From IMG/VR virus record IMGVR_UViG_3300030012_002335, positions 1-38,262 of that record: DNA of 38,262 nt; one strand, 5' to 3'. Of the stretch, positions 1-38,262 are shown in pieces (positions within the stretch are counted from its first letter, which is position 1; every line of letters begins with the position of its first letter). The translations under genes were made by a program, and so were the position numbers. The stretch comes from a virus. A model generated the notes under the pieces. The model had not been told where the DNA came from. It ran no database searches and saw only the letters and a list, made by a program, of their open reading frames with translations.

Positions 1-66
1 ATAAATGTTGAGATTCGATTTAAAGGTTTTGATAATTTTTTGAAATTTATCTTTTTCAATTTCCAT
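1..66 (-). CDS. N-terminus of a gene cut by the window edge, possibly terminase large subunit
   Basis: An ATG at 66 opens a leftward frame that stays open for 22 codons to the window edge. The visible residues begin MEIEKDKFQK and end KSNLNIY. It is the next gene downstream of the terminase small subunit, where the large subunit normally lies. The start of T7-type large terminases (a short helix, then a LN-x-P segment) would be compatible. Only synteny supports this; no ATPase or nuclease motif is in view, and no strong SD precedes the ATG. Confidence 0.45.
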   Translation of the reverse strand, partial: MEIEKDKFQKIIKTFKSNLNIY

Positions 67-253
67 ATTCTAAGAAACCAGCCCCCCTAAGAAACTATCC
101 CCCCCATAAAATTAGTCTGGGGGAAAGATAGAGGGATTGGGTAGTGGGTATATGTATATGAGGTACCCAGCCCAGCACCTCCCCGTGCCAGCAGGAATGC
201 GGGTTTGAGAGGTACGGGTCCATTTTTGTGGATGGCATTTTTGAGAGCTTCGC
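67..253. other. GC-rich gap between terminase genes with a strong hairpin; possible packaging or leader region
   Basis: This 187-bp gap is unusually long and GC-rich for this genome. It contains an imperfect inverted repeat: CTATC at 95-99 plus a C-tract and A at 101-106 pair with TGGGGG at 118-123 and GATAG at 127-131, giving about 11 bp with a small internal bulge. GAGGTAC occurs twice as a direct repeat, at 160-166 and 209-215. Its place beside terminase makes a pac/cos-like recognition site possible. A 5' leader controlling the downstream gene is the alternative. I cannot tell which. Confidence 0.4.
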
Positions 254-679
254 CTAATTAAGGTGATTCTTTTTGTTGTCAGAATCTGAGGCAGAGAGAT
301 CGAGATTATCGAACCAAGAATCTTTCATGGATAGCTCGATCTTTTGGTTTTGATCTAGCATATTGAAGTGCCTCATAAGAAGCTCTAGAGCCTTCACACG
401 AGAGCCTGCTGTTGCACCATGGATATCACCCAAGGCTTCTTCTTTAAGCCTCTCTATGATCTCGTCAGAGTCTTTGAGGTTGCGTTCTCGGGACTTCTCT
501 AACTCAAATGCCAGCATTTTTTGAACTTCATCGTCTTTCATCATTCTGTAACCCTGATTGTAAGAACTCTTCTCTGAATACCCACATCGTTTTGCGGCTT
601 CAGTTGCGTTCTTTGTCACCAAGAAATGCTCAACGAATTCTAGCTTTCTTTGTTTTAGTGGTTTGTTTTTTATTGTCAT
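254..679 (-). CDS. terS: Terminase small subunit (Terminase_2-like)
   Basis: The 141-residue protein should recognise phage DNA and recruit the large terminase for packaging. The N-terminal third has the hallmark of the Terminase_2 family: a KQRKLEFVEHFL start, then NATEAAKRCGYS (about residues 24-35), a helix-turn-helix-like segment in which A-A-x-x-x-G-Y-S is typical. A middle helical part (EIIERLKEEALGD) would oligomerise, and the tail is acidic and polar. Length is normal for the family. The start overlaps the end of the upstream HNH gene by 50 bp in another frame, and no strong SD is visible, so expression is probably translationally coupled. Recognition is by motif and position. Confidence 0.85.
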   Translation of the reverse strand: MTIKNKPLKQRKLEFVEHFLVTKNATEAAKRCGYSEKSSYNQGYRMMKDDEVQKMLAFELEKSRERNLKDSDEIIERLKEEALGDIHGATAGSRVKALELLMRHFNMLDQNQKIELSMKDSWFDNLDLSASDSDNKKNHLN

Positions 680-1187
680 AATAGTTGTTATTAATTCTAA
701 TGCACCATTGTAGCATCTCTTCTTGTTCTTGGGTCCATTTCATCATGTTAACTGCGTAGCACACTAGCTGGATATTCTTAAGGTGATAGTGGTCCTTACA
801 ATTGATCCTATCAATGCTTATGTTCTCACCATGATATCCGCTACCGTCTTTAATGTGAGTCATCTCTATACCACTTAATGCACACTTACCGTTCTGCTTA
901 TAGTAGAGCTCTATGATCTCTTCAGGTGTTATTAGATAGTTATGAGTTTTCTTTCTCTTGTACTTCAGTTGGCTATATAGGTGTCTTATGAATGACTCGG
1001 GAGTTTTGCCTCTTCTTTTATTTTTTTCCCCGTTTACGCAGGGTCTGCATGTTCTATCGGTGTAGGTCCTTCCGTTTCCGTTTATTCCTGTGTAGAAGTT
1101 ACTAAGGTCTAATACCTTCTTGCATGACTTGCATTTTCTATGACCAATCTTTTGGGAATTGATCTTTGATGGTGATCTTGAATGCAT
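630..1187 (-). CDS. HNH endonuclease with N-terminal zinc-binding cysteines
   Basis: 185 residues. The N-terminus carries two CxxC pairs (CKSC near residue 18 and CRPC near residue 47) that probably bind one zinc. The C-terminal half matches the phage HNH subtype: CALSGIEMTH, then ISIDRINCKDHYHLKNIQLVC and VNMMK, which has the conserved D-R-I-N and N-x-Q-L-V-C residues. The start is favoured by AAGGA just upstream. It overlaps genes on both sides by about 50 bp. HNH nucleases beside terminase genes assist packaging in several phages, but a free-standing homing nuclease is also possible. Confidence 0.75.
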   Translation of the reverse strand: MHSRSPSKINSQKIGHRKCKSCKKVLDLSNFYTGINGNGRTYTDRTCRPCVNGEKNKRRGKTPESFIRHLYSQLKYKRKKTHNYLITPEEIIELYYKQNGKCALSGIEMTHIKDGSGYHGENISIDRINCKDHYHLKNIQLVCYAVNMMKWTQEQEEMLQWCIRINNNYYDNKKQTTKTKKARIR

Positions 1188-1548
1188 CTACATCCTTAAG
1201 TAATTCTCTGAATCTAGTCATTGCCTTCTTGGATTGTGATACCGCAATTGTGTCCCCCATTTTTTCTTCCCCGAGAAGCACGCACCCCAAACTATCTTTA
1301 ATCGGATAGTTGCCAACATGGAACAAGATATAGGTCCTGTTTGGCACATCTTGAATCTCAAAGGTCTCCCCAAATCTTTGTGAGCTATATGCCTTACAAA
1401 TATATTCACCGGTTGGGATACAAGATATTTCTTTTTGGTTGTTCATCCATGGTCGTTCAGCGGTCCAGAATTCTTGATCTTTAATTGTGAGAAGACCAAG
1501 CGTTCCGCTAGGATGATATGCGTATCTATTTAATTCTGCCTCGATCAT
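1138..1548 (-). CDS. DUF5675 family protein, probable lysis-module member
   Basis: 136 residues. The protein shows the recognisable order of DUF5675: a short beta start (ELNRYAYHPSGTLGLL), FWTAERPW, the ScIPtGeY-like segment SCIPTGEYICKAY, then ILFHVGNYPIKDSLGCVLLGE with the conserved H-x-G-N and D-S-x-G-C-x-L-x-G. Family members often lie near endolysin/holin genes. The cysteine and histidine in H-x-G-N...G-C are reminiscent of L,D-transpeptidase-type active sites, but enzymatic activity is my inference. It lies downstream of an XhlA-like membrane protein, supporting a lysis or cell-wall role. Confidence 0.7.
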   Translation of the reverse strand: MIEAELNRYAYHPSGTLGLLTIKDQEFWTAERPWMNNQKEISCIPTGEYICKAYSSQRFGETFEIQDVPNRTYILFHVGNYPIKDSLGCVLLGEEKMGDTIAVSQSKKAMTRFRELLKDVDAFKITIKDQFPKDWS

Positions 1549-1570
1549 TGAGTTGCGTTTAAAAAAGATA

Positions 1571-1834
1571 TTAGCCTCCTACGAAGAATCTCCAAGCACC
1601 ACTTGCAATCAAGGTAATGCCCACTAGAACAAATCGTTCTGACCAAGATACATACACATTATTTTTGTTCTGCACCTTCTCAAGATTTCTGAGTCTGAGC
1701 TCGTGATCCTGTAAGTCATTTTTCTGACTGACCATCCGCTCTTCTAACCTTGGGAGTATTCCGACCATCTCTTTAATGTGTCGTACAGACTCCTCTAGGT
1801 TAGTTAATCTCATGTCTAGTTTTTCGATCTCCAT
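1571..1834 (-). CDS. XhlA-like coiled-coil membrane protein (holin-associated)
   Basis: 87 residues. The first two thirds are heptad-patterned and charged (LDMRLTNLEESVRHIKEM, then LEERM and ELRLRNLEKV), predicting a coiled coil. One hydrophobic segment at about residues 66-86 (FVLVGITLIASGAWRFF) ends the protein. This arrangement, coiled coil then a C-terminal membrane anchor, is that of haemolysin XhlA-type holin partners. It is the first gene of the leftward unit that continues into DUF5675, HNH and terminase. A spanin-like or structural role cannot be excluded. Confidence 0.55.
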   Translation of the reverse strand: MEIEKLDMRLTNLEESVRHIKEMVGILPRLEERMVSQKNDLQDHELRLRNLEKVQNKNNVYVSWSERFVLVGITLIASGAWRFFVGG

Positions 1835-1936
1835 GATTAGTAAAAGGTATCCGATGACTGCCTTTGATTCAAGGTGATTGTTCGTCTTTTTTTCTTTCCC
1901 CGAAAAACACCCCCAAAAATAAATTTAAAATAATTC

Positions 1937-1951
1937 GTCTACACTGTAGAC
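1937..1951. promoter_or_regulatory. Perfect 15-bp palindrome with TCGTCTA repeats, candidate operator
   Basis: GTCTACA-C-TGTAGAC is a perfect inverted repeat. The core word TCGTCTA occurs at 1935-1941 and 1965-1971, and inverted as TAGACGA at 2004-2010. Three half-sites in a divergent gap between the lysis/terminase unit and the early unit are typical of a repressor or activator operator. No repressor gene is recognisable nearby, so the cognate protein is unknown. On the leftward strand a TTGTCT about 18 bp before TTTAAA could be a weak promoter overlapping the palindrome. Confidence 0.5.
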
Positions 1952-2188
1952 AATTAAATTTAGATCGTCTAAGATTCACTTATTAAGTAAATAGGAGATT
2001 GACTAGACGACACACTAAGACCACCACTAACAGAAGACCACGGTAGGTTAAGGGGTCAACAAAGACCCTCTACGAAGCTCGGAGTTAGGGAACTGAACCA
2101 AGGACAGTTTCAAAATCATTTTCAGGGAAGGGACCTAATGACCCAGCAAATCCAAGCTGGCGAGGCGAATCCAAAATCAGAGTGGGAA

Positions 2189-2237
2189 CCATAAGGGACT
2201 GTGTAGTCTCTCTGATGATTCCGAAAGGATGAAATGG
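2189..2237 (+). ncRNA. Candidate type III hammerhead ribozyme in the early leader
   Basis: The core is complete. CCAU (2189-2192) is the 5' strand of helix III and A2193 is the cleavage residue (AUA site). Helix I is AGGGACU (2194-2200) with AGUCUCU (2205-2211) closed by a GUGU loop. CUGAUGA follows at 2212-2218. Helix II is UUCC-GAAA-GGAU (2219-2230) with a U-U outer mismatch, and GAAA is at 2231-2234. AUGG (2234-2237) pairs back to CCAU. Helix III is only 4 bp and the loops are plain tetraloops, so activity is less certain than for the four type I copies. Cleavage would remove the structured leader and leave the first mRNA starting with a 7-bp hairpin. Confidence 0.6.
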
Positions 2238-2262
2238 CTAATTAATTTTTATAGGAGAAAAT

Positions 2263-2490
2263 ATGAACTTTCCAATAAGCAAAAACAAACAAGGTGGTCC
2301 GATGGACTATCTCTACAGAGGGTTTGAGGTTCAAATATCTCGGACTTATGGTGGTGGCTTCAAAGGGGTTGATCACTACTGCATAGGGTCTATGTATTAT
2401 TCACCGGATTTTAATACGGGCTCTACTAACAGAGATCGATTCAAGAAGATGATGGATCGCAGAATCGACAGCACTACTGACGAGACTTAA
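2263..2490 (+). CDS. Unrecognised 75-residue early protein whose 3' end is part of a ribozyme
   Basis: The start follows TAGGAGAAAAT, the SD form used by every gene after a hammerhead here. The product is aromatic- and glycine-rich (YLYRGFEVQISRTYGGGF, then YCIGSMYYSPDF) and ends in a basic helix (RDRFKKMMDRRI). It loosely resembles small phage proteins with a Y-x-G-(Y/F)-E-(I/V) strand followed by a helix, but I assign no function. The last codons (S-T-T-D-E-T-stop) are read from the 5' half of the following hammerhead; the TAA lies in its helix II loop. Ribosomes would therefore unfold the ribozyme. Confidence 0.75.
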   Translation: MNFPISKNKQGGPMDYLYRGFEVQISRTYGGGFKGVDHYCIGSMYYSPDFNTGSTNRDRFKKMMDRRIDSTTDET

Positions 2491-2522
2491 TGAGTCGAAA
2501 CTCCCTCCGGGGAGTCTAGTGC
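2471..2522 (+). ncRNA. Type I hammerhead ribozyme 1
   Basis: Helix I is GCACUA (2471-2476) with UAGUGC (2517-2522), six perfect pairs. The core CUGACGA is at 2477-2483. Helix II is GACU (2484-2487) with AGUC (2493-2496) and loop UAAUG. GAAA is at 2497-2500. Helix III is CUCCC (2501-2505) with GGGAG (2510-2514) and a UCCG tetraloop. A2500-U2515 is the 15.1-16.1 pair and C2516 the cleavage residue (GUC). Every invariant hammerhead position is present. After cleavage the 3' product soon forms the hairpin GGGA-AUUA-UCCC at 2523-2534, upstream of the next gene's SD. Confidence 0.93.
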
Positions 2523-2557
2523 GGGAATTATCCCAAACAAATTAAAAAGGAGAAAAT

Positions 2558-2962
2558 ATGAATAGATTTGTAATATTTAACAAGGCTACTGGTAAGAGAT
2601 ACGGTATTGAATCTTACGGTGGTTACAAAGAATGGAAAACAGAGCGAGCCGCCAAGAGTGCTTTAACTAGGCTAAAGAAAAAACATCTTAAAAGGTTTGA
2701 AGATGAGATTAATGGATATATGGATAGGCGTGAGATTTCTACAAAGGCAAGCAGAGATGCTTACTTTGAGGAGCGAAAACAGTACGATCCGGAATGGAGG
2801 CTCTATGAAGGCTTATGTGGATCAGAGGTTGTTACTTACGATTACTTCTACGAGAACGAGCCAATGGTTGAGCGTACTAACTTGATGACCGGTAAAAAGT
2901 ATATGGAACGCCTTAACAGACCGGGGTTTTTATCACCGTCTTGTGATAGCTACTACACATAA
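2558..2962 (+). CDS. Unrecognised 134-residue early protein
   Basis: The start is set by AAAAGGAGAAAAT directly before the ATG. The N-terminus (NRFVIFNKATGKRYGIESYGGYKEWKTERAAKSAL in pieces) looks like a small beta unit followed by a helix rich in K and R. The middle is a charged helix, and the C-terminus is aromatic and polar. This layout is common in phage early proteins that bind host factors, but no family is recognised. Its TAA ends at 2962 and the next hammerhead begins at 2963, so gene and ribozyme abut exactly. Confidence 0.75.
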   Translation: MNRFVIFNKATGKRYGIESYGGYKEWKTERAAKSALTRLKKKHLKRFEDEINGYMDRREISTKASRDAYFEERKQYDPEWRLYEGLCGSEVVTYDYFYENEPMVERTNLMTGKKYMERLNRPGFLSPSCDSYYT

Positions 2963-3034
2963 GTGCTACTGACGAGGTCTGATTGACCGAAACTTTTCTT
3001 TCCCCCGATTACGGGGGTCAGAGAAGTCTAGTAC
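2963..3034 (+). ncRNA. Type I hammerhead ribozyme 2
   Basis: Helix I is GUGCUA (2963-2968) with UAGUAC (3029-3034), including one G-U. CUGACGA is at 2969-2975. Helix II is GGUC (2976-2979) with GACC (2985-2988) and loop UGAUU. GAAA is at 2989-2992. The long helix III pairs CUUUUCU (from 2993) with AGAGAAG (3020-3026), then after a small internal loop a C5 tract (3002-3006) with a G5 tract (3013-3017), loop GAUUAC. U3027 and C3028 form the GUC cleavage site. The helices differ in sequence from ribozyme 1 but keep pairing. The 3' product begins near the hairpin GGGC-AAUAAA-GCCC (3036-3049). Confidence 0.93.
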
Positions 3035-3060
3035 AGGGCAATAAAGCCCAAGGAGAAAAT

Positions 3061-3261
3061 ATGAATAGATTACAAAATCTAGACTTGGCGAAGGATCGTC
3101 AAGAGAGCGACATGGTTCAGCACATTACCGATGTGCTACTCCATGGTGGTGCTAACGATGCTGACATCCAAGAGATGTTGGACTCAGCTGGTATTGATTT
3201 AAAGAGAACCTCTAAGGGTTTTTCTTTAACTCTTAACTTTGGTTGGGTGCAGGCTAACTGA
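3061..3261 (+). CDS. Unrecognised 66-residue early protein
   Basis: The ATG at 3061 follows AAGGAGAAAAT; an upstream in-frame start would lie inside the ribozyme and is rejected. The acidic helical N-terminal half (NLDLAKDRQESDMVQHITDVLL) is followed by a second helix (DADIQEMLDSAGIDL) and a short beta end (GFSLTLNFGWV). No family is recognised. The stop TGA at 3259-3261 is also part of the CUGAUGA core of the next hammerhead, so translation termination and ribozyme folding compete for the same bases. Confidence 0.7.
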   Translation: MNRLQNLDLAKDRQESDMVQHITDVLLHGGANDADIQEMLDSAGIDLKRTSKGFSLTLNFGWVQAN

Positions 3262-3317
3262 TGATCGCTGATTGCGTGAAACCTTCTTCTTTCCCCCGAA
3301 AGGAGGAGGTATTAGTC
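3252..3317 (+). ncRNA. Type I hammerhead ribozyme 3 (GUA site, core overlaps a stop codon)
   Basis: Helix I is GGCUAA (3252-3257) with UUAGUC (3312-3317), including one G-U. CUGAUGA is at 3258-3264. Helix II is CGC (3266-3268) with GCG (3274-3276), loop UGAUU, and a U-U at its base. GAAA is at 3278-3281. Helix III is 12 continuous pairs (3282-3293 with 3298-3309, with G-U pairs) closed by CCCC. The cleavage residue is A3311 (GUA rather than GUC), allowed by the NUH rule. The 3' strand of helix III contains an AGGAGG SD-like run, sequestered in the fold, distinct from the true SD at 3328-3334. Confidence 0.9.
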
Positions 3318-3338
3318 AAAATTCAAAAGGAGGAAAAT

Positions 3339-3623
3339 ATGAATTCAAAACTAAAATACGATTACCTTGAAACTATTAAGGTATTAACTAGGGATGGCAT
3401 CAAAGTTTGTTACAAAACTGAGCGACCAAGAATTTTTAATACTTGGTTGATTGATGAATTTGATCTGCCTGATACAAGGGCACCAAAATTCGGCAAAGCT
3501 ATTGATGCGTTACATGATGCAATTTGTCGCATGGATGAGGAATATCAAGAAAAGATTTTCAATACTCCTATCAAAGAGCTCATAAACAAATTCGCAGAGC
3601 TAGAAGAGCTAAGGAAGCTGTAA
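3339..3623 (+). CDS. Unrecognised 94-residue early protein
   Basis: The start at 3339 follows AAAGGAGGAAAAT. The protein begins MNSKLKYDYLETIKVL and contains a beta-rich N-terminal half (GIKVCYKTERPRIFNTWLI), then an acidic helical C-terminal half (FGKAIDALHDAICRMDEEYQEKI and ELINKFAELEELRKL) with coiled-coil character. It is the first gene of a three-gene set (with 3626 and 3727) lying between ribozymes 3 and 4, so these three should remain on one processed mRNA. Function unknown. Confidence 0.7.
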   Translation: MNSKLKYDYLETIKVLTRDGIKVCYKTERPRIFNTWLIDEFDLPDTRAPKFGKAIDALHDAICRMDEEYQEKIFNTPIKELINKFAELEELRKL

Positions 3624-3625
3624 TC

Positions 3626-3730
3626 ATGGATAACAAAAAACTTTTAGACTTCTACATCTTTTCGATAACCGGCTTAATTGCCATTAGCTATTTGTTCATC
3701 GCTTATAAATTACAAGGAGGTATCGTATGA
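3626..3730 (+). CDS. 34-residue single-span membrane protein
   Basis: ATG at 3626, two bases after the previous stop, opens 34 codons: a charged start MDNKKLLDF, a hydrophobic stretch YIFSITGLIAISYLFIAY, and a short tail KLQGGIV. The only SD-like sequence is in the preceding gene (AAGGAAGC). Its stop overlaps the next gene's start (ATGA at 3727-3730), and its own last codons contain the AAGGAGGT that serves the next gene. A single transmembrane helix of this size could be a holin-like or membrane-modulating micropeptide; no closer assignment is possible. Confidence 0.55.
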   Translation: MDNKKLLDFYIFSITGLIAISYLFIAYKLQGGIV

Positions 3731-4074
3731 ACACACTACAAGAAACCATTGCAAATCTTGAGGAAGAAATTCTTTCCAAGGGTTATGAAACTTTGGATCA
3801 CATCACGAAGCTTAGAGCTCATGTGTATGGAAATGCAACTTCGGCAGATCATGATTACTACGAAATGTTGCTTGGCATCATTGAGAAGCACAGATTAAAT
3901 GCAGAGGCTGTGGTTCTTAACAAAAAAGTTAAGGACCTAACCGATGAGGACTTTTCTTGTACTTACTACTTTGAGGACTTAGATGATGTTTTCTTTGCAC
4001 TTTCTGATGTTGGTATATCTAAGAAGCAAGCTTTAAATATGAAGCTCTCTACTGCTTTAGCTAAGTGCAACTAA
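3727..4074 (+). CDS. Unrecognised 115-residue acidic helical early protein
   Basis: The SD AAGGAGGT lies 6 bases before the ATG, which overlaps the stop of the 34-residue gene. The N-terminal half is helical (TLQETIANLEEEILSKGYETLDHITKL), followed by YEMLLGIIEKHRLNAEAVVLNKKVKDL and an acidic aromatic stretch (DFSCTYYFEDLDDVFFAL). The strong negative charge is typical of small phage inhibitors or DNA mimics, but that is speculation. It ends three bases before ribozyme 4 begins. Confidence 0.7.
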   Translation: MNTLQETIANLEEEILSKGYETLDHITKLRAHVYGNATSADHDYYEMLLGIIEKHRLNAEAVVLNKKVKDLTDEDFSCTYYFEDLDDVFFALSDVGISKKQALNMKLSTALAKCN

Positions 4075-4077
4075 TCA

Positions 4078-4143
4078 GCATTACTGACGAGGCTTAATTA
4101 GCCGAAACCCTTTTCTTCTCCCCCGAAGGAGAGGGTCTAATGC
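4078..4143 (+). ncRNA. Type I hammerhead ribozyme 4
   Basis: Helix I is GCAUUA (4078-4083) with UAAUGC (4138-4143), six perfect pairs. CUGACGA is at 4084-4090. Helix II is GGCU (4091-4094) with AGCC (4100-4103), loop UAAUU. GAAA is at 4104-4107. Helix III is 11 pairs (4108-4118 with 4125-4135, two G-U) closed by a UCCCCC loop. U4136-C4137 gives the GUC cleavage site. It is the cleanest copy and lies wholly between two genes. The product mRNA would start with UAAUGC about 28 bases before the next ATG. Confidence 0.94.
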
Positions 4144-4165
4144 ATAAAACTTAAAGGAGGAAAAT

Positions 4166-4360
4166 ATGCAAACACTTAAAATAAAAACTAAAAATGTCTT
4201 TGGTAGAGACTTGTTCTACCCGGTATGTCAGCTTTCACAAAAGCTGGCAGAATTTCAGGGGTCAAAATCATTTACTGAATTTGACTTAAAGCAACTTAAG
4301 AACATGGGCTTCAAGCTTGAGTTTGTGGCTGATGTTCCTGAATTTGCAGAGGAGGTGTAA
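4166..4360 (+). CDS. Unrecognised 64-residue early protein
   Basis: The start follows AAAGGAGGAAAAT, the SD cassette seen after each ribozyme. It begins QTLKIKTKNVFGRDLFYPVC, then a helix (LSQKLAEFQGSKSF) and TEFDLKQLKNMGFKLEFV. The F-x-x-x-D-L-x-x-L-K-x-x-G-F segment is like small phage proteins with a helix-then-strand fold, but no family is assigned. It is the first gene of the last and longest segment of the early transcript, after which no further ribozymes are seen. Confidence 0.7.
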   Translation: MQTLKIKTKNVFGRDLFYPVCQLSQKLAEFQGSKSFTEFDLKQLKNMGFKLEFVADVPEFAEEV

Positions 4361-4364
4361 TCTT

Positions 4365-4733
4365 ATGACTAGTAGTGAAGCGTACGAGATTGTTACTAAA
4401 AACCTTGGAGAGAGGACCGGTGATGTAACTTTACACATCAGTGCTGTAGAGCATTTAATCAATGCCGGTCTTGCATGGAAGCTTGGACACAAAATCGCCC
4501 ATGAGGCTGAACTATGGATTGATCTTGGTTATTTGTCTGCACCTAAATCAACTGAGCTTGACTCTCAACAGGAAGTCATTGCTGAGGCTTTTGGAACAGA
4601 TGATGTTGTAGAGGTCAGAGGTATTGAATACCTAATTGGTGTGTCTAGCTTTGATGTTGCTTTATCAATGCAAAAGCAAAACCCGGATGGATTTAAAAGA
4701 ATGATTCAAAAACTAGGAGGTACAAATGGATAA
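4365..4733 (+). CDS. Unrecognised 122-residue early protein
   Basis: The ATG at 4365 is chosen because GAGGAGGTG lies just upstream, within the end of the previous gene; a longer in-frame start lacks an SD. The protein is helical and acidic, starting MTSSEAYEIVTKNLGERTG, with HLINAGLAWKLGHKIAHEAELWIDLG in the middle. No nucleic-acid-binding or catalytic motif is evident. The C-terminus (GFKRMIQKLGGTNG) encodes the SD of the following gene and overlaps it by 8 bp. Confidence 0.65.
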   Translation: MTSSEAYEIVTKNLGERTGDVTLHISAVEHLINAGLAWKLGHKIAHEAELWIDLGYLSAPKSTELDSQQEVIAEAFGTDDVVEVRGIEYLIGVSSFDVALSMQKQNPDGFKRMIQKLGGTNG

Positions 4734-4941
4734 TCATTTAAAAACGGTAGGGGCTATTTCATCTATGTTTAGTCTTATGTCTAACAGTGAAGACAAAGGT
4801 GTAGATCAAAGAGCTAGGTTTTACGCAACGATTCACGGAATTTCTTTTCCCCCCGATTGGCACGAGCTTCCGGTAGAGGAAAAAATTGCAAGGATCGATG
4901 CACTAGATAAACTCGCACTTGAGGAGGTGTCTGATGAGTAA
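4726..4941 (+). CDS. Unrecognised 71-residue early protein
   Basis: The SD TAGGAGGT precedes the ATG, which overlaps the upstream gene by 8 bp. The protein is helical with a FPPDWHELPVEEKIARIDAL segment. It ends in EEVSDE, encoded by an 18-bp block (4919-4936) that provides the SD and start of the next gene and recurs exactly at 5172-5189. Function unknown. Confidence 0.65.
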   Translation: MDNHLKTVGAISSMFSLMSNSEDKGVDQRARFYATIHGISFPPDWHELPVEEKIARIDALDKLALEEVSDE

Positions 4942-5194
4942 CATTAGAGAAGAGCATCAAAATCCATATGCATACATGCTTATGTGTTTCTTTGATATTG
5001 CATCAAGTCATGAGGACTTTGATAGGTATTTAGAGAAAAACAATATTTCAGGAAGTGAATCCATATTTTATTTAATCGGTGAATGGATAGATAAATTTAA
5101 TATGGTTTACTCAATGGCAGACTATGACATGCCACGATATGAATTGTGGCAGGACTTCATCAATACAGAAATTGAGGAGGTGTCTGATGTATAG
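4934..5194 (+). CDS. Unrecognised 86-residue early protein
   Basis: The ATG at 4934 lies 6 bp after GAGGAGGTG and overlaps the previous stop by 8 bp. The protein is acidic and aromatic (NPYAYMLMCFFDIASSHEDFDRYL in part) and probably all helical; the N-terminal hydrophobic stretch is short and not a convincing membrane span. It ends IEEVSDV, the same coding block as the previous gene, suggesting that the two gene ends share ancestry or selection for coupled initiation. Confidence 0.65.
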   Translation: MSNIREEHQNPYAYMLMCFFDIASSHEDFDRYLEKNNISGSESIFYLIGEWIDKFNMVYSMADYDMPRYELWQDFINTEIEEVSDV

Positions 5195-5465
5195 ACCATC
5201 TTGGATAACTAAATCGCAATTAGAAGTTGCTTATGAAGAGGGCTTAAAATTATTAAATGCTTTTTGTTTTGCAACAGACGGTGAACAATCTTGGACTGAG
5301 ATAGAGATAGATGGAAATTTTTTTGACATCGAATGCTTTCAAGAAACAGAGCAAGATGATGTTGTGTGTAATGTCTACCCAACATATGCAACCAAGGGCG
5401 GAAAATACAGAGAAACAGATGTCAGTCAAGCGATTAGACTCTGCACAAGAAAAGGAGGTGCCTAA
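5187..5465 (+). CDS. Unrecognised 92-residue early protein
   Basis: The ATG at 5187 follows the second copy of the GAGGAGGTGTCTG block and overlaps the previous gene by 8 bp; earlier in-frame starts have no SD. The N-terminal half is a helix (LEVAYEEGLKLLNAFCFA) followed by acidic beta-type sequence (TEIEIDGNFFDIECFQETEQDDVVCNVYP). Its last codons carry AAGGAGGTG for the next gene, whose ATG overlaps the TAA by one base. Function unknown. Confidence 0.65.
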   Translation: MYRPSWITKSQLEVAYEEGLKLLNAFCFATDGEQSWTEIEIDGNFFDIECFQETEQDDVVCNVYPTYATKGGKYRETDVSQAIRLCTRKGGA

Positions 5466-5689
5466 TGGATAACATTACTAATGTTCAAGCTTGGGACAAA
5501 AACGGTACCAAGCTTTTGGTAGAAACCTATCAAGATGGAACTGTGAAGATGAACAAGAGCACAGTGGAATCTTTTAGGAAGAAATACGATCTCGATCCAA
5601 CAGATGTTGTTAAATACAACTGCTTACCGGTAGAGATGTTTGAGGACCCACAGGAGGTCATAGACTACAGGGAGGCAGATAATGGGTAG
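5465..5689 (+). CDS. Unrecognised 74-residue early protein
   Basis: The start overlaps the upstream stop (TAATG) behind AAGGAGGTG. The sequence reads as a beta hairpin (NVQAWDKNGTKLLVETYQDGTVKM) then a helix (STVESFRKKYDL) and an acidic tail. The beta-hairpin-then-K-K-Y helix layout resembles small phage regulators, but nothing specific is recognised. It overlaps the next gene by 8 bp. Confidence 0.65.
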   Translation: MDNITNVQAWDKNGTKLLVETYQDGTVKMNKSTVESFRKKYDLDPTDVVKYNCLPVEMFEDPQEVIDYREADNG

Positions 5690-5945
5690 CGTATATGAAG
5701 ATGCTCTTGAAACTGTTAACAGTGGTCTGTGGCTTCAGCTGGAGGGATCAGCTGGTAGACATTACAAGTACAATTTTATTGATACAGGTATTTTGAAACC
5801 AACTGAAAAATCTCAGCTGTTTCCGGATGGATATGGTCGCTTGGTTAATGTCCCGATCTTTGTAATTGATTGGGATAAGATTGATTACTACCACGAGACC
5901 GATCCTGATTGGATTGATTCATTGGAGGGCAGTGATTATGACTGA
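5682..5945 (+). CDS. Unrecognised 87-residue acidic early protein
   Basis: ATG at 5682 behind GGGAGG. The protein begins MGSVYEDALETVNSGLWLQLEG and contains VPIFVIDWDKIDYYHETDPDWID, an acidic aromatic stretch repeating the D-W motif. Strong net negative charge suggests a protein-binding or DNA-mimic role, which is unproven. It overlaps the next gene by 8 bp, continuing the coupled chain from 4365 onward. Confidence 0.65.
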   Translation: MGSVYEDALETVNSGLWLQLEGSAGRHYKYNFIDTGILKPTEKSQLFPDGYGRLVNVPIFVIDWDKIDYYHETDPDWIDSLEGSDYD

Positions 5946-6204
5946 GCACAGAGACTTGGTTGAGCAAAGGCGAGAGGAACTTGGAGAGGAGGCTATTGAA
6001 AAAGCAATGGACTCCTCTGTGAGTCAGATCATCTTGCATGTTGATAAACGGGACCCAAGCTTTAAGAGCTATATGAGAACTGAATATCATTCGGGCAGGG
6101 CGGAAACTGAATTCTTTGATAAGAGAAAAAAGAAAAAAATTTCCTGGACCGATCCGGTGATTAGAAAGTGGGAGTTTATTAAAAACTTTTTGCTCAAGCG
6201 TTAA
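5938..6204 (+). CDS. Unrecognised 88-residue early protein
   Basis: The ATG at 5938 is chosen for the GGAGGG just upstream. The N-terminal half is a charged helix (HRDLVEQRREELGEEAIEKAMD), then a beta-like middle (SQIILHVDKRDPSF) and a basic end (DKRKKKKISW...NFLLKR). The mixed acidic-then-basic layout may bind nucleic acid. It closes the tightly coupled chain; the next gene starts 29 bp later with its own SD. Confidence 0.65.
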   Translation: MTEHRDLVEQRREELGEEAIEKAMDSSVSQIILHVDKRDPSFKSYMRTEYHSGRAETEFFDKRKKKKISWTDPVIRKWEFIKNFLLKR

Positions 6205-6232
6205 TCAAGTATGATGTTTCAAGGAGGACAAA

Positions 6233-6478
6233 ATGGAAATTTGGATAAACCTATTTTTAGTTTTTCTTCTTTGGAACATCTTAGCAATTATTGCTGTGAT
6301 CTATCGTGACAAATGGATCAACGGACTCAATATTTTCAAGGAGAAAAAAAATGTCAAACAAAGGCATAGCACTAAAGGTCATAGAGTTGTCAGAAAAAAT
6401 AATTCGCAACAATCCCGACCTAAGTCTAAAAGGTCTACAAGAGCAACTGCGAAGTCTCGGGTACGATCTAAAAGATAA
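6233..6478 (+). CDS. Single-span membrane protein with a long basic tail
   Basis: 81 residues behind AAGGAGGACAAA. Residues about 3-24 (IWINLFLVFLLWNILAIIAVIY) form one transmembrane helix; the rest is extremely K/R/S-rich (SRPKSKRSTRATAKSRVRSKR at the end). The last 128 bp overlap another well-formed gene (6351-6542) in a different frame, so the basic tail is encoded by sequence that must also serve that gene. It may be a pinholin-like or membrane-tethered nucleic-acid-binding protein; only the membrane span is sure. Confidence 0.55.
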   Translation: MEIWINLFLVFLLWNILAIIAVIYRDKWINGLNIFKEKKNVKQRHSTKGHRVVRKNNSQQSRPKSKRSTRATAKSRVRSKR

Positions 6479-6542
6479 AACCGTCATCCAGCTTTTCTAC
6501 AGAGCCAAGGATTTAATAAGTCAATCGACTTACTCAAAATAA
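6351..6542 (+). CDS. Unrecognised 63-residue helical protein, overlapping the gene before it
   Basis: The ATG at 6351 has the SD AAGGAG 8 bases upstream, supporting real initiation inside the preceding gene. The product (starting SNKGIALKVIELSEKIIRNN, then SLKGLQEQLRSLGYDL and TVIQLFYRAKDLI) is a compact three-helix protein with a possible DNA-binding helix pair. It ends just before a strong terminator, so it is the last gene of the main early transcript. Confidence 0.65.
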   Translation: MSNKGIALKVIELSEKIIRNNPDLSLKGLQEQLRSLGYDLKDKTVIQLFYRAKDLISQSTYSK

Positions 6543-6555
6543 ACTATCTTTTTTT

Positions 6556-6588
6556 AAGGCTGCCATCTTCATGATGGCTTGCCTTTTT
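6556..6588 (+). terminator. Rho-independent terminator of the early operon
   Basis: AAGGC (6556-6560) pairs with GCCTT (6581-6585), and GCCATC (6562-6567) with GATGGC (6573-6578), around a short loop, with a T/TT internal mismatch. A run of five T closes it (6584-6588). It lies 14 bp after the stop of the 63-residue gene and works only in the rightward direction. Confidence 0.88.
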
Positions 6589-6607
6589 GATACTCTTATA
6601 GGTTCCC

Positions 6608-6784
6608 ATGTTATTTAAAGAAGCAATTACACAAGTCGCAAGAAAGCTCAAAGAGGATGAAGTCAGAGATCATTCCTTTACTCAGCTATTAGACAACTAT
6701 CCAAAAGACTTATCAGAGGATGATTTAAAATTAGCTCTCAGAGCTATGGAGATCGTCTGTAGTGTCGTGCTTAAGGTAGACTAG
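6608..6784 (+). CDS. Unrecognised 58-residue protein after the terminator
   Basis: ATG at 6608 opens 58 codons ending TAG at 6782-6784: LFKEAITQVARKLKED, then SFTQLLDNYPKDLSEDDLKLALRAMEIVCSVVLKV in pieces. It is amphipathic and helical. The SD is poor (ATAGG, 6 bases upstream). It lies beyond the operon terminator and tail to tail with the leftward unit, four bases from its last stop. It may depend on terminator read-through. Its clean codon pattern supports a real gene, but less firmly than its neighbours. Confidence 0.5.
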   Translation: MLFKEAITQVARKLKEDEVRDHSFTQLLDNYPKDLSEDDLKLALRAMEIVCSVVLKVD

Positions 6785-6788
6785 TACC

Positions 6789-7043
6789 CTAGCCCTTATC
6801 TTTTTTTCCCCGCTTCTCAGGGGGCTCAGGAATCCTCATCCAATACAATGGCTTGATGCCGAGTGTCGATAAGAATGAGCAGGTGTTTTTTTTGTCTGTG
6901 TCCGGTGATAGTAATTCCATCATTCCAGCATCGGTGTTTTTGCTATGTGCGTAGATCAAACAGAAATCATTATCAGGCAGTGGCTCCTCGTTGATATCGA
7001 TCCACTTCTCGTTGGTCCTGTGTATGTAAACTAAGTCGCCCAT
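6789..7043 (-). CDS. DUF551-like small protein
   Basis: 84 residues. It starts MGDLVYIHRTNEKWIDINEE and ends with PLYWMRIPEPPEKR, close to the W-M-x-(L/I)-P-E-P-P signature that ends DUF551 proteins, which are common in phage early regions and of unknown function. The W-I-D-I at the start also fits that family's opening. It is the last gene of the leftward replication unit; the ATG overlaps the upstream TGA. Confidence 0.5.
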   Translation of the reverse strand: MGDLVYIHRTNEKWIDINEEPLPDNDFCLIYAHSKNTDAGMMELLSPDTDKKNTCSFLSTLGIKPLYWMRIPEPPEKRGKKDKG

Positions 7044-7219
7044 CAGTGAATGGTTTTCTTTTCTTCCTCGCCCATCATCACGAAGTCTGTGATCTCACCT
7101 ACAACTTTAATTCCTTTCAGCAATGCAATGCCCTCGGCTTGATCAAAGTCTTCAGCAACTATGTTGGGACCGTCATAAACTTTTCCGTCATGTTCAAATT
7201 CTGTAGCAAATATTTTCAT
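7043..7219 (-). CDS. Unrecognised 58-residue protein
   Basis: The ATG at 7219 is preferred to an upstream TTG that would add residues encoded by a duplicated DNA segment. It reads as a short beta unit (KIFATEFEHDGKVYDGPNIVAEDFDQAEGIALLKGI) and an acidic end. The combination of a beta start and a D-x-x-x-A-E helix resembles small phage proteins that pack against themselves, but no family is assigned. No good SD is seen; the region upstream is a repeat. Confidence 0.55.
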   Translation of the reverse strand: MKIFATEFEHDGKVYDGPNIVAEDFDQAEGIALLKGIKVVGEITDFVMMGEEEKKTIH

Positions 7220-7220
7220 G

Positions 7221-7289
7221 TTATTTTGGTGAAAAAACAATGCGTATGTTTGATGAAACAATGCGTATGTTTTTGGGTTGTGAATTCAT
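7221..7289 (-). CDS. 22-codon mini-gene built from a duplicated gene end (doubtful)
   Basis: ATG at 7289 opens MNSQPKNIRIVSSNIRIVFSPK and stops one base before the next gene's ATG. Its NIRIVSS and NIRIVFS segments are copies of NIAIVSSTK, the last residues of the upstream gene. No SD is visible. It may be translated by coupling, or may be a by-product of the local duplication. Confidence 0.25.
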   Translation of the reverse strand: MNSQPKNIRIVSSNIRIVFSPK

Positions 7290-7320
7290 ATTATTTTGTT
7301 GATGAAACAATGGCTATGTT
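7221..7320. repeat. Imperfect direct repeat copying a gene's 3' end
   Basis: The 30 bp at 7221-7250 and 7291-7320 match at 25 positions, and a partial third copy lies at 7251-7271. The copy at 7291-7320 encodes the last residues of the gene ending at 7291; the others lie between genes. On the leftward strand the repeated word is AACATACGCATTGTTT. The simplest explanation is tandem duplication of a gene terminus. Confidence 0.75.
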
Positions 7321-7512
7321 TTGTGCTTCAGCTTTTGCTGACTCAAAGTTATCTCCAAGCTTTTGCCATAACTTATCTTCATAACTTCTAAATACCCAGC
7401 CTGTAACCTTGCCTGTTTTTCTACCCATTGGGTTGTTAGGTATCCATCTAACAACAGGATCAATGATACCGATTGTTTCTAATTCTTTTATGAGAATGTC
7501 TTTTTTATTCAT
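7291..7512 (-). CDS. Unrecognised 73-residue protein
   Basis: ATG at 7512 overlaps the upstream gene's stop by 8 bp. The protein is basic and probably mixed helix/strand (NKKDILIKELETIGIIDPVVRWI, then GWVFRSYEDKLWQKLGDNF). The K-V-T-G-W-V-F-R-S-Y core is distinctive, but no family comes to mind. Its last codons are the source of the duplicated segment downstream. Confidence 0.6.
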   Translation of the reverse strand: MNKKDILIKELETIGIIDPVVRWIPNNPMGRKTGKVTGWVFRSYEDKLWQKLGDNFESAKAEAQNIAIVSSTK

Positions 7513-7684
7513 TGCTTATGTGAAACTTGCTGTAGTAGTCCTCGTACATATTTCTGAACTCCTCAAGAGTGGGAATAGGAACATGTAGGATTTTTTTATT
7601 TCCAATAGGAACATCTGAGTTTGTTAGATTTTTGATATAAGTTTTGTATGCTTCTCTCAATTGCTTCTCTGTATACAAAATCAT
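7505..7684 (-). CDS. Unrecognised 59-residue protein
   Basis: The ATG at 7684 is chosen because it overlaps the stop of the previous gene (AAATGA); a longer in-frame start lies well inside that gene. It contains TEKQLREAYKTYIKNLTN and PTLEEFRNMYEDYYSKFH, two amphipathic helices around a beta linker. This helix-(P-x-P-T-x-E-x-F-R) layout recurs in small marine phage proteins of unknown function. Confidence 0.6.
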   Translation of the reverse strand: MILYTEKQLREAYKTYIKNLTNSDVPIGNKKILHVPIPTLEEFRNMYEDYYSKFHISNE

Positions 7685-8025
7685 TTCTTGGGCGGGGATT
7701 TCTTTGTTTTCCCCGATCCAGCCCACAAGGTTTTTCTTGCCCAAAAATTAGCCGAGAATTTGTCATTCTTTGTAAGCCCCCCGCTTTTGTTTCTAATTCC
7801 AGCAGATCGTGCAAGATAGGACTTCCTAGCCTTAGAACTATAATTGTGACCATAATCTTTGTGTCCAAAATTAACTACCTTGATCTCGTTACCCTTCTTG
7901 GCTAACACTGTTTTTTTAAACTTACCTGAGCCACGGTATTGCATCGGCTTATTGAATCCGGGATATTTTTTACCCCTGTATTCAACTCCGCCTGAAACTC
8001 TTTTGGTGTCTTTGACAGTAGCCAT
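7681..8025 (-). CDS. Small basic conserved phage protein
   Basis: 114 residues and strongly basic. The middle (KVVNFGHKDYGHN), the RKSYLARSAGIRNK segment and the end (NDKFSANFWARKTLWAG) match a pattern widespread in marine phages and giant viruses: an I-R-F-G-D-like strand, a R-K-S-(F/Y)-x-A-R segment, then N-(Y/F)-W-A-R-x-x-L-W. I recall members only as uncharacterised proteins. A nucleic-acid-binding role is likely from charge. It heads a run of four small basic proteins. Confidence 0.65.
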   Translation of the reverse strand: MATVKDTKRVSGGVEYRGKKYPGFNKPMQYRGSGKFKKTVLAKKGNEIKVVNFGHKDYGHNYSSKARKSYLARSAGIRNKSGGLTKNDKFSANFWARKTLWAGSGKTKKSPPKK

Positions 8026-8231
8026 TACTTTTTTTTCAAAGCATTCTTGTAAGCCTGATGGCTTGATCCCGGCATAAATACTTTTTCTTTGCCTCTTCCG
8101 TGTGAGTGTATCCCCTTAAGACCAAGCTTCTTTGCTTTTGCTTTTGCTTGGGCTGGGGTTTTAAAGATGTCCTTGTTTCCTTTAAAGACTTTATGGCGGG
8201 GTTGCTTGGATATCTTACCTTTTAGAGGCAT
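8025..8231 (-). CDS. Small basic protein with C-terminal PGSSHQAY motif
   Basis: 68 residues behind AAGGAGGAAAAGTA. The AQAKAKAKKLGLKGIHSHG helix-turn and VFMPGSSHQAYKNAL end match a small family in marine viruses (A-x-x-x-A-x-x-x-G-x-x-G-x-H, then a M-P-(G/C)-x-S-H-x-x-Y end). Function unknown. It shares one base with the next gene's start and overlaps the upstream gene by 17 bp. Confidence 0.6.
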   Translation of the reverse strand: MPLKGKISKQPRHKVFKGNKDIFKTPAQAKAKAKKLGLKGIHSHGRGKEKVFMPGSSHQAYKNALKKK

Positions 8232-8481
8232 TACTTTTCCTCCTTACTTTAACCTTTTTCCAAAGATCTGCATCAGCTTTTCTTGCACCACCTCGACCTG
8301 AAGCAAAAGACCTAGCCCTTGCAACACCCCATGATGTTGGAGTCTGTCCCGGTCTTGATCCACTAGAATAAAAAGCTCCTCGACCTCTTCTTACTACTTG
8401 CTTAAGAATTCCAACAGGTACATTGTATTTCTTAGACATGTTTTTAAGAGTGGTTTCAGTGCTATTTTTTCTTTTTGCCAT
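8215..8481 (-). CDS. DUF5824-like protein
   Basis: 88 residues behind GGAGAGCTAAAG. The KKYNVPVGILKQVVRRGRGAFY segment, RPGQTPTSWGVARARSF and the RKADADLW end match DUF5824: (K/R)-Y-x-V-P-x-x-x-L-x-x-V-x-x-R-G, then R-P-G-x-x-x-x-x-W-x-x-A-R-x-x-S-F. Known from giant viruses and marine phages, function uncharacterised; the basic charge suggests nucleic acid binding. Confidence 0.7.
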   Translation of the reverse strand: MAKRKNSTETTLKNMSKKYNVPVGILKQVVRRGRGAFYSSGSRPGQTPTSWGVARARSFASGRGGARKADADLWKKVKVRRKSNASKR

Positions 8482-8680
8482 CTTTAGCTCTCCGTTTGGC
8501 TAATTTGTTCATAGATGATTTAGATAGGGTTTTACTCTTATATTGTTTACGAGCTTTCAAGATTTCTTGTTCTCTTTTCTTTCTCTTCGCCCCGGTCAAC
8601 CCAGCCAAATATTTTAAAGGCACACCACTTTTTGTTTTAGGAACTCGGGCAAACTTCCTTTTAGTGGTTTTGCTTTTCAT
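8462..8680 (-). CDS. Small basic protein, DUF5872-like
   Basis: 72 residues, about a third lysine and arginine. GVPLKYLAGLTGAKRKKREQEI followed by RKQYKSKTL resembles the V-P-x-K-Y-x-x-x-L-(S/T) plus K-K-x-x-Y-K-x-G pattern I associate with DUF5872 in large viruses. The family name is from memory and should be checked. The start ATG directly follows the stop of the 32-residue membrane protein gene (TAGATG). Confidence 0.55.
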   Translation of the reverse strand: MKSKTTKRKFARVPKTKSGVPLKYLAGLTGAKRKKREQEILKARKQYKSKTLSKSSMNKLAKRRAKDGKKKK

Positions 8681-8779
8681 CTACTTCCAAAAATTAATTT
8701 TTTCCCACCAACTAGGCTTGTATCTTTTGACCCAAGCTAAACTAACTGATACGACTACTATTAAAACTAACCATTCCAT
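8681..8779 (-). CDS. 32-residue membrane protein
   Basis: The ATG at 8779 sits behind AAGGAGAGAGCT, a good SD. The product is MEWLVLIVVVSVSLAWVKRY and then KPSWWEKINFWK: one hydrophobic span (residues 3-17) and a basic, tryptophan-rich tail. It overlaps the upstream gene by 13 bp. Size and topology are those of small phage membrane peptides; function unknown. Confidence 0.65.
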   Translation of the reverse strand: MEWLVLIVVVSVSLAWVKRYKPSWWEKINFWK

Positions 8780-9156
8780 AGCTCTCTCCTTATTTTCTCT
8801 TTGTATTCTTTTCTAGCTTTATTCAATGTCACTTTGTTTTGTGCAATCAAACAAGGCACAGGGGTAGAATATTTACCCTCGTCAGGATACGAATAAAAAA
8901 ACTCATGACTTGGATATTGAATGTCCAGATAATCAACTAATTTTTTTAACAATCCTAGCGATACAGTATTATCACCTATAAAAAGAAGAGCATCAAATTC
9001 GTCTACATCGTCTATCCAGTTAGAACTTGTGAAGATGTTTAAAAAAGGAACAAGTTTAATCCTGTCCCTTTGGAATGATTCGATACTGTGTGGGCAGACT
9101 GCCCTTATTGAATTAAGGTATTGAGACCAATCAACCTCTTGATTTTTTCTTTCCAC
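8767..9156 (-). CDS. Unrecognised 129-residue protein, GTG start
   Basis: The frame opens with GTG at 9156; no in-frame ATG occurs nearby. The fold looks alpha/beta: FDALLFIGDNTVSLGLLKKLVDYL resembles a strand, G-D loop and helix. HEFFYSYPDEGKY and the basic helix NKARKEYKEKIRREL follow. No enzymatic motif is confirmed. It overlaps the 21-codon gene upstream by 26 bp. Confidence 0.6.
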   Translation of the reverse strand: MERKNQEVDWSQYLNSIRAVCPHSIESFQRDRIKLVPFLNIFTSSNWIDDVDEFDALLFIGDNTVSLGLLKKLVDYLDIQYPSHEFFYSYPDEGKYSTPVPCLIAQNKVTLNKARKEYKEKIRRELWNG

Positions 9157-9196
9157 CTTTTTTCTTTTTCTTACCTTTTCCTCTCATTCCCGGCAT
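9131..9196 (-). CDS. 21-residue lysine-rich peptide
   Basis: ATG at 9196 behind AGAGGTGATCGC. The peptide is MPGMRGKGKKKKKGG followed by KKKSRG: nearly all K, G and R. Similar tiny peptides (MPG/MPK-M-x-G-K-G-K-K) occur between genes in marine phages and giant viruses as I recall, but I cannot confirm a family. The good SD is the main support. Confidence 0.5.
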   Translation of the reverse strand: MPGMRGKGKKKKKGGKKKSRG

Positions 9197-9200
9197 GCGA

Positions 9201-9479
9201 TCACCTCTCTTTATATATTTTGATAACCCGTTGTTTAACCATGTCCTTCATAGAATTGTCTGGCAACTCTTCCCAAGCTCTCCTTCTTTCCTCACGAGTT
9301 TTAAGTCTAGCGATGGTCTTGGGTAAAGACATCTGCATAGCTAGAAGATAACATAAGTTTATACACCCGGGTGACAATCCTTTCATATAATCCATTCTTT
9401 CTTGATGTGTTTTCATCTCCCCGATTTTCATAGCGTAAGCCGCTGTATCTATGTCGCCCCAATCCGTTCTATGTTTCAT
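9201..9479 (-). CDS. Unrecognised 92-residue helical protein
   Basis: The ATG at 9479 is preferred to a TTG three codons upstream; neither has a clear SD, and the gene is coupled to the upstream one by overlap. The product starts MKHRTDWGDIDTAAYAMKIGEM and is mainly helical with REERRRAWEELPDNSMKDMVKQRV. The small W-G-D-x-x-T-A opening recurs in phage genes of this neighbourhood, but no function is known. Confidence 0.6.
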   Translation of the reverse strand: MKHRTDWGDIDTAAYAMKIGEMKTHQERMDYMKGLSPGCINLCYLLAMQMSLPKTIARLKTREERRRAWEELPDNSMKDMVKQRVIKIYKER

Positions 9480-9708
9480 GTGTTTCAATAAGTTTCTTGA
9501 TGTACCACTCCGATTTACGGATATCCTCTATGCCATTTTTTTTATAACATCTAAAAATATATTTCAGTATGTTCCCACGAAGGTAGCCTCTAAATTCATC
9601 TTTAGTCATGGATGCTTCTATAAAATCAATACATTGGACCCCATCACTAATTTTGTAATGGTCTGGATTGATATTATCTTTCTCGTCTTCTCTCATAGCT
9701 AAATACAT
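9469..9708 (-). CDS. DUF3310 family protein (T7 gp1.7-like region)
   Basis: 79 residues. It has NPDHYKISDGVQCIDFIEA, then FRGYLRGNILKYIFRCYKKNG and DIRKSEWYIKKLIE, the diagnostic DUF3310 order: N-P-x-H-Y, Q-C-I-x-x-I-E, G-x-x-x-G-N-x-(I/L)-K-Y-x-x-R, then D-(L/I)-x-K-x-x-W-Y. This domain is found in T7 gp1.7, reported as a nucleotide kinase, and in many phage early genes. The start at 9708 follows AAGGG; the gene overlaps both neighbours. Confidence 0.85.
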   Translation of the reverse strand: MYLAMREDEKDNINPDHYKISDGVQCIDFIEASMTKDEFRGYLRGNILKYIFRCYKKNGIEDIRKSEWYIKKLIETHET

Positions 9709-9854
9709 TTTTTTCCCTTGGGCAAATAAACCTCTACAAAACTTTCACAACTTGGACAACTTAAGTTGGTAACCATTTCGTATTCCTCATTCTCTTCCCC
9801 GATATCGTGATCTCCACCCCAAATTAATTCAGTATTACAGTGCCAACAATTCAT
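9699..9854 (-). CDS. 51-residue zinc-ribbon-like protein
   Basis: ATG at 9854 overlaps the upstream TGA (ATGA). The product begins MNCWHCNTELIWGGDHD, then an acidic linker (IGEENEEYE), VTNLSCPSCESFVEVYLP and a basic end. The CxxC pair at residues 3-6 and the second CxxC at 33-36 form a classic zinc ribbon. Similar 50-60-residue CWHCG-type proteins occur in many marine phages; function unknown. Confidence 0.75.
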   Translation of the reverse strand: MNCWHCNTELIWGGDHDIGEENEEYEMVTNLSCPSCESFVEVYLPKGKKCI

Positions 9855-10159
9855 ATGTCCTCCATATATTTTTTAGTTAATTCAAGCAGGCTCTCTTCAG
9901 TGCCATACCTATCTATAAACCTTGCTTTGAATGGATGTCTGGATGTGTAAAGGTCATTGTCAATACCTTCACGATGGTGTTTAAAACAAAGGGGAATTGT
10001 TTGAAAATGGCACCCGGCTTTAGTCTTCCCGTTAATATGATGGACCTCTGCCGGGCTACCTGCCCCAAAAAAATGTAAGCATACAATACATCCAAGCTGA
10101 GAGATACTGTCCATCCATTCTTTTTCAGCTTTATTGGGTGCTCTTCCTTTAAGCACCAT
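9851..10159 (-). CDS. Ref-like RecA-dependent nuclease (HNH family)
   Basis: 102 residues. It contains KEWMDSISQLGCIVC, then SPAEVHHINGKTKAGCHFQTIPLC and FKHHREG, the pattern of P1 Ref-type enzymes: G-C-x-x-C, A-E-x-H-H-I, H-x-x-x-I-P-L-C-x-x-H-H-R. Ref cuts DNA at RecA-formed displacement loops. The shared histidines support metal-dependent nuclease activity. Length is short but complete. Next to helicase and initiator it fits a recombination or replication-repair role. Confidence 0.75.
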   Translation of the reverse strand: MVLKGRAPNKAEKEWMDSISQLGCIVCLHFFGAGSPAEVHHINGKTKAGCHFQTIPLCFKHHREGIDNDLYTSRHPFKARFIDRYGTEESLLELTKKYMEDI

Positions 10160-10484
10160 ATCGTGATCGTTCTACTCTAAGGTTAGCCATCTTGGTACGC
10201 CACTCTTCAAACTGCATATCCACTGCTGACTTCTCTGTTTGTAATGCATCAAGGTTAGCTTTGGCTACTGCTACATTCATGCTTGCCTTGTAGTAATCTT
10301 CGGTTGCTTCAGCCTTAGATTTTTGTGCGTTGTAACTTCTCTCCCCGTCATCCTTGGCTTGACATAGCTGTATCCAAAAAACTTTTTTTAGATTTGCCTC
10401 TGACTTTAAAACATTAATTCTTGCTTCTTGGATTTTAGGGATGATGTCCCTAAGCATTTGGTGAAAGTTTTCTTCTTGATTCAT
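10149..10484 (-). CDS. Coiled-coil protein of unknown function
   Basis: 111 residues. Almost entirely helical: IIPKIQEARINVLKSEANLKK, then AKANLDALQTEKSAVDMQF and EEWRTKMANLRVERSR. The final F-E-x-W-R-T-K-x-A-N-x-R motif recurs in small marine phage proteins next to replication genes. It may serve as a helicase or nuclease accessory factor, by position only. It overlaps the helicase stop by 4 bp. Confidence 0.55.
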   Translation of the reverse strand: MNQEENFHQMLRDIIPKIQEARINVLKSEANLKKVFWIQLCQAKDDGERSYNAQKSKAEATEDYYKASMNVAVAKANLDALQTEKSAVDMQFEEWRTKMANLRVERSRYGA

Positions 10485-11803
10485 ATCTGCTCGTATAAGT
10501 CTGTTATCTTATCATCGGTTCCAAAGATGTCATCCAACAATGTGGTGAACTTTGATATCTCCGGATTAAACTCTAAGCTGTAGGTCCCAATATCACCAAG
10601 TCTATTTTTTCTAAAGATAATCTCAGCCGATGTGTCGTTGTGGTTCTCAGTGTAGTAACCATCCCGGTACAACATAGCCACCATATCAGCATCTTGTTCT
10701 ATTGATCCTGAATCTCTAAGATCTGAAAGGACAGGTCGTTTATCGGTTCGACCCTCAACACCTCGGTTTAATTGCGACAAAGCTATTATTGGGCACGAAA
10801 CTTGTTTCGCCAGCCCCTTCAGAAGATTGGATATGTAGGTCATGGATGCTGCTCTTGAGTCGCTGTTTGTTGGTGCCTTGGATGAGGTCATCAACAACTG
10901 CAAGTAATCCACAACAATAAGGTCTAGTTTTTTTGATACCGCCAGACTATTAGTTTTGTTGATAAGTGTTTCAATAGTAATCGGTGAGTTATCAAAGATA
11001 TAAAGATTGGTTTCATCAATCTGCTTCATGGCTTTCATAAAGTCTACCTTTTGAGTATCACTCATGCTGTTCTTCAGTATGTTGTCCATAGGAACTTTTG
11101 ACATTGAACTAATTACCTTTTTCAACAACTGCTCGTTGGTCATCTCTAAACTAAAGATCAAAACATTTTTACCTGCTAGTGCGTTGGATGTTGCTACATT
11201 GAGAGCAAAAGTTGTTTTACCCATGGCAGGTCTTCCAGCAATAATAATTAAGTCCCCTTGTTTGAAGCCATGTATCTTATCGTCTACATTCTCAAAGCTG
11301 GTTTTTATTACATTATTTTTTTCTCCCGGATTAGAGAGCTCGTCAATAATGTTCTTGGATATTTCTTTTGCTAACTTAGGTGTACCAAAACTTCTAGTAA
11401 TTTTATTTTCCATAAGCTTTGAGTTAACACGGTCAATCTTTTCTTCAATTGATCCTTCGTCATAAACAATCTTTGGTATCTCGTCAGATAAGTTTTCTAG
11501 TTTTCTATGTGCTGATTTGGTCAACAAAGAATCTACCCAAGAATTAAACGGTGCGGCACTAATAAATGTGAGCACAACCTCTTTAATATCTTCTGATTCA
11601 ACTTCTGATAAGTGAGATGAAACAGTTACAAAATCATTTTGATTAGTGTCTAACATTGCCTTGTATGCATTAGAGTATGTATGCCATCTAAAATCATCCG
11701 GCTGTACTCCTCTCTCTACTGCACGATCAAAACAATCTCTTTCCATAATCATGGCAGAAATAACATTAGCTTCTAGCTCTTTATCAAATACTCTCTTATC
11801 CAT
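10481..11803 (-). CDS. dnaB-like: DnaB-type replicative DNA helicase
   Basis: 440 residues. The DnaB N-terminal domain lies in residues 1-110 (ELEANVISAMI, then DDFRWHTYSNAYKAM). The RecA-fold ATPase has Walker A AGRPAMGKTT at about 188-197, Walker B DLIVVDYLQLL at about 293-303, and the ALSQLNRGVE and SGSIEQDAD motifs. It should unwind DNA ahead of host polymerase at the replication fork. Length is typical. The start follows GAGAGGAAAC, and the gene overlaps the initiator upstream by 8 bp. With no phage DNA polymerase in view, it probably recruits the host replisome. Confidence 0.95.
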   Translation of the reverse strand: MDKRVFDKELEANVISAMIMERDCFDRAVERGVQPDDFRWHTYSNAYKAMLDTNQNDFVTVSSHLSEVESEDIKEVVLTFISAAPFNSWVDSLLTKSAHRKLENLSDEIPKIVYDEGSIEEKIDRVNSKLMENKITRSFGTPKLAKEISKNIIDELSNPGEKNNVIKTSFENVDDKIHGFKQGDLIIIAGRPAMGKTTFALNVATSNALAGKNVLIFSLEMTNEQLLKKVISSMSKVPMDNILKNSMSDTQKVDFMKAMKQIDETNLYIFDNSPITIETLINKTNSLAVSKKLDLIVVDYLQLLMTSSKAPTNSDSRAASMTYISNLLKGLAKQVSCPIIALSQLNRGVEGRTDKRPVLSDLRDSGSIEQDADMVAMLYRDGYYTENHNDTSAEIIFRKNRLGDIGTYSLEFNPEISKFTTLLDDIFGTDDKITDLYEQI

Positions 11804-12443
11804 GTTTCCTCTCTATTATTGCGTTAAATTGTGTTAGCGAAAGCAATGTCCGGCATGTTGGTTTACCTTTCATATATCCGTTAAGTCTTGTTCTGTAATA
11901 CTGTGCGTTATTAGCTATCTCAAAGTAAGATTCCCAAAACTCTCTTTTGGTTAGGTCTAATTTCTTTCCCGTTTTCGGTGACACTAAACCTCTTCGTGCT
12001 TCCTCTTTTAATTTGTTCCAATTGTTTCTAATGACATATGGGTTAGCAGAATGGACAAAATACTTTTGATCACATTTGTCTTTATAGATATCAAAAATTT
12101 CATGATAATTTAATATATATACTTGTTTAGTATAAGTTTTAGTATTGTGTACTTTTACAGTACCCCCCTGTACTTCTGAAGTACCCCCCTCACTAAACAC
12201 TAATGTATATAGATTTGATGTGTCATTTCTGTTTTCCCACTCAATATATCCAAGATCTCTTAGTGTATTTAAATTTGTAATCACCGCATTTCTACTCAGA
12301 CAACTTATCTTCATAATCCTTGCATGCGATGGGTATGACTGACCAAACTCATCTGCATAGTTAGCTAAGATAAAAAGTATTAGTTTCTGGGTGGGTGATA
12401 TACCCTCAAGTTGAACAACTTCTGTTATATGTTTTACCGACAT
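11796..12443 (-). CDS. Winged-helix replication initiator, O/DnaD-like
   Basis: 215 residues from the ATG at 12443, which follows AGAGGTATC; a TTG 16 codons earlier lies in the promoter. Residues about 15-70 form a winged helix-turn-helix (SPTQKLILFILANYADEFGQ, then SYPSHARIMKISCLSRNAVITNLNTL and LGYI) of the type found in phage O-like initiators (helix_turn_helix_36). The C-terminal half is helical and basic and would bind the helicase encoded next. Initiator directly followed by DnaB is the standard phage loading pair. It might also repress its own promoter. Confidence 0.75.
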   Translation of the reverse strand: MSVKHITEVVQLEGISPTQKLILFILANYADEFGQSYPSHARIMKISCLSRNAVITNLNTLRDLGYIEWENRNDTSNLYTLVFSEGGTSEVQGGTVKVHNTKTYTKQVYILNYHEIFDIYKDKCDQKYFVHSANPYVIRNNWNKLKEEARRGLVSPKTGKKLDLTKREFWESYFEIANNAQYYRTRLNGYMKGKPTCRTLLSLTQFNAIIERKHG

Positions 12444-12462
12444 GATACCTCTATTTCTGTGT

Positions 12463-12491
12463 AGAATAATTCTGTTGTACTCTTTTGTCAA
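12463..12491 (-). promoter_or_regulatory. Sigma70-type promoter for the leftward replication operon
   Basis: On the leftward strand TTGACA (12491-12486), a perfect -35, is followed after 17 bp by TATTCT (12468-12463), a 4/6 -10. Transcription would start near 12456, almost at the SD of the initiator gene, so the leader is very short. It overlaps a rightward promoter, which allows competition between the two operons. Confidence 0.7.
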
Positions 12492-12503
12492 ATCGTTTAC
12501 AAT
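12475..12503 (+). promoter_or_regulatory. Candidate rightward promoter for the recombination operon
   Basis: TTGTAC (12475-12480), 17 bp, then TACAAT (12498-12503, 5/6 to the -10 consensus). The -35 is weak. GTTTA (12496-12500) and TAAAC (12506-12510) make a 15-bp interrupted inverted repeat over the -10, a likely operator. The overlap with the leftward promoter suggests a control switch. Confidence 0.55.
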
Positions 12504-12527
12504 GTCTAAACATTATTGGAGGTATCA

Positions 12528-13142
12528 ATGACAACAAGTAATAAAATATATGAATCGTTAGCCAATGTTCAAAATTGGTTGATAGAAAACCCAATTGAGA
12601 AATCTAAATTTAATTCTTTCTCAAAATATAATTACAGAGGTATCGATGATGTCTACGCATCATTTGCTAAACCACTCTGTGATAACAAAATCGTCACCAA
12701 CTTTCTCCCGGATCTTAAGATAAGAGTCAGGACCCTTGACGATGGTAAGACTACAGAGTCAATGCTCAAGGGAACAATTAGATTCCTATCATTAGAAGAT
12801 GGGTCCTTTGTGGATACTGCATATGTAGGTAAAAGCAAGTCAACTCAAGGTAGAGATTTAGAAGCGGCAAAATCTTTTGCATATCGTGATGCACTAATTC
12901 AATTCTTCTGTGTGCCTTTTGAGCAAACTGTAGAGCCTGAAGAGGTGGGTGATGATGATAAGGCTCCTGAAGATAGTCTGTTAGATATGTTTAAAGGAGA
13001 GATCGCAAATGCAAAATCAAAAGCAGATCAAGAAAAAGTTTTTAAGAAGTTTGATAAAGCTGCGAATTTAGCTGAAGACAAAACAGTTAGAGAACAGGTT
13101 GGTTTGTACTACGCAAAAGTAGTAGGTGCTAACAATGGCTGA
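12528..13142 (+). CDS. erf: ERF family single-strand annealing protein
   Basis: 204 residues from ATG 12528 behind GGAGGTATCA; an in-frame TTG 12 bp earlier is part of the SD. The FNSFSKYNYRGIDDVYASFAKPLCDNKI segment (residues about 28-55) is characteristic of ERF proteins (Y-x-Y-x-x-x-(D/E)-x-(V/I)), and AAKSFAYRDALIQFF near residue 115 matches the helix before the acidic tail. ERF anneals single strands during recombination and genome circularisation. Its partner exonuclease is the next gene, overlapping by 8 bp. Confidence 0.9.
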   Translation: MTTSNKIYESLANVQNWLIENPIEKSKFNSFSKYNYRGIDDVYASFAKPLCDNKIVTNFLPDLKIRVRTLDDGKTTESMLKGTIRFLSLEDGSFVDTAYVGKSKSTQGRDLEAAKSFAYRDALIQFFCVPFEQTVEPEEVGDDDKAPEDSLLDMFKGEIANAKSKADQEKVFKKFDKAANLAEDKTVREQVGLYYAKVVGANNG

Positions 13143-14106
13143 ACAAAGCAAAAAAATTGTTCAAGGAACTAAGGAGTGGTTTGCTCTTAGAAAAGGGAAG
13201 ATTACCGGAACAAGAATACAAAAAGCTGCTAAGGAATGTATTTGGACTAAGGGTAATCAGTGGGATGCTTTAGCTAGAGATATGTTTAGAGAAGAGAATG
13301 GTTTATCTCAGGACCCTTTTGATGCTAGAGCTTTGTATGCAATTAGCTATGGTAAAGATAATGAGCCAAAGGCAATACAAAGACTCAAAGAAGAAATGGG
13401 GTTTCAAATACAAGACTCTCCTTTCGTTAACCACCCTGACTATGATTGGCTAGGTATGAGCCCTGATGGAATTATTCTTAACGGTCCCGGAGGTGGGCTG
13501 TCTGCTGTAGAAATTAAGTGCCCGCAAACAAAACCGGTTACTGATGTTAAAAAACAAAAAAGAAACTATTGGCATCAAATGCAATTAGGCATGGAATGCA
13601 TGGACATAGATAAGATGCTTTTCTTTCAGTGGTATGAAGATAGTCACTACATAGAGTGGGTTGATAGAGATCCTGATTGGGCAGACATTTATATTCCTAA
13701 AGCAAAAGAATTTATGGACTGGTATAAGGAAGCAAAAAAAGATGCTGAGAATATTACTAGTTGGTCCATGGACAAAACAGAACCCGGTGTTCCTTACAAA
13801 GATATTGAGGACAACGATGATACTAAAAAACTTGCCAGCGTGTTGCTTGAAATAAAAGTAGCACAACAAAAAATAAAAGAGCTTGATGCTGTCAAGAAGG
13901 AGCTATCCGAAAGGCTAGTAAAAGAAAACAATGGGGCTTTTAGAACTTCATCTGTGAAGTGTCACCTAACTCAAGCTACCGGGAGGATTGATTATAAAAG
14001 ATTGATCGAGGATAAGGATATCCCGGTTCATGAGGTAGAGGGCTATAGGTCAGAGGGAGCTACTAGGATTTACACCAGACTTATGGAGGATAAAGATGCA
14101 AGTTAA
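13135..14106 (+). CDS. YqaJ/lambda-exonuclease-type recombination nuclease
   Basis: 323 residues from ATG 13135. The N-terminus has VQGTKEWFALRKGKITGTRI, the (Q-G-T-x-E-W-x-x-x-R-x-G-K-(I/L)-T) opening of YqaJ domains. Catalytic residues are D in GMSPDGII (about residue 110) and E and K in VEIKCP (about 126-128), followed by HQMQLGMEC, the conserved Q helix. It should resect 5' ends to give single strands for ERF. The C-terminal 100 residues form a helical extension (KKLASVLLEIKVAQQKIKEL) with a coiled coil. Confidence 0.92.
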   Translation: MAEQSKKIVQGTKEWFALRKGKITGTRIQKAAKECIWTKGNQWDALARDMFREENGLSQDPFDARALYAISYGKDNEPKAIQRLKEEMGFQIQDSPFVNHPDYDWLGMSPDGIILNGPGGGLSAVEIKCPQTKPVTDVKKQKRNYWHQMQLGMECMDIDKMLFFQWYEDSHYIEWVDRDPDWADIYIPKAKEFMDWYKEAKKDAENITSWSMDKTEPGVPYKDIEDNDDTKKLASVLLEIKVAQQKIKELDAVKKELSERLVKENNGAFRTSSVKCHLTQATGRIDYKRLIEDKDIPVHEVEGYRSEGATRIYTRLMEDKDAS

Positions 14107-14275
14107 ATCTGAGCCAAAAAAATCGGTCAGTTCAAGGGTTGATAGTAAAGTTTACGATCACCTTGAAAGGGTTAGTGATCTTCAAGGACATAGATTCTTT
14201 GATAGAGGTATGTCTTACAAGGTTGCTAAAATTTTAGAAGATTGGTATCAACAGGAGGAAAAAACCAATGGATAA
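14096..14275 (+). CDS. 59-residue small protein, possible ribbon-helix-helix
   Basis: ATG at 14096 lies behind GGAGG and overlaps the exonuclease stop by 11 bp. The sequence KKSVSSRVDSKVYDHLERVSDLQG followed by GMSYKVAKILEDWYQ has the beta strand, helix, helix layout of Arc/MetJ-type repressors, with S-S-R-V-D in the strand. If so it may regulate this operon. The assignment rests on pattern only. Confidence 0.55.
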   Translation: MQVKSEPKKSVSSRVDSKVYDHLERVSDLQGHRFFDRGMSYKVAKILEDWYQQEEKTNG

Positions 14276-14513
14276 GAAATATGATGACACTAATAAAGGG
14301 GCACTTTGGAAAACAGAGGACTCCGAAAAAAAATACATACTAAACGGGAACCTTAATGTTAACGGTGAGAAGTATGTAGTATTTGCGTATAAGAATGAGT
14401 CAGATGCCGAGAGAGCACCTGCACTTAATCTTAGTATTGTTCCGGCTCTAGATAAGGGTCCACAGCCTAGTGCTACACCAGCACCTAAAACTGTAGAGGA
14501 CTTGCCATTCTAA
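14268..14513 (+). CDS. DUF736-like, single-strand-DNA-binding-like protein
   Basis: 81 residues behind CAGGAGGAAAAAA. The opening DDTNKGALWKTEDSEKKYILNGNLNVNGEKYVVFAY resembles DUF736 (N-x-G-A-(L/I)-(W/F), then G-x-(L/I)-x-(V/I)-(N/D)-G-x-x-Y). The APALNLSIVP strand also fits. A proline-rich linker leads to EDLPF, like the acidic DDDIPF tip of bacterial SSB that docks repair proteins. Position after ERF and exonuclease suggests an SSB substitute; this is an inference. Confidence 0.6.
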   Translation: MDKKYDDTNKGALWKTEDSEKKYILNGNLNVNGEKYVVFAYKNESDAERAPALNLSIVPALDKGPQPSATPAPKTVEDLPF

Positions 14514-14806
14514 TGAGCGAAGAGAACAAACATATAACGATAAATCATACTAACGAAGACGGGTCCGTTGAGCTTAGGAAGTATGACACTCAAGAATTTT
14601 CTGAAGAGGCGGTGCATAAGTTTAATCAGCTTGCCACAGCCAACAAAGAATTTAATGACCAAAACAACTTGTTAGGGTTAATTAACTTGGGTAAAAAGGT
14701 GCTGGAGGGAGAACTTTCAAAGTTACTTCCACAGAAGTACGAAGTTGTAAAACCTGATGCAGGTGTTGTAGAATCTAATACAAGCGATACAAAAGAAGAA
14801 TCGTAA
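14513..14806 (+). CDS. Small acidic protein, DUF6447-like (uncertain)
   Basis: 97 residues. It starts with a beta segment (HITINHTNEDGSVELRKYDTQEFSEEAVHKFNQLA), then a helix (NKEFNDQNNLLGLINLGKKVLEGELSKLL) and an acidic tail. The short strand pair, S-E-E-A, coiled-coil order is that of small phage proteins in the DUF6447 group, from memory. The start overlaps the previous stop (TAATG) and has no adjacent SD. Confidence 0.5.
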   Translation: MSEENKHITINHTNEDGSVELRKYDTQEFSEEAVHKFNQLATANKEFNDQNNLLGLINLGKKVLEGELSKLLPQKYEVVKPDAGVVESNTSDTKEES

Positions 14807-14814
14807 TATTAGAA

Positions 14815-15309
14815 ATGACCTCACAAGATTTAAAGAGCCTTTCTAACTCTGAGAGGCTCGCATCTATACAAGGGGAGGCAAAACTTGATGGAGTGCCTTG
14901 CCGGGGGGTCTGTACGACTACTTATGGGGACCTATCCTGTGGAACTTGTGGCAGATCACAAGAAGAAATTACCCATTGGAATACCTTCACATCACATCAA
15001 AAGAAACTAATTAACATTAGAAATGCAGCATCTGGGTTTAAGATTAGACAGCTTGAATCTCAGGAAAGTCGCTGGGAAGAGTTACAGAAATTGAAAACAA
15101 TAGACAATTTAACAATAAGAGATGCAATTAAAAGGGTTGTATCTGTAGCAACAAATCAAGGTGAGATGTTTGATCAAGACCATAAGTGTATAGACTTGTT
15201 GACCAAAATAATTACCTCAGATCATAAGTTTAACGATCTTTCTATTAAGTCGCTAATGTCAGAAGATGACTACCAAGAAGTCAAAAATAGATTCGAGTCA
15301 AGCCTTTAA
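14815..15309 (+). CDS. DUF1289-domain protein with helical extension
   Basis: 164 residues. Residues 28-60 (VPCRGVCTTTYGDLSCGTCGRSQEEITHWNTF) are a DUF1289 unit: C-x-G-V-C-(S/T)-T-x-Y-G-D, then C-x-x-C-x-R-x-x-x-E-I-x-x-W, four cysteines that could hold a metal. The rest is helical and of unknown role (IRDAIKRVVSVATNQGEMF, then CIDLLTKII). It ends 44 bp inside the next gene. Confidence 0.6.
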   Translation: MTSQDLKSLSNSERLASIQGEAKLDGVPCRGVCTTTYGDLSCGTCGRSQEEITHWNTFTSHQKKLINIRNAASGFKIRQLESQESRWEELQKLKTIDNLTIRDAIKRVVSVATNQGEMFDQDHKCIDLLTKIITSDHKFNDLSIKSLMSEDDYQEVKNRFESSL

Positions 15310-15721
15310 AAAAGATCTTCTTGTTGGGCAAGAAGTAGAAAAGAAACTACTTGCCTCTATTCAAAAAAAATATCCAACTGCGGTATTGGTCCCGGGAAAA
15401 TTCAAGCCTTATGATATTTATATTCCAGAGAATGATCTGAAGGTAGAAATAAAAGCGGACTTCAAAAGCAAAGAAACCGGGAACATATTAATAGAACTTA
15501 TGATGTTTGGAGAGCCATCTGCTTTACTCACAACTGAGGCTGACTTTTGGATATTTGATACCGGGGATGAAATCATGGTAACCACCCCATCATTAATTAT
15601 GGAATGCATCATGGTTAACAATGTACCATCGCAAGATATTTTAGGTGATGGAGACAATCAAAAGAAAAGAGCCTGCCTAATTCCAATAGACTTATTTAAG
15701 AAATATCTAACTAATAGTTGA
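15266..15721 (+). CDS. PD-(D/E)XK endonuclease, resolvase-like
   Basis: 151 residues. The catalytic signature is clear: an N-terminal helix (GQEVEKKLLASIQKKYP), then KPYDIYIPENDLKVEIKAD, where D50 and E61-x-K63 are the metal and catalytic residues, followed by LIELMMF. Length and order fit a small Holliday-junction-resolvase-type or related nuclease. The start ATG at 15266 lies inside the previous gene; 44 bp overlap. Confidence 0.7.
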   Translation: MTTKKSKIDSSQAFKKDLLVGQEVEKKLLASIQKKYPTAVLVPGKFKPYDIYIPENDLKVEIKADFKSKETGNILIELMMFGEPSALLTTEADFWIFDTGDEIMVTTPSLIMECIMVNNVPSQDILGDGDNQKKRACLIPIDLFKKYLTNS

Positions 15722-15746
15722 CTTTGTATACATTGTATAGTAACAT
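15718..15746 (+). promoter_or_regulatory. Sigma70-type promoter inside the rightward unit
   Basis: TTGACT (15718-15723, 5/6 to -35), 17 bp, then TAACAT (15741-15746, 4/6). The spacer contains TGTATACA, an 8-bp palindrome and possible operator half-site. It would drive the genes from 15773 to integrase separately from the recombination genes. Confidence 0.6.
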
Positions 15747-15772
15747 ATGGGAATAACTTAATAGGGAAAAAT

Positions 15773-16081
15773 ATGAAAACTAAAATAAATAACGAGTTCT
15801 ACTTCGATTCTGAGTGGAACGCAACACATCAAGTTCTTGATGGCGTTTACGGTAGTTCATCTTACAGCTTCAGGTTTAAAAACCCTGCGGTGCAAAAGTG
15901 GACATCCCACATCATCAAGCCAAGCGATCTAAAAGTGCTAATCAACGAAACTGGTCTTAGCCTTGCAGATGCTAAGGCGAAGATGATTGACGACTGGTTC
16001 GCTGATGAGAACGAAGATACTCGTGAGCGAAACAATGCTAAAGCTCGTGAGCGAAGAGCCAAGCAGAAGGAGGTGAGCTAA
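15773..16081 (+). CDS. Unrecognised 102-residue protein
   Basis: The start lies behind AGGGAAAAAT. A beta-type N-terminal half (NNEFYFDSEWNATHQVLDGVYG) leads to a helix (DLKVLINETGLSLADAKAKMIDDWF) and a basic R/K/E-rich tail (RERNNAKARERRAKQK). The charged C-terminus may bind nucleic acid. It is the first gene after the internal promoter and so may be made at a different time from those upstream. Confidence 0.6.
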   Translation: MKTKINNEFYFDSEWNATHQVLDGVYGSSSYSFRFKNPAVQKWTSHIIKPSDLKVLINETGLSLADAKAKMIDDWFADENEDTRERNNAKARERRAKQKEVS

Positions 16082-16395
16082 TGGAAGCTAAAGACTGGAA
16101 CAAGCTGACACAGCTTGAGAAATTGAGAATCAAACTCAATGACCCTGAGTTTAGTTTTAAAAAAGTGACCAACAGAAAAGAGGTCACACTAAAGCTAACA
16201 AGAAAGCAAGCAAGTGAAATTCATTACTGGTTACAGTATGGGAGTGATGAGTTGTACCCTGATGATGACCCTTATTCTCCTTATAGCAAATCTGAAAATG
16301 AAAGCAATCGAATTAGAAGGAAAAGATGTTTTTCAATCCTTAAGATGCTTGACAAGTATTCGATTGACCAAACAGAAACATTGGAGATAAGTTAA
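16081..16395 (+). CDS. Unrecognised 104-residue protein
   Basis: The ATG overlaps the previous TAA (TAATG) and follows AAGGAGGTG. It starts with KDWNKLTQLEKLRIKLNDPEF, has a strand-turn-helix (KEVTLKLTRKQASEIHYWLQYG), and a helical end (RKRCFSILKMLDKY). No family is recognised. It overlaps the next gene by one base. Confidence 0.6.
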   Translation: MEAKDWNKLTQLEKLRIKLNDPEFSFKKVTNRKEVTLKLTRKQASEIHYWLQYGSDELYPDDDPYSPYSKSENESNRIRRKRCFSILKMLDKYSIDQTETLEIS

Positions 16396-17165
16396 TGAGA
16401 GATTATCAGAGAAAACGAGTCTACACTTGGGAAAACAAACAAGCGTGGATGCAAAAAAGTGGTGTCTATCTTAGTAAAGATGAATGCAAGGCAATTGTTA
16501 ATCGACTCGACAAAATTATCAAACCTGTGTTTAGAGCTAAGTTAGTGTTTGGCACAGGTCGAGGACCTTCACGAGCAAATCATAGAAGAATCTATTTAAA
16601 GGATTGGGGTCAATCGTTTGGTGTGTTGCTTCATGAATATGCTCATGTAGTTGAGTGTGGGTTTATGCGTACTGAAAATCATCACGGTAGAGATTTTGTA
16701 AGTATCTTCTGTTGCTTGCTGCATGTGTTTCATCCCATGCAACCAAGCTTTAAAGAACTAGCTCAATCGTGTAATGACTTTGGTGTTAACTTCAAAGAGT
16801 TTGATTATTGGATGCAAAAGCTAAAACTAAGCAAAAGATACAAACCGTTTGGTGTGATGCGAACTGAAAGTATTGTTGAAACCAAGAAGAAACGCACCTC
16901 ACCTAAACAACGAGTGGATGCATTGATAGAGATGTACCCATCCATTTCGTATGACAAGGATTATTCGTTTTGGGTTTACTGCGACAGCATTGTAAATGAG
17001 GCAAAGTATGACCCTTACTACGATGAACACTATTGCGATACTTGGAAAGAAGTTGAGGAACGAGTAAACCGCTATGTTGAATTAATCAATCAACAAGTAG
17101 GTCCTCATATTTCAAAAGGTCAACTCCTGAGAAACAAGTATAAGATGGGAAGGAGAGCAGCCTAA
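16395..17165 (+). CDS. Zincin-type metallopeptidase or SprT-like protein
   Basis: 256 residues. H80-E81-Y-A-H84 (LLHEYAHVVECGF) is an HExxH zinc site. Downstream ENHHGRDFVSIFCCLL offers the third histidine near residue 98, as in SprT/SPRTN-like proteases (H-x-x-x-F). The GTGRGPSRANHRRIYLKDW strand precedes the active helix as usual. The long C-terminal half is basic and lacks a recognised domain. SprT-like enzymes remove DNA-protein crosslinks; an alternative is a structural or host-targeted peptidase. Confidence 0.65.
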   Translation: MRDYQRKRVYTWENKQAWMQKSGVYLSKDECKAIVNRLDKIIKPVFRAKLVFGTGRGPSRANHRRIYLKDWGQSFGVLLHEYAHVVECGFMRTENHHGRDFVSIFCCLLHVFHPMQPSFKELAQSCNDFGVNFKEFDYWMQKLKLSKRYKPFGVMRTESIVETKKKRTSPKQRVDALIEMYPSISYDKDYSFWVYCDSIVNEAKYDPYYDEHYCDTWKEVEERVNRYVELINQQVGPHISKGQLLRNKYKMGRRAA

Positions 17166-17302
17166 TGCCTAAAGTAAAAACAACTCAAACAATTAACCAC
17201 ATCAAAAAGGGTACTTCAATTGGGAGGCACCCTAAGTCGATGGCTACTATGAATAAAAATCGTAAGAGATCTTACAAGGCTTACCGGGGGCAAGGTAAAT
17301 GA
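17165..17302 (+). CDS. 45-residue basic peptide
   Basis: ATG at 17165 overlaps the protease stop and follows AAGGAGAG. The product starts MPKVKTTQTINHIKKGTSIGRHPKS and ends KRSYKAYRGQGK. The S-I-G-R-H-P-x-S...K-A-Y-R-G-Q-G-(R/K) pattern is common among small peptides of marine phages, as I recall, without known function. High K/R content suggests RNA or DNA binding. Confidence 0.75.
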   Translation: MPKVKTTQTINHIKKGTSIGRHPKSMATMNKNRKRSYKAYRGQGK

Positions 17303-17349
17303 TTAATTATCCATGCGGTTGGTTTGACCCGGAGCAGTTACCAAAATGA
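17299..17349 (+). CDS. 16-codon bridging mini-gene before integrase (tentative)
   Basis: ATGA overlaps at both ends: it starts inside the stop of the 45-residue gene and stops inside the integrase start. It reads MINYPCGWFDPEQLPK. Translation through it would deliver ribosomes to the integrase start. Its last codons contain the GGAG that serves integrase. Short length keeps confidence low. Confidence 0.4.
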   Translation: MINYPCGWFDPEQLPK

Positions 17350-18146
17350 AAAACTTTAATCAAGCTGTAGAGAGATACTACGAAAGTAGAAGCCAAGGTA
17401 AGAACGATGCAACTTATATCAAATACTTTAACAAGTGTTTTGGTAACAAACCTGTTAATCAACTAAGCAAAGAAAACCTTGCGGATGCTAGATCGGGAAT
17501 AAAAAAATCTCCCGGTACAGTCAATAGATACATCAATTTTCTCAGAGCAGTTTTAAATTACTGCTATGAAGAATTAGGTTGGTTGGACACAAAGCCAATC
17601 ATCAAGAGAGTTAAGGAGCCTGCTCGTAGAGTTAAGTTTCTGACTGTCGAACAATGTGCTGAATTGCACAAGGCTTTGCCTGAACACTTGAAAAATGTTT
17701 TCGCTTTTTCTCTGGTTACAGGTGTCAGGATGTCCAACTGCCTAAATCTTAAATGGGAAGATGTTAAGGATGGCTGGGTTGCTATCCATGCAGATGAAAC
17801 TAAAAATGGTAGGTCCCTTTCGGTACCGTTAAATAAGGAAGCACAAAACTTATTGAACAACATAGAAAAGAATGGGTCCTATGTCTTCACATATGCCGGT
17901 AGAAAGTTTTCTAGGACATCCAATACAGGATGGTATAGGGCACTTAAAAAGTGTGGATTAGAGGGCTTTAGATGGCACGACATCAGACATACTTGGGCTA
18001 CTCATCATGTGCAAAATGGAACTCCTCTCCATACTTTGCAACATCTTGGTGGGTGGTCCGACTTTAATATAGTTAACAGATACGCTCACCTGTCTAAGGA
18101 TTATCTAAGTGAGGCTTGTGAGAATACGATATCTTTGATATCTTAG
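17346..18146 (+). CDS. int: Tyrosine recombinase/integrase
   Basis: 266 residues. An N-terminal SAM-like DNA-binding domain (KYFNKCFGNKPVNQLSKENL) is followed by the catalytic domain with R128 (TGVRMSNCLNLKW), H211-x-x-R214 (WHDIRHTWATHH), W in LGGW (about 237) and Y246 (NRYAHLS). The complete catalytic set indicates an active enzyme that would integrate the phage chromosome. Lack of an arm-binding N-terminal domain makes it a compact XerC-like type. It ends a rightward unit facing the virion gene block. No excisionase is recognised. Confidence 0.93.
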   Translation: MKNFNQAVERYYESRSQGKNDATYIKYFNKCFGNKPVNQLSKENLADARSGIKKSPGTVNRYINFLRAVLNYCYEELGWLDTKPIIKRVKEPARRVKFLTVEQCAELHKALPEHLKNVFAFSLVTGVRMSNCLNLKWEDVKDGWVAIHADETKNGRSLSVPLNKEAQNLLNNIEKNGSYVFTYAGRKFSRTSNTGWYRALKKCGLEGFRWHDIRHTWATHHVQNGTPLHTLQHLGGWSDFNIVNRYAHLSKDYLSEACENTISLIS

Positions 18147-18225
18147 GATCTGATACCTTCATGCGGGGCTACCTTCGTTCATATTTTCCCCTATTTACAG
18201 TATATACTTTGGTAGCTTCGCTCTT
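18147..18225. other. Convergent gap after integrase with nested inverted repeats; candidate attP or terminator
   Basis: GCTACC (18168-18173) and GGTAGC (18211-18216) are inverted around a perfect 10-bp palindrome AGTATATACT (18199-18208). The flanks CTACCTTCGTTC (18169-18180) and GTAGCTTCGCTC (18212-18223) also form a 9/12 direct repeat. Phage attachment sites usually lie directly by int, so this is a candidate. No tRNA-like segment is visible. No T-run hairpin is convincing as a terminator. Confidence 0.35.
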
Positions 18226-21200
18226 TTATTTATTCCTTTCTTTTTCTTCCTCTTCAAGAGCATCAAAGTAAGTACCATTAAACTCTTTCATAATCTTTAA
18301 TCTTTCAAGATCTAATTCGTCATATATTTTGTAATATTTGACCGGATCCTTTTCATAATAATCTTGTCTTGCCTCTTGCATAAGTTTCTTATTTTCTAGT
18401 AGAAGTTCTTCGACATAGTTTACTAAGCTGTTGTTTCCATATTTTCTTGTAGCATATCTATTTAATAAATTACCAAGGCTTGCTTTACCTGTATCTCCCC
18501 CAACCCTCTTAAGGAAGTCTTCTGCATCTTCTCCCGGTTCTAAAGCTTCACTTAATTGTCTGTATGCAAACTCAATATCTTTTACTTTCTCAATGTTTTC
18601 GTAAAACATCTGCATATCTTCTGAGTCTCTAGGTGAAACTGTTAACCTTCTCAAAAAAGGTATCTGGTCTGATCTTGGTCTATCTGGAGAGAACAATAAT
18701 TGATAGGATCGTTTTGTGGTTCTTCCGATACCACCGGTTGCGTAATCTAAGAGATACTGAATAACAGCTGGATCTATATCAATATCACCGCTATAGAATT
18801 CGTTTCCACCGGAAGCATCATTAATACTTCTAGTAATTCCTTGAATAAACTTCAACACCCTTTTATTTTCGTTGTATGACCTAGGATCTCTTTGACCAAA
18901 CCTTGGTTCAAAATATATCGGTGTACCAAAATGATCTCTATTGGCTAATAACTCAGCCGCAGGTTTTGCAAATGTTGGTGTGACAGATATACCTAAATCT
19001 CTGATAACTGATCCCTCGTTTATTGAAACAGAGATCGGAGCATAGTTATGCATTAATGACTCACCTAAATCAAGCCCAGCTTTTGCTAATGATTTGTCAT
19101 AGTTATCCAATATGTTACCCATCATTAATTCAGCAGTAACTCTTCCTGTGTTTGCAAATACAGCATAACCGTATGGCATTGGGATACCGAGCCCTATTGG
19201 GTACTTTCTTCCATCCTTGCCAACAACATTGTACTTAGAGCCAGATCCCCACTTCTCTATTTCCACTTCTCCGTCAACAAATTCTATATTTGGGAATAAG
19301 AAAATATATTTAGTTTGTTTTTCCCATTCAGATATTTTGTCGTAATAAAGCCTTCCATCTTCATCTTCTCCACTCACCAATATGTTGTATATCGTGGATG
19401 CATTTCCAACACCATACAAGCCTGCTAATACTTTAAGTTTTCTTGAAGATACTTGTCCGGGTTTTAGTCCTCGTAAAACATTTACTGTGCCTTGAATACT
19501 TGCATTAAAGAACATATATAAAGCATTAGCAGTCGGACCCATTGTTCCCATTCTATTAAAGTTAATTGTCAGGTTTTTTGCTAACGCTGCGGCTCTTTCA
19601 TAAGTTGCCGGGGTAGCATTTTCTAACCCACCAAAAGATTCAATGTATCCCTCAAAGGCAGTAAATCTAGCCGCATTCTCAATTCCAGAGTTAAGTCTTT
19701 CAATAACAGCAAACACTGATTTGTATGCTGATTTAGCATTGCCTTTAAAGTTTCCAGAATACATGTCTCTTAAATCTTGGAATTCTTTAGTAAGTTGTTC
19801 TATTGTTTTTTGTTCGATATATCCGGTTTCTCCGCCAAACTCTTTAAACTTTCTGAGTAATATTTGTTTTCTTGCCATATCGTCAGACAATCCATATTTT
19901 TCTTCAACAGCAGCTACAACCTCTGGTGTTATGTCTGTGCCCTGTGAAGCAATAGTATCAAGCTCATTTTTAATAGCATCTGCATTTAAAGATCTAGACT
20001 TTTCAAACTTAACTAGATTGACAGCATTAGATAAAATATTTTTTGATGTGTAATATTTTTTAGAAATCTCTAAAGCTTTTGCCCTGCCTCCGTCAATCTC
20101 CTCTTCAGCCATTAAGTTAAAGTAACCTGTTTGTACATCTCTTAAAAAGTTATTAACCATAAACGCTGGATCAAGAGATGTGTTTACCATGGATAAGTAT
20201 CTTGTAACTGCTCTAACACCCCTCATGAAGTTATCACTAATCTCAGAATCAAAATTATCAAACCCACGAGCAAGCCTTTCGTCATAAACTTCTACATACT
20301 TTTGCTCACCATTTTCTTTAAAACCTATTCTTGATTTTCCTTTCACAGAATCCCATGCTGCATCGACTTTTTTGATTTGACCAACATCCTCAGAAACACT
20401 CCATAAATCACTTGGGAAAGCTCTAGCTAATTCTGCTAACGATTTAACGACCCTATTTTTCTCGCTTGTAATAGCTGCTCCGGTAGCCTGAACAATTGAT
20501 TGTTGTAATGGCGAGTCTGCTAAAGACTCCCTACCTTTTGCTGCTTTAATAAGCTGTCCTGAAACAGTCATCTGGCTGTTAATTAAATTGTTTCTCGTTT
20601 TTGGTCTTTTTAATTCTCTCCCGGTATCGGGGTCGATAAGAGTATCTTCTGCATAACCAACTAGAGGAACATAATATTTATATCTAGCTGACCAATCCTG
20701 TATTAATTCTTCTGCGATTAAACCAGACTCGGATAATGTTTCTCTTGTTTTTTCTAATAAAGGTCTATGAAAATCTTCATAAGCTTTTAGTAGGTTTTTG
20801 CCTTTTGTAAAACTGCCTGTTGCTTCTTGTTTTTTAAGATCATAAATAACACCATATTTTTTTAGAGTTATTACTGCATCCTCTGTTGTAATACCAGAAC
20901 CTGACTCTGCTTTTGCAAGTTTGTTTTTGGCAGTCGTAAGCTTTCCTTTAGCAATAGCAATGTCTTGTTTACTTGAATCAGGATTTTTTTGGACCTGTTT
21001 TAAATTCTGTTCTGCCTCTTTTACTTTATCTTCAAAAAGTGTTGGCAGATATGCATTTCTTTCTGGGGCATGCAGGTTATATATGAAGTGATTATATTGC
21101 TCTTCTGATATACCTTTGCTTGTAAGGAAATCAAGAAGTGGCTCATAGTAATCTTCTCTGATGTCTCTTAACAGATCTTTAACCCTTCCCGGGAAAATAT

Positions 21201-24200
21201 CAGTTTGTGTTGATACTCTCCAATCTCTTGAATCTGGGTCCACACCAACATCCTTAAGCTTTTGCACTATGACATTGTTACCAAATTGCTCCAAAATACT
21301 TTCTTCAATTGTCCACAATCTACCAAATTTATTTGCAACTGTGATGTTGAAGTCTTCCATATAATTTGCAAAACGACCAACCTCTGGTAAAGAGAAATTA
21401 CCATCTGGATCTGGACCCTTTGGTGGTGCTGGTGGGGTTGGTGGGGTTGGAGGCTCTATATTATCAAGAGCCGCATCAATCGCATCAGATTGCTCTTTAG
21501 GTATGTCTTGTTCTTTTGCTTTAGGCTCTAAGCTTCTTGCTGAGGACTCTGATCCTGTGGTTGGGAAGGATCCATCTGGACCTCTTTCTGGGGACTCATT
21601 TCTGTATTTGTCATAGATCGCATCGACTTTTGACCTGATACCATCAAGCCTTTTTCGTATGCTTCCTTTCGCAAGTCGCCCTTGTAAGTAACCTTCTCCA
21701 TCCGGATTATCTCTCCAATTATTAGTTAGATACTGTGTATTATACTTAATGCCATGTGCTGAATCAAACCCAACACCCTCTATAGCTATAGATGACATAG
21801 CCCTCTCTATCTTATTATCAAAGTCTTCTACAATTTTGCCATTGAATTTAAAGTTGATAATAGATATGCCGCTTGCATCCATCTGAGTAAAGCCATCAAT
21901 CCCTTCAGCTTGCAGGGCAGCATTAATTTGTTTTCTAAGCATTGATGAAATCTCAATGTTATCGCCTGTTGTTGTATCAAGAAATCTAATTACAGAGCCT
22001 GAATTAACACTTTCATTAGATAGATCTGCTATATCTTCATCTAAAATGCTCTCATTGGAGGAGAAGTATGGCACTGCATCTTGTCTAAAGACATAGCCCC
22101 ATGCTCTCAAGAAATCATCTGCAAATTCTAAATCACGCTCACTAAATTGTTGCTCTCCTTCTACTTTCTCCAAGATAAGATTAGCAAGAATGTTTGGATT
22201 TATCTTGCCATCATATGCACCAAAGCTGTGTGAGAATTTATAAAGACCTGTACCGGGAAGTAGATTAAGTATTTCATTCCTTCCCTCTGATGTCGTAATA
22301 ACATCAAGAAGTTCTTTTGTCATTTGTGCTTTCTTTCTATCAGATAGTTTCTCTGCAAAAGCAAACTGTTCTAATGATTGTGTTGGTATCACTTCAGCTG
22401 TAACAACGCTAGAAGCTTTTTCCAAAAATGTTTCATAACCAACATACTCAGCTGGCTTACCTTGCTCTTGTAGTTGTTTATTTCTTACATAAGTCCAAAG
22501 TACAGCCTGCATCTCCATTGGAGATAGGTTGTCATTATTTTTTTCATTAAATATTTTTGTGGCTTCTTTGATGACAGCTGTACCGTATCTATGATGAGAT
22601 AATTGTCCTTGACCCTTGGCAAATCCTAATAATTTAAACATCCATGTGTCCATGGTTACCGCATCTGGGTTTTTACCTGTTAGATTTTCATAAAAGCTTT
22701 GAAGCTTCCAGCCAACACCCTCTAGCTTTTGTCCAAAGTCTGGTGCCTCTAATGCTGCCTTAGCAAACTTACCAGCCTCTGGCTGGAATCCCGGTAGGGG
22801 ATCTGCCCCTTTTGCCATAGCAACTAAAGATCTTAATGTGTATGCTAAATTTGTTTCTACCGGTGTTTGTGAAGAGTATACTGTTAGCAGTCGCATTACA
22901 TCTTCTTTTAGTTTTGCGTTGCCCTGCACAAGCTTGTCAACTTCTTCGTTTACATTTTTGTACCAATTTCTACTTTCATCAATTAAAGATAAATCTTTTT
23001 GTTCTGCAAGCTTGACCAAATCATTGGCAAGTTTATTGAAATCTTTTTGTGTGTTTTTAAATACTCCGGGTTTTATTCGTGGAGCACCATCAAAGGTGCC
23101 ATCTGATTTAGGTGAAAGATCACCTATTGGAATATAGTTTACTTGTTCTGTAGGTCGAATGTCGTCTGGGTCTTGTCTGACAACATCTCTTTCCATTCCT
23201 CTACCGGTTCCCCGCTGCTGAGAGCCGCTTTGAGAATATCGATCAGGGACTCTTCTGGAGTATACTTGAGAATCTGCATCGGCACGAGGTGATTGAAACG
23301 CATCTCGTATTCCGAAGCCAACTTGTGAAAATCTGTTATTAGATACTGCATTCTCTATTCCTTTTATAAGTTTTGTAGTTTCTGGAGCATTTTCCTCAAA
23401 AAACTTAGGGTTATTGTAATACAAACCAAACGCTTGTGCGAATAACTCTGATTTAATAAATTCATTCAGACCTTGATCCAACATTTGAATGTTGCCTTTT
23501 TGATCCATATAAGTCTGCTCACTTACAGGTGTGCCACCACTTTCCGACCACTTAACCAAGTCAATTAATATTCTGTTAAATGGATAAGCAAGTGCACGAC
23601 CAGAGAATTCGCTAGCAAAATTGTCTGTTTGTGATTTGAAGTACATGCTAAACATTTCTCTCATCACAGCACCACCTGTTTCAAACTTAAACGATTGTAA
23701 TGACTGTATGGGTAGCTCAGTAATCTTATCAACGCCAAATTGTTTTTTGATTCTTTTGGTTTCAGTTTCAAAATTAATAAAATCAAATAAAGGCGAATCA
23801 GAAGAAAATGGTTTGCGATCTACATTTATGTTTTCACTTTGAGTAAAGTTATAGTCAAGGTGATGTGCGATTTCATGAACAAGCGTTTGTTGTAAATTAG
23901 CCTGAGCTCCATATGTAAGCTGACCAATATTGGTATTTTCATCCTCAAACCTATTTTTAATTGGTCCTGTGAATTTATTAGATTGCAGCAAAACCCTTGA
24001 GCTTAATGTTATTGTTGCGGCATTAGGTATATATAAACCGAGTGATGTTTGGTCTTTGGTGTTTGCTTTAAATTGACTGTGTACGCCTATAAAATTAAGC
24101 CCTCTTAAAGCTCCTTCTGGTAAGCCATTTTTAAATGCCGCATATAAGGCACGAGCAACAGCATCTGCTTCACCAGCATCTAAATCTCTAGCATTGCTAT

Positions 24201-26316
24201 AATTTAAATCGGCAGAAAAATTTTGATAACTGTAAGTGTATTTTGAAGACTCTCCTTCACCTGCTTTATATGCTTGTCTAACCAAAGACTCAAAAGGGGC
24301 ATCGCCAATGTCATAGGTATTTAATGGTTTTTCCTCAACAAAACCATCTGCATCTGTTTTATCAGTAGCTTCTTTAATGGTTATAAGCTCTAGGTTTTTA
24401 CTATTCCAAGCTAAAGGATCAACAAATTTTTGCCTTACTGAATCTACCTCTGGTTTTACATCATTTAAAGCACTTTCAAGGGTTGCTTCACTTATCAATG
24501 TTGGCTCTGCTCCAGCCTCAAGAGCATAATCAATATCGTAATCTCTTATTTCTTGGTCGTTCTGTGGGTAAAAATTATCGTAATCTTTTTTAGATAACGG
24601 TTGTAATTCAGATTTTTTTTGAAATCTTGCAAGGTAAGATTGTAATACAGACTTATCTTCTTCTAGTTTACTTATTGTTGTTTCATTCTCAGTGGCATTA
24701 ATTTGTCCGTTGATCTCAATAATTCTCTGGCTGACATCTTGATTGAATGTTTCTGGATCAATTAGCTGATCTACCCCCATAATATTTAAAACCTTTTTAC
24801 CTTCCACTAGTGCATCTGCTAACTCATTACCATCTAAATCAGATATCTCTTGTTGCAATTGATTTGCGAGTTCTATCTCTTCCTCGCTCAGGCTCTCCGC
24901 TACAGGGTCATTTTTAATGATTTGTTGAGCAAGATATTCATCTGGTAACACTTCAGGCATTACAAAGTTATAGTATTGTCTGTTTGGTATAAATGGTTGT
25001 CCTGACTCATCTTGAGTCATTTGAACAATTGACCTTGCTCCCGGATCAAATTGTTTTGATGCATGTAAAAAACTAAATGTTTCATCAATAGATTTGTAAC
25101 TTGCATTAACTCGTTTTGTTGCTGTATCAAGTTCTCTTCCTATTCTTCTTGCAATGTTTGGATCTAACTCATTTAATGTCGCTTTTATATCTGGAGCAAA
25201 AGCAGCAGTACCCTGCATTCCAATCATTCCACCTGCTCCAACAACAGTTGCTATGGATGTCATAGCTGCATTATCAAGCATAACATCTATCCAAGAAGGT
25301 CCATCATAGTTGGGGTTGTCTTTGTTTGCCCAAGCGAACCTAAGATCGGTGTTAACGCCACTCATTGCATTATTGGTTTCCTGAATAATGGTGTTGACAT
25401 TCTCTGCACCAAGCTCTCTTATTACTGTGCCGAAACCATCCCTTACAAAAGTTTCAACATTGGCACCGTTTGCTTTCCAATATCTTTTTAAGGTTTTACT
25501 AACAAAAGGCATTGGGAAAGCCTCAGTGCCAATTTCTGCTAAAGCATTAATGGTAGAAACCTTGACTGCCTTTTCATGACTCAGCCCACTCATACGAGCT
25601 TGCCTGTATGATGATCCCATCTCGTAATACCCGAAAATCGGCAGCATGGGTAACATGTATGCTGGATTCTTTGTTGCCATAGAACCCAATATTGCTGGTG
25701 TCATAAGAATTAAACTATCAATTCCAGCCGATACAGTTTTTTCAAATTCAGAAAGATTTGAAGTTTTATTTATAGAATCAATTTGATTTTGCAATTCATT
25801 CCATTGATCTGCATTATCTTCAATAAAGTCAATATAGTTATTAACTATTTCTGCTTGTTTTTGTGGGGTGTAACTATTAAATATTTCTTCTTGTTCTGCC
25901 CTTGCACTTTCAAGTAAGTTTTGTTCTTGACCTCTAAGCATTCTTGATGCAGCACCCTCACCAAAAGCAATACCAAAAGAATATCTGGGTTTCTTAATAC
26001 CTAGCTCCACCCTAAAGTCTTCTTCTTTGCCCATATATTGTTGATCTAAAACAAACTTCCTAAAGTTAGGAACAATTTTTTTTACAGAAGCGGATGTAAC
26101 TTTAGGTAAACTTAGTGCTGGTTTATATGTTTGTTTGATTGATAGGGGTCCAAAGCCTAGCCCGGGTGTATCAAGAAAAGTATCAAAGAAAGATTCATCA
26201 TCTTCTTTAATAAGACCTGTTGATTGATCTAACCCTAAAATGTCTTGAACAAGATCTTCTTTTTCTTCTTCGGGTATTAGGGAGAAGGGGTCCTGTATTC
26301 TGTTTTCATCTGCCAC
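18226..26316 (-). CDS. Giant virion-associated polyprotein with zinc-protease motif and LPD-type domains
   Basis: 2,696 residues, GTG start behind AAGG. The N-terminal 350 residues are helical with hydrophobic glycine-rich stretches (TSIATVVGAGGMIGM) that could insert in membranes. H814-E-I-A-H818 (LVHEIAHHLDY) is a metallopeptidase site. Around 1,230 the KLLGFAKGQGQLSHHRYGTA segment is typical of large polyvalent phage proteins. A proline-rich linker (about 1,622-1,634) separates the halves. The last third (MVNNFLRDVQTGYFNLM near 2,050; ENAARFTAFEGY near 2,215; FNASIQGTVN) matches the LPD38-type module. By analogy it is packaged in the capsid and enters the host with DNA. No polymerase or lysozyme motif was found. 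Confidence 0.8.
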   Translation of the reverse strand: MADENRIQDPFSLIPEEEKEDLVQDILGLDQSTGLIKEDDESFFDTFLDTPGLGFGPLSIKQTYKPALSLPKVTSASVKKIVPNFRKFVLDQQYMGKEEDFRVELGIKKPRYSFGIAFGEGAASRMLRGQEQNLLESARAEQEEIFNSYTPQKQAEIVNNYIDFIEDNADQWNELQNQIDSINKTSNLSEFEKTVSAGIDSLILMTPAILGSMATKNPAYMLPMLPIFGYYEMGSSYRQARMSGLSHEKAVKVSTINALAEIGTEAFPMPFVSKTLKRYWKANGANVETFVRDGFGTVIRELGAENVNTIIQETNNAMSGVNTDLRFAWANKDNPNYDGPSWIDVMLDNAAMTSIATVVGAGGMIGMQGTAAFAPDIKATLNELDPNIARRIGRELDTATKRVNASYKSIDETFSFLHASKQFDPGARSIVQMTQDESGQPFIPNRQYYNFVMPEVLPDEYLAQQIIKNDPVAESLSEEEIELANQLQQEISDLDGNELADALVEGKKVLNIMGVDQLIDPETFNQDVSQRIIEINGQINATENETTISKLEEDKSVLQSYLARFQKKSELQPLSKKDYDNFYPQNDQEIRDYDIDYALEAGAEPTLISEATLESALNDVKPEVDSVRQKFVDPLAWNSKNLELITIKEATDKTDADGFVEEKPLNTYDIGDAPFESLVRQAYKAGEGESSKYTYSYQNFSADLNYSNARDLDAGEADAVARALYAAFKNGLPEGALRGLNFIGVHSQFKANTKDQTSLGLYIPNAATITLSSRVLLQSNKFTGPIKNRFEDENTNIGQLTYGAQANLQQTLVHEIAHHLDYNFTQSENINVDRKPFSSDSPLFDFINFETETKRIKKQFGVDKITELPIQSLQSFKFETGGAVMREMFSMYFKSQTDNFASEFSGRALAYPFNRILIDLVKWSESGGTPVSEQTYMDQKGNIQMLDQGLNEFIKSELFAQAFGLYYNNPKFFEENAPETTKLIKGIENAVSNNRFSQVGFGIRDAFQSPRADADSQVYSRRVPDRYSQSGSQQRGTGRGMERDVVRQDPDDIRPTEQVNYIPIGDLSPKSDGTFDGAPRIKPGVFKNTQKDFNKLANDLVKLAEQKDLSLIDESRNWYKNVNEEVDKLVQGNAKLKEDVMRLLTVYSSQTPVETNLAYTLRSLVAMAKGADPLPGFQPEAGKFAKAALEAPDFGQKLEGVGWKLQSFYENLTGKNPDAVTMDTWMFKLLGFAKGQGQLSHHRYGTAVIKEATKIFNEKNNDNLSPMEMQAVLWTYVRNKQLQEQGKPAEYVGYETFLEKASSVVTAEVIPTQSLEQFAFAEKLSDRKKAQMTKELLDVITTSEGRNEILNLLPGTGLYKFSHSFGAYDGKINPNILANLILEKVEGEQQFSERDLEFADDFLRAWGYVFRQDAVPYFSSNESILDEDIADLSNESVNSGSVIRFLDTTTGDNIEISSMLRKQINAALQAEGIDGFTQMDASGISIINFKFNGKIVEDFDNKIERAMSSIAIEGVGFDSAHGIKYNTQYLTNNWRDNPDGEGYLQGRLAKGSIRKRLDGIRSKVDAIYDKYRNESPERGPDGSFPTTGSESSARSLEPKAKEQDIPKEQSDAIDAALDNIEPPTPPTPPAPPKGPDPDGNFSLPEVGRFANYMEDFNITVANKFGRLWTIEESILEQFGNNVIVQKLKDVGVDPDSRDWRVSTQTDIFPGRVKDLLRDIREDYYEPLLDFLTSKGISEEQYNHFIYNLHAPERNAYLPTLFEDKVKEAEQNLKQVQKNPDSSKQDIAIAKGKLTTAKNKLAKAESGSGITTEDAVITLKKYGVIYDLKKQEATGSFTKGKNLLKAYEDFHRPLLEKTRETLSESGLIAEELIQDWSARYKYYVPLVGYAEDTLIDPDTGRELKRPKTRNNLINSQMTVSGQLIKAAKGRESLADSPLQQSIVQATGAAITSEKNRVVKSLAELARAFPSDLWSVSEDVGQIKKVDAAWDSVKGKSRIGFKENGEQKYVEVYDERLARGFDNFDSEISDNFMRGVRAVTRYLSMVNTSLDPAFMVNNFLRDVQTGYFNLMAEEEIDGGRAKALEISKKYYTSKNILSNAVNLVKFEKSRSLNADAIKNELDTIASQGTDITPEVVAAVEEKYGLSDDMARKQILLRKFKEFGGETGYIEQKTIEQLTKEFQDLRDMYSGNFKGNAKSAYKSVFAVIERLNSGIENAARFTAFEGYIESFGGLENATPATYERAAALAKNLTINFNRMGTMGPTANALYMFFNASIQGTVNVLRGLKPGQVSSRKLKVLAGLYGVGNASTIYNILVSGEDEDGRLYYDKISEWEKQTKYIFLFPNIEFVDGEVEIEKWGSGSKYNVVGKDGRKYPIGLGIPMPYGYAVFANTGRVTAELMMGNILDNYDKSLAKAGLDLGESLMHNYAPISVSINEGSVIRDLGISVTPTFAKPAAELLANRDHFGTPIYFEPRFGQRDPRSYNENKRVLKFIQGITRSINDASGGNEFYSGDIDIDPAVIQYLLDYATGGIGRTTKRSYQLLFSPDRPRSDQIPFLRRLTVSPRDSEDMQMFYENIEKVKDIEFAYRQLSEALEPGEDAEDFLKRVGGDTGKASLGNLLNRYATRKYGNNSLVNYVEELLLENKKLMQEARQDYYEKDPVKYYKIYDELDLERLKIMKEFNGTYFDALEEEEKERNK

Positions 26317-26323
26317 ACTATTT

Positions 26324-27994
26324 CTACCTTAATGTTCTCTTTAAAAGTTCTAAAAGCTGATCATCTTGTAGTTCCGGATTGTTCGGAAATCTTGCTTTAT
26401 ATCTTAATGTTATAGTGTCAACCAAAACATCGATGTCTTGCTCTGGATATGCTTCTTTTAGTTTTGGTAAATAATTTGCTCTGCTTTCACCAGCTTGAAT
26501 ATCAATCCCTCTAAACTGAAACGCTTCTGCCCGTGTAGGTGTAGGTGATGGCTTGTTTTCATAGACGGTCCCAGACCTAAGTTCTTTTTCTAGTGTAGCC
26601 TCAGATTTAAGAGAGTTAAAAATTGCTTCATTTGGAAGTATCCCTTCTTTTAAGCGATAGTGTTTTTTACCCTTGGTAAAGCCAAGGTCATCCACCTCGA
26701 CATCCGATAACTCTTCAATACTAGAGGTTATATCTATACCCTTTTGTAAAAATATAGATATTGCTTCACTAGCACCTTCGTCATCGTTACCAAGTTTTTT
26801 TTGTGCTGATATTAGTGCTCGATCCGTTTGTATTCTCTCAGCAAGGGCTTTTTCATTGATACGAAACTGCTCGTTAGCTGCATCTTTAAATTTAAGTTCT
26901 CCCTCAACGGTTCTGGTTAATCTTTGCTCAAGCTTTTCATTGACAGCAGCAGCCATTTCAAGAATAGGTAGCTTACTTGGGTCAGTTATAGTATCCATCA
27001 TGATTGTGCTTAATGACGAAGTTATGTCTATCATGTCTGTTAAAGATATTGATTGTGCATCAGTTCCAACCTGAGTTTCTCTTATAACTGATTTGCTGAT
27101 GTCCGGTACAAATGATGTTTTTGTATACTCGTTTCCCTCATCATCGACATAAGTAAAATTGCCCTTAAGGATTGCTGAAGGCTTATTTGATTTTATGCTT
27201 TGTTCTTCAACCTCAAACGAATTAAAGTCTAACTCAATTCCTGTTATTGTTCCTTTGGTTCCATCCTCTGCTACATATCGCTTACCAATATATCCTCTGC
27301 TCTTCATTGAAAAAACTTCATTTAAAGATTGGTTATAATCACCAAGATTTAAATTTTCTAACATTTCTGGATTTTGCTGGATTTGTCTTACAAGCGGGTT
27401 TAAAACATTTAAAGCTTTTCCCATATCTGGTGTAAGTCCTTTTACTATATTGATATTTCCTTTTTTAACATCTTCATATGAAACATCAACGAGGTGATTG
27501 ATTGCTACATCAATAGATGCAGTACCCATCAATGCGGGGTTGTTTTTTAATTCTTCTGCAAGATTAGCTAGTGAACCATAAACATATCTTCCTGCTTGGG
27601 CACTATTAAACATTTCTGCCTGCTCTGTATTCATTTTAGCTACTGCTAGTTCATTTTCTCTTGTATCAAGAATAAGCTGTCTTTCTTTTTTAGCAAATTC
27701 TTGCAATTCTGGAGACAGTTCAATGTCAATAAGTTGTGTTTGACGGTCTAATAACTCTGTTCTTGCTCTTGTTCCTTCTGTACCAGCAACCCTTTGCTCA
27801 ATTGTTGTTGCTTGTTCAGCCTGCTCTACAGTTGTGCCTTCTGCAAAACCCTCAACCCCAAGATCAGCAACAGGCGTTTCCTGTGCTTCTCTTCGTTTTT
27901 GTTGATCTTCTAGCTGCTCTTCATAAATACTAAGCCTTCTCGCAGAAAGCATTAGGTTTAAGCCTTGATTAAATCCGTCACTAAATCCTGCCAT
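26324..27994 (-). CDS. Probable internal virion protein, coiled coil
   Basis: 556 residues. The start MAGFSDGFNQGLNLMLSARR is like those of podovirus ejection proteins, followed by long charged coiled coil (YEEQLEDQQKRREAQE) and many Q/E-rich helices. No enzymatic motif is visible. It lies directly after the small glycine-rich proteins and before the giant polyprotein in transcription order, the usual slot for internal core proteins. The name is from position and composition. Confidence 0.6.
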   Translation of the reverse strand: MAGFSDGFNQGLNLMLSARRLSIYEEQLEDQQKRREAQETPVADLGVEGFAEGTTVEQAEQATTIEQRVAGTEGTRARTELLDRQTQLIDIELSPELQEFAKKERQLILDTRENELAVAKMNTEQAEMFNSAQAGRYVYGSLANLAEELKNNPALMGTASIDVAINHLVDVSYEDVKKGNINIVKGLTPDMGKALNVLNPLVRQIQQNPEMLENLNLGDYNQSLNEVFSMKSRGYIGKRYVAEDGTKGTITGIELDFNSFEVEEQSIKSNKPSAILKGNFTYVDDEGNEYTKTSFVPDISKSVIRETQVGTDAQSISLTDMIDITSSLSTIMMDTITDPSKLPILEMAAAVNEKLEQRLTRTVEGELKFKDAANEQFRINEKALAERIQTDRALISAQKKLGNDDEGASEAISIFLQKGIDITSSIEELSDVEVDDLGFTKGKKHYRLKEGILPNEAIFNSLKSEATLEKELRSGTVYENKPSPTPTRAEAFQFRGIDIQAGESRANYLPKLKEAYPEQDIDVLVDTITLRYKARFPNNPELQDDQLLELLKRTLR

Positions 27995-27997
27995 AAT

Positions 27998-28270
27998 TTA
28001 TCCAAATAATTTTGCTGTAAGAAAACCTATGGCTGCACCGATAGCAGCACCTGCCGGACCACCGACTGATGCTCCTGCTCCAGCCATGTAACCAATAGCT
28101 GCACCTGATCCTGTTAATGTGCCAGCTGTGGTAGCCTCAGCCATTTCCTTTTGCTGTTTCAAACCTTGCTCTGCAATATCTTGTTGTGCCTCTAATCTGG
28201 CTGAACTTAATAATCCTGCATAAGCTTGTTTCTTTTGCTCTTGTCCTACTCCTAATAATCCTCTAGCCAC
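27998..28270 (-). CDS. Small internal virion or channel protein with glycine-alanine membrane segment
   Basis: 90 residues from GTG 28270, chosen because AAGGAGG lies 5 bp upstream and the start overlaps the previous stop by 8 bp; a GTG 13 codons earlier has a worse SD. The first half is a coiled coil (GVGQEQKKQAYAGLLSSARLEAQQ), the second a G/A-rich membrane segment (AAIGYMAGAGASVGGPAGAAIGAAIGFL in pieces). Such segments in podovirus ejection proteins are thought to form a channel across the host envelope. Confidence 0.6.
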   Translation of the reverse strand: MARGLLGVGQEQKKQAYAGLLSSARLEAQQDIAEQGLKQQKEMAEATTAGTLTGSGAAIGYMAGAGASVGGPAGAAIGAAIGFLTAKLFG

Positions 28271-28796
28271 CGCTGCCTCCTTGTAAAGCTGTTCTTTCTG
28301 TAAGTGCACTACCTAGTCCACCGGAAAGAATTTGTGTTCTTCTTTCTTCAGATCTCATTCTTGCCATATTTCTTGCAGCAACTGTTGCTGAAGTTTGAGA
28401 CCTCTCAAGATCTCTATAAAAATTTTCTGTTTCTCTTAAGCCAAAGCCGCCCATTCTTCTTCTTTCTTGCCCGCTTAAGTTGGCGTACTGTCTAGCAACT
28501 GCCTGTTGTGCTCTACTAATTTCTTCTTGTTGTAATCCGCCAAAGTCTGTTGTCATTTGAGATATAAGATCTCTCTCAACCGGGAAGAATCTTGTAAGAT
28601 AATCCTGAAACTCTGCCTCGTATAATTCTGCTAAAGTATCTTGTGCAGCGGTATCTCCTGTCCTAAAAGGATCTACATAAAATGGAGATGTTGTTTGTAT
28701 TGGAGTATATCCCCTACCAAAATCTTCTGACATTCTAGTCTGAGGCATAATTCCCAAAGAACTGCCTTGATAGAAATTTGTCATAGGATCAGCCAT
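28263..28796 (-). CDS. Probable internal virion protein
   Basis: 177 residues behind GGAGGTGGATA. The N-terminus is disordered-looking and polar (PQTRMSEDFGRGYTPIQTTSPF). The middle is helical (EFQDYLTRFFPVERDLISQM) and arginine/glutamine rich (ARQYANLSGQERRRMGGFG), with a GGSGG end. The style is shared with the 197-residue neighbour, and both resemble podovirus ejection components that coat DNA entry. No family name is certain. Confidence 0.55.
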   Translation of the reverse strand: MADPMTNFYQGSSLGIMPQTRMSEDFGRGYTPIQTTSPFYVDPFRTGDTAAQDTLAELYEAEFQDYLTRFFPVERDLISQMTTDFGGLQQEEISRAQQAVARQYANLSGQERRRMGGFGLRETENFYRDLERSQTSATVAARNMARMRSEERRTQILSGGLGSALTERTALQGGSGG

Positions 28797-29389
28797 TATC
28801 CACCTCCACCTTCACCTCCACCGAAAAGCCCTCCAGCCATTCCGATTCCAACTCCTGTTCCGACAGCCGAACCTAACATTTGTTGTCTGCCAAGATAATT
28901 TGATAAGCCTGTTTTAGCCTCTGCTGCTGCTCTTCTTGATGCGATATCTCCAACATCAGATAATCCTGATATTGCTTGACCGGCTTGACCTTGCCCCATT
29001 GCAATAATGTTTTGTAGCCCTTGATAGTATCTGTCTGTTTGTCCTGACAGTGCTTCAGCTGTGCCTAGACCCATGCCTCTTGCTTGAGCTTGCCCCATAG
29101 CCTCGCCCCTAGCTTGGAATTGTCCGGATGTAGGATCTACTCCTTGAGAAAAAGCTGCCCTTTCCATATCTCTTCTTGCAGCTTGAAATTGTGGTTGTTG
29201 TAATGCGTTTACGAAACCTGATACATTTTCAAATGCACTTTGATCAAGCATGCCGAATACATCCTGCATGAATTGATTTTCAAGGGGTACATAGTATTGT
29301 TGATAAAGATTAAATCTCTTTGCAGCAATGTTTGCCAAAGCCTTCTGAGAAGCTGTATCTTTAATTTTGGTGCTTCCGCCTCCTCCCAT
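28796..29389 (-). CDS. Probable internal virion protein, glycine-rich ends
   Basis: 197 residues behind GGAGATCTA. Starts MGGGGSTKIKDTASQKALAN, with helical QQYYVPLENQFMQDVFGMLDQ and ERAAFSQGVDPTSGQFQARG, and ends in a glycine-rich segment (GTGVGIGMAGGLFGGGEGGGG). The helix-and-glycine pattern is typical of marine podovirus internal core proteins. It shares its stop with the next gene's start. Confidence 0.6.
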   Translation of the reverse strand: MGGGGSTKIKDTASQKALANIAAKRFNLYQQYYVPLENQFMQDVFGMLDQSAFENVSGFVNALQQPQFQAARRDMERAAFSQGVDPTSGQFQARGEAMGQAQARGMGLGTAEALSGQTDRYYQGLQNIIAMGQGQAGQAISGLSDVGDIASRRAAAEAKTGLSNYLGRQQMLGSAVGTGVGIGMAGGLFGGGEGGGG

Positions 29390-29799
29390 TAGATCTCCTT
29401 TTCTACTATATGATATTTAAGTTTATATCCTCTTATAGATAAAGAATTAACTAAGCCTTCCCATGGTGTCCAGAATTCTACCTTGGAACATCCTTTCTCT
29501 TCGGCTATTGTTTCTACTTCATCCATATATTTCTTTGCTGCTTCAGCCCTTTCATCAAAGGCAATCCACACTAATAAACTTTTACCCGGCTTAAAGATCA
29601 AAGGTTTCTCTTGCAATATAATAAAGCTATGTCGTGGTCTTTGGTTCAGATCCACATATAGCTCCGCTACTCCAGCTATTAATGATGCATAGACATCCTC
29701 AATACGCCACTCCGGCTGTGACTCATCCTTGATCTTTATAATACCGGGAAGGATGTCATCCCAATATAATCGTACATCAACTAGAGATAGCATTCTCAT
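29389..29799 (-). CDS. GNAT-fold-like phage protein
   Basis: 136 residues. The W-(R/K)-I-E-D-V-Y-A-S-L opening, LLVWIAFD strand, then EAAKKYMDEVETIAEEKGCSKVEFWTPWEGLVNSLSIRGY matches the layout of small phage acetyltransferase-like proteins (A-x-x-x-G-C-x-x-(V/I)-E, then W...L...G-(Y/F)). The acetyl-CoA loop is not convincing, so it may be a structural GNAT derivative. It lies among virion genes. Two possible ATGs (29799 and 29793) have no SD. Confidence 0.45.
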   Translation of the reverse strand: MRMLSLVDVRLYWDDILPGIIKIKDESQPEWRIEDVYASLIAGVAELYVDLNQRPRHSFIILQEKPLIFKPGKSLLVWIAFDERAEAAKKYMDEVETIAEEKGCSKVEFWTPWEGLVNSLSIRGYKLKYHIVEKEI

Positions 29800-29842
29800 T
29801 GTAAGATACCATTAAATTTAACAATAATGTAGCCTTATATTA

Positions 29843-30196
29843 CTAATTAGACGGTTCTGCAATCGGTGCTACCTCCTCTGCACCGTAGATCTGCCATGTA
29901 AAATATATATCTAAATCGTCAGTGTTAACTGTGTTCTGATACCATTCAATAACTTTAGCATCAGTAACATCATCTATATTTATAAAGCCCTCTGGCAAAC
30001 CATCATGTCTATAAGAATAAACACCCCCTAACGGGGAATACATATTCTCTGTCATTGTTTGTGTGCTATCTGCCTGATCTACCGCAGTAACTGCTACACA
30101 AACTTCTCTAACAATCTGTGTATCATCTTCACGACTTCGTGGCATTGTCTTAACGCCAACATATTCATATGTGTAATTAAAATTATGTACTGCCAT
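29843..30196 (-). CDS. Unrecognised 117-residue virion-region protein
   Basis: Beta-rich: NFNYTYEYVGVKTMP, then VREVCVAVTAVDQADST and VYSYRHDGLPEGFINIDDVTDAKVIEWYQ, IYFTWQIYG. It resembles small phage proteins sitting beside tail fibres that share the V-T-D-x-x-V-x-x-W segment. A fibre-associated or host-recognition part is plausible by position. The ATG overlaps the upstream stop. Confidence 0.55.
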   Translation of the reverse strand: MAVHNFNYTYEYVGVKTMPRSREDDTQIVREVCVAVTAVDQADSTQTMTENMYSPLGGVYSYRHDGLPEGFINIDDVTDAKVIEWYQNTVNTDDLDIYFTWQIYGAEEVAPIAEPSN

Positions 30197-31752
30197 TATA
30201 TTTCTGAGAACCTATAAACCCCATATTGAACATTGCTTAGTTGTCTATTGTTTCCATCTCCTTGAGCAAGAATAAATAATCTTAAAGTTCTGCTCGTGTC
30301 ACTTACTTTACGAACAATAAAATCTTTTTGAACCATTTCGTTTGTGCTATCAAACCTATCAATAGCTGACCAATATTGCGACTGACCTGAATGATATTGT
30401 GCTGATCCTTGATCAGCAGTAGGTATTGTTGGCGAAGTACCATCACTATAAGCAAAGTCATTTCTTAGTTCAAAGCTAGAACCAGCACCATAAGTCCCAT
30501 CACCTGCAACTATAGATAGTGTTTTAACTTGTCCACTTCCGCCAAAGACTCTACACATAACATGATAAACACCGGGCTCAGTTCCTAAATCAGCAACTAG
30601 CCTTAGTCGCATTTGGTTTGATTGCCAACTACCGATTGTGGAGCCACTTACAGTTGCGGCATCAAACTCTAGGGTTAAATCAGTTACATTTATTTTATCT
30701 GCTGTAATAGTATTAGATGCAATTCTATTAGCATTTAAGGTTCCAGCATTAATCTTATCTGCACTTAAATCATTTATCTTTGCATTTGTAATTGCAGCGT
30801 TAGCAATCTTTGCGGTTGTAATATTTGCATCGGCTATCTTTGCCGATGTAATGTTCGCATTCGCTATCTTTGCGGTGGTAACAGCAGCACTAGCGATCTT
30901 TGCAGAGTCCACTGCCGCACTACCAATCTTGGCATTAATAATCGCACCGTCAATAATCTTTGCGGATGATATTGCTAGATCACCGATAATACCTGATGCT
31001 GCGGTGATAGTACCTGCTACCATCTTGGCAGCTGTAACTGAGTTAGCTGCAATCTTATCTGCGACCACAGCGTTAGCAGCTATCTTGTTAGATGTAACTG
31101 CATTACTTGATATCTTAGTTTCAGTGATCGCACTTGTTGCAACTTTAACCTCAGTAACCGCACCGTCTACTAACTTAGCAGCGGTGATTAATCCATCATT
31201 AATATCTGCGGTGTTAATTAATGTGGTGCTTGCCTGTGTTCCTGTTGTTGAATTAAATGGACCTGCAACCCCTTGGGTGTTTACATGACGGATCCAATAG
31301 TATCTTGTTTGGTTAGTTCCGACTTGATGATTAAAAACATTAGCAGTGGTTTGACCAACGAATGATCTATTCGCAAAACTATTTGATGTGGCTGCCCATA
31401 TTTCTACATGAGAAAAACCAAAAAATGTTGGATCATCCCACTCAATAATAATATTTTGAAAAGCACCGCTTGCACTTAATCCTGTAGGTACTGCGGGGGT
31501 ATCTAAGACCTCCTCATCTCCGGGAAGTAAATTAATTGAATTAGTTCCAACGATGCCACCGTTTGCACCAATCTTGATATCTCTTTTGGCTATCCCGGTA
31601 TCAATTAAATCTCTGAAGGTTACAGCAGCATCTAAGGGATCTCCTTTCTCCCCTTTGATCTGTGCAATAGAATCGTTTACAGCAGTAGCAAATCTTTTCG
31701 CCTCTGGATCAAAAGCCCTTGGTACAACAAAGGTACCTCTTACTTTACCCAT
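30196..31752 (-). CDS. Tail tip/adhesin protein with fibronectin-like domain and AKI repeats
   Basis: 518 residues. Residues about 85-180 look like a fibronectin III fold (PTGLSASGAFQNIIIEWDDP, then RYYWIRHVNTQGVAGPF). Residues about 185-365 are a chain of short repeats (I-x-x-A-K-I-A-D-A-N-I-T-T) encoded by repetitive DNA at about 30690-31190, probably a rigid helical stalk. The last 150 residues are beta-rich and may be the receptor end. It compares to the central tail tip protein C-terminal part in siphoviruses. Start behind GGAGATCACCTA. Confidence 0.7.
   Translation of the reverse strand: MGKVRGTFVVPRAFDPEAKRFATAVNDSIAQIKGEKGDPLDAAVTFRDLIDTGIAKRDIKIGANGGIVGTNSINLLPGDEEVLDTPAVPTGLSASGAFQNIIIEWDDPTFFGFSHVEIWAATSNSFANRSFVGQTTANVFNHQVGTNQTRYYWIRHVNTQGVAGPFNSTTGTQASTTLINTADINDGLITAAKLVDGAVTEVKVATSAITETKISSNAVTSNKIAANAVVADKIAANSVTAAKMVAGTITAASGIIGDLAISSAKIIDGAIINAKIGSAAVDSAKIASAAVTTAKIANANITSAKIADANITTAKIANAAITNAKINDLSADKINAGTLNANRIASNTITADKINVTDLTLEFDAATVSGSTIGSWQSNQMRLRLVADLGTEPGVYHVMCRVFGGSGQVKTLSIVAGDGTYGAGSSFELRNDFAYSDGTSPTIPTADQGSAQYHSGQSQYWSAIDRFDSTNEMVQKDFIVRKVSDTSRTLRLFILAQGDGNNRQLSNVQYGVYRFSEI
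30690..31190. repeat. Tandem coding repeats encoding AKI-type 10-15-residue units
   Basis: Within the adhesin gene, units with ATCTTTGC and GCATTAGC-like words recur about every 30-45 bp, encoding variants of A-K-I-A-(N/D)-A-(N/A)-I-T. This is in-frame protein repetition rather than a CRISPR or mobile repeat. It offers an easy route to length variation by slippage or recombination. Confidence 0.75.
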
Positions 31753-33434
31753 TAGGTGATCTCCTGTGGACTTTCATATACACAGACTTCATTTACGGGG
31801 TCTGTTCCTTCAAGGATTATATGAAAGGCTTTTGCTTGGTAACCTCCGGGTAATCTAAAGATATTGCTGTTGGTAACGGTTTGGGTATGTTTTAGTGAAC
31901 CATCTGCGTAAAGTTTAAATGTAAGGCTGTTGTAAGAGTCAGCACTTACTTTCGCTACACCCGGTGATATAGGTCTGTTGGTGTAAAACTCTTTAGACTT
32001 CCATGAATAGGTTCTCTTGCTTGCTGATCTTGCAAACTTCTTGAGTGTGCCACCTATTACTAAATACAACTCATCTTCTTCTCTGTCGTTATATCCAGCG
32101 TGTGCATAGAAGTCTAGATTTACAAAAGCATTCTTGCCTCCTCGTGGATCAAAGATAAACCCTTTCTTTGTGTTTGAATTAGATCCATCCCATGTGAAGC
32201 CAAGATACTTACCCTCGTACTCATACCCTTCTACCTGAGAAGGATAGTAGTCTTGCCATTGATCTCTTGTAAAGATTTGTTCGGTAACAAGGTTGATGCC
32301 TGAGTTTGATGCTAATACTAATCCATCCGGAGATGAATAGATTGCATACTCACCCATATCAACAAGTGAACGCTTATTACTATTAGGTAGGTTTGCATCG
32401 ATCTCAACCATTGCCATGGCTGAAGGATCTGTACCTGATACTAATAAGGGCTTACCTTTTGTTGTTACTAATAAACCTGATGCTATTGAAGCAATACCTA
32501 CAATGTCATCCTTGGTTGTTATTTGGTTAGCTAACGGATATGAGTGCGGTAGAAAAGCCTCACTGAATAATAATGTGTTACCACTAAAGCCTGCTGTAAT
32601 ACCATTTGGCATAGCAGTAATACCTAGCATTGGACCATCTGGATGGCTTGATGATGTGTCGTCTGGTGGTGCTAGATTGTCGGTTGATTCTATTTCTTCC
32701 CCGAGTGAGTCGTCTAGGACTGCCTCTGTGGTTGTTCCTGCTGAACTTCCAGAAACATCTTTAACAAATCTAAATATACCGTTTACATCGGTTCTATATA
32801 TTCTTCTTTTAGAAATGTTATAAGATCCACTGCTTGCTGCGGGAAGGGAAAGAGTAACAGTGGCACCGTTAGCAGCATCCACAATATCGCTTGTGGTAAC
32901 TGTAGATGGTGGTCCTTCTTCTCCAAATGCTGTGATCTCTGTATAAACATATGCTCTTGAGTTTGTTACTGCACCAGCGGCTGCTGTGGCATTGTTAACA
33001 CTAGGTGCTGAGGTGAATGCCGGGGCTGTTGGTAAACCAAGTCTAAATGTAGAAACCGGGTATGGTCCTCCTCCTGTAATCCCGGTACTAGCATCTACCA
33101 TTTTAGGAAAACCTGATGATCCGCTTATGCCTGTAAAGTAAAACCTATTATGGGTATCTTCTTTAATAGGACTGCGAATAATATCTACCTCGTCATTAAA
33201 TGTAAACCACTCATTTGCGGTTGCTTTAAATATTGTTTTGGTAGATGCATCTATGTGGCTTGCAGGATGTGTTGGTCCTGATTCTGAGGAGTCATTAGTA
33301 TCTTGTGGTAAAGCCTCTAATCTACCCCTATCTAAAAATGCGTTTTGTGTATCTTGAGCTACATCTTCAGGCAGTAATCTAGGGCTTAACTTTTCATTAA
33401 GTCCTGTAAATGTTTGTAATTTAAAACCTGCCAT
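31752..33434 (-). CDS. Large beta-rich virion protein, possible beta-propeller
   Basis: 560 residues. The start MAGFKLQTFTGLNEKLSPRL, then LPEDVAQDTQNAFLDRGRLEAL, is typical of a marine podovirus structural family. The middle has repeated strand pairs (SRAYVYTEITAFGEEGPPSTV, RRIYRTDVNGIFRFV, MGEYAIYSSPDGLVLAS), suggesting a propeller or fibronectin-like modules. By position between adhesin and holin-like genes it is a tail tubular, hub or adhesin component. Confidence 0.6.
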   Translation of the reverse strand: MAGFKLQTFTGLNEKLSPRLLPEDVAQDTQNAFLDRGRLEALPQDTNDSSESGPTHPASHIDASTKTIFKATANEWFTFNDEVDIIRSPIKEDTHNRFYFTGISGSSGFPKMVDASTGITGGGPYPVSTFRLGLPTAPAFTSAPSVNNATAAAGAVTNSRAYVYTEITAFGEEGPPSTVTTSDIVDAANGATVTLSLPAASSGSYNISKRRIYRTDVNGIFRFVKDVSGSSAGTTTEAVLDDSLGEEIESTDNLAPPDDTSSSHPDGPMLGITAMPNGITAGFSGNTLLFSEAFLPHSYPLANQITTKDDIVGIASIASGLLVTTKGKPLLVSGTDPSAMAMVEIDANLPNSNKRSLVDMGEYAIYSSPDGLVLASNSGINLVTEQIFTRDQWQDYYPSQVEGYEYEGKYLGFTWDGSNSNTKKGFIFDPRGGKNAFVNLDFYAHAGYNDREEDELYLVIGGTLKKFARSASKRTYSWKSKEFYTNRPISPGVAKVSADSYNSLTFKLYADGSLKHTQTVTNSNIFRLPGGYQAKAFHIILEGTDPVNEVCVYESPQEIT

Positions 33435-33715
33435 TAATCTTTTCTCTGATCTTTTTTCCCGTCTGCCCGTGAGATCCTATCTACATCGGGGGGTAACTTT
33501 AGTGCGGTTCTGACTAAAGTATCAATCCTTATCATATCATTATCCATCTGCCTAATTCTATCTATTAAGGCAACAATCATACCGTGTTGTGTATCTAGTT
33601 TTTTATGGATATCTGCGATGAGATTTTTAAATAGTGTCCAAACTAAGTATCCCATACCTACAGCTACTGCTGCGGGGATCCCGATAGTTTCTATGACACT
33701 TAGTACCTCGTTCAC
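33434..33715 (-). CDS. Small membrane protein with coiled coil, holin-like or spanin-like
   Basis: 93 residues. GTG at 33715 overlaps the previous TGA (GAGTGA), translational coupling. A transmembrane segment near residues 10-32 (IGIPAAVAVGMGYLVWTLF) is followed by a coiled-coil region (ADIHKKLDTQHGMIVALIDRIRQM). The YvrJ-like opening and topology match phage lysis accessory proteins. It lies with the holin-type gene next door, forming a second putative lysis pair. Confidence 0.55.
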   Translation of the reverse strand: MNEVLSVIETIGIPAAVAVGMGYLVWTLFKNLIADIHKKLDTQHGMIVALIDRIRQMDNDMIRIDTLVRTALKLPPDVDRISRADGKKDQRKD

Positions 33716-34191
33716 TCTTCATCTTTGTCTGCGGAATTTGAGGCACCAAAATAGAATGATATGACTGCCGATGCTAACCCGCCAAGGTATCCAAGCACTA
33801 GTGCAACGGTTGTTTCAGAAGTGCTATCTGGCGGTTGTAGAGTAACTAAGAATATGTAACCAAAGAAACCAAAAAGTGTTGCGGTTCCTAATATTCTTGG
33901 AGTCCAATCTTTACTAAAGGCATTCCTTGCATGTTGTTGGTCTTCAACCTCTAATGCAAAAACATCTACATCCAATGTTTTCATTTTGACTTCAAAATCT
34001 TTTTCTGCTTGTTTGAGTTGCATCATTTGTTCTGAGGTTAAGTTCTGAACAGCATTCTCAATAGACTTAGGATTGTTGGGTACGCCAAGTACGCCACTTA
34101 ATATTTCTCCCGCCTGTGCTCCTAGCGGACCGCCCAATGAGGCACCGAGTACGGGGGCTAAGTTTCCAAGGATTGATTTAAGTTTCTTCAT
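33712..34191 (-). CDS. 3TM holin-like protein (holin_3TMs family)
   Basis: 159 residues. A first weakly hydrophobic glycine-rich stretch (LAPVLGASLGGPLGAQAGEIL) is followed by a charged segment (LKQAEKDFEVKMKTLDVDVF), then two membrane spans (RILGTATLFGFFGYIFLV; VALVLGYLGGLASAVISFYFG). The AEKDFEVKMKTL-VEDQQHARN-DWTPRIL order is typical of Holin_3TMs, which release gene-transfer agents and phages. It is one of three putative lysis loci in the window. Confidence 0.75.
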   Translation of the reverse strand: MKKLKSILGNLAPVLGASLGGPLGAQAGEILSGVLGVPNNPKSIENAVQNLTSEQMMQLKQAEKDFEVKMKTLDVDVFALEVEDQQHARNAFSKDWTPRILGTATLFGFFGYIFLVTLQPPDSTSETTVALVLGYLGGLASAVISFYFGASNSADKDEE

Positions 34192-34205
34192 AATTTAATT
34201 ATATG

Positions 34206-34481
34206 CTAATTTGCTGCAATGTACGCTTTACCTGTTGCAATCGCTGTAGTGTAAGATGATTTATCATCAGAGCTTCCTGCTACATCAGGGCGATCATCTG
34301 AACCATTCCAAGTTAAAACAAGTTCTAAATGATCAACATTACGCTGAACAATATCATTTATTTCTTCTTGTGATAAATCACTTACTATATATTCTGAATC
34401 ACCACCATTAGTATTAATATCATTTATTAAACTAACAGAATCATCTGCTGCTGCTAATACTTGTTCTACAGTTTTTGTCAT
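34206..34481 (-). CDS. Small acidic protein between fibre and holin genes
   Basis: 91 residues behind AAAGGAGAATAATA. It starts MTKTVEQVLAAADDSVSLIND and has a helical, acidic middle (LSQEEINDIVQRNVDHLELVL), then T-A-I-A-x-G-K-A-Y-I at the end. The Q-R-N-V-x-H-L-E core recurs in small proteins next to phage tail fibres; role unknown, possibly a fibre accessory. Confidence 0.55.
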   Translation of the reverse strand: MTKTVEQVLAAADDSVSLINDINTNGGDSEYIVSDLSQEEINDIVQRNVDHLELVLTWNGSDDRPDVAGSSDDKSSYTTAIATGKAYIAAN

Positions 34482-34483
34482 TA

Positions 34484-36007
34484 TTATTCTCCTTTGAGTT
34501 GTTTAACTTCTTGTGAAAGTTCTTGAATTGCTTTTACTAACATAGGTATTAAAGATGCTTCTCCAACTCTTTGTCTGCCATCAGTTTCATCTTCTGACCA
34601 TAAATCAAAGCCATCCTTAAAATCATATTTATTAATTACTTTTTTTACTTCTTGTGCAATAAAACCATGATTGTATTTTCCGTTCATTACTCTTTCTTCT
34701 GAATCCTCATGTGCTTTCATTTCTTGAGGAACATCTTCTGCTTTTTTCCATCTAAAAGTAACTGGTCTTAATTCATTAATAAAATCTAAACCTATTTGCT
34801 CATCTTCAATTTCTTCTTTTAGCCTAACATCTGAAGGTGCTGACCATGAAGTTGAACCATGTGTAAGCTGTGAGTCATTAGAACCTCTGCCCAAAAGAGT
34901 TGCATCATTAGTATGACCAGCAAGTCCATAACCTAAAATAGTTCTATAAGAACTTCCTGTGCCACCACCCTGATTATTAACACCAACAATAACATTTTGA
35001 CCGCCTACTGTTACATCATAACCTGCTGAACCACCTACATAAACACTATTTGAGCCTGTTGTAACTGCTACGCCTGACTCTCTTCCGATAAAAGTATTTT
35101 TATCACCTGTAGTACACACAATACCAGCACCTGAACCCATCGCTGTATTATTATTAGGAGTTGTTTGTGCTACTAGAGCATTAAGACCACAAGCAACATT
35201 ATGACCACCTGTTGTTAAAGAACCTAAAGCATCTTTACCAAAAGCAGTATTATTGTTACCTGTACAAGCATCTAATGCTTGATGTCCCACAGCAGTATTT
35301 GATACACCTGTTGCACAATATCTAAGTGCATCTTGACCTATTCCAACATTATTTCCGCCTGTAGTGTTGAATTGCATTGCATTATCACCCATAGCAACAT
35401 TTTGACTTGCTGTAGTTGTACTAGATAAAGTTGCTTGACCAAAACCACAGTTATAACTGCCTGTAGTACAAGCATCAAGCGAAGCTGCTCCAAAGGCATT
35501 GTTTTGTGTTCCTGTAGTGTTTAATAATAATGCTGTGTAGCCAACTGCTGTATTGAAACTAGCTGTTGTATTTTCATTGCCAGCACTATCACCTATAAAA
35601 GTATTTTTACTTCCTGTTGTTGTACCTTGTCCAGCATTATAACCTATAGCAGTATTATTACTTCCTGTAGTTAGTGCAGTTAAACCTCTACCACCTACTG
35701 TAGTATTTCTATCACCACTAGTTAAAGCTGCAAAAATATCTATACCTAAACCAGTATTATTATCTGCTGCATCAATAGTGCCTGTTGTAGTGTCACCAAT
35801 CATTATTGATGAAGTGCCAAAGGTCTTAGCATCAGATAGACCATTTATATCACTTGCACCACCTGAAATAGTAGCCCATTGCAGATCATTACTTGATGCC
35901 ACATAAGTAAGAGCCTGACCATTACTAGGGTCGTTGCTTATCTCTAATTGATCTAGTCCTACTGCATCATTTGCTAAGACTGCTTTTGTGACTTTAGTGT
36001 TTGCCAT
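34484..36007 (-). CDS. Tail fibre with serially repeated strands and S74 endosialidase chaperone
   Basis: 507 residues. N-terminus NTKVTKAVLANDAVGLDQLEI anchors the fibre. Residues about 95-345 are a chain of T-T-G-x-x-N-(T/V)-A-(I/F/M)-G repeats (as in TTGSNNTAIGYNAG), probably a triple beta-helix shaft. The C-terminal chaperone has PSDVRLKEEI, with the conserved S-D cleavage pair and K, then HGFIAQEVKKVI; it folds the trimer and is cut off. It ends in a coiled coil (KAIQELSQEVKQL). Confidence 0.85.
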   Translation of the reverse strand: MANTKVTKAVLANDAVGLDQLEISNDPSNGQALTYVASSNDLQWATISGGASDINGLSDAKTFGTSSIMIGDTTTGTIDAADNNTGLGIDIFAALTSGDRNTTVGGRGLTALTTGSNNTAIGYNAGQGTTTGSKNTFIGDSAGNENTTASFNTAVGYTALLLNTTGTQNNAFGAASLDACTTGSYNCGFGQATLSSTTTASQNVAMGDNAMQFNTTGGNNVGIGQDALRYCATGVSNTAVGHQALDACTGNNNTAFGKDALGSLTTGGHNVACGLNALVAQTTPNNNTAMGSGAGIVCTTGDKNTFIGRESGVAVTTGSNSVYVGGSAGYDVTVGGQNVIVGVNNQGGGTGSSYRTILGYGLAGHTNDATLLGRGSNDSQLTHGSTSWSAPSDVRLKEEIEDEQIGLDFINELRPVTFRWKKAEDVPQEMKAHEDSEERVMNGKYNHGFIAQEVKKVINKYDFKDGFDLWSEDETDGRQRVGEASLIPMLVKAIQELSQEVKQLKGE

Positions 36008-37170
36008 TAGTTATTCTCCAATGTTTCTATTCTTGCTTTAAGAGCATCATTATCAGCTTTAAGTTCTTGTATTGCTTTTGTAAGATAAGCTGTATAACCC
36101 ATGTAATCTATACCTTTACCAGTTGGATTTGTTTCAACATCATCAGAAGCATTAGGATCAAACTCGTTTCCACTAACTAATCTTGGTATTACAGCTTCCA
36201 TATCTTGTGCTATAAAACCTGCTTTATTAATATCGCTGCCAATAAAATTATATTTTTTAGGCACAAGCTGTGTAATTAAATCAAGGGCATTGTCTGTTAT
36301 ATCTGATATATTTTCTTTTTTGTTTCTATCTGACTGATTAGAACCACTAAAGTAATAGTTACCACTTCCGTCAACATAAAATCTTGTTGTACCGCCTGTT
36401 CTCCATATACCTAAATATGACGAGGTACTTTGTGTTTCCATGTACATACCATGATTACCACCACCTGAACCTGCGTTATAGAAATTAGTTACATAACCTG
36501 CAAAAGTGCCACCATCTACATAAAACTTAGATGTGGGTGCTGAGATATTAATACCTACATTACCTGTACTAGCATTAACAACTAATGTTTCTGCACTTAA
36601 TGTATGACTATAAATAGCAAAATTATCATTTGTTTGACAATTTAAATCCCAGTCATGTGCATCATTTTTTAATCTTATAGAAGCACTTGAGTTAGTTCCT
36701 GCTTGAATCGTCATTGCAGTAGTTGAGGCACTTTCTATATGGAAAAGAGAATCAGCACTTGTAGTTCCTATGGATACCTTCCCATTCTTAATATTTAATT
36801 CATCATTAAACGTACCACCGCCACTTGCACTACCTAACGTAAGTCTTGTTGTTGCATAGCTTGAGCCATCAAATTCGCCATAAATTCTACCCATGTTGAA
36901 TGTTGAAGCATCTGCTGTACCTTCATTACCCCAAAACTCCATTGCAACTTTATGTGTTGCTGCTGTAGCAGGTGTATTTTGCAATCTTAAATAAGTTGTA
37001 TCTGCTGCTTCTGTCCCACCAACAACAAGTCTTGCGTTTGGACTTGTAGTGCCAATACCAACTTGCTCTGAAGAATTTATTGTTATTGCTGTTGCATCAG
37101 CAGAAGATGTTATTCCTGCAACACCTAAAGTTCCGTCTATTAACTCGCTTGGTATTTTAGTGTTTGCCAT
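36007..37170 (-). CDS. Tail fibre or tailspike with S74 endosialidase chaperone
   Basis: 387 residues behind AGAGGGATAAT. N-terminus NTKIPSELIDGTLGVAGI resembles the other two fibres. A beta-rich body (GKVSIGTTSADSLFHIES, then GNVGINISAPTSKFYVDGG) of repeated V-G-I-x-x-x-x-P strands leads to the chaperone: QSDRNKKENI (the S-D site with an N replacing the usual L), GFIAQDMEAVI and the end coil (KAIQELKADNDALKARIETL). Confidence 0.82.
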   Translation of the reverse strand: MANTKIPSELIDGTLGVAGITSSADATAITINSSEQVGIGTTSPNARLVVGGTEAADTTYLRLQNTPATAATHKVAMEFWGNEGTADASTFNMGRIYGEFDGSSYATTRLTLGSASGGGTFNDELNIKNGKVSIGTTSADSLFHIESASTTAMTIQAGTNSSASIRLKNDAHDWDLNCQTNDNFAIYSHTLSAETLVVNASTGNVGINISAPTSKFYVDGGTFAGYVTNFYNAGSGGGNHGMYMETQSTSSYLGIWRTGGTTRFYVDGSGNYYFSGSNQSDRNKKENISDITDNALDLITQLVPKKYNFIGSDINKAGFIAQDMEAVIPRLVSGNEFDPNASDDVETNPTGKGIDYMGYTAYLTKAIQELKADNDALKARIETLENN

Positions 37171-37171
37171 A

Positions 37172-38262
37172 TTATCCCTCTAGTTCTGTAATCCTTGCTT
37201 CTGCTGCTTCAAGTTTTGTTTTTAGTTCTTTGATTGCTTCAATAAAGTATGGTGTGAGTCTTGAATAGTCCATAGAATAGTATTGTGTGTTAAGTTCTTT
37301 GTTATCAATTTCTTCTTGAGTTGCTTCTGCATCTTCAACTAAATCTGGTAATTCTTTATCAACCTTGAGCATATCTTGTGCTATTACACCAAACTGCTTT
37401 CCATTACCTCTTAATTCTTTATCCTTCCAGTCAAAGGTGACACCATTCATAAGTGCAACTTTATCTAAAGCACTATCAATGTTAGTGATGTTTTCTTTTA
37501 GCCTTTCATCAGAATAAGTATGAAAACCACCATTAGCATAGGCAGCACTTCCAAAGTAAAAACCTGTTGATGCACCTGATTGCACATTATGGTGATAACT
37601 GGCGTTACCATGACCATGATAATAATATCCTTGACCATTTGCACTTCTAAATGGGTATTGATTGGTTGCAGGTGCTAATACATGAAGTGGATTACTTGGA
37701 TCATCTTCTCCAATACCAACCCTGCCTGAGCTATTAATCCTCATAGCTTCAGCATTATTACCTGTACCAAATCTTAAATCCTTGTCAGAAGGATGGTATT
37801 GAATTGAACATTCAACATCATCATCTACATCTCCAAAAAGTATTTGCACATTTTGGTCTGCATCACATTTGAATTGTTGGAATACTCTATCGCCTGCTCT
37901 TTGTATTCTGAGCATTGAATCATCATTAAAAGCATCCCCTGAGTCTTGTCCAATGAGAACACGACCTACACTATCAATCCTCATGCGTTCTGTTTCATTA
38001 GTATCAAATCTTAGATATCTATTATTACCTGTGTGTCCAATTTGAACACCATTATCAGAAATACCAATATATGCAGTATATAAAGAAGATGCACCACCTC
38101 TAACATGGAATAGACCTGTACCTGAACTGCTAGGTTCAAAATCATTGTTGCCACCATCTACTGTCAAAAGTGCATTAGGTGAAGCACTTCCAATACCTAC
38201 TCTATTATTTGTAGAATCTACTTTAAGTGTTGATGTATCAACTGTTAGATCACCTGCTACTT
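37172..38262 (-). CDS. Tail fibre with S74 chaperone, 5' end beyond the window
   Basis: The frame is open to the right edge (a TTG near 38167 is only internal), so about 362 codons are visible and the real start lies outside. The same V-G-I-G-x-x-S-P-N-A-L-L strand repeats occur (twice near residues before and after MRIDSVGRVLIG), then YSDERLKENI, FGVIAQDMLKV and a coiled-coil end (EAIKELKTKLEAAEARI). It is the most upstream of three tandem paralogues in this leftward unit. Confidence 0.85.
   Translation of the reverse strand, partial: VAGDLTVDTSTLKVDSTNNRVGIGSASPNALLTVDGGNNDFEPSSSGTGLFHVRGGASSLYTAYIGISDNGVQIGHTGNNRYLRFDTNETERMRIDSVGRVLIGQDSGDAFNDDSMLRIQRAGDRVFQQFKCDADQNVQILFGDVDDDVECSIQYHPSDKDLRFGTGNNAEAMRINSSGRVGIGEDDPSNPLHVLAPATNQYPFRSANGQGYYYHGHGNASYHHNVQSGASTGFYFGSAAYANGGFHTYSDERLKENITNIDSALDKVALMNGVTFDWKDKELRGNGKQFGVIAQDMLKVDKELPDLVEDAEATQEEIDNKELNTQYYSMDYSRLTPYFIEAIKELKTKLEAAEARITELEG

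Follow-up and report, generated by a model that had tools for sequence, protein, structure and literature searches.

A conserved, ordered array of predicted hammerhead ribozymes at the gene boundaries of a phage operon

Results

The sequence analyzed in this study, referred to as the window, is an IMG/VR phage contig taken at its full length of 38,262 bases (record IMGVR_UViG_3300030012_002335). Its genes encode a DnaB-like helicase, an Erf protein, a YqaJ exonuclease, a tyrosine integrase as well as virion and tail proteins, and the presence of the integrase suggests a temperate lifestyle of the phage. The Erf-type annealing protein and the YqaJ exonuclease are specified by positions 12516 to 14106 of the + strand (PF04404 and PF09588), and Erf is encoded in all eight records of the phage group that were searched.

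The region of interest begins with a leader on the + strand (positions 1990 to 2188), which was aligned with the leaders of the related contigs L106, L107, L125 and L135. The end of the leader at about 2160 to 2186, GGCGAGGCGAATCCAAAATCAGAGTG, is nearly identical in these relatives, and the remaining parts of their leaders have diverged. A promoter scan of the leader yielded nothing beyond shuffled controls, and no promoter is prominent. The following open reading frames, all on the + strand and equipped with an SD, comprise gene 1 (2263 to 2490; 75 aa, family f3; no Pfam match), gene 2 (2558 to 2962; 134 aa, family f1), gene 3 (3061 to 3261; 66 aa, family f9), a three-gene unit at 3339 to 4074 encoding proteins of 94 aa (3339-3623), 34 aa (3626-3730) and 115 aa (3727-4074), and a gene at 4166 to 4360 (64 aa, family f10) that is the first one past the last ribozyme. 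No Pfam match above cut-off was obtained for the 94-aa and 115-aa proteins. Further downstream, tightly packed genes devoid of ribozymes follow. About 81% of the array region in the window is coding, and a scan for intrinsic terminators at the gene boundaries detected none, nor does a T-run follow helix III. The operon is presumably an early one, as had been assumed in an earlier note on this DNA.

A structural scan demanding the catalytic core, three helices, the A15.1-U16.1 pair and a base other than G at position H17, i.e. the base 5' of the cut, identified exactly five complete hammerheads in the window, every one on the + strand, whereas the same scan found none after the complete window had been dinucleotide-shuffled 200 times. 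Hammerhead 1 (2189 to 2237) is of type III, with helix III open, and has its predicted cut after A2193. The other four belong to type I and are located at 2471 to 2522 (predicted cut after C2516), 2963 to 3034 (after C3028), 3252 to 3317 (after A3311) and 4078 to 4143 (after C4137). The earlier note had proposed four type I motifs and one type III motif at these places, and the scan agrees with it on all five, down to the base for each of the cleavage sites 2193, 2516, 3028, 3311 and 4137. Its helix I pairings, GCACUA/UAGUGC, GUGCUA/UAGUAC, GGCUAA/UUAGUC and GCAUUA/UAAUGC, are likewise correct.

The core elements CUGANGA and GAAA as well as the A15.1-U16.1 pair are present in all five copies. 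Position 17 is occupied by C in copies 2, 3 and 5, which also carry the pair G10.1-C11.1, and by A in copies 1 and 4, which have U.U at 10.1-11.1 instead. The G10.1-C11.1 pair is common in hammerheads, yet not absolute; on account of the U.U and A17, copies 1 and 4 may cleave more slowly. In minimum-energy predictions, all hammerhead helices appeared in each of the four type I copies, the predicted fold of copies 2 and 5 being the hammerhead itself. When folded alone, the type III copy is marginal, since the hammerhead (-10.4 versus -10.8 kcal/mol) does not stand out as the minimum. Loop II is constrained and 5 nt in length, and helix I is followed by an A-rich or hairpin segment. Immediately 3' of helix I of hammerhead 2, in the region of the predicted new 5' end, lies a small hairpin on the + strand (2523 to 2534; GGGA-AUUA-UCCC), the stem letters of which are changed with retention of pairing in several relatives. 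Hairpins at this position show a modest excess, occurring in 24% of the type I flanks versus 14% of shuffled flanks. A kissing contact of loop II with the hairpin that follows helix I appeared suggestive by eye in copies 2 and 3, but this hairpin is confined to a subset of copies and its excess is modest, so that this interaction is not claimed.

A search with the Rfam hammerhead models had been proposed as a check in the earlier note, an empty result being taken to count against the array. At gathering thresholds, this search gave no match in the window, all five copies scoring below the cut-off, but an independently built covariance model, R1, found the four type I copies. R1 was derived from 14 type I ribozymes of other IMG/VR contigs, with the window and its near relatives L125 and L135 excluded, and its matches start at 2471 (58 bits, E 2e-17), 4079 (E 3.3e-13), 2967 (E 2.3e-8) and 3252 (E 5.4e-5), with the next best match at 0.46. 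In the weakest of them, at 3252, the model misaligns the 3' half, yet the predicted fold is clean. The type III copy lies outside R1 and is supported by its context, by compensatory helix III changes in relatives and by a sub-threshold match in a permissive Rfam search (2186-2240; 26.7 bits, E 0.0077). This copy fits the type III layout of Hammerhead_3 (RF00008) from end to end but remains below the gathering score of 48.5, and it has a short helix III and the U.U at 10.1-11.1. Under the same permissive conditions, the RAGATH-1 hammerhead family (RF03152) matched at 2439-2521 (25.5 bits) and 4063-4142 (23.2 bits); copies 2 and 5 share its type I layout and core but miss the gathering score of 56.3, and the extra 5' stem of the family is loosely matched within the upstream gene. 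A gathering score is a search cut-off and no defining property of a hammerhead, and we judge the empty search to be a gap in sensitivity, with the consequence that the Rfam cut-offs overlook all five copies.

The 36 distinct type I ribozymes collected by the scan, which include the four copies of the window, have standard pairs in 99.8% of their pair cells, compared with about 31-37% when the partners are slid, a value that is partly built in because the scan requires helices of at least 3-4 pairs. The count of compensatory changes does not follow from this selection. Changes on both sides were present in some of the 36 sequences at 12 of the 15 pairs, which bears out the earlier claim that the helices differ with pairing kept, and the covariation score was 0.851 as opposed to 0.07-0.15 with slid partners. 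The core is invariant in all 36 sequences except for position 7 (N7). Compensatory changes were also found in helix III of the type III ribozymes of the relatives (CCAU/AUGG, CUGU/ACAG and CUAU/AUAG). Helices that vary with retained pairing around an invariant catalytic core argue that selection acts on the RNA fold and not purely on DNA homology.

To place the array in the context of related phages, 70 related loci were reached via a virion protein of 560 aa, and the R1 search revealed at least one type I copy in 11 of 12 related contigs with a length of at least 39 kb that were searched. Independently, a scan of viral contigs for the core pattern returned at least 120 stretches; among the matches listed, 99 contain a complete hammerhead and 29 contain two or more. 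One type III and four type I ribozymes each are present in L106, L107, L135 and L158, and the largest array, that of L125, consists of seven ribozymes, one of type III and six of type I. In all 12 arrays that combine a type III ribozyme with other copies, the type III ribozyme is the 5'-most one; these arrays include close relatives, and our crude grouping into about six or seven lineages gives a chance probability of this order in the range of 4e-4. A second type III ribozyme occurs further downstream in L175, right after a terminator-like hairpin, and perhaps starts another unit. Among cultured relatives, the core-pattern matches of seven isolates with a virion protein of about 30-34% identity include no complete hammerhead. 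Phage DNA searched with the array region as query gave no match, and a query of 106 bases around ribozyme 4 yielded weak short matches only, none of them spanning most of the query. The genomes of GTDB contain 119 core-pattern loci, of which 7 represent a complete hammerhead, two of these 7 with two hammerheads; accordingly, the strict pattern matches there mostly by chance.

The placement of the ribozymes relative to the genes is narrow. None of the 73 type I cut sites in the arrays falls within a called open reading frame; the nearest upstream stop codon is usually 23-70 nt away, and the distance to the downstream start codon is mostly 26-30 nt, with a median of 28 nt. The type III cut lies 61-72 nt (median 67 nt) ahead of the start codon, a longer distance because the ribozyme body would remain on the downstream message. 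The notion that each motif resides in the interval from a stop codon to the SD that follows holds for the cut sites, but not for the complete motifs: copies 2 and 4 reach with their 5' arms into the 3' end of the gene upstream, and copy 1 is located in the leader with no same-strand gene upstream. Ribozymes 2 and 4 contain the stop codons of genes 1 and 3, respectively (ending at 2490 and 3261), that of gene 3 even belonging to the CUGA core, but these stops precede the cuts, so that every message would retain its full reading frame. Unmasking of the SD through cleavage was considered and rejected, the predicted SD accessibility being nearly equal before and after the cut.

Clustering of the small proteins encoded between the ribozymes indicated that families f3, f1 and f4 hold their order, while the others are swapped as units between ribozymes. 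L125 is about 97.7% identical to the window but carries two additional ribozyme-gene units, which separate the gene for the 66-aa protein (f9) from that for the 94-aa protein (f18). Moreover, ribozyme 4 of the window is a mosaic of three L125 ribozymes, A, B and C: its left flank equals that of A (150/150), its body equals B (66/66, including the unusual U.U and A17) and its right side equals that of C (171/171, composed of 21/21 in the flank and 150/150 in the gene). In other pairs of relatives, blocks of homology often start at the 5' end of a ribozyme. The junctions were read from metagenome assemblies, and the cassette joints share short stretches of roughly 8-22 nt, so that an assembly chimera is unlikely. 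Erf and YqaJ are candidates for the machinery that exchanges cassettes via such short homologies.

Discussion

The best reading of these data, and in our view a probable one, is that the serial hammerheads cut the operon transcript cotranscriptionally at gene boundaries, as the earlier note had proposed; it is favored by the matches of an independent model, the covariation, the conservation in relatives and the absence of cuts from called reading frames. A rightward transcript initiated upstream of 2189 would cut itself at five sites during synthesis. From its established chemistry, hammerhead cleavage is expected to leave the upstream piece with a 2',3'-cyclic phosphate and the downstream piece with a 5'-OH. 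The two hairpins of the type III leader copy would stay on the first message, at its 5' end, whereas each type I copy would leave its helix II and III hairpins with the cyclic phosphate at the end of the preceding message, and the downstream piece would start with a 5'-OH about 27-41 nt before the next start codon. With type III first and type I thereafter, we infer that the first message would be structured at both ends and that every later internal message would carry a short 5'-OH leader and be structured at the 3' end. The expected outcome is a set of messages of one to three genes whose ends are defined and protected, whose leaders are uniformly short and which are made with no need of host RNases, and stability and dose might be adjusted unit by unit. 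Some observations speak against dicing: copies 1 and 4 may be slow, the fold of the leader copy is marginal, and no promoter stands out.

Other explanations account for parts of the evidence. The ribozymes might be kept mainly as a recombination module for cassettes of small accessory genes, with RNA cleavage being incidental, which would suit the replacement of ribozyme-bounded cassettes, the mosaic ribozyme 4 and the Erf and YqaJ proteins encoded by the phage. DNA homology alone, however, would fix the sequence, whereas the helices vary and still pair around an invariant core, and such a module does not predict that type III always comes first; we therefore consider it unlikely. Similarly improbable is that cleavage serves to destabilize or temporally uncouple the messages, either by lowering the expression of distal genes or through cuts under the control of upstream-gene translation. 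With the stops of genes 1 and 3 placed inside ribozymes 2 and 4, translation could compete with folding, and ribosomes traversing these genes would unfold the 5' arms of the two copies, which also counts against dicing; in the other copies, the stop is upstream of the ribozyme. The barely altered SD accessibility weakens this alternative and favors the making of ends over a translational on/off switch.

All internal units would bear ends suitable for circularization by a ligase, for example the RtcB of the host. We regard this as very unlikely, as RtcB is absent from eight phage records of the group, even if the host may have one, and as spliced or circular products were sought and not detected by Perreault et al. 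2011 (PMC3088659). Inactive motifs, be they decayed hammerheads or chance look-alikes, would fit the lack of Rfam matches at gathering level, but they are extremely improbable in the light of the invariant core, the covarying, almost complete pairing, the E-values down to 2e-17 and the zero count in shuffled sequences.

The dicing of phage transcripts is already a known idea, although the phenomenon has received little study. Perreault et al. 2011 (PMC3088659) describe clustered hammerheads that flank individual prophage genes or short blocks of genes, which vary, with examples in Clostridium scindens, Azorhizobium caulinodans and, as a triple set, Agrobacterium tumefaciens, and propose that long phage transcripts are diced into mRNAs of single-gene or operon length. 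As in those clusters, at least two hammerheads flank genes on one strand of phage DNA in the window. There, cleavage of tandem sets was shown in vitro and that of the triple set in E. coli, whereas the array of the window is known here from its sequence. Compared with the text of PMC3088659, the new elements are the array size, with five ribozymes and up to seven in the sister contig L125 within 2-3 kb, the conservation across a phage group, the order with type III always first and type I following, and the cassette turnover at ribozymes, which is seen in the sequence. The array had been called unusual, and this is appropriate for these features, but not for clustering and dicing as such. Searches of the open-access literature, judged by titles and abstract openings, gave no pointer to other such arrays.

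The mRNA-dicing reading can be extended, tentatively and with somewhat less than even odds, to a modular self-dicing operon, in which the leader is capped by a type III ribozyme, type I ribozymes in varying number punctuate cassettes of one to three genes, and recombination at the ribozymes inserts, deletes or swaps these cassettes. Already in the dicing reading, the repeated segment of ribozyme, SD and ATG would make each unit a cassette that is replaceable with expression intact, the swapping presumably being performed by Erf-type recombination; in the extended reading, each ribozyme would act both as mRNA processor and as cassette boundary, in the latter respect somewhat like the attC sites of integrons.

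The role of hammerheads in phages has been a standing question since their discovery there. A conserved and ordered array with a narrow distance to the start codons leads to specific predictions on message ends, lengths, half-lives and the effects of core mutations, and provides a compact construct of 2 kb in which such predictions may be tested. The exchange of cassettes at these sites furthermore suggests a role of ribozymes as joints in gene exchange.

Sequence elements within and outside the hammerhead ribozymes

The leader located upstream of ribozyme 1 (1990-2188), the type III hammerhead at positions 2189-2237, ends at its 3' side with the 26-nt segment GGCGAGGCGAATCCAAAATCAGAGTG, which is nearly identical in relatives, while the remainder of their leaders has diverged. 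The leader additionally contains a hairpin with a ACUGAACC..GG-type loop, and the predicted cleavage by ribozyme 1 would free this leader as an RNA of its own.

Small hairpins were identified directly 3' of helix I of the type I hammerheads ribozyme 2 (2523-2534) and ribozyme 3 (3036-3049). Such a small hairpin, immediately adjoining helix I, was also observed in several relatives with a GCACUA-type helix I. Pairing of this post-helix I hairpin is maintained with variable stem sequences, namely GGGA/UCCC, GGGC/GCCC, GGAAC/GUUCC and GAGC/GCUC.

Nine copies of the motif T(T/C)C4-7GA are present on the + strand of the window (1267, 1896, 3000, 3291, 4119, 4847, 7709, 9795 and 32697) and none on the other strand, irrespective of gene direction. 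Three of the nine copies are situated within ribozymes, in helix III, and helix III of relatives' ribozymes contains similar runs. The hexamer TTCCCC is skewed 12:3 and is not over-represented, with 15 occurrences versus 13 in shuffles.

Protein-coding genes and a second type III hammerhead

The C-terminal region of about 32 amino acids (...RPGFLSPSCDSYYT) of the protein encoded by gene 2 (2558-2962, +), located between ribozymes 2 and 3, shows similarity (E 0.004) to a segment of a hypothetical protein from Sinorhizobium phage Phosso, the genome of which comprises 469 kb. A similar ending recurs in relatives immediately 5' of a ribozyme. The leftward virion and tail gene cluster includes a gene (18226-26316, -) whose 2696-aa product contains both DUF7178 and a large polyvalent protein domain (LPD38).

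The related contig L175 contains a second type III hammerhead (6037-6084) immediately 3' of a terminator-like hairpin; this hammerhead may represent the start of a second ribozyme-led transcription unit.
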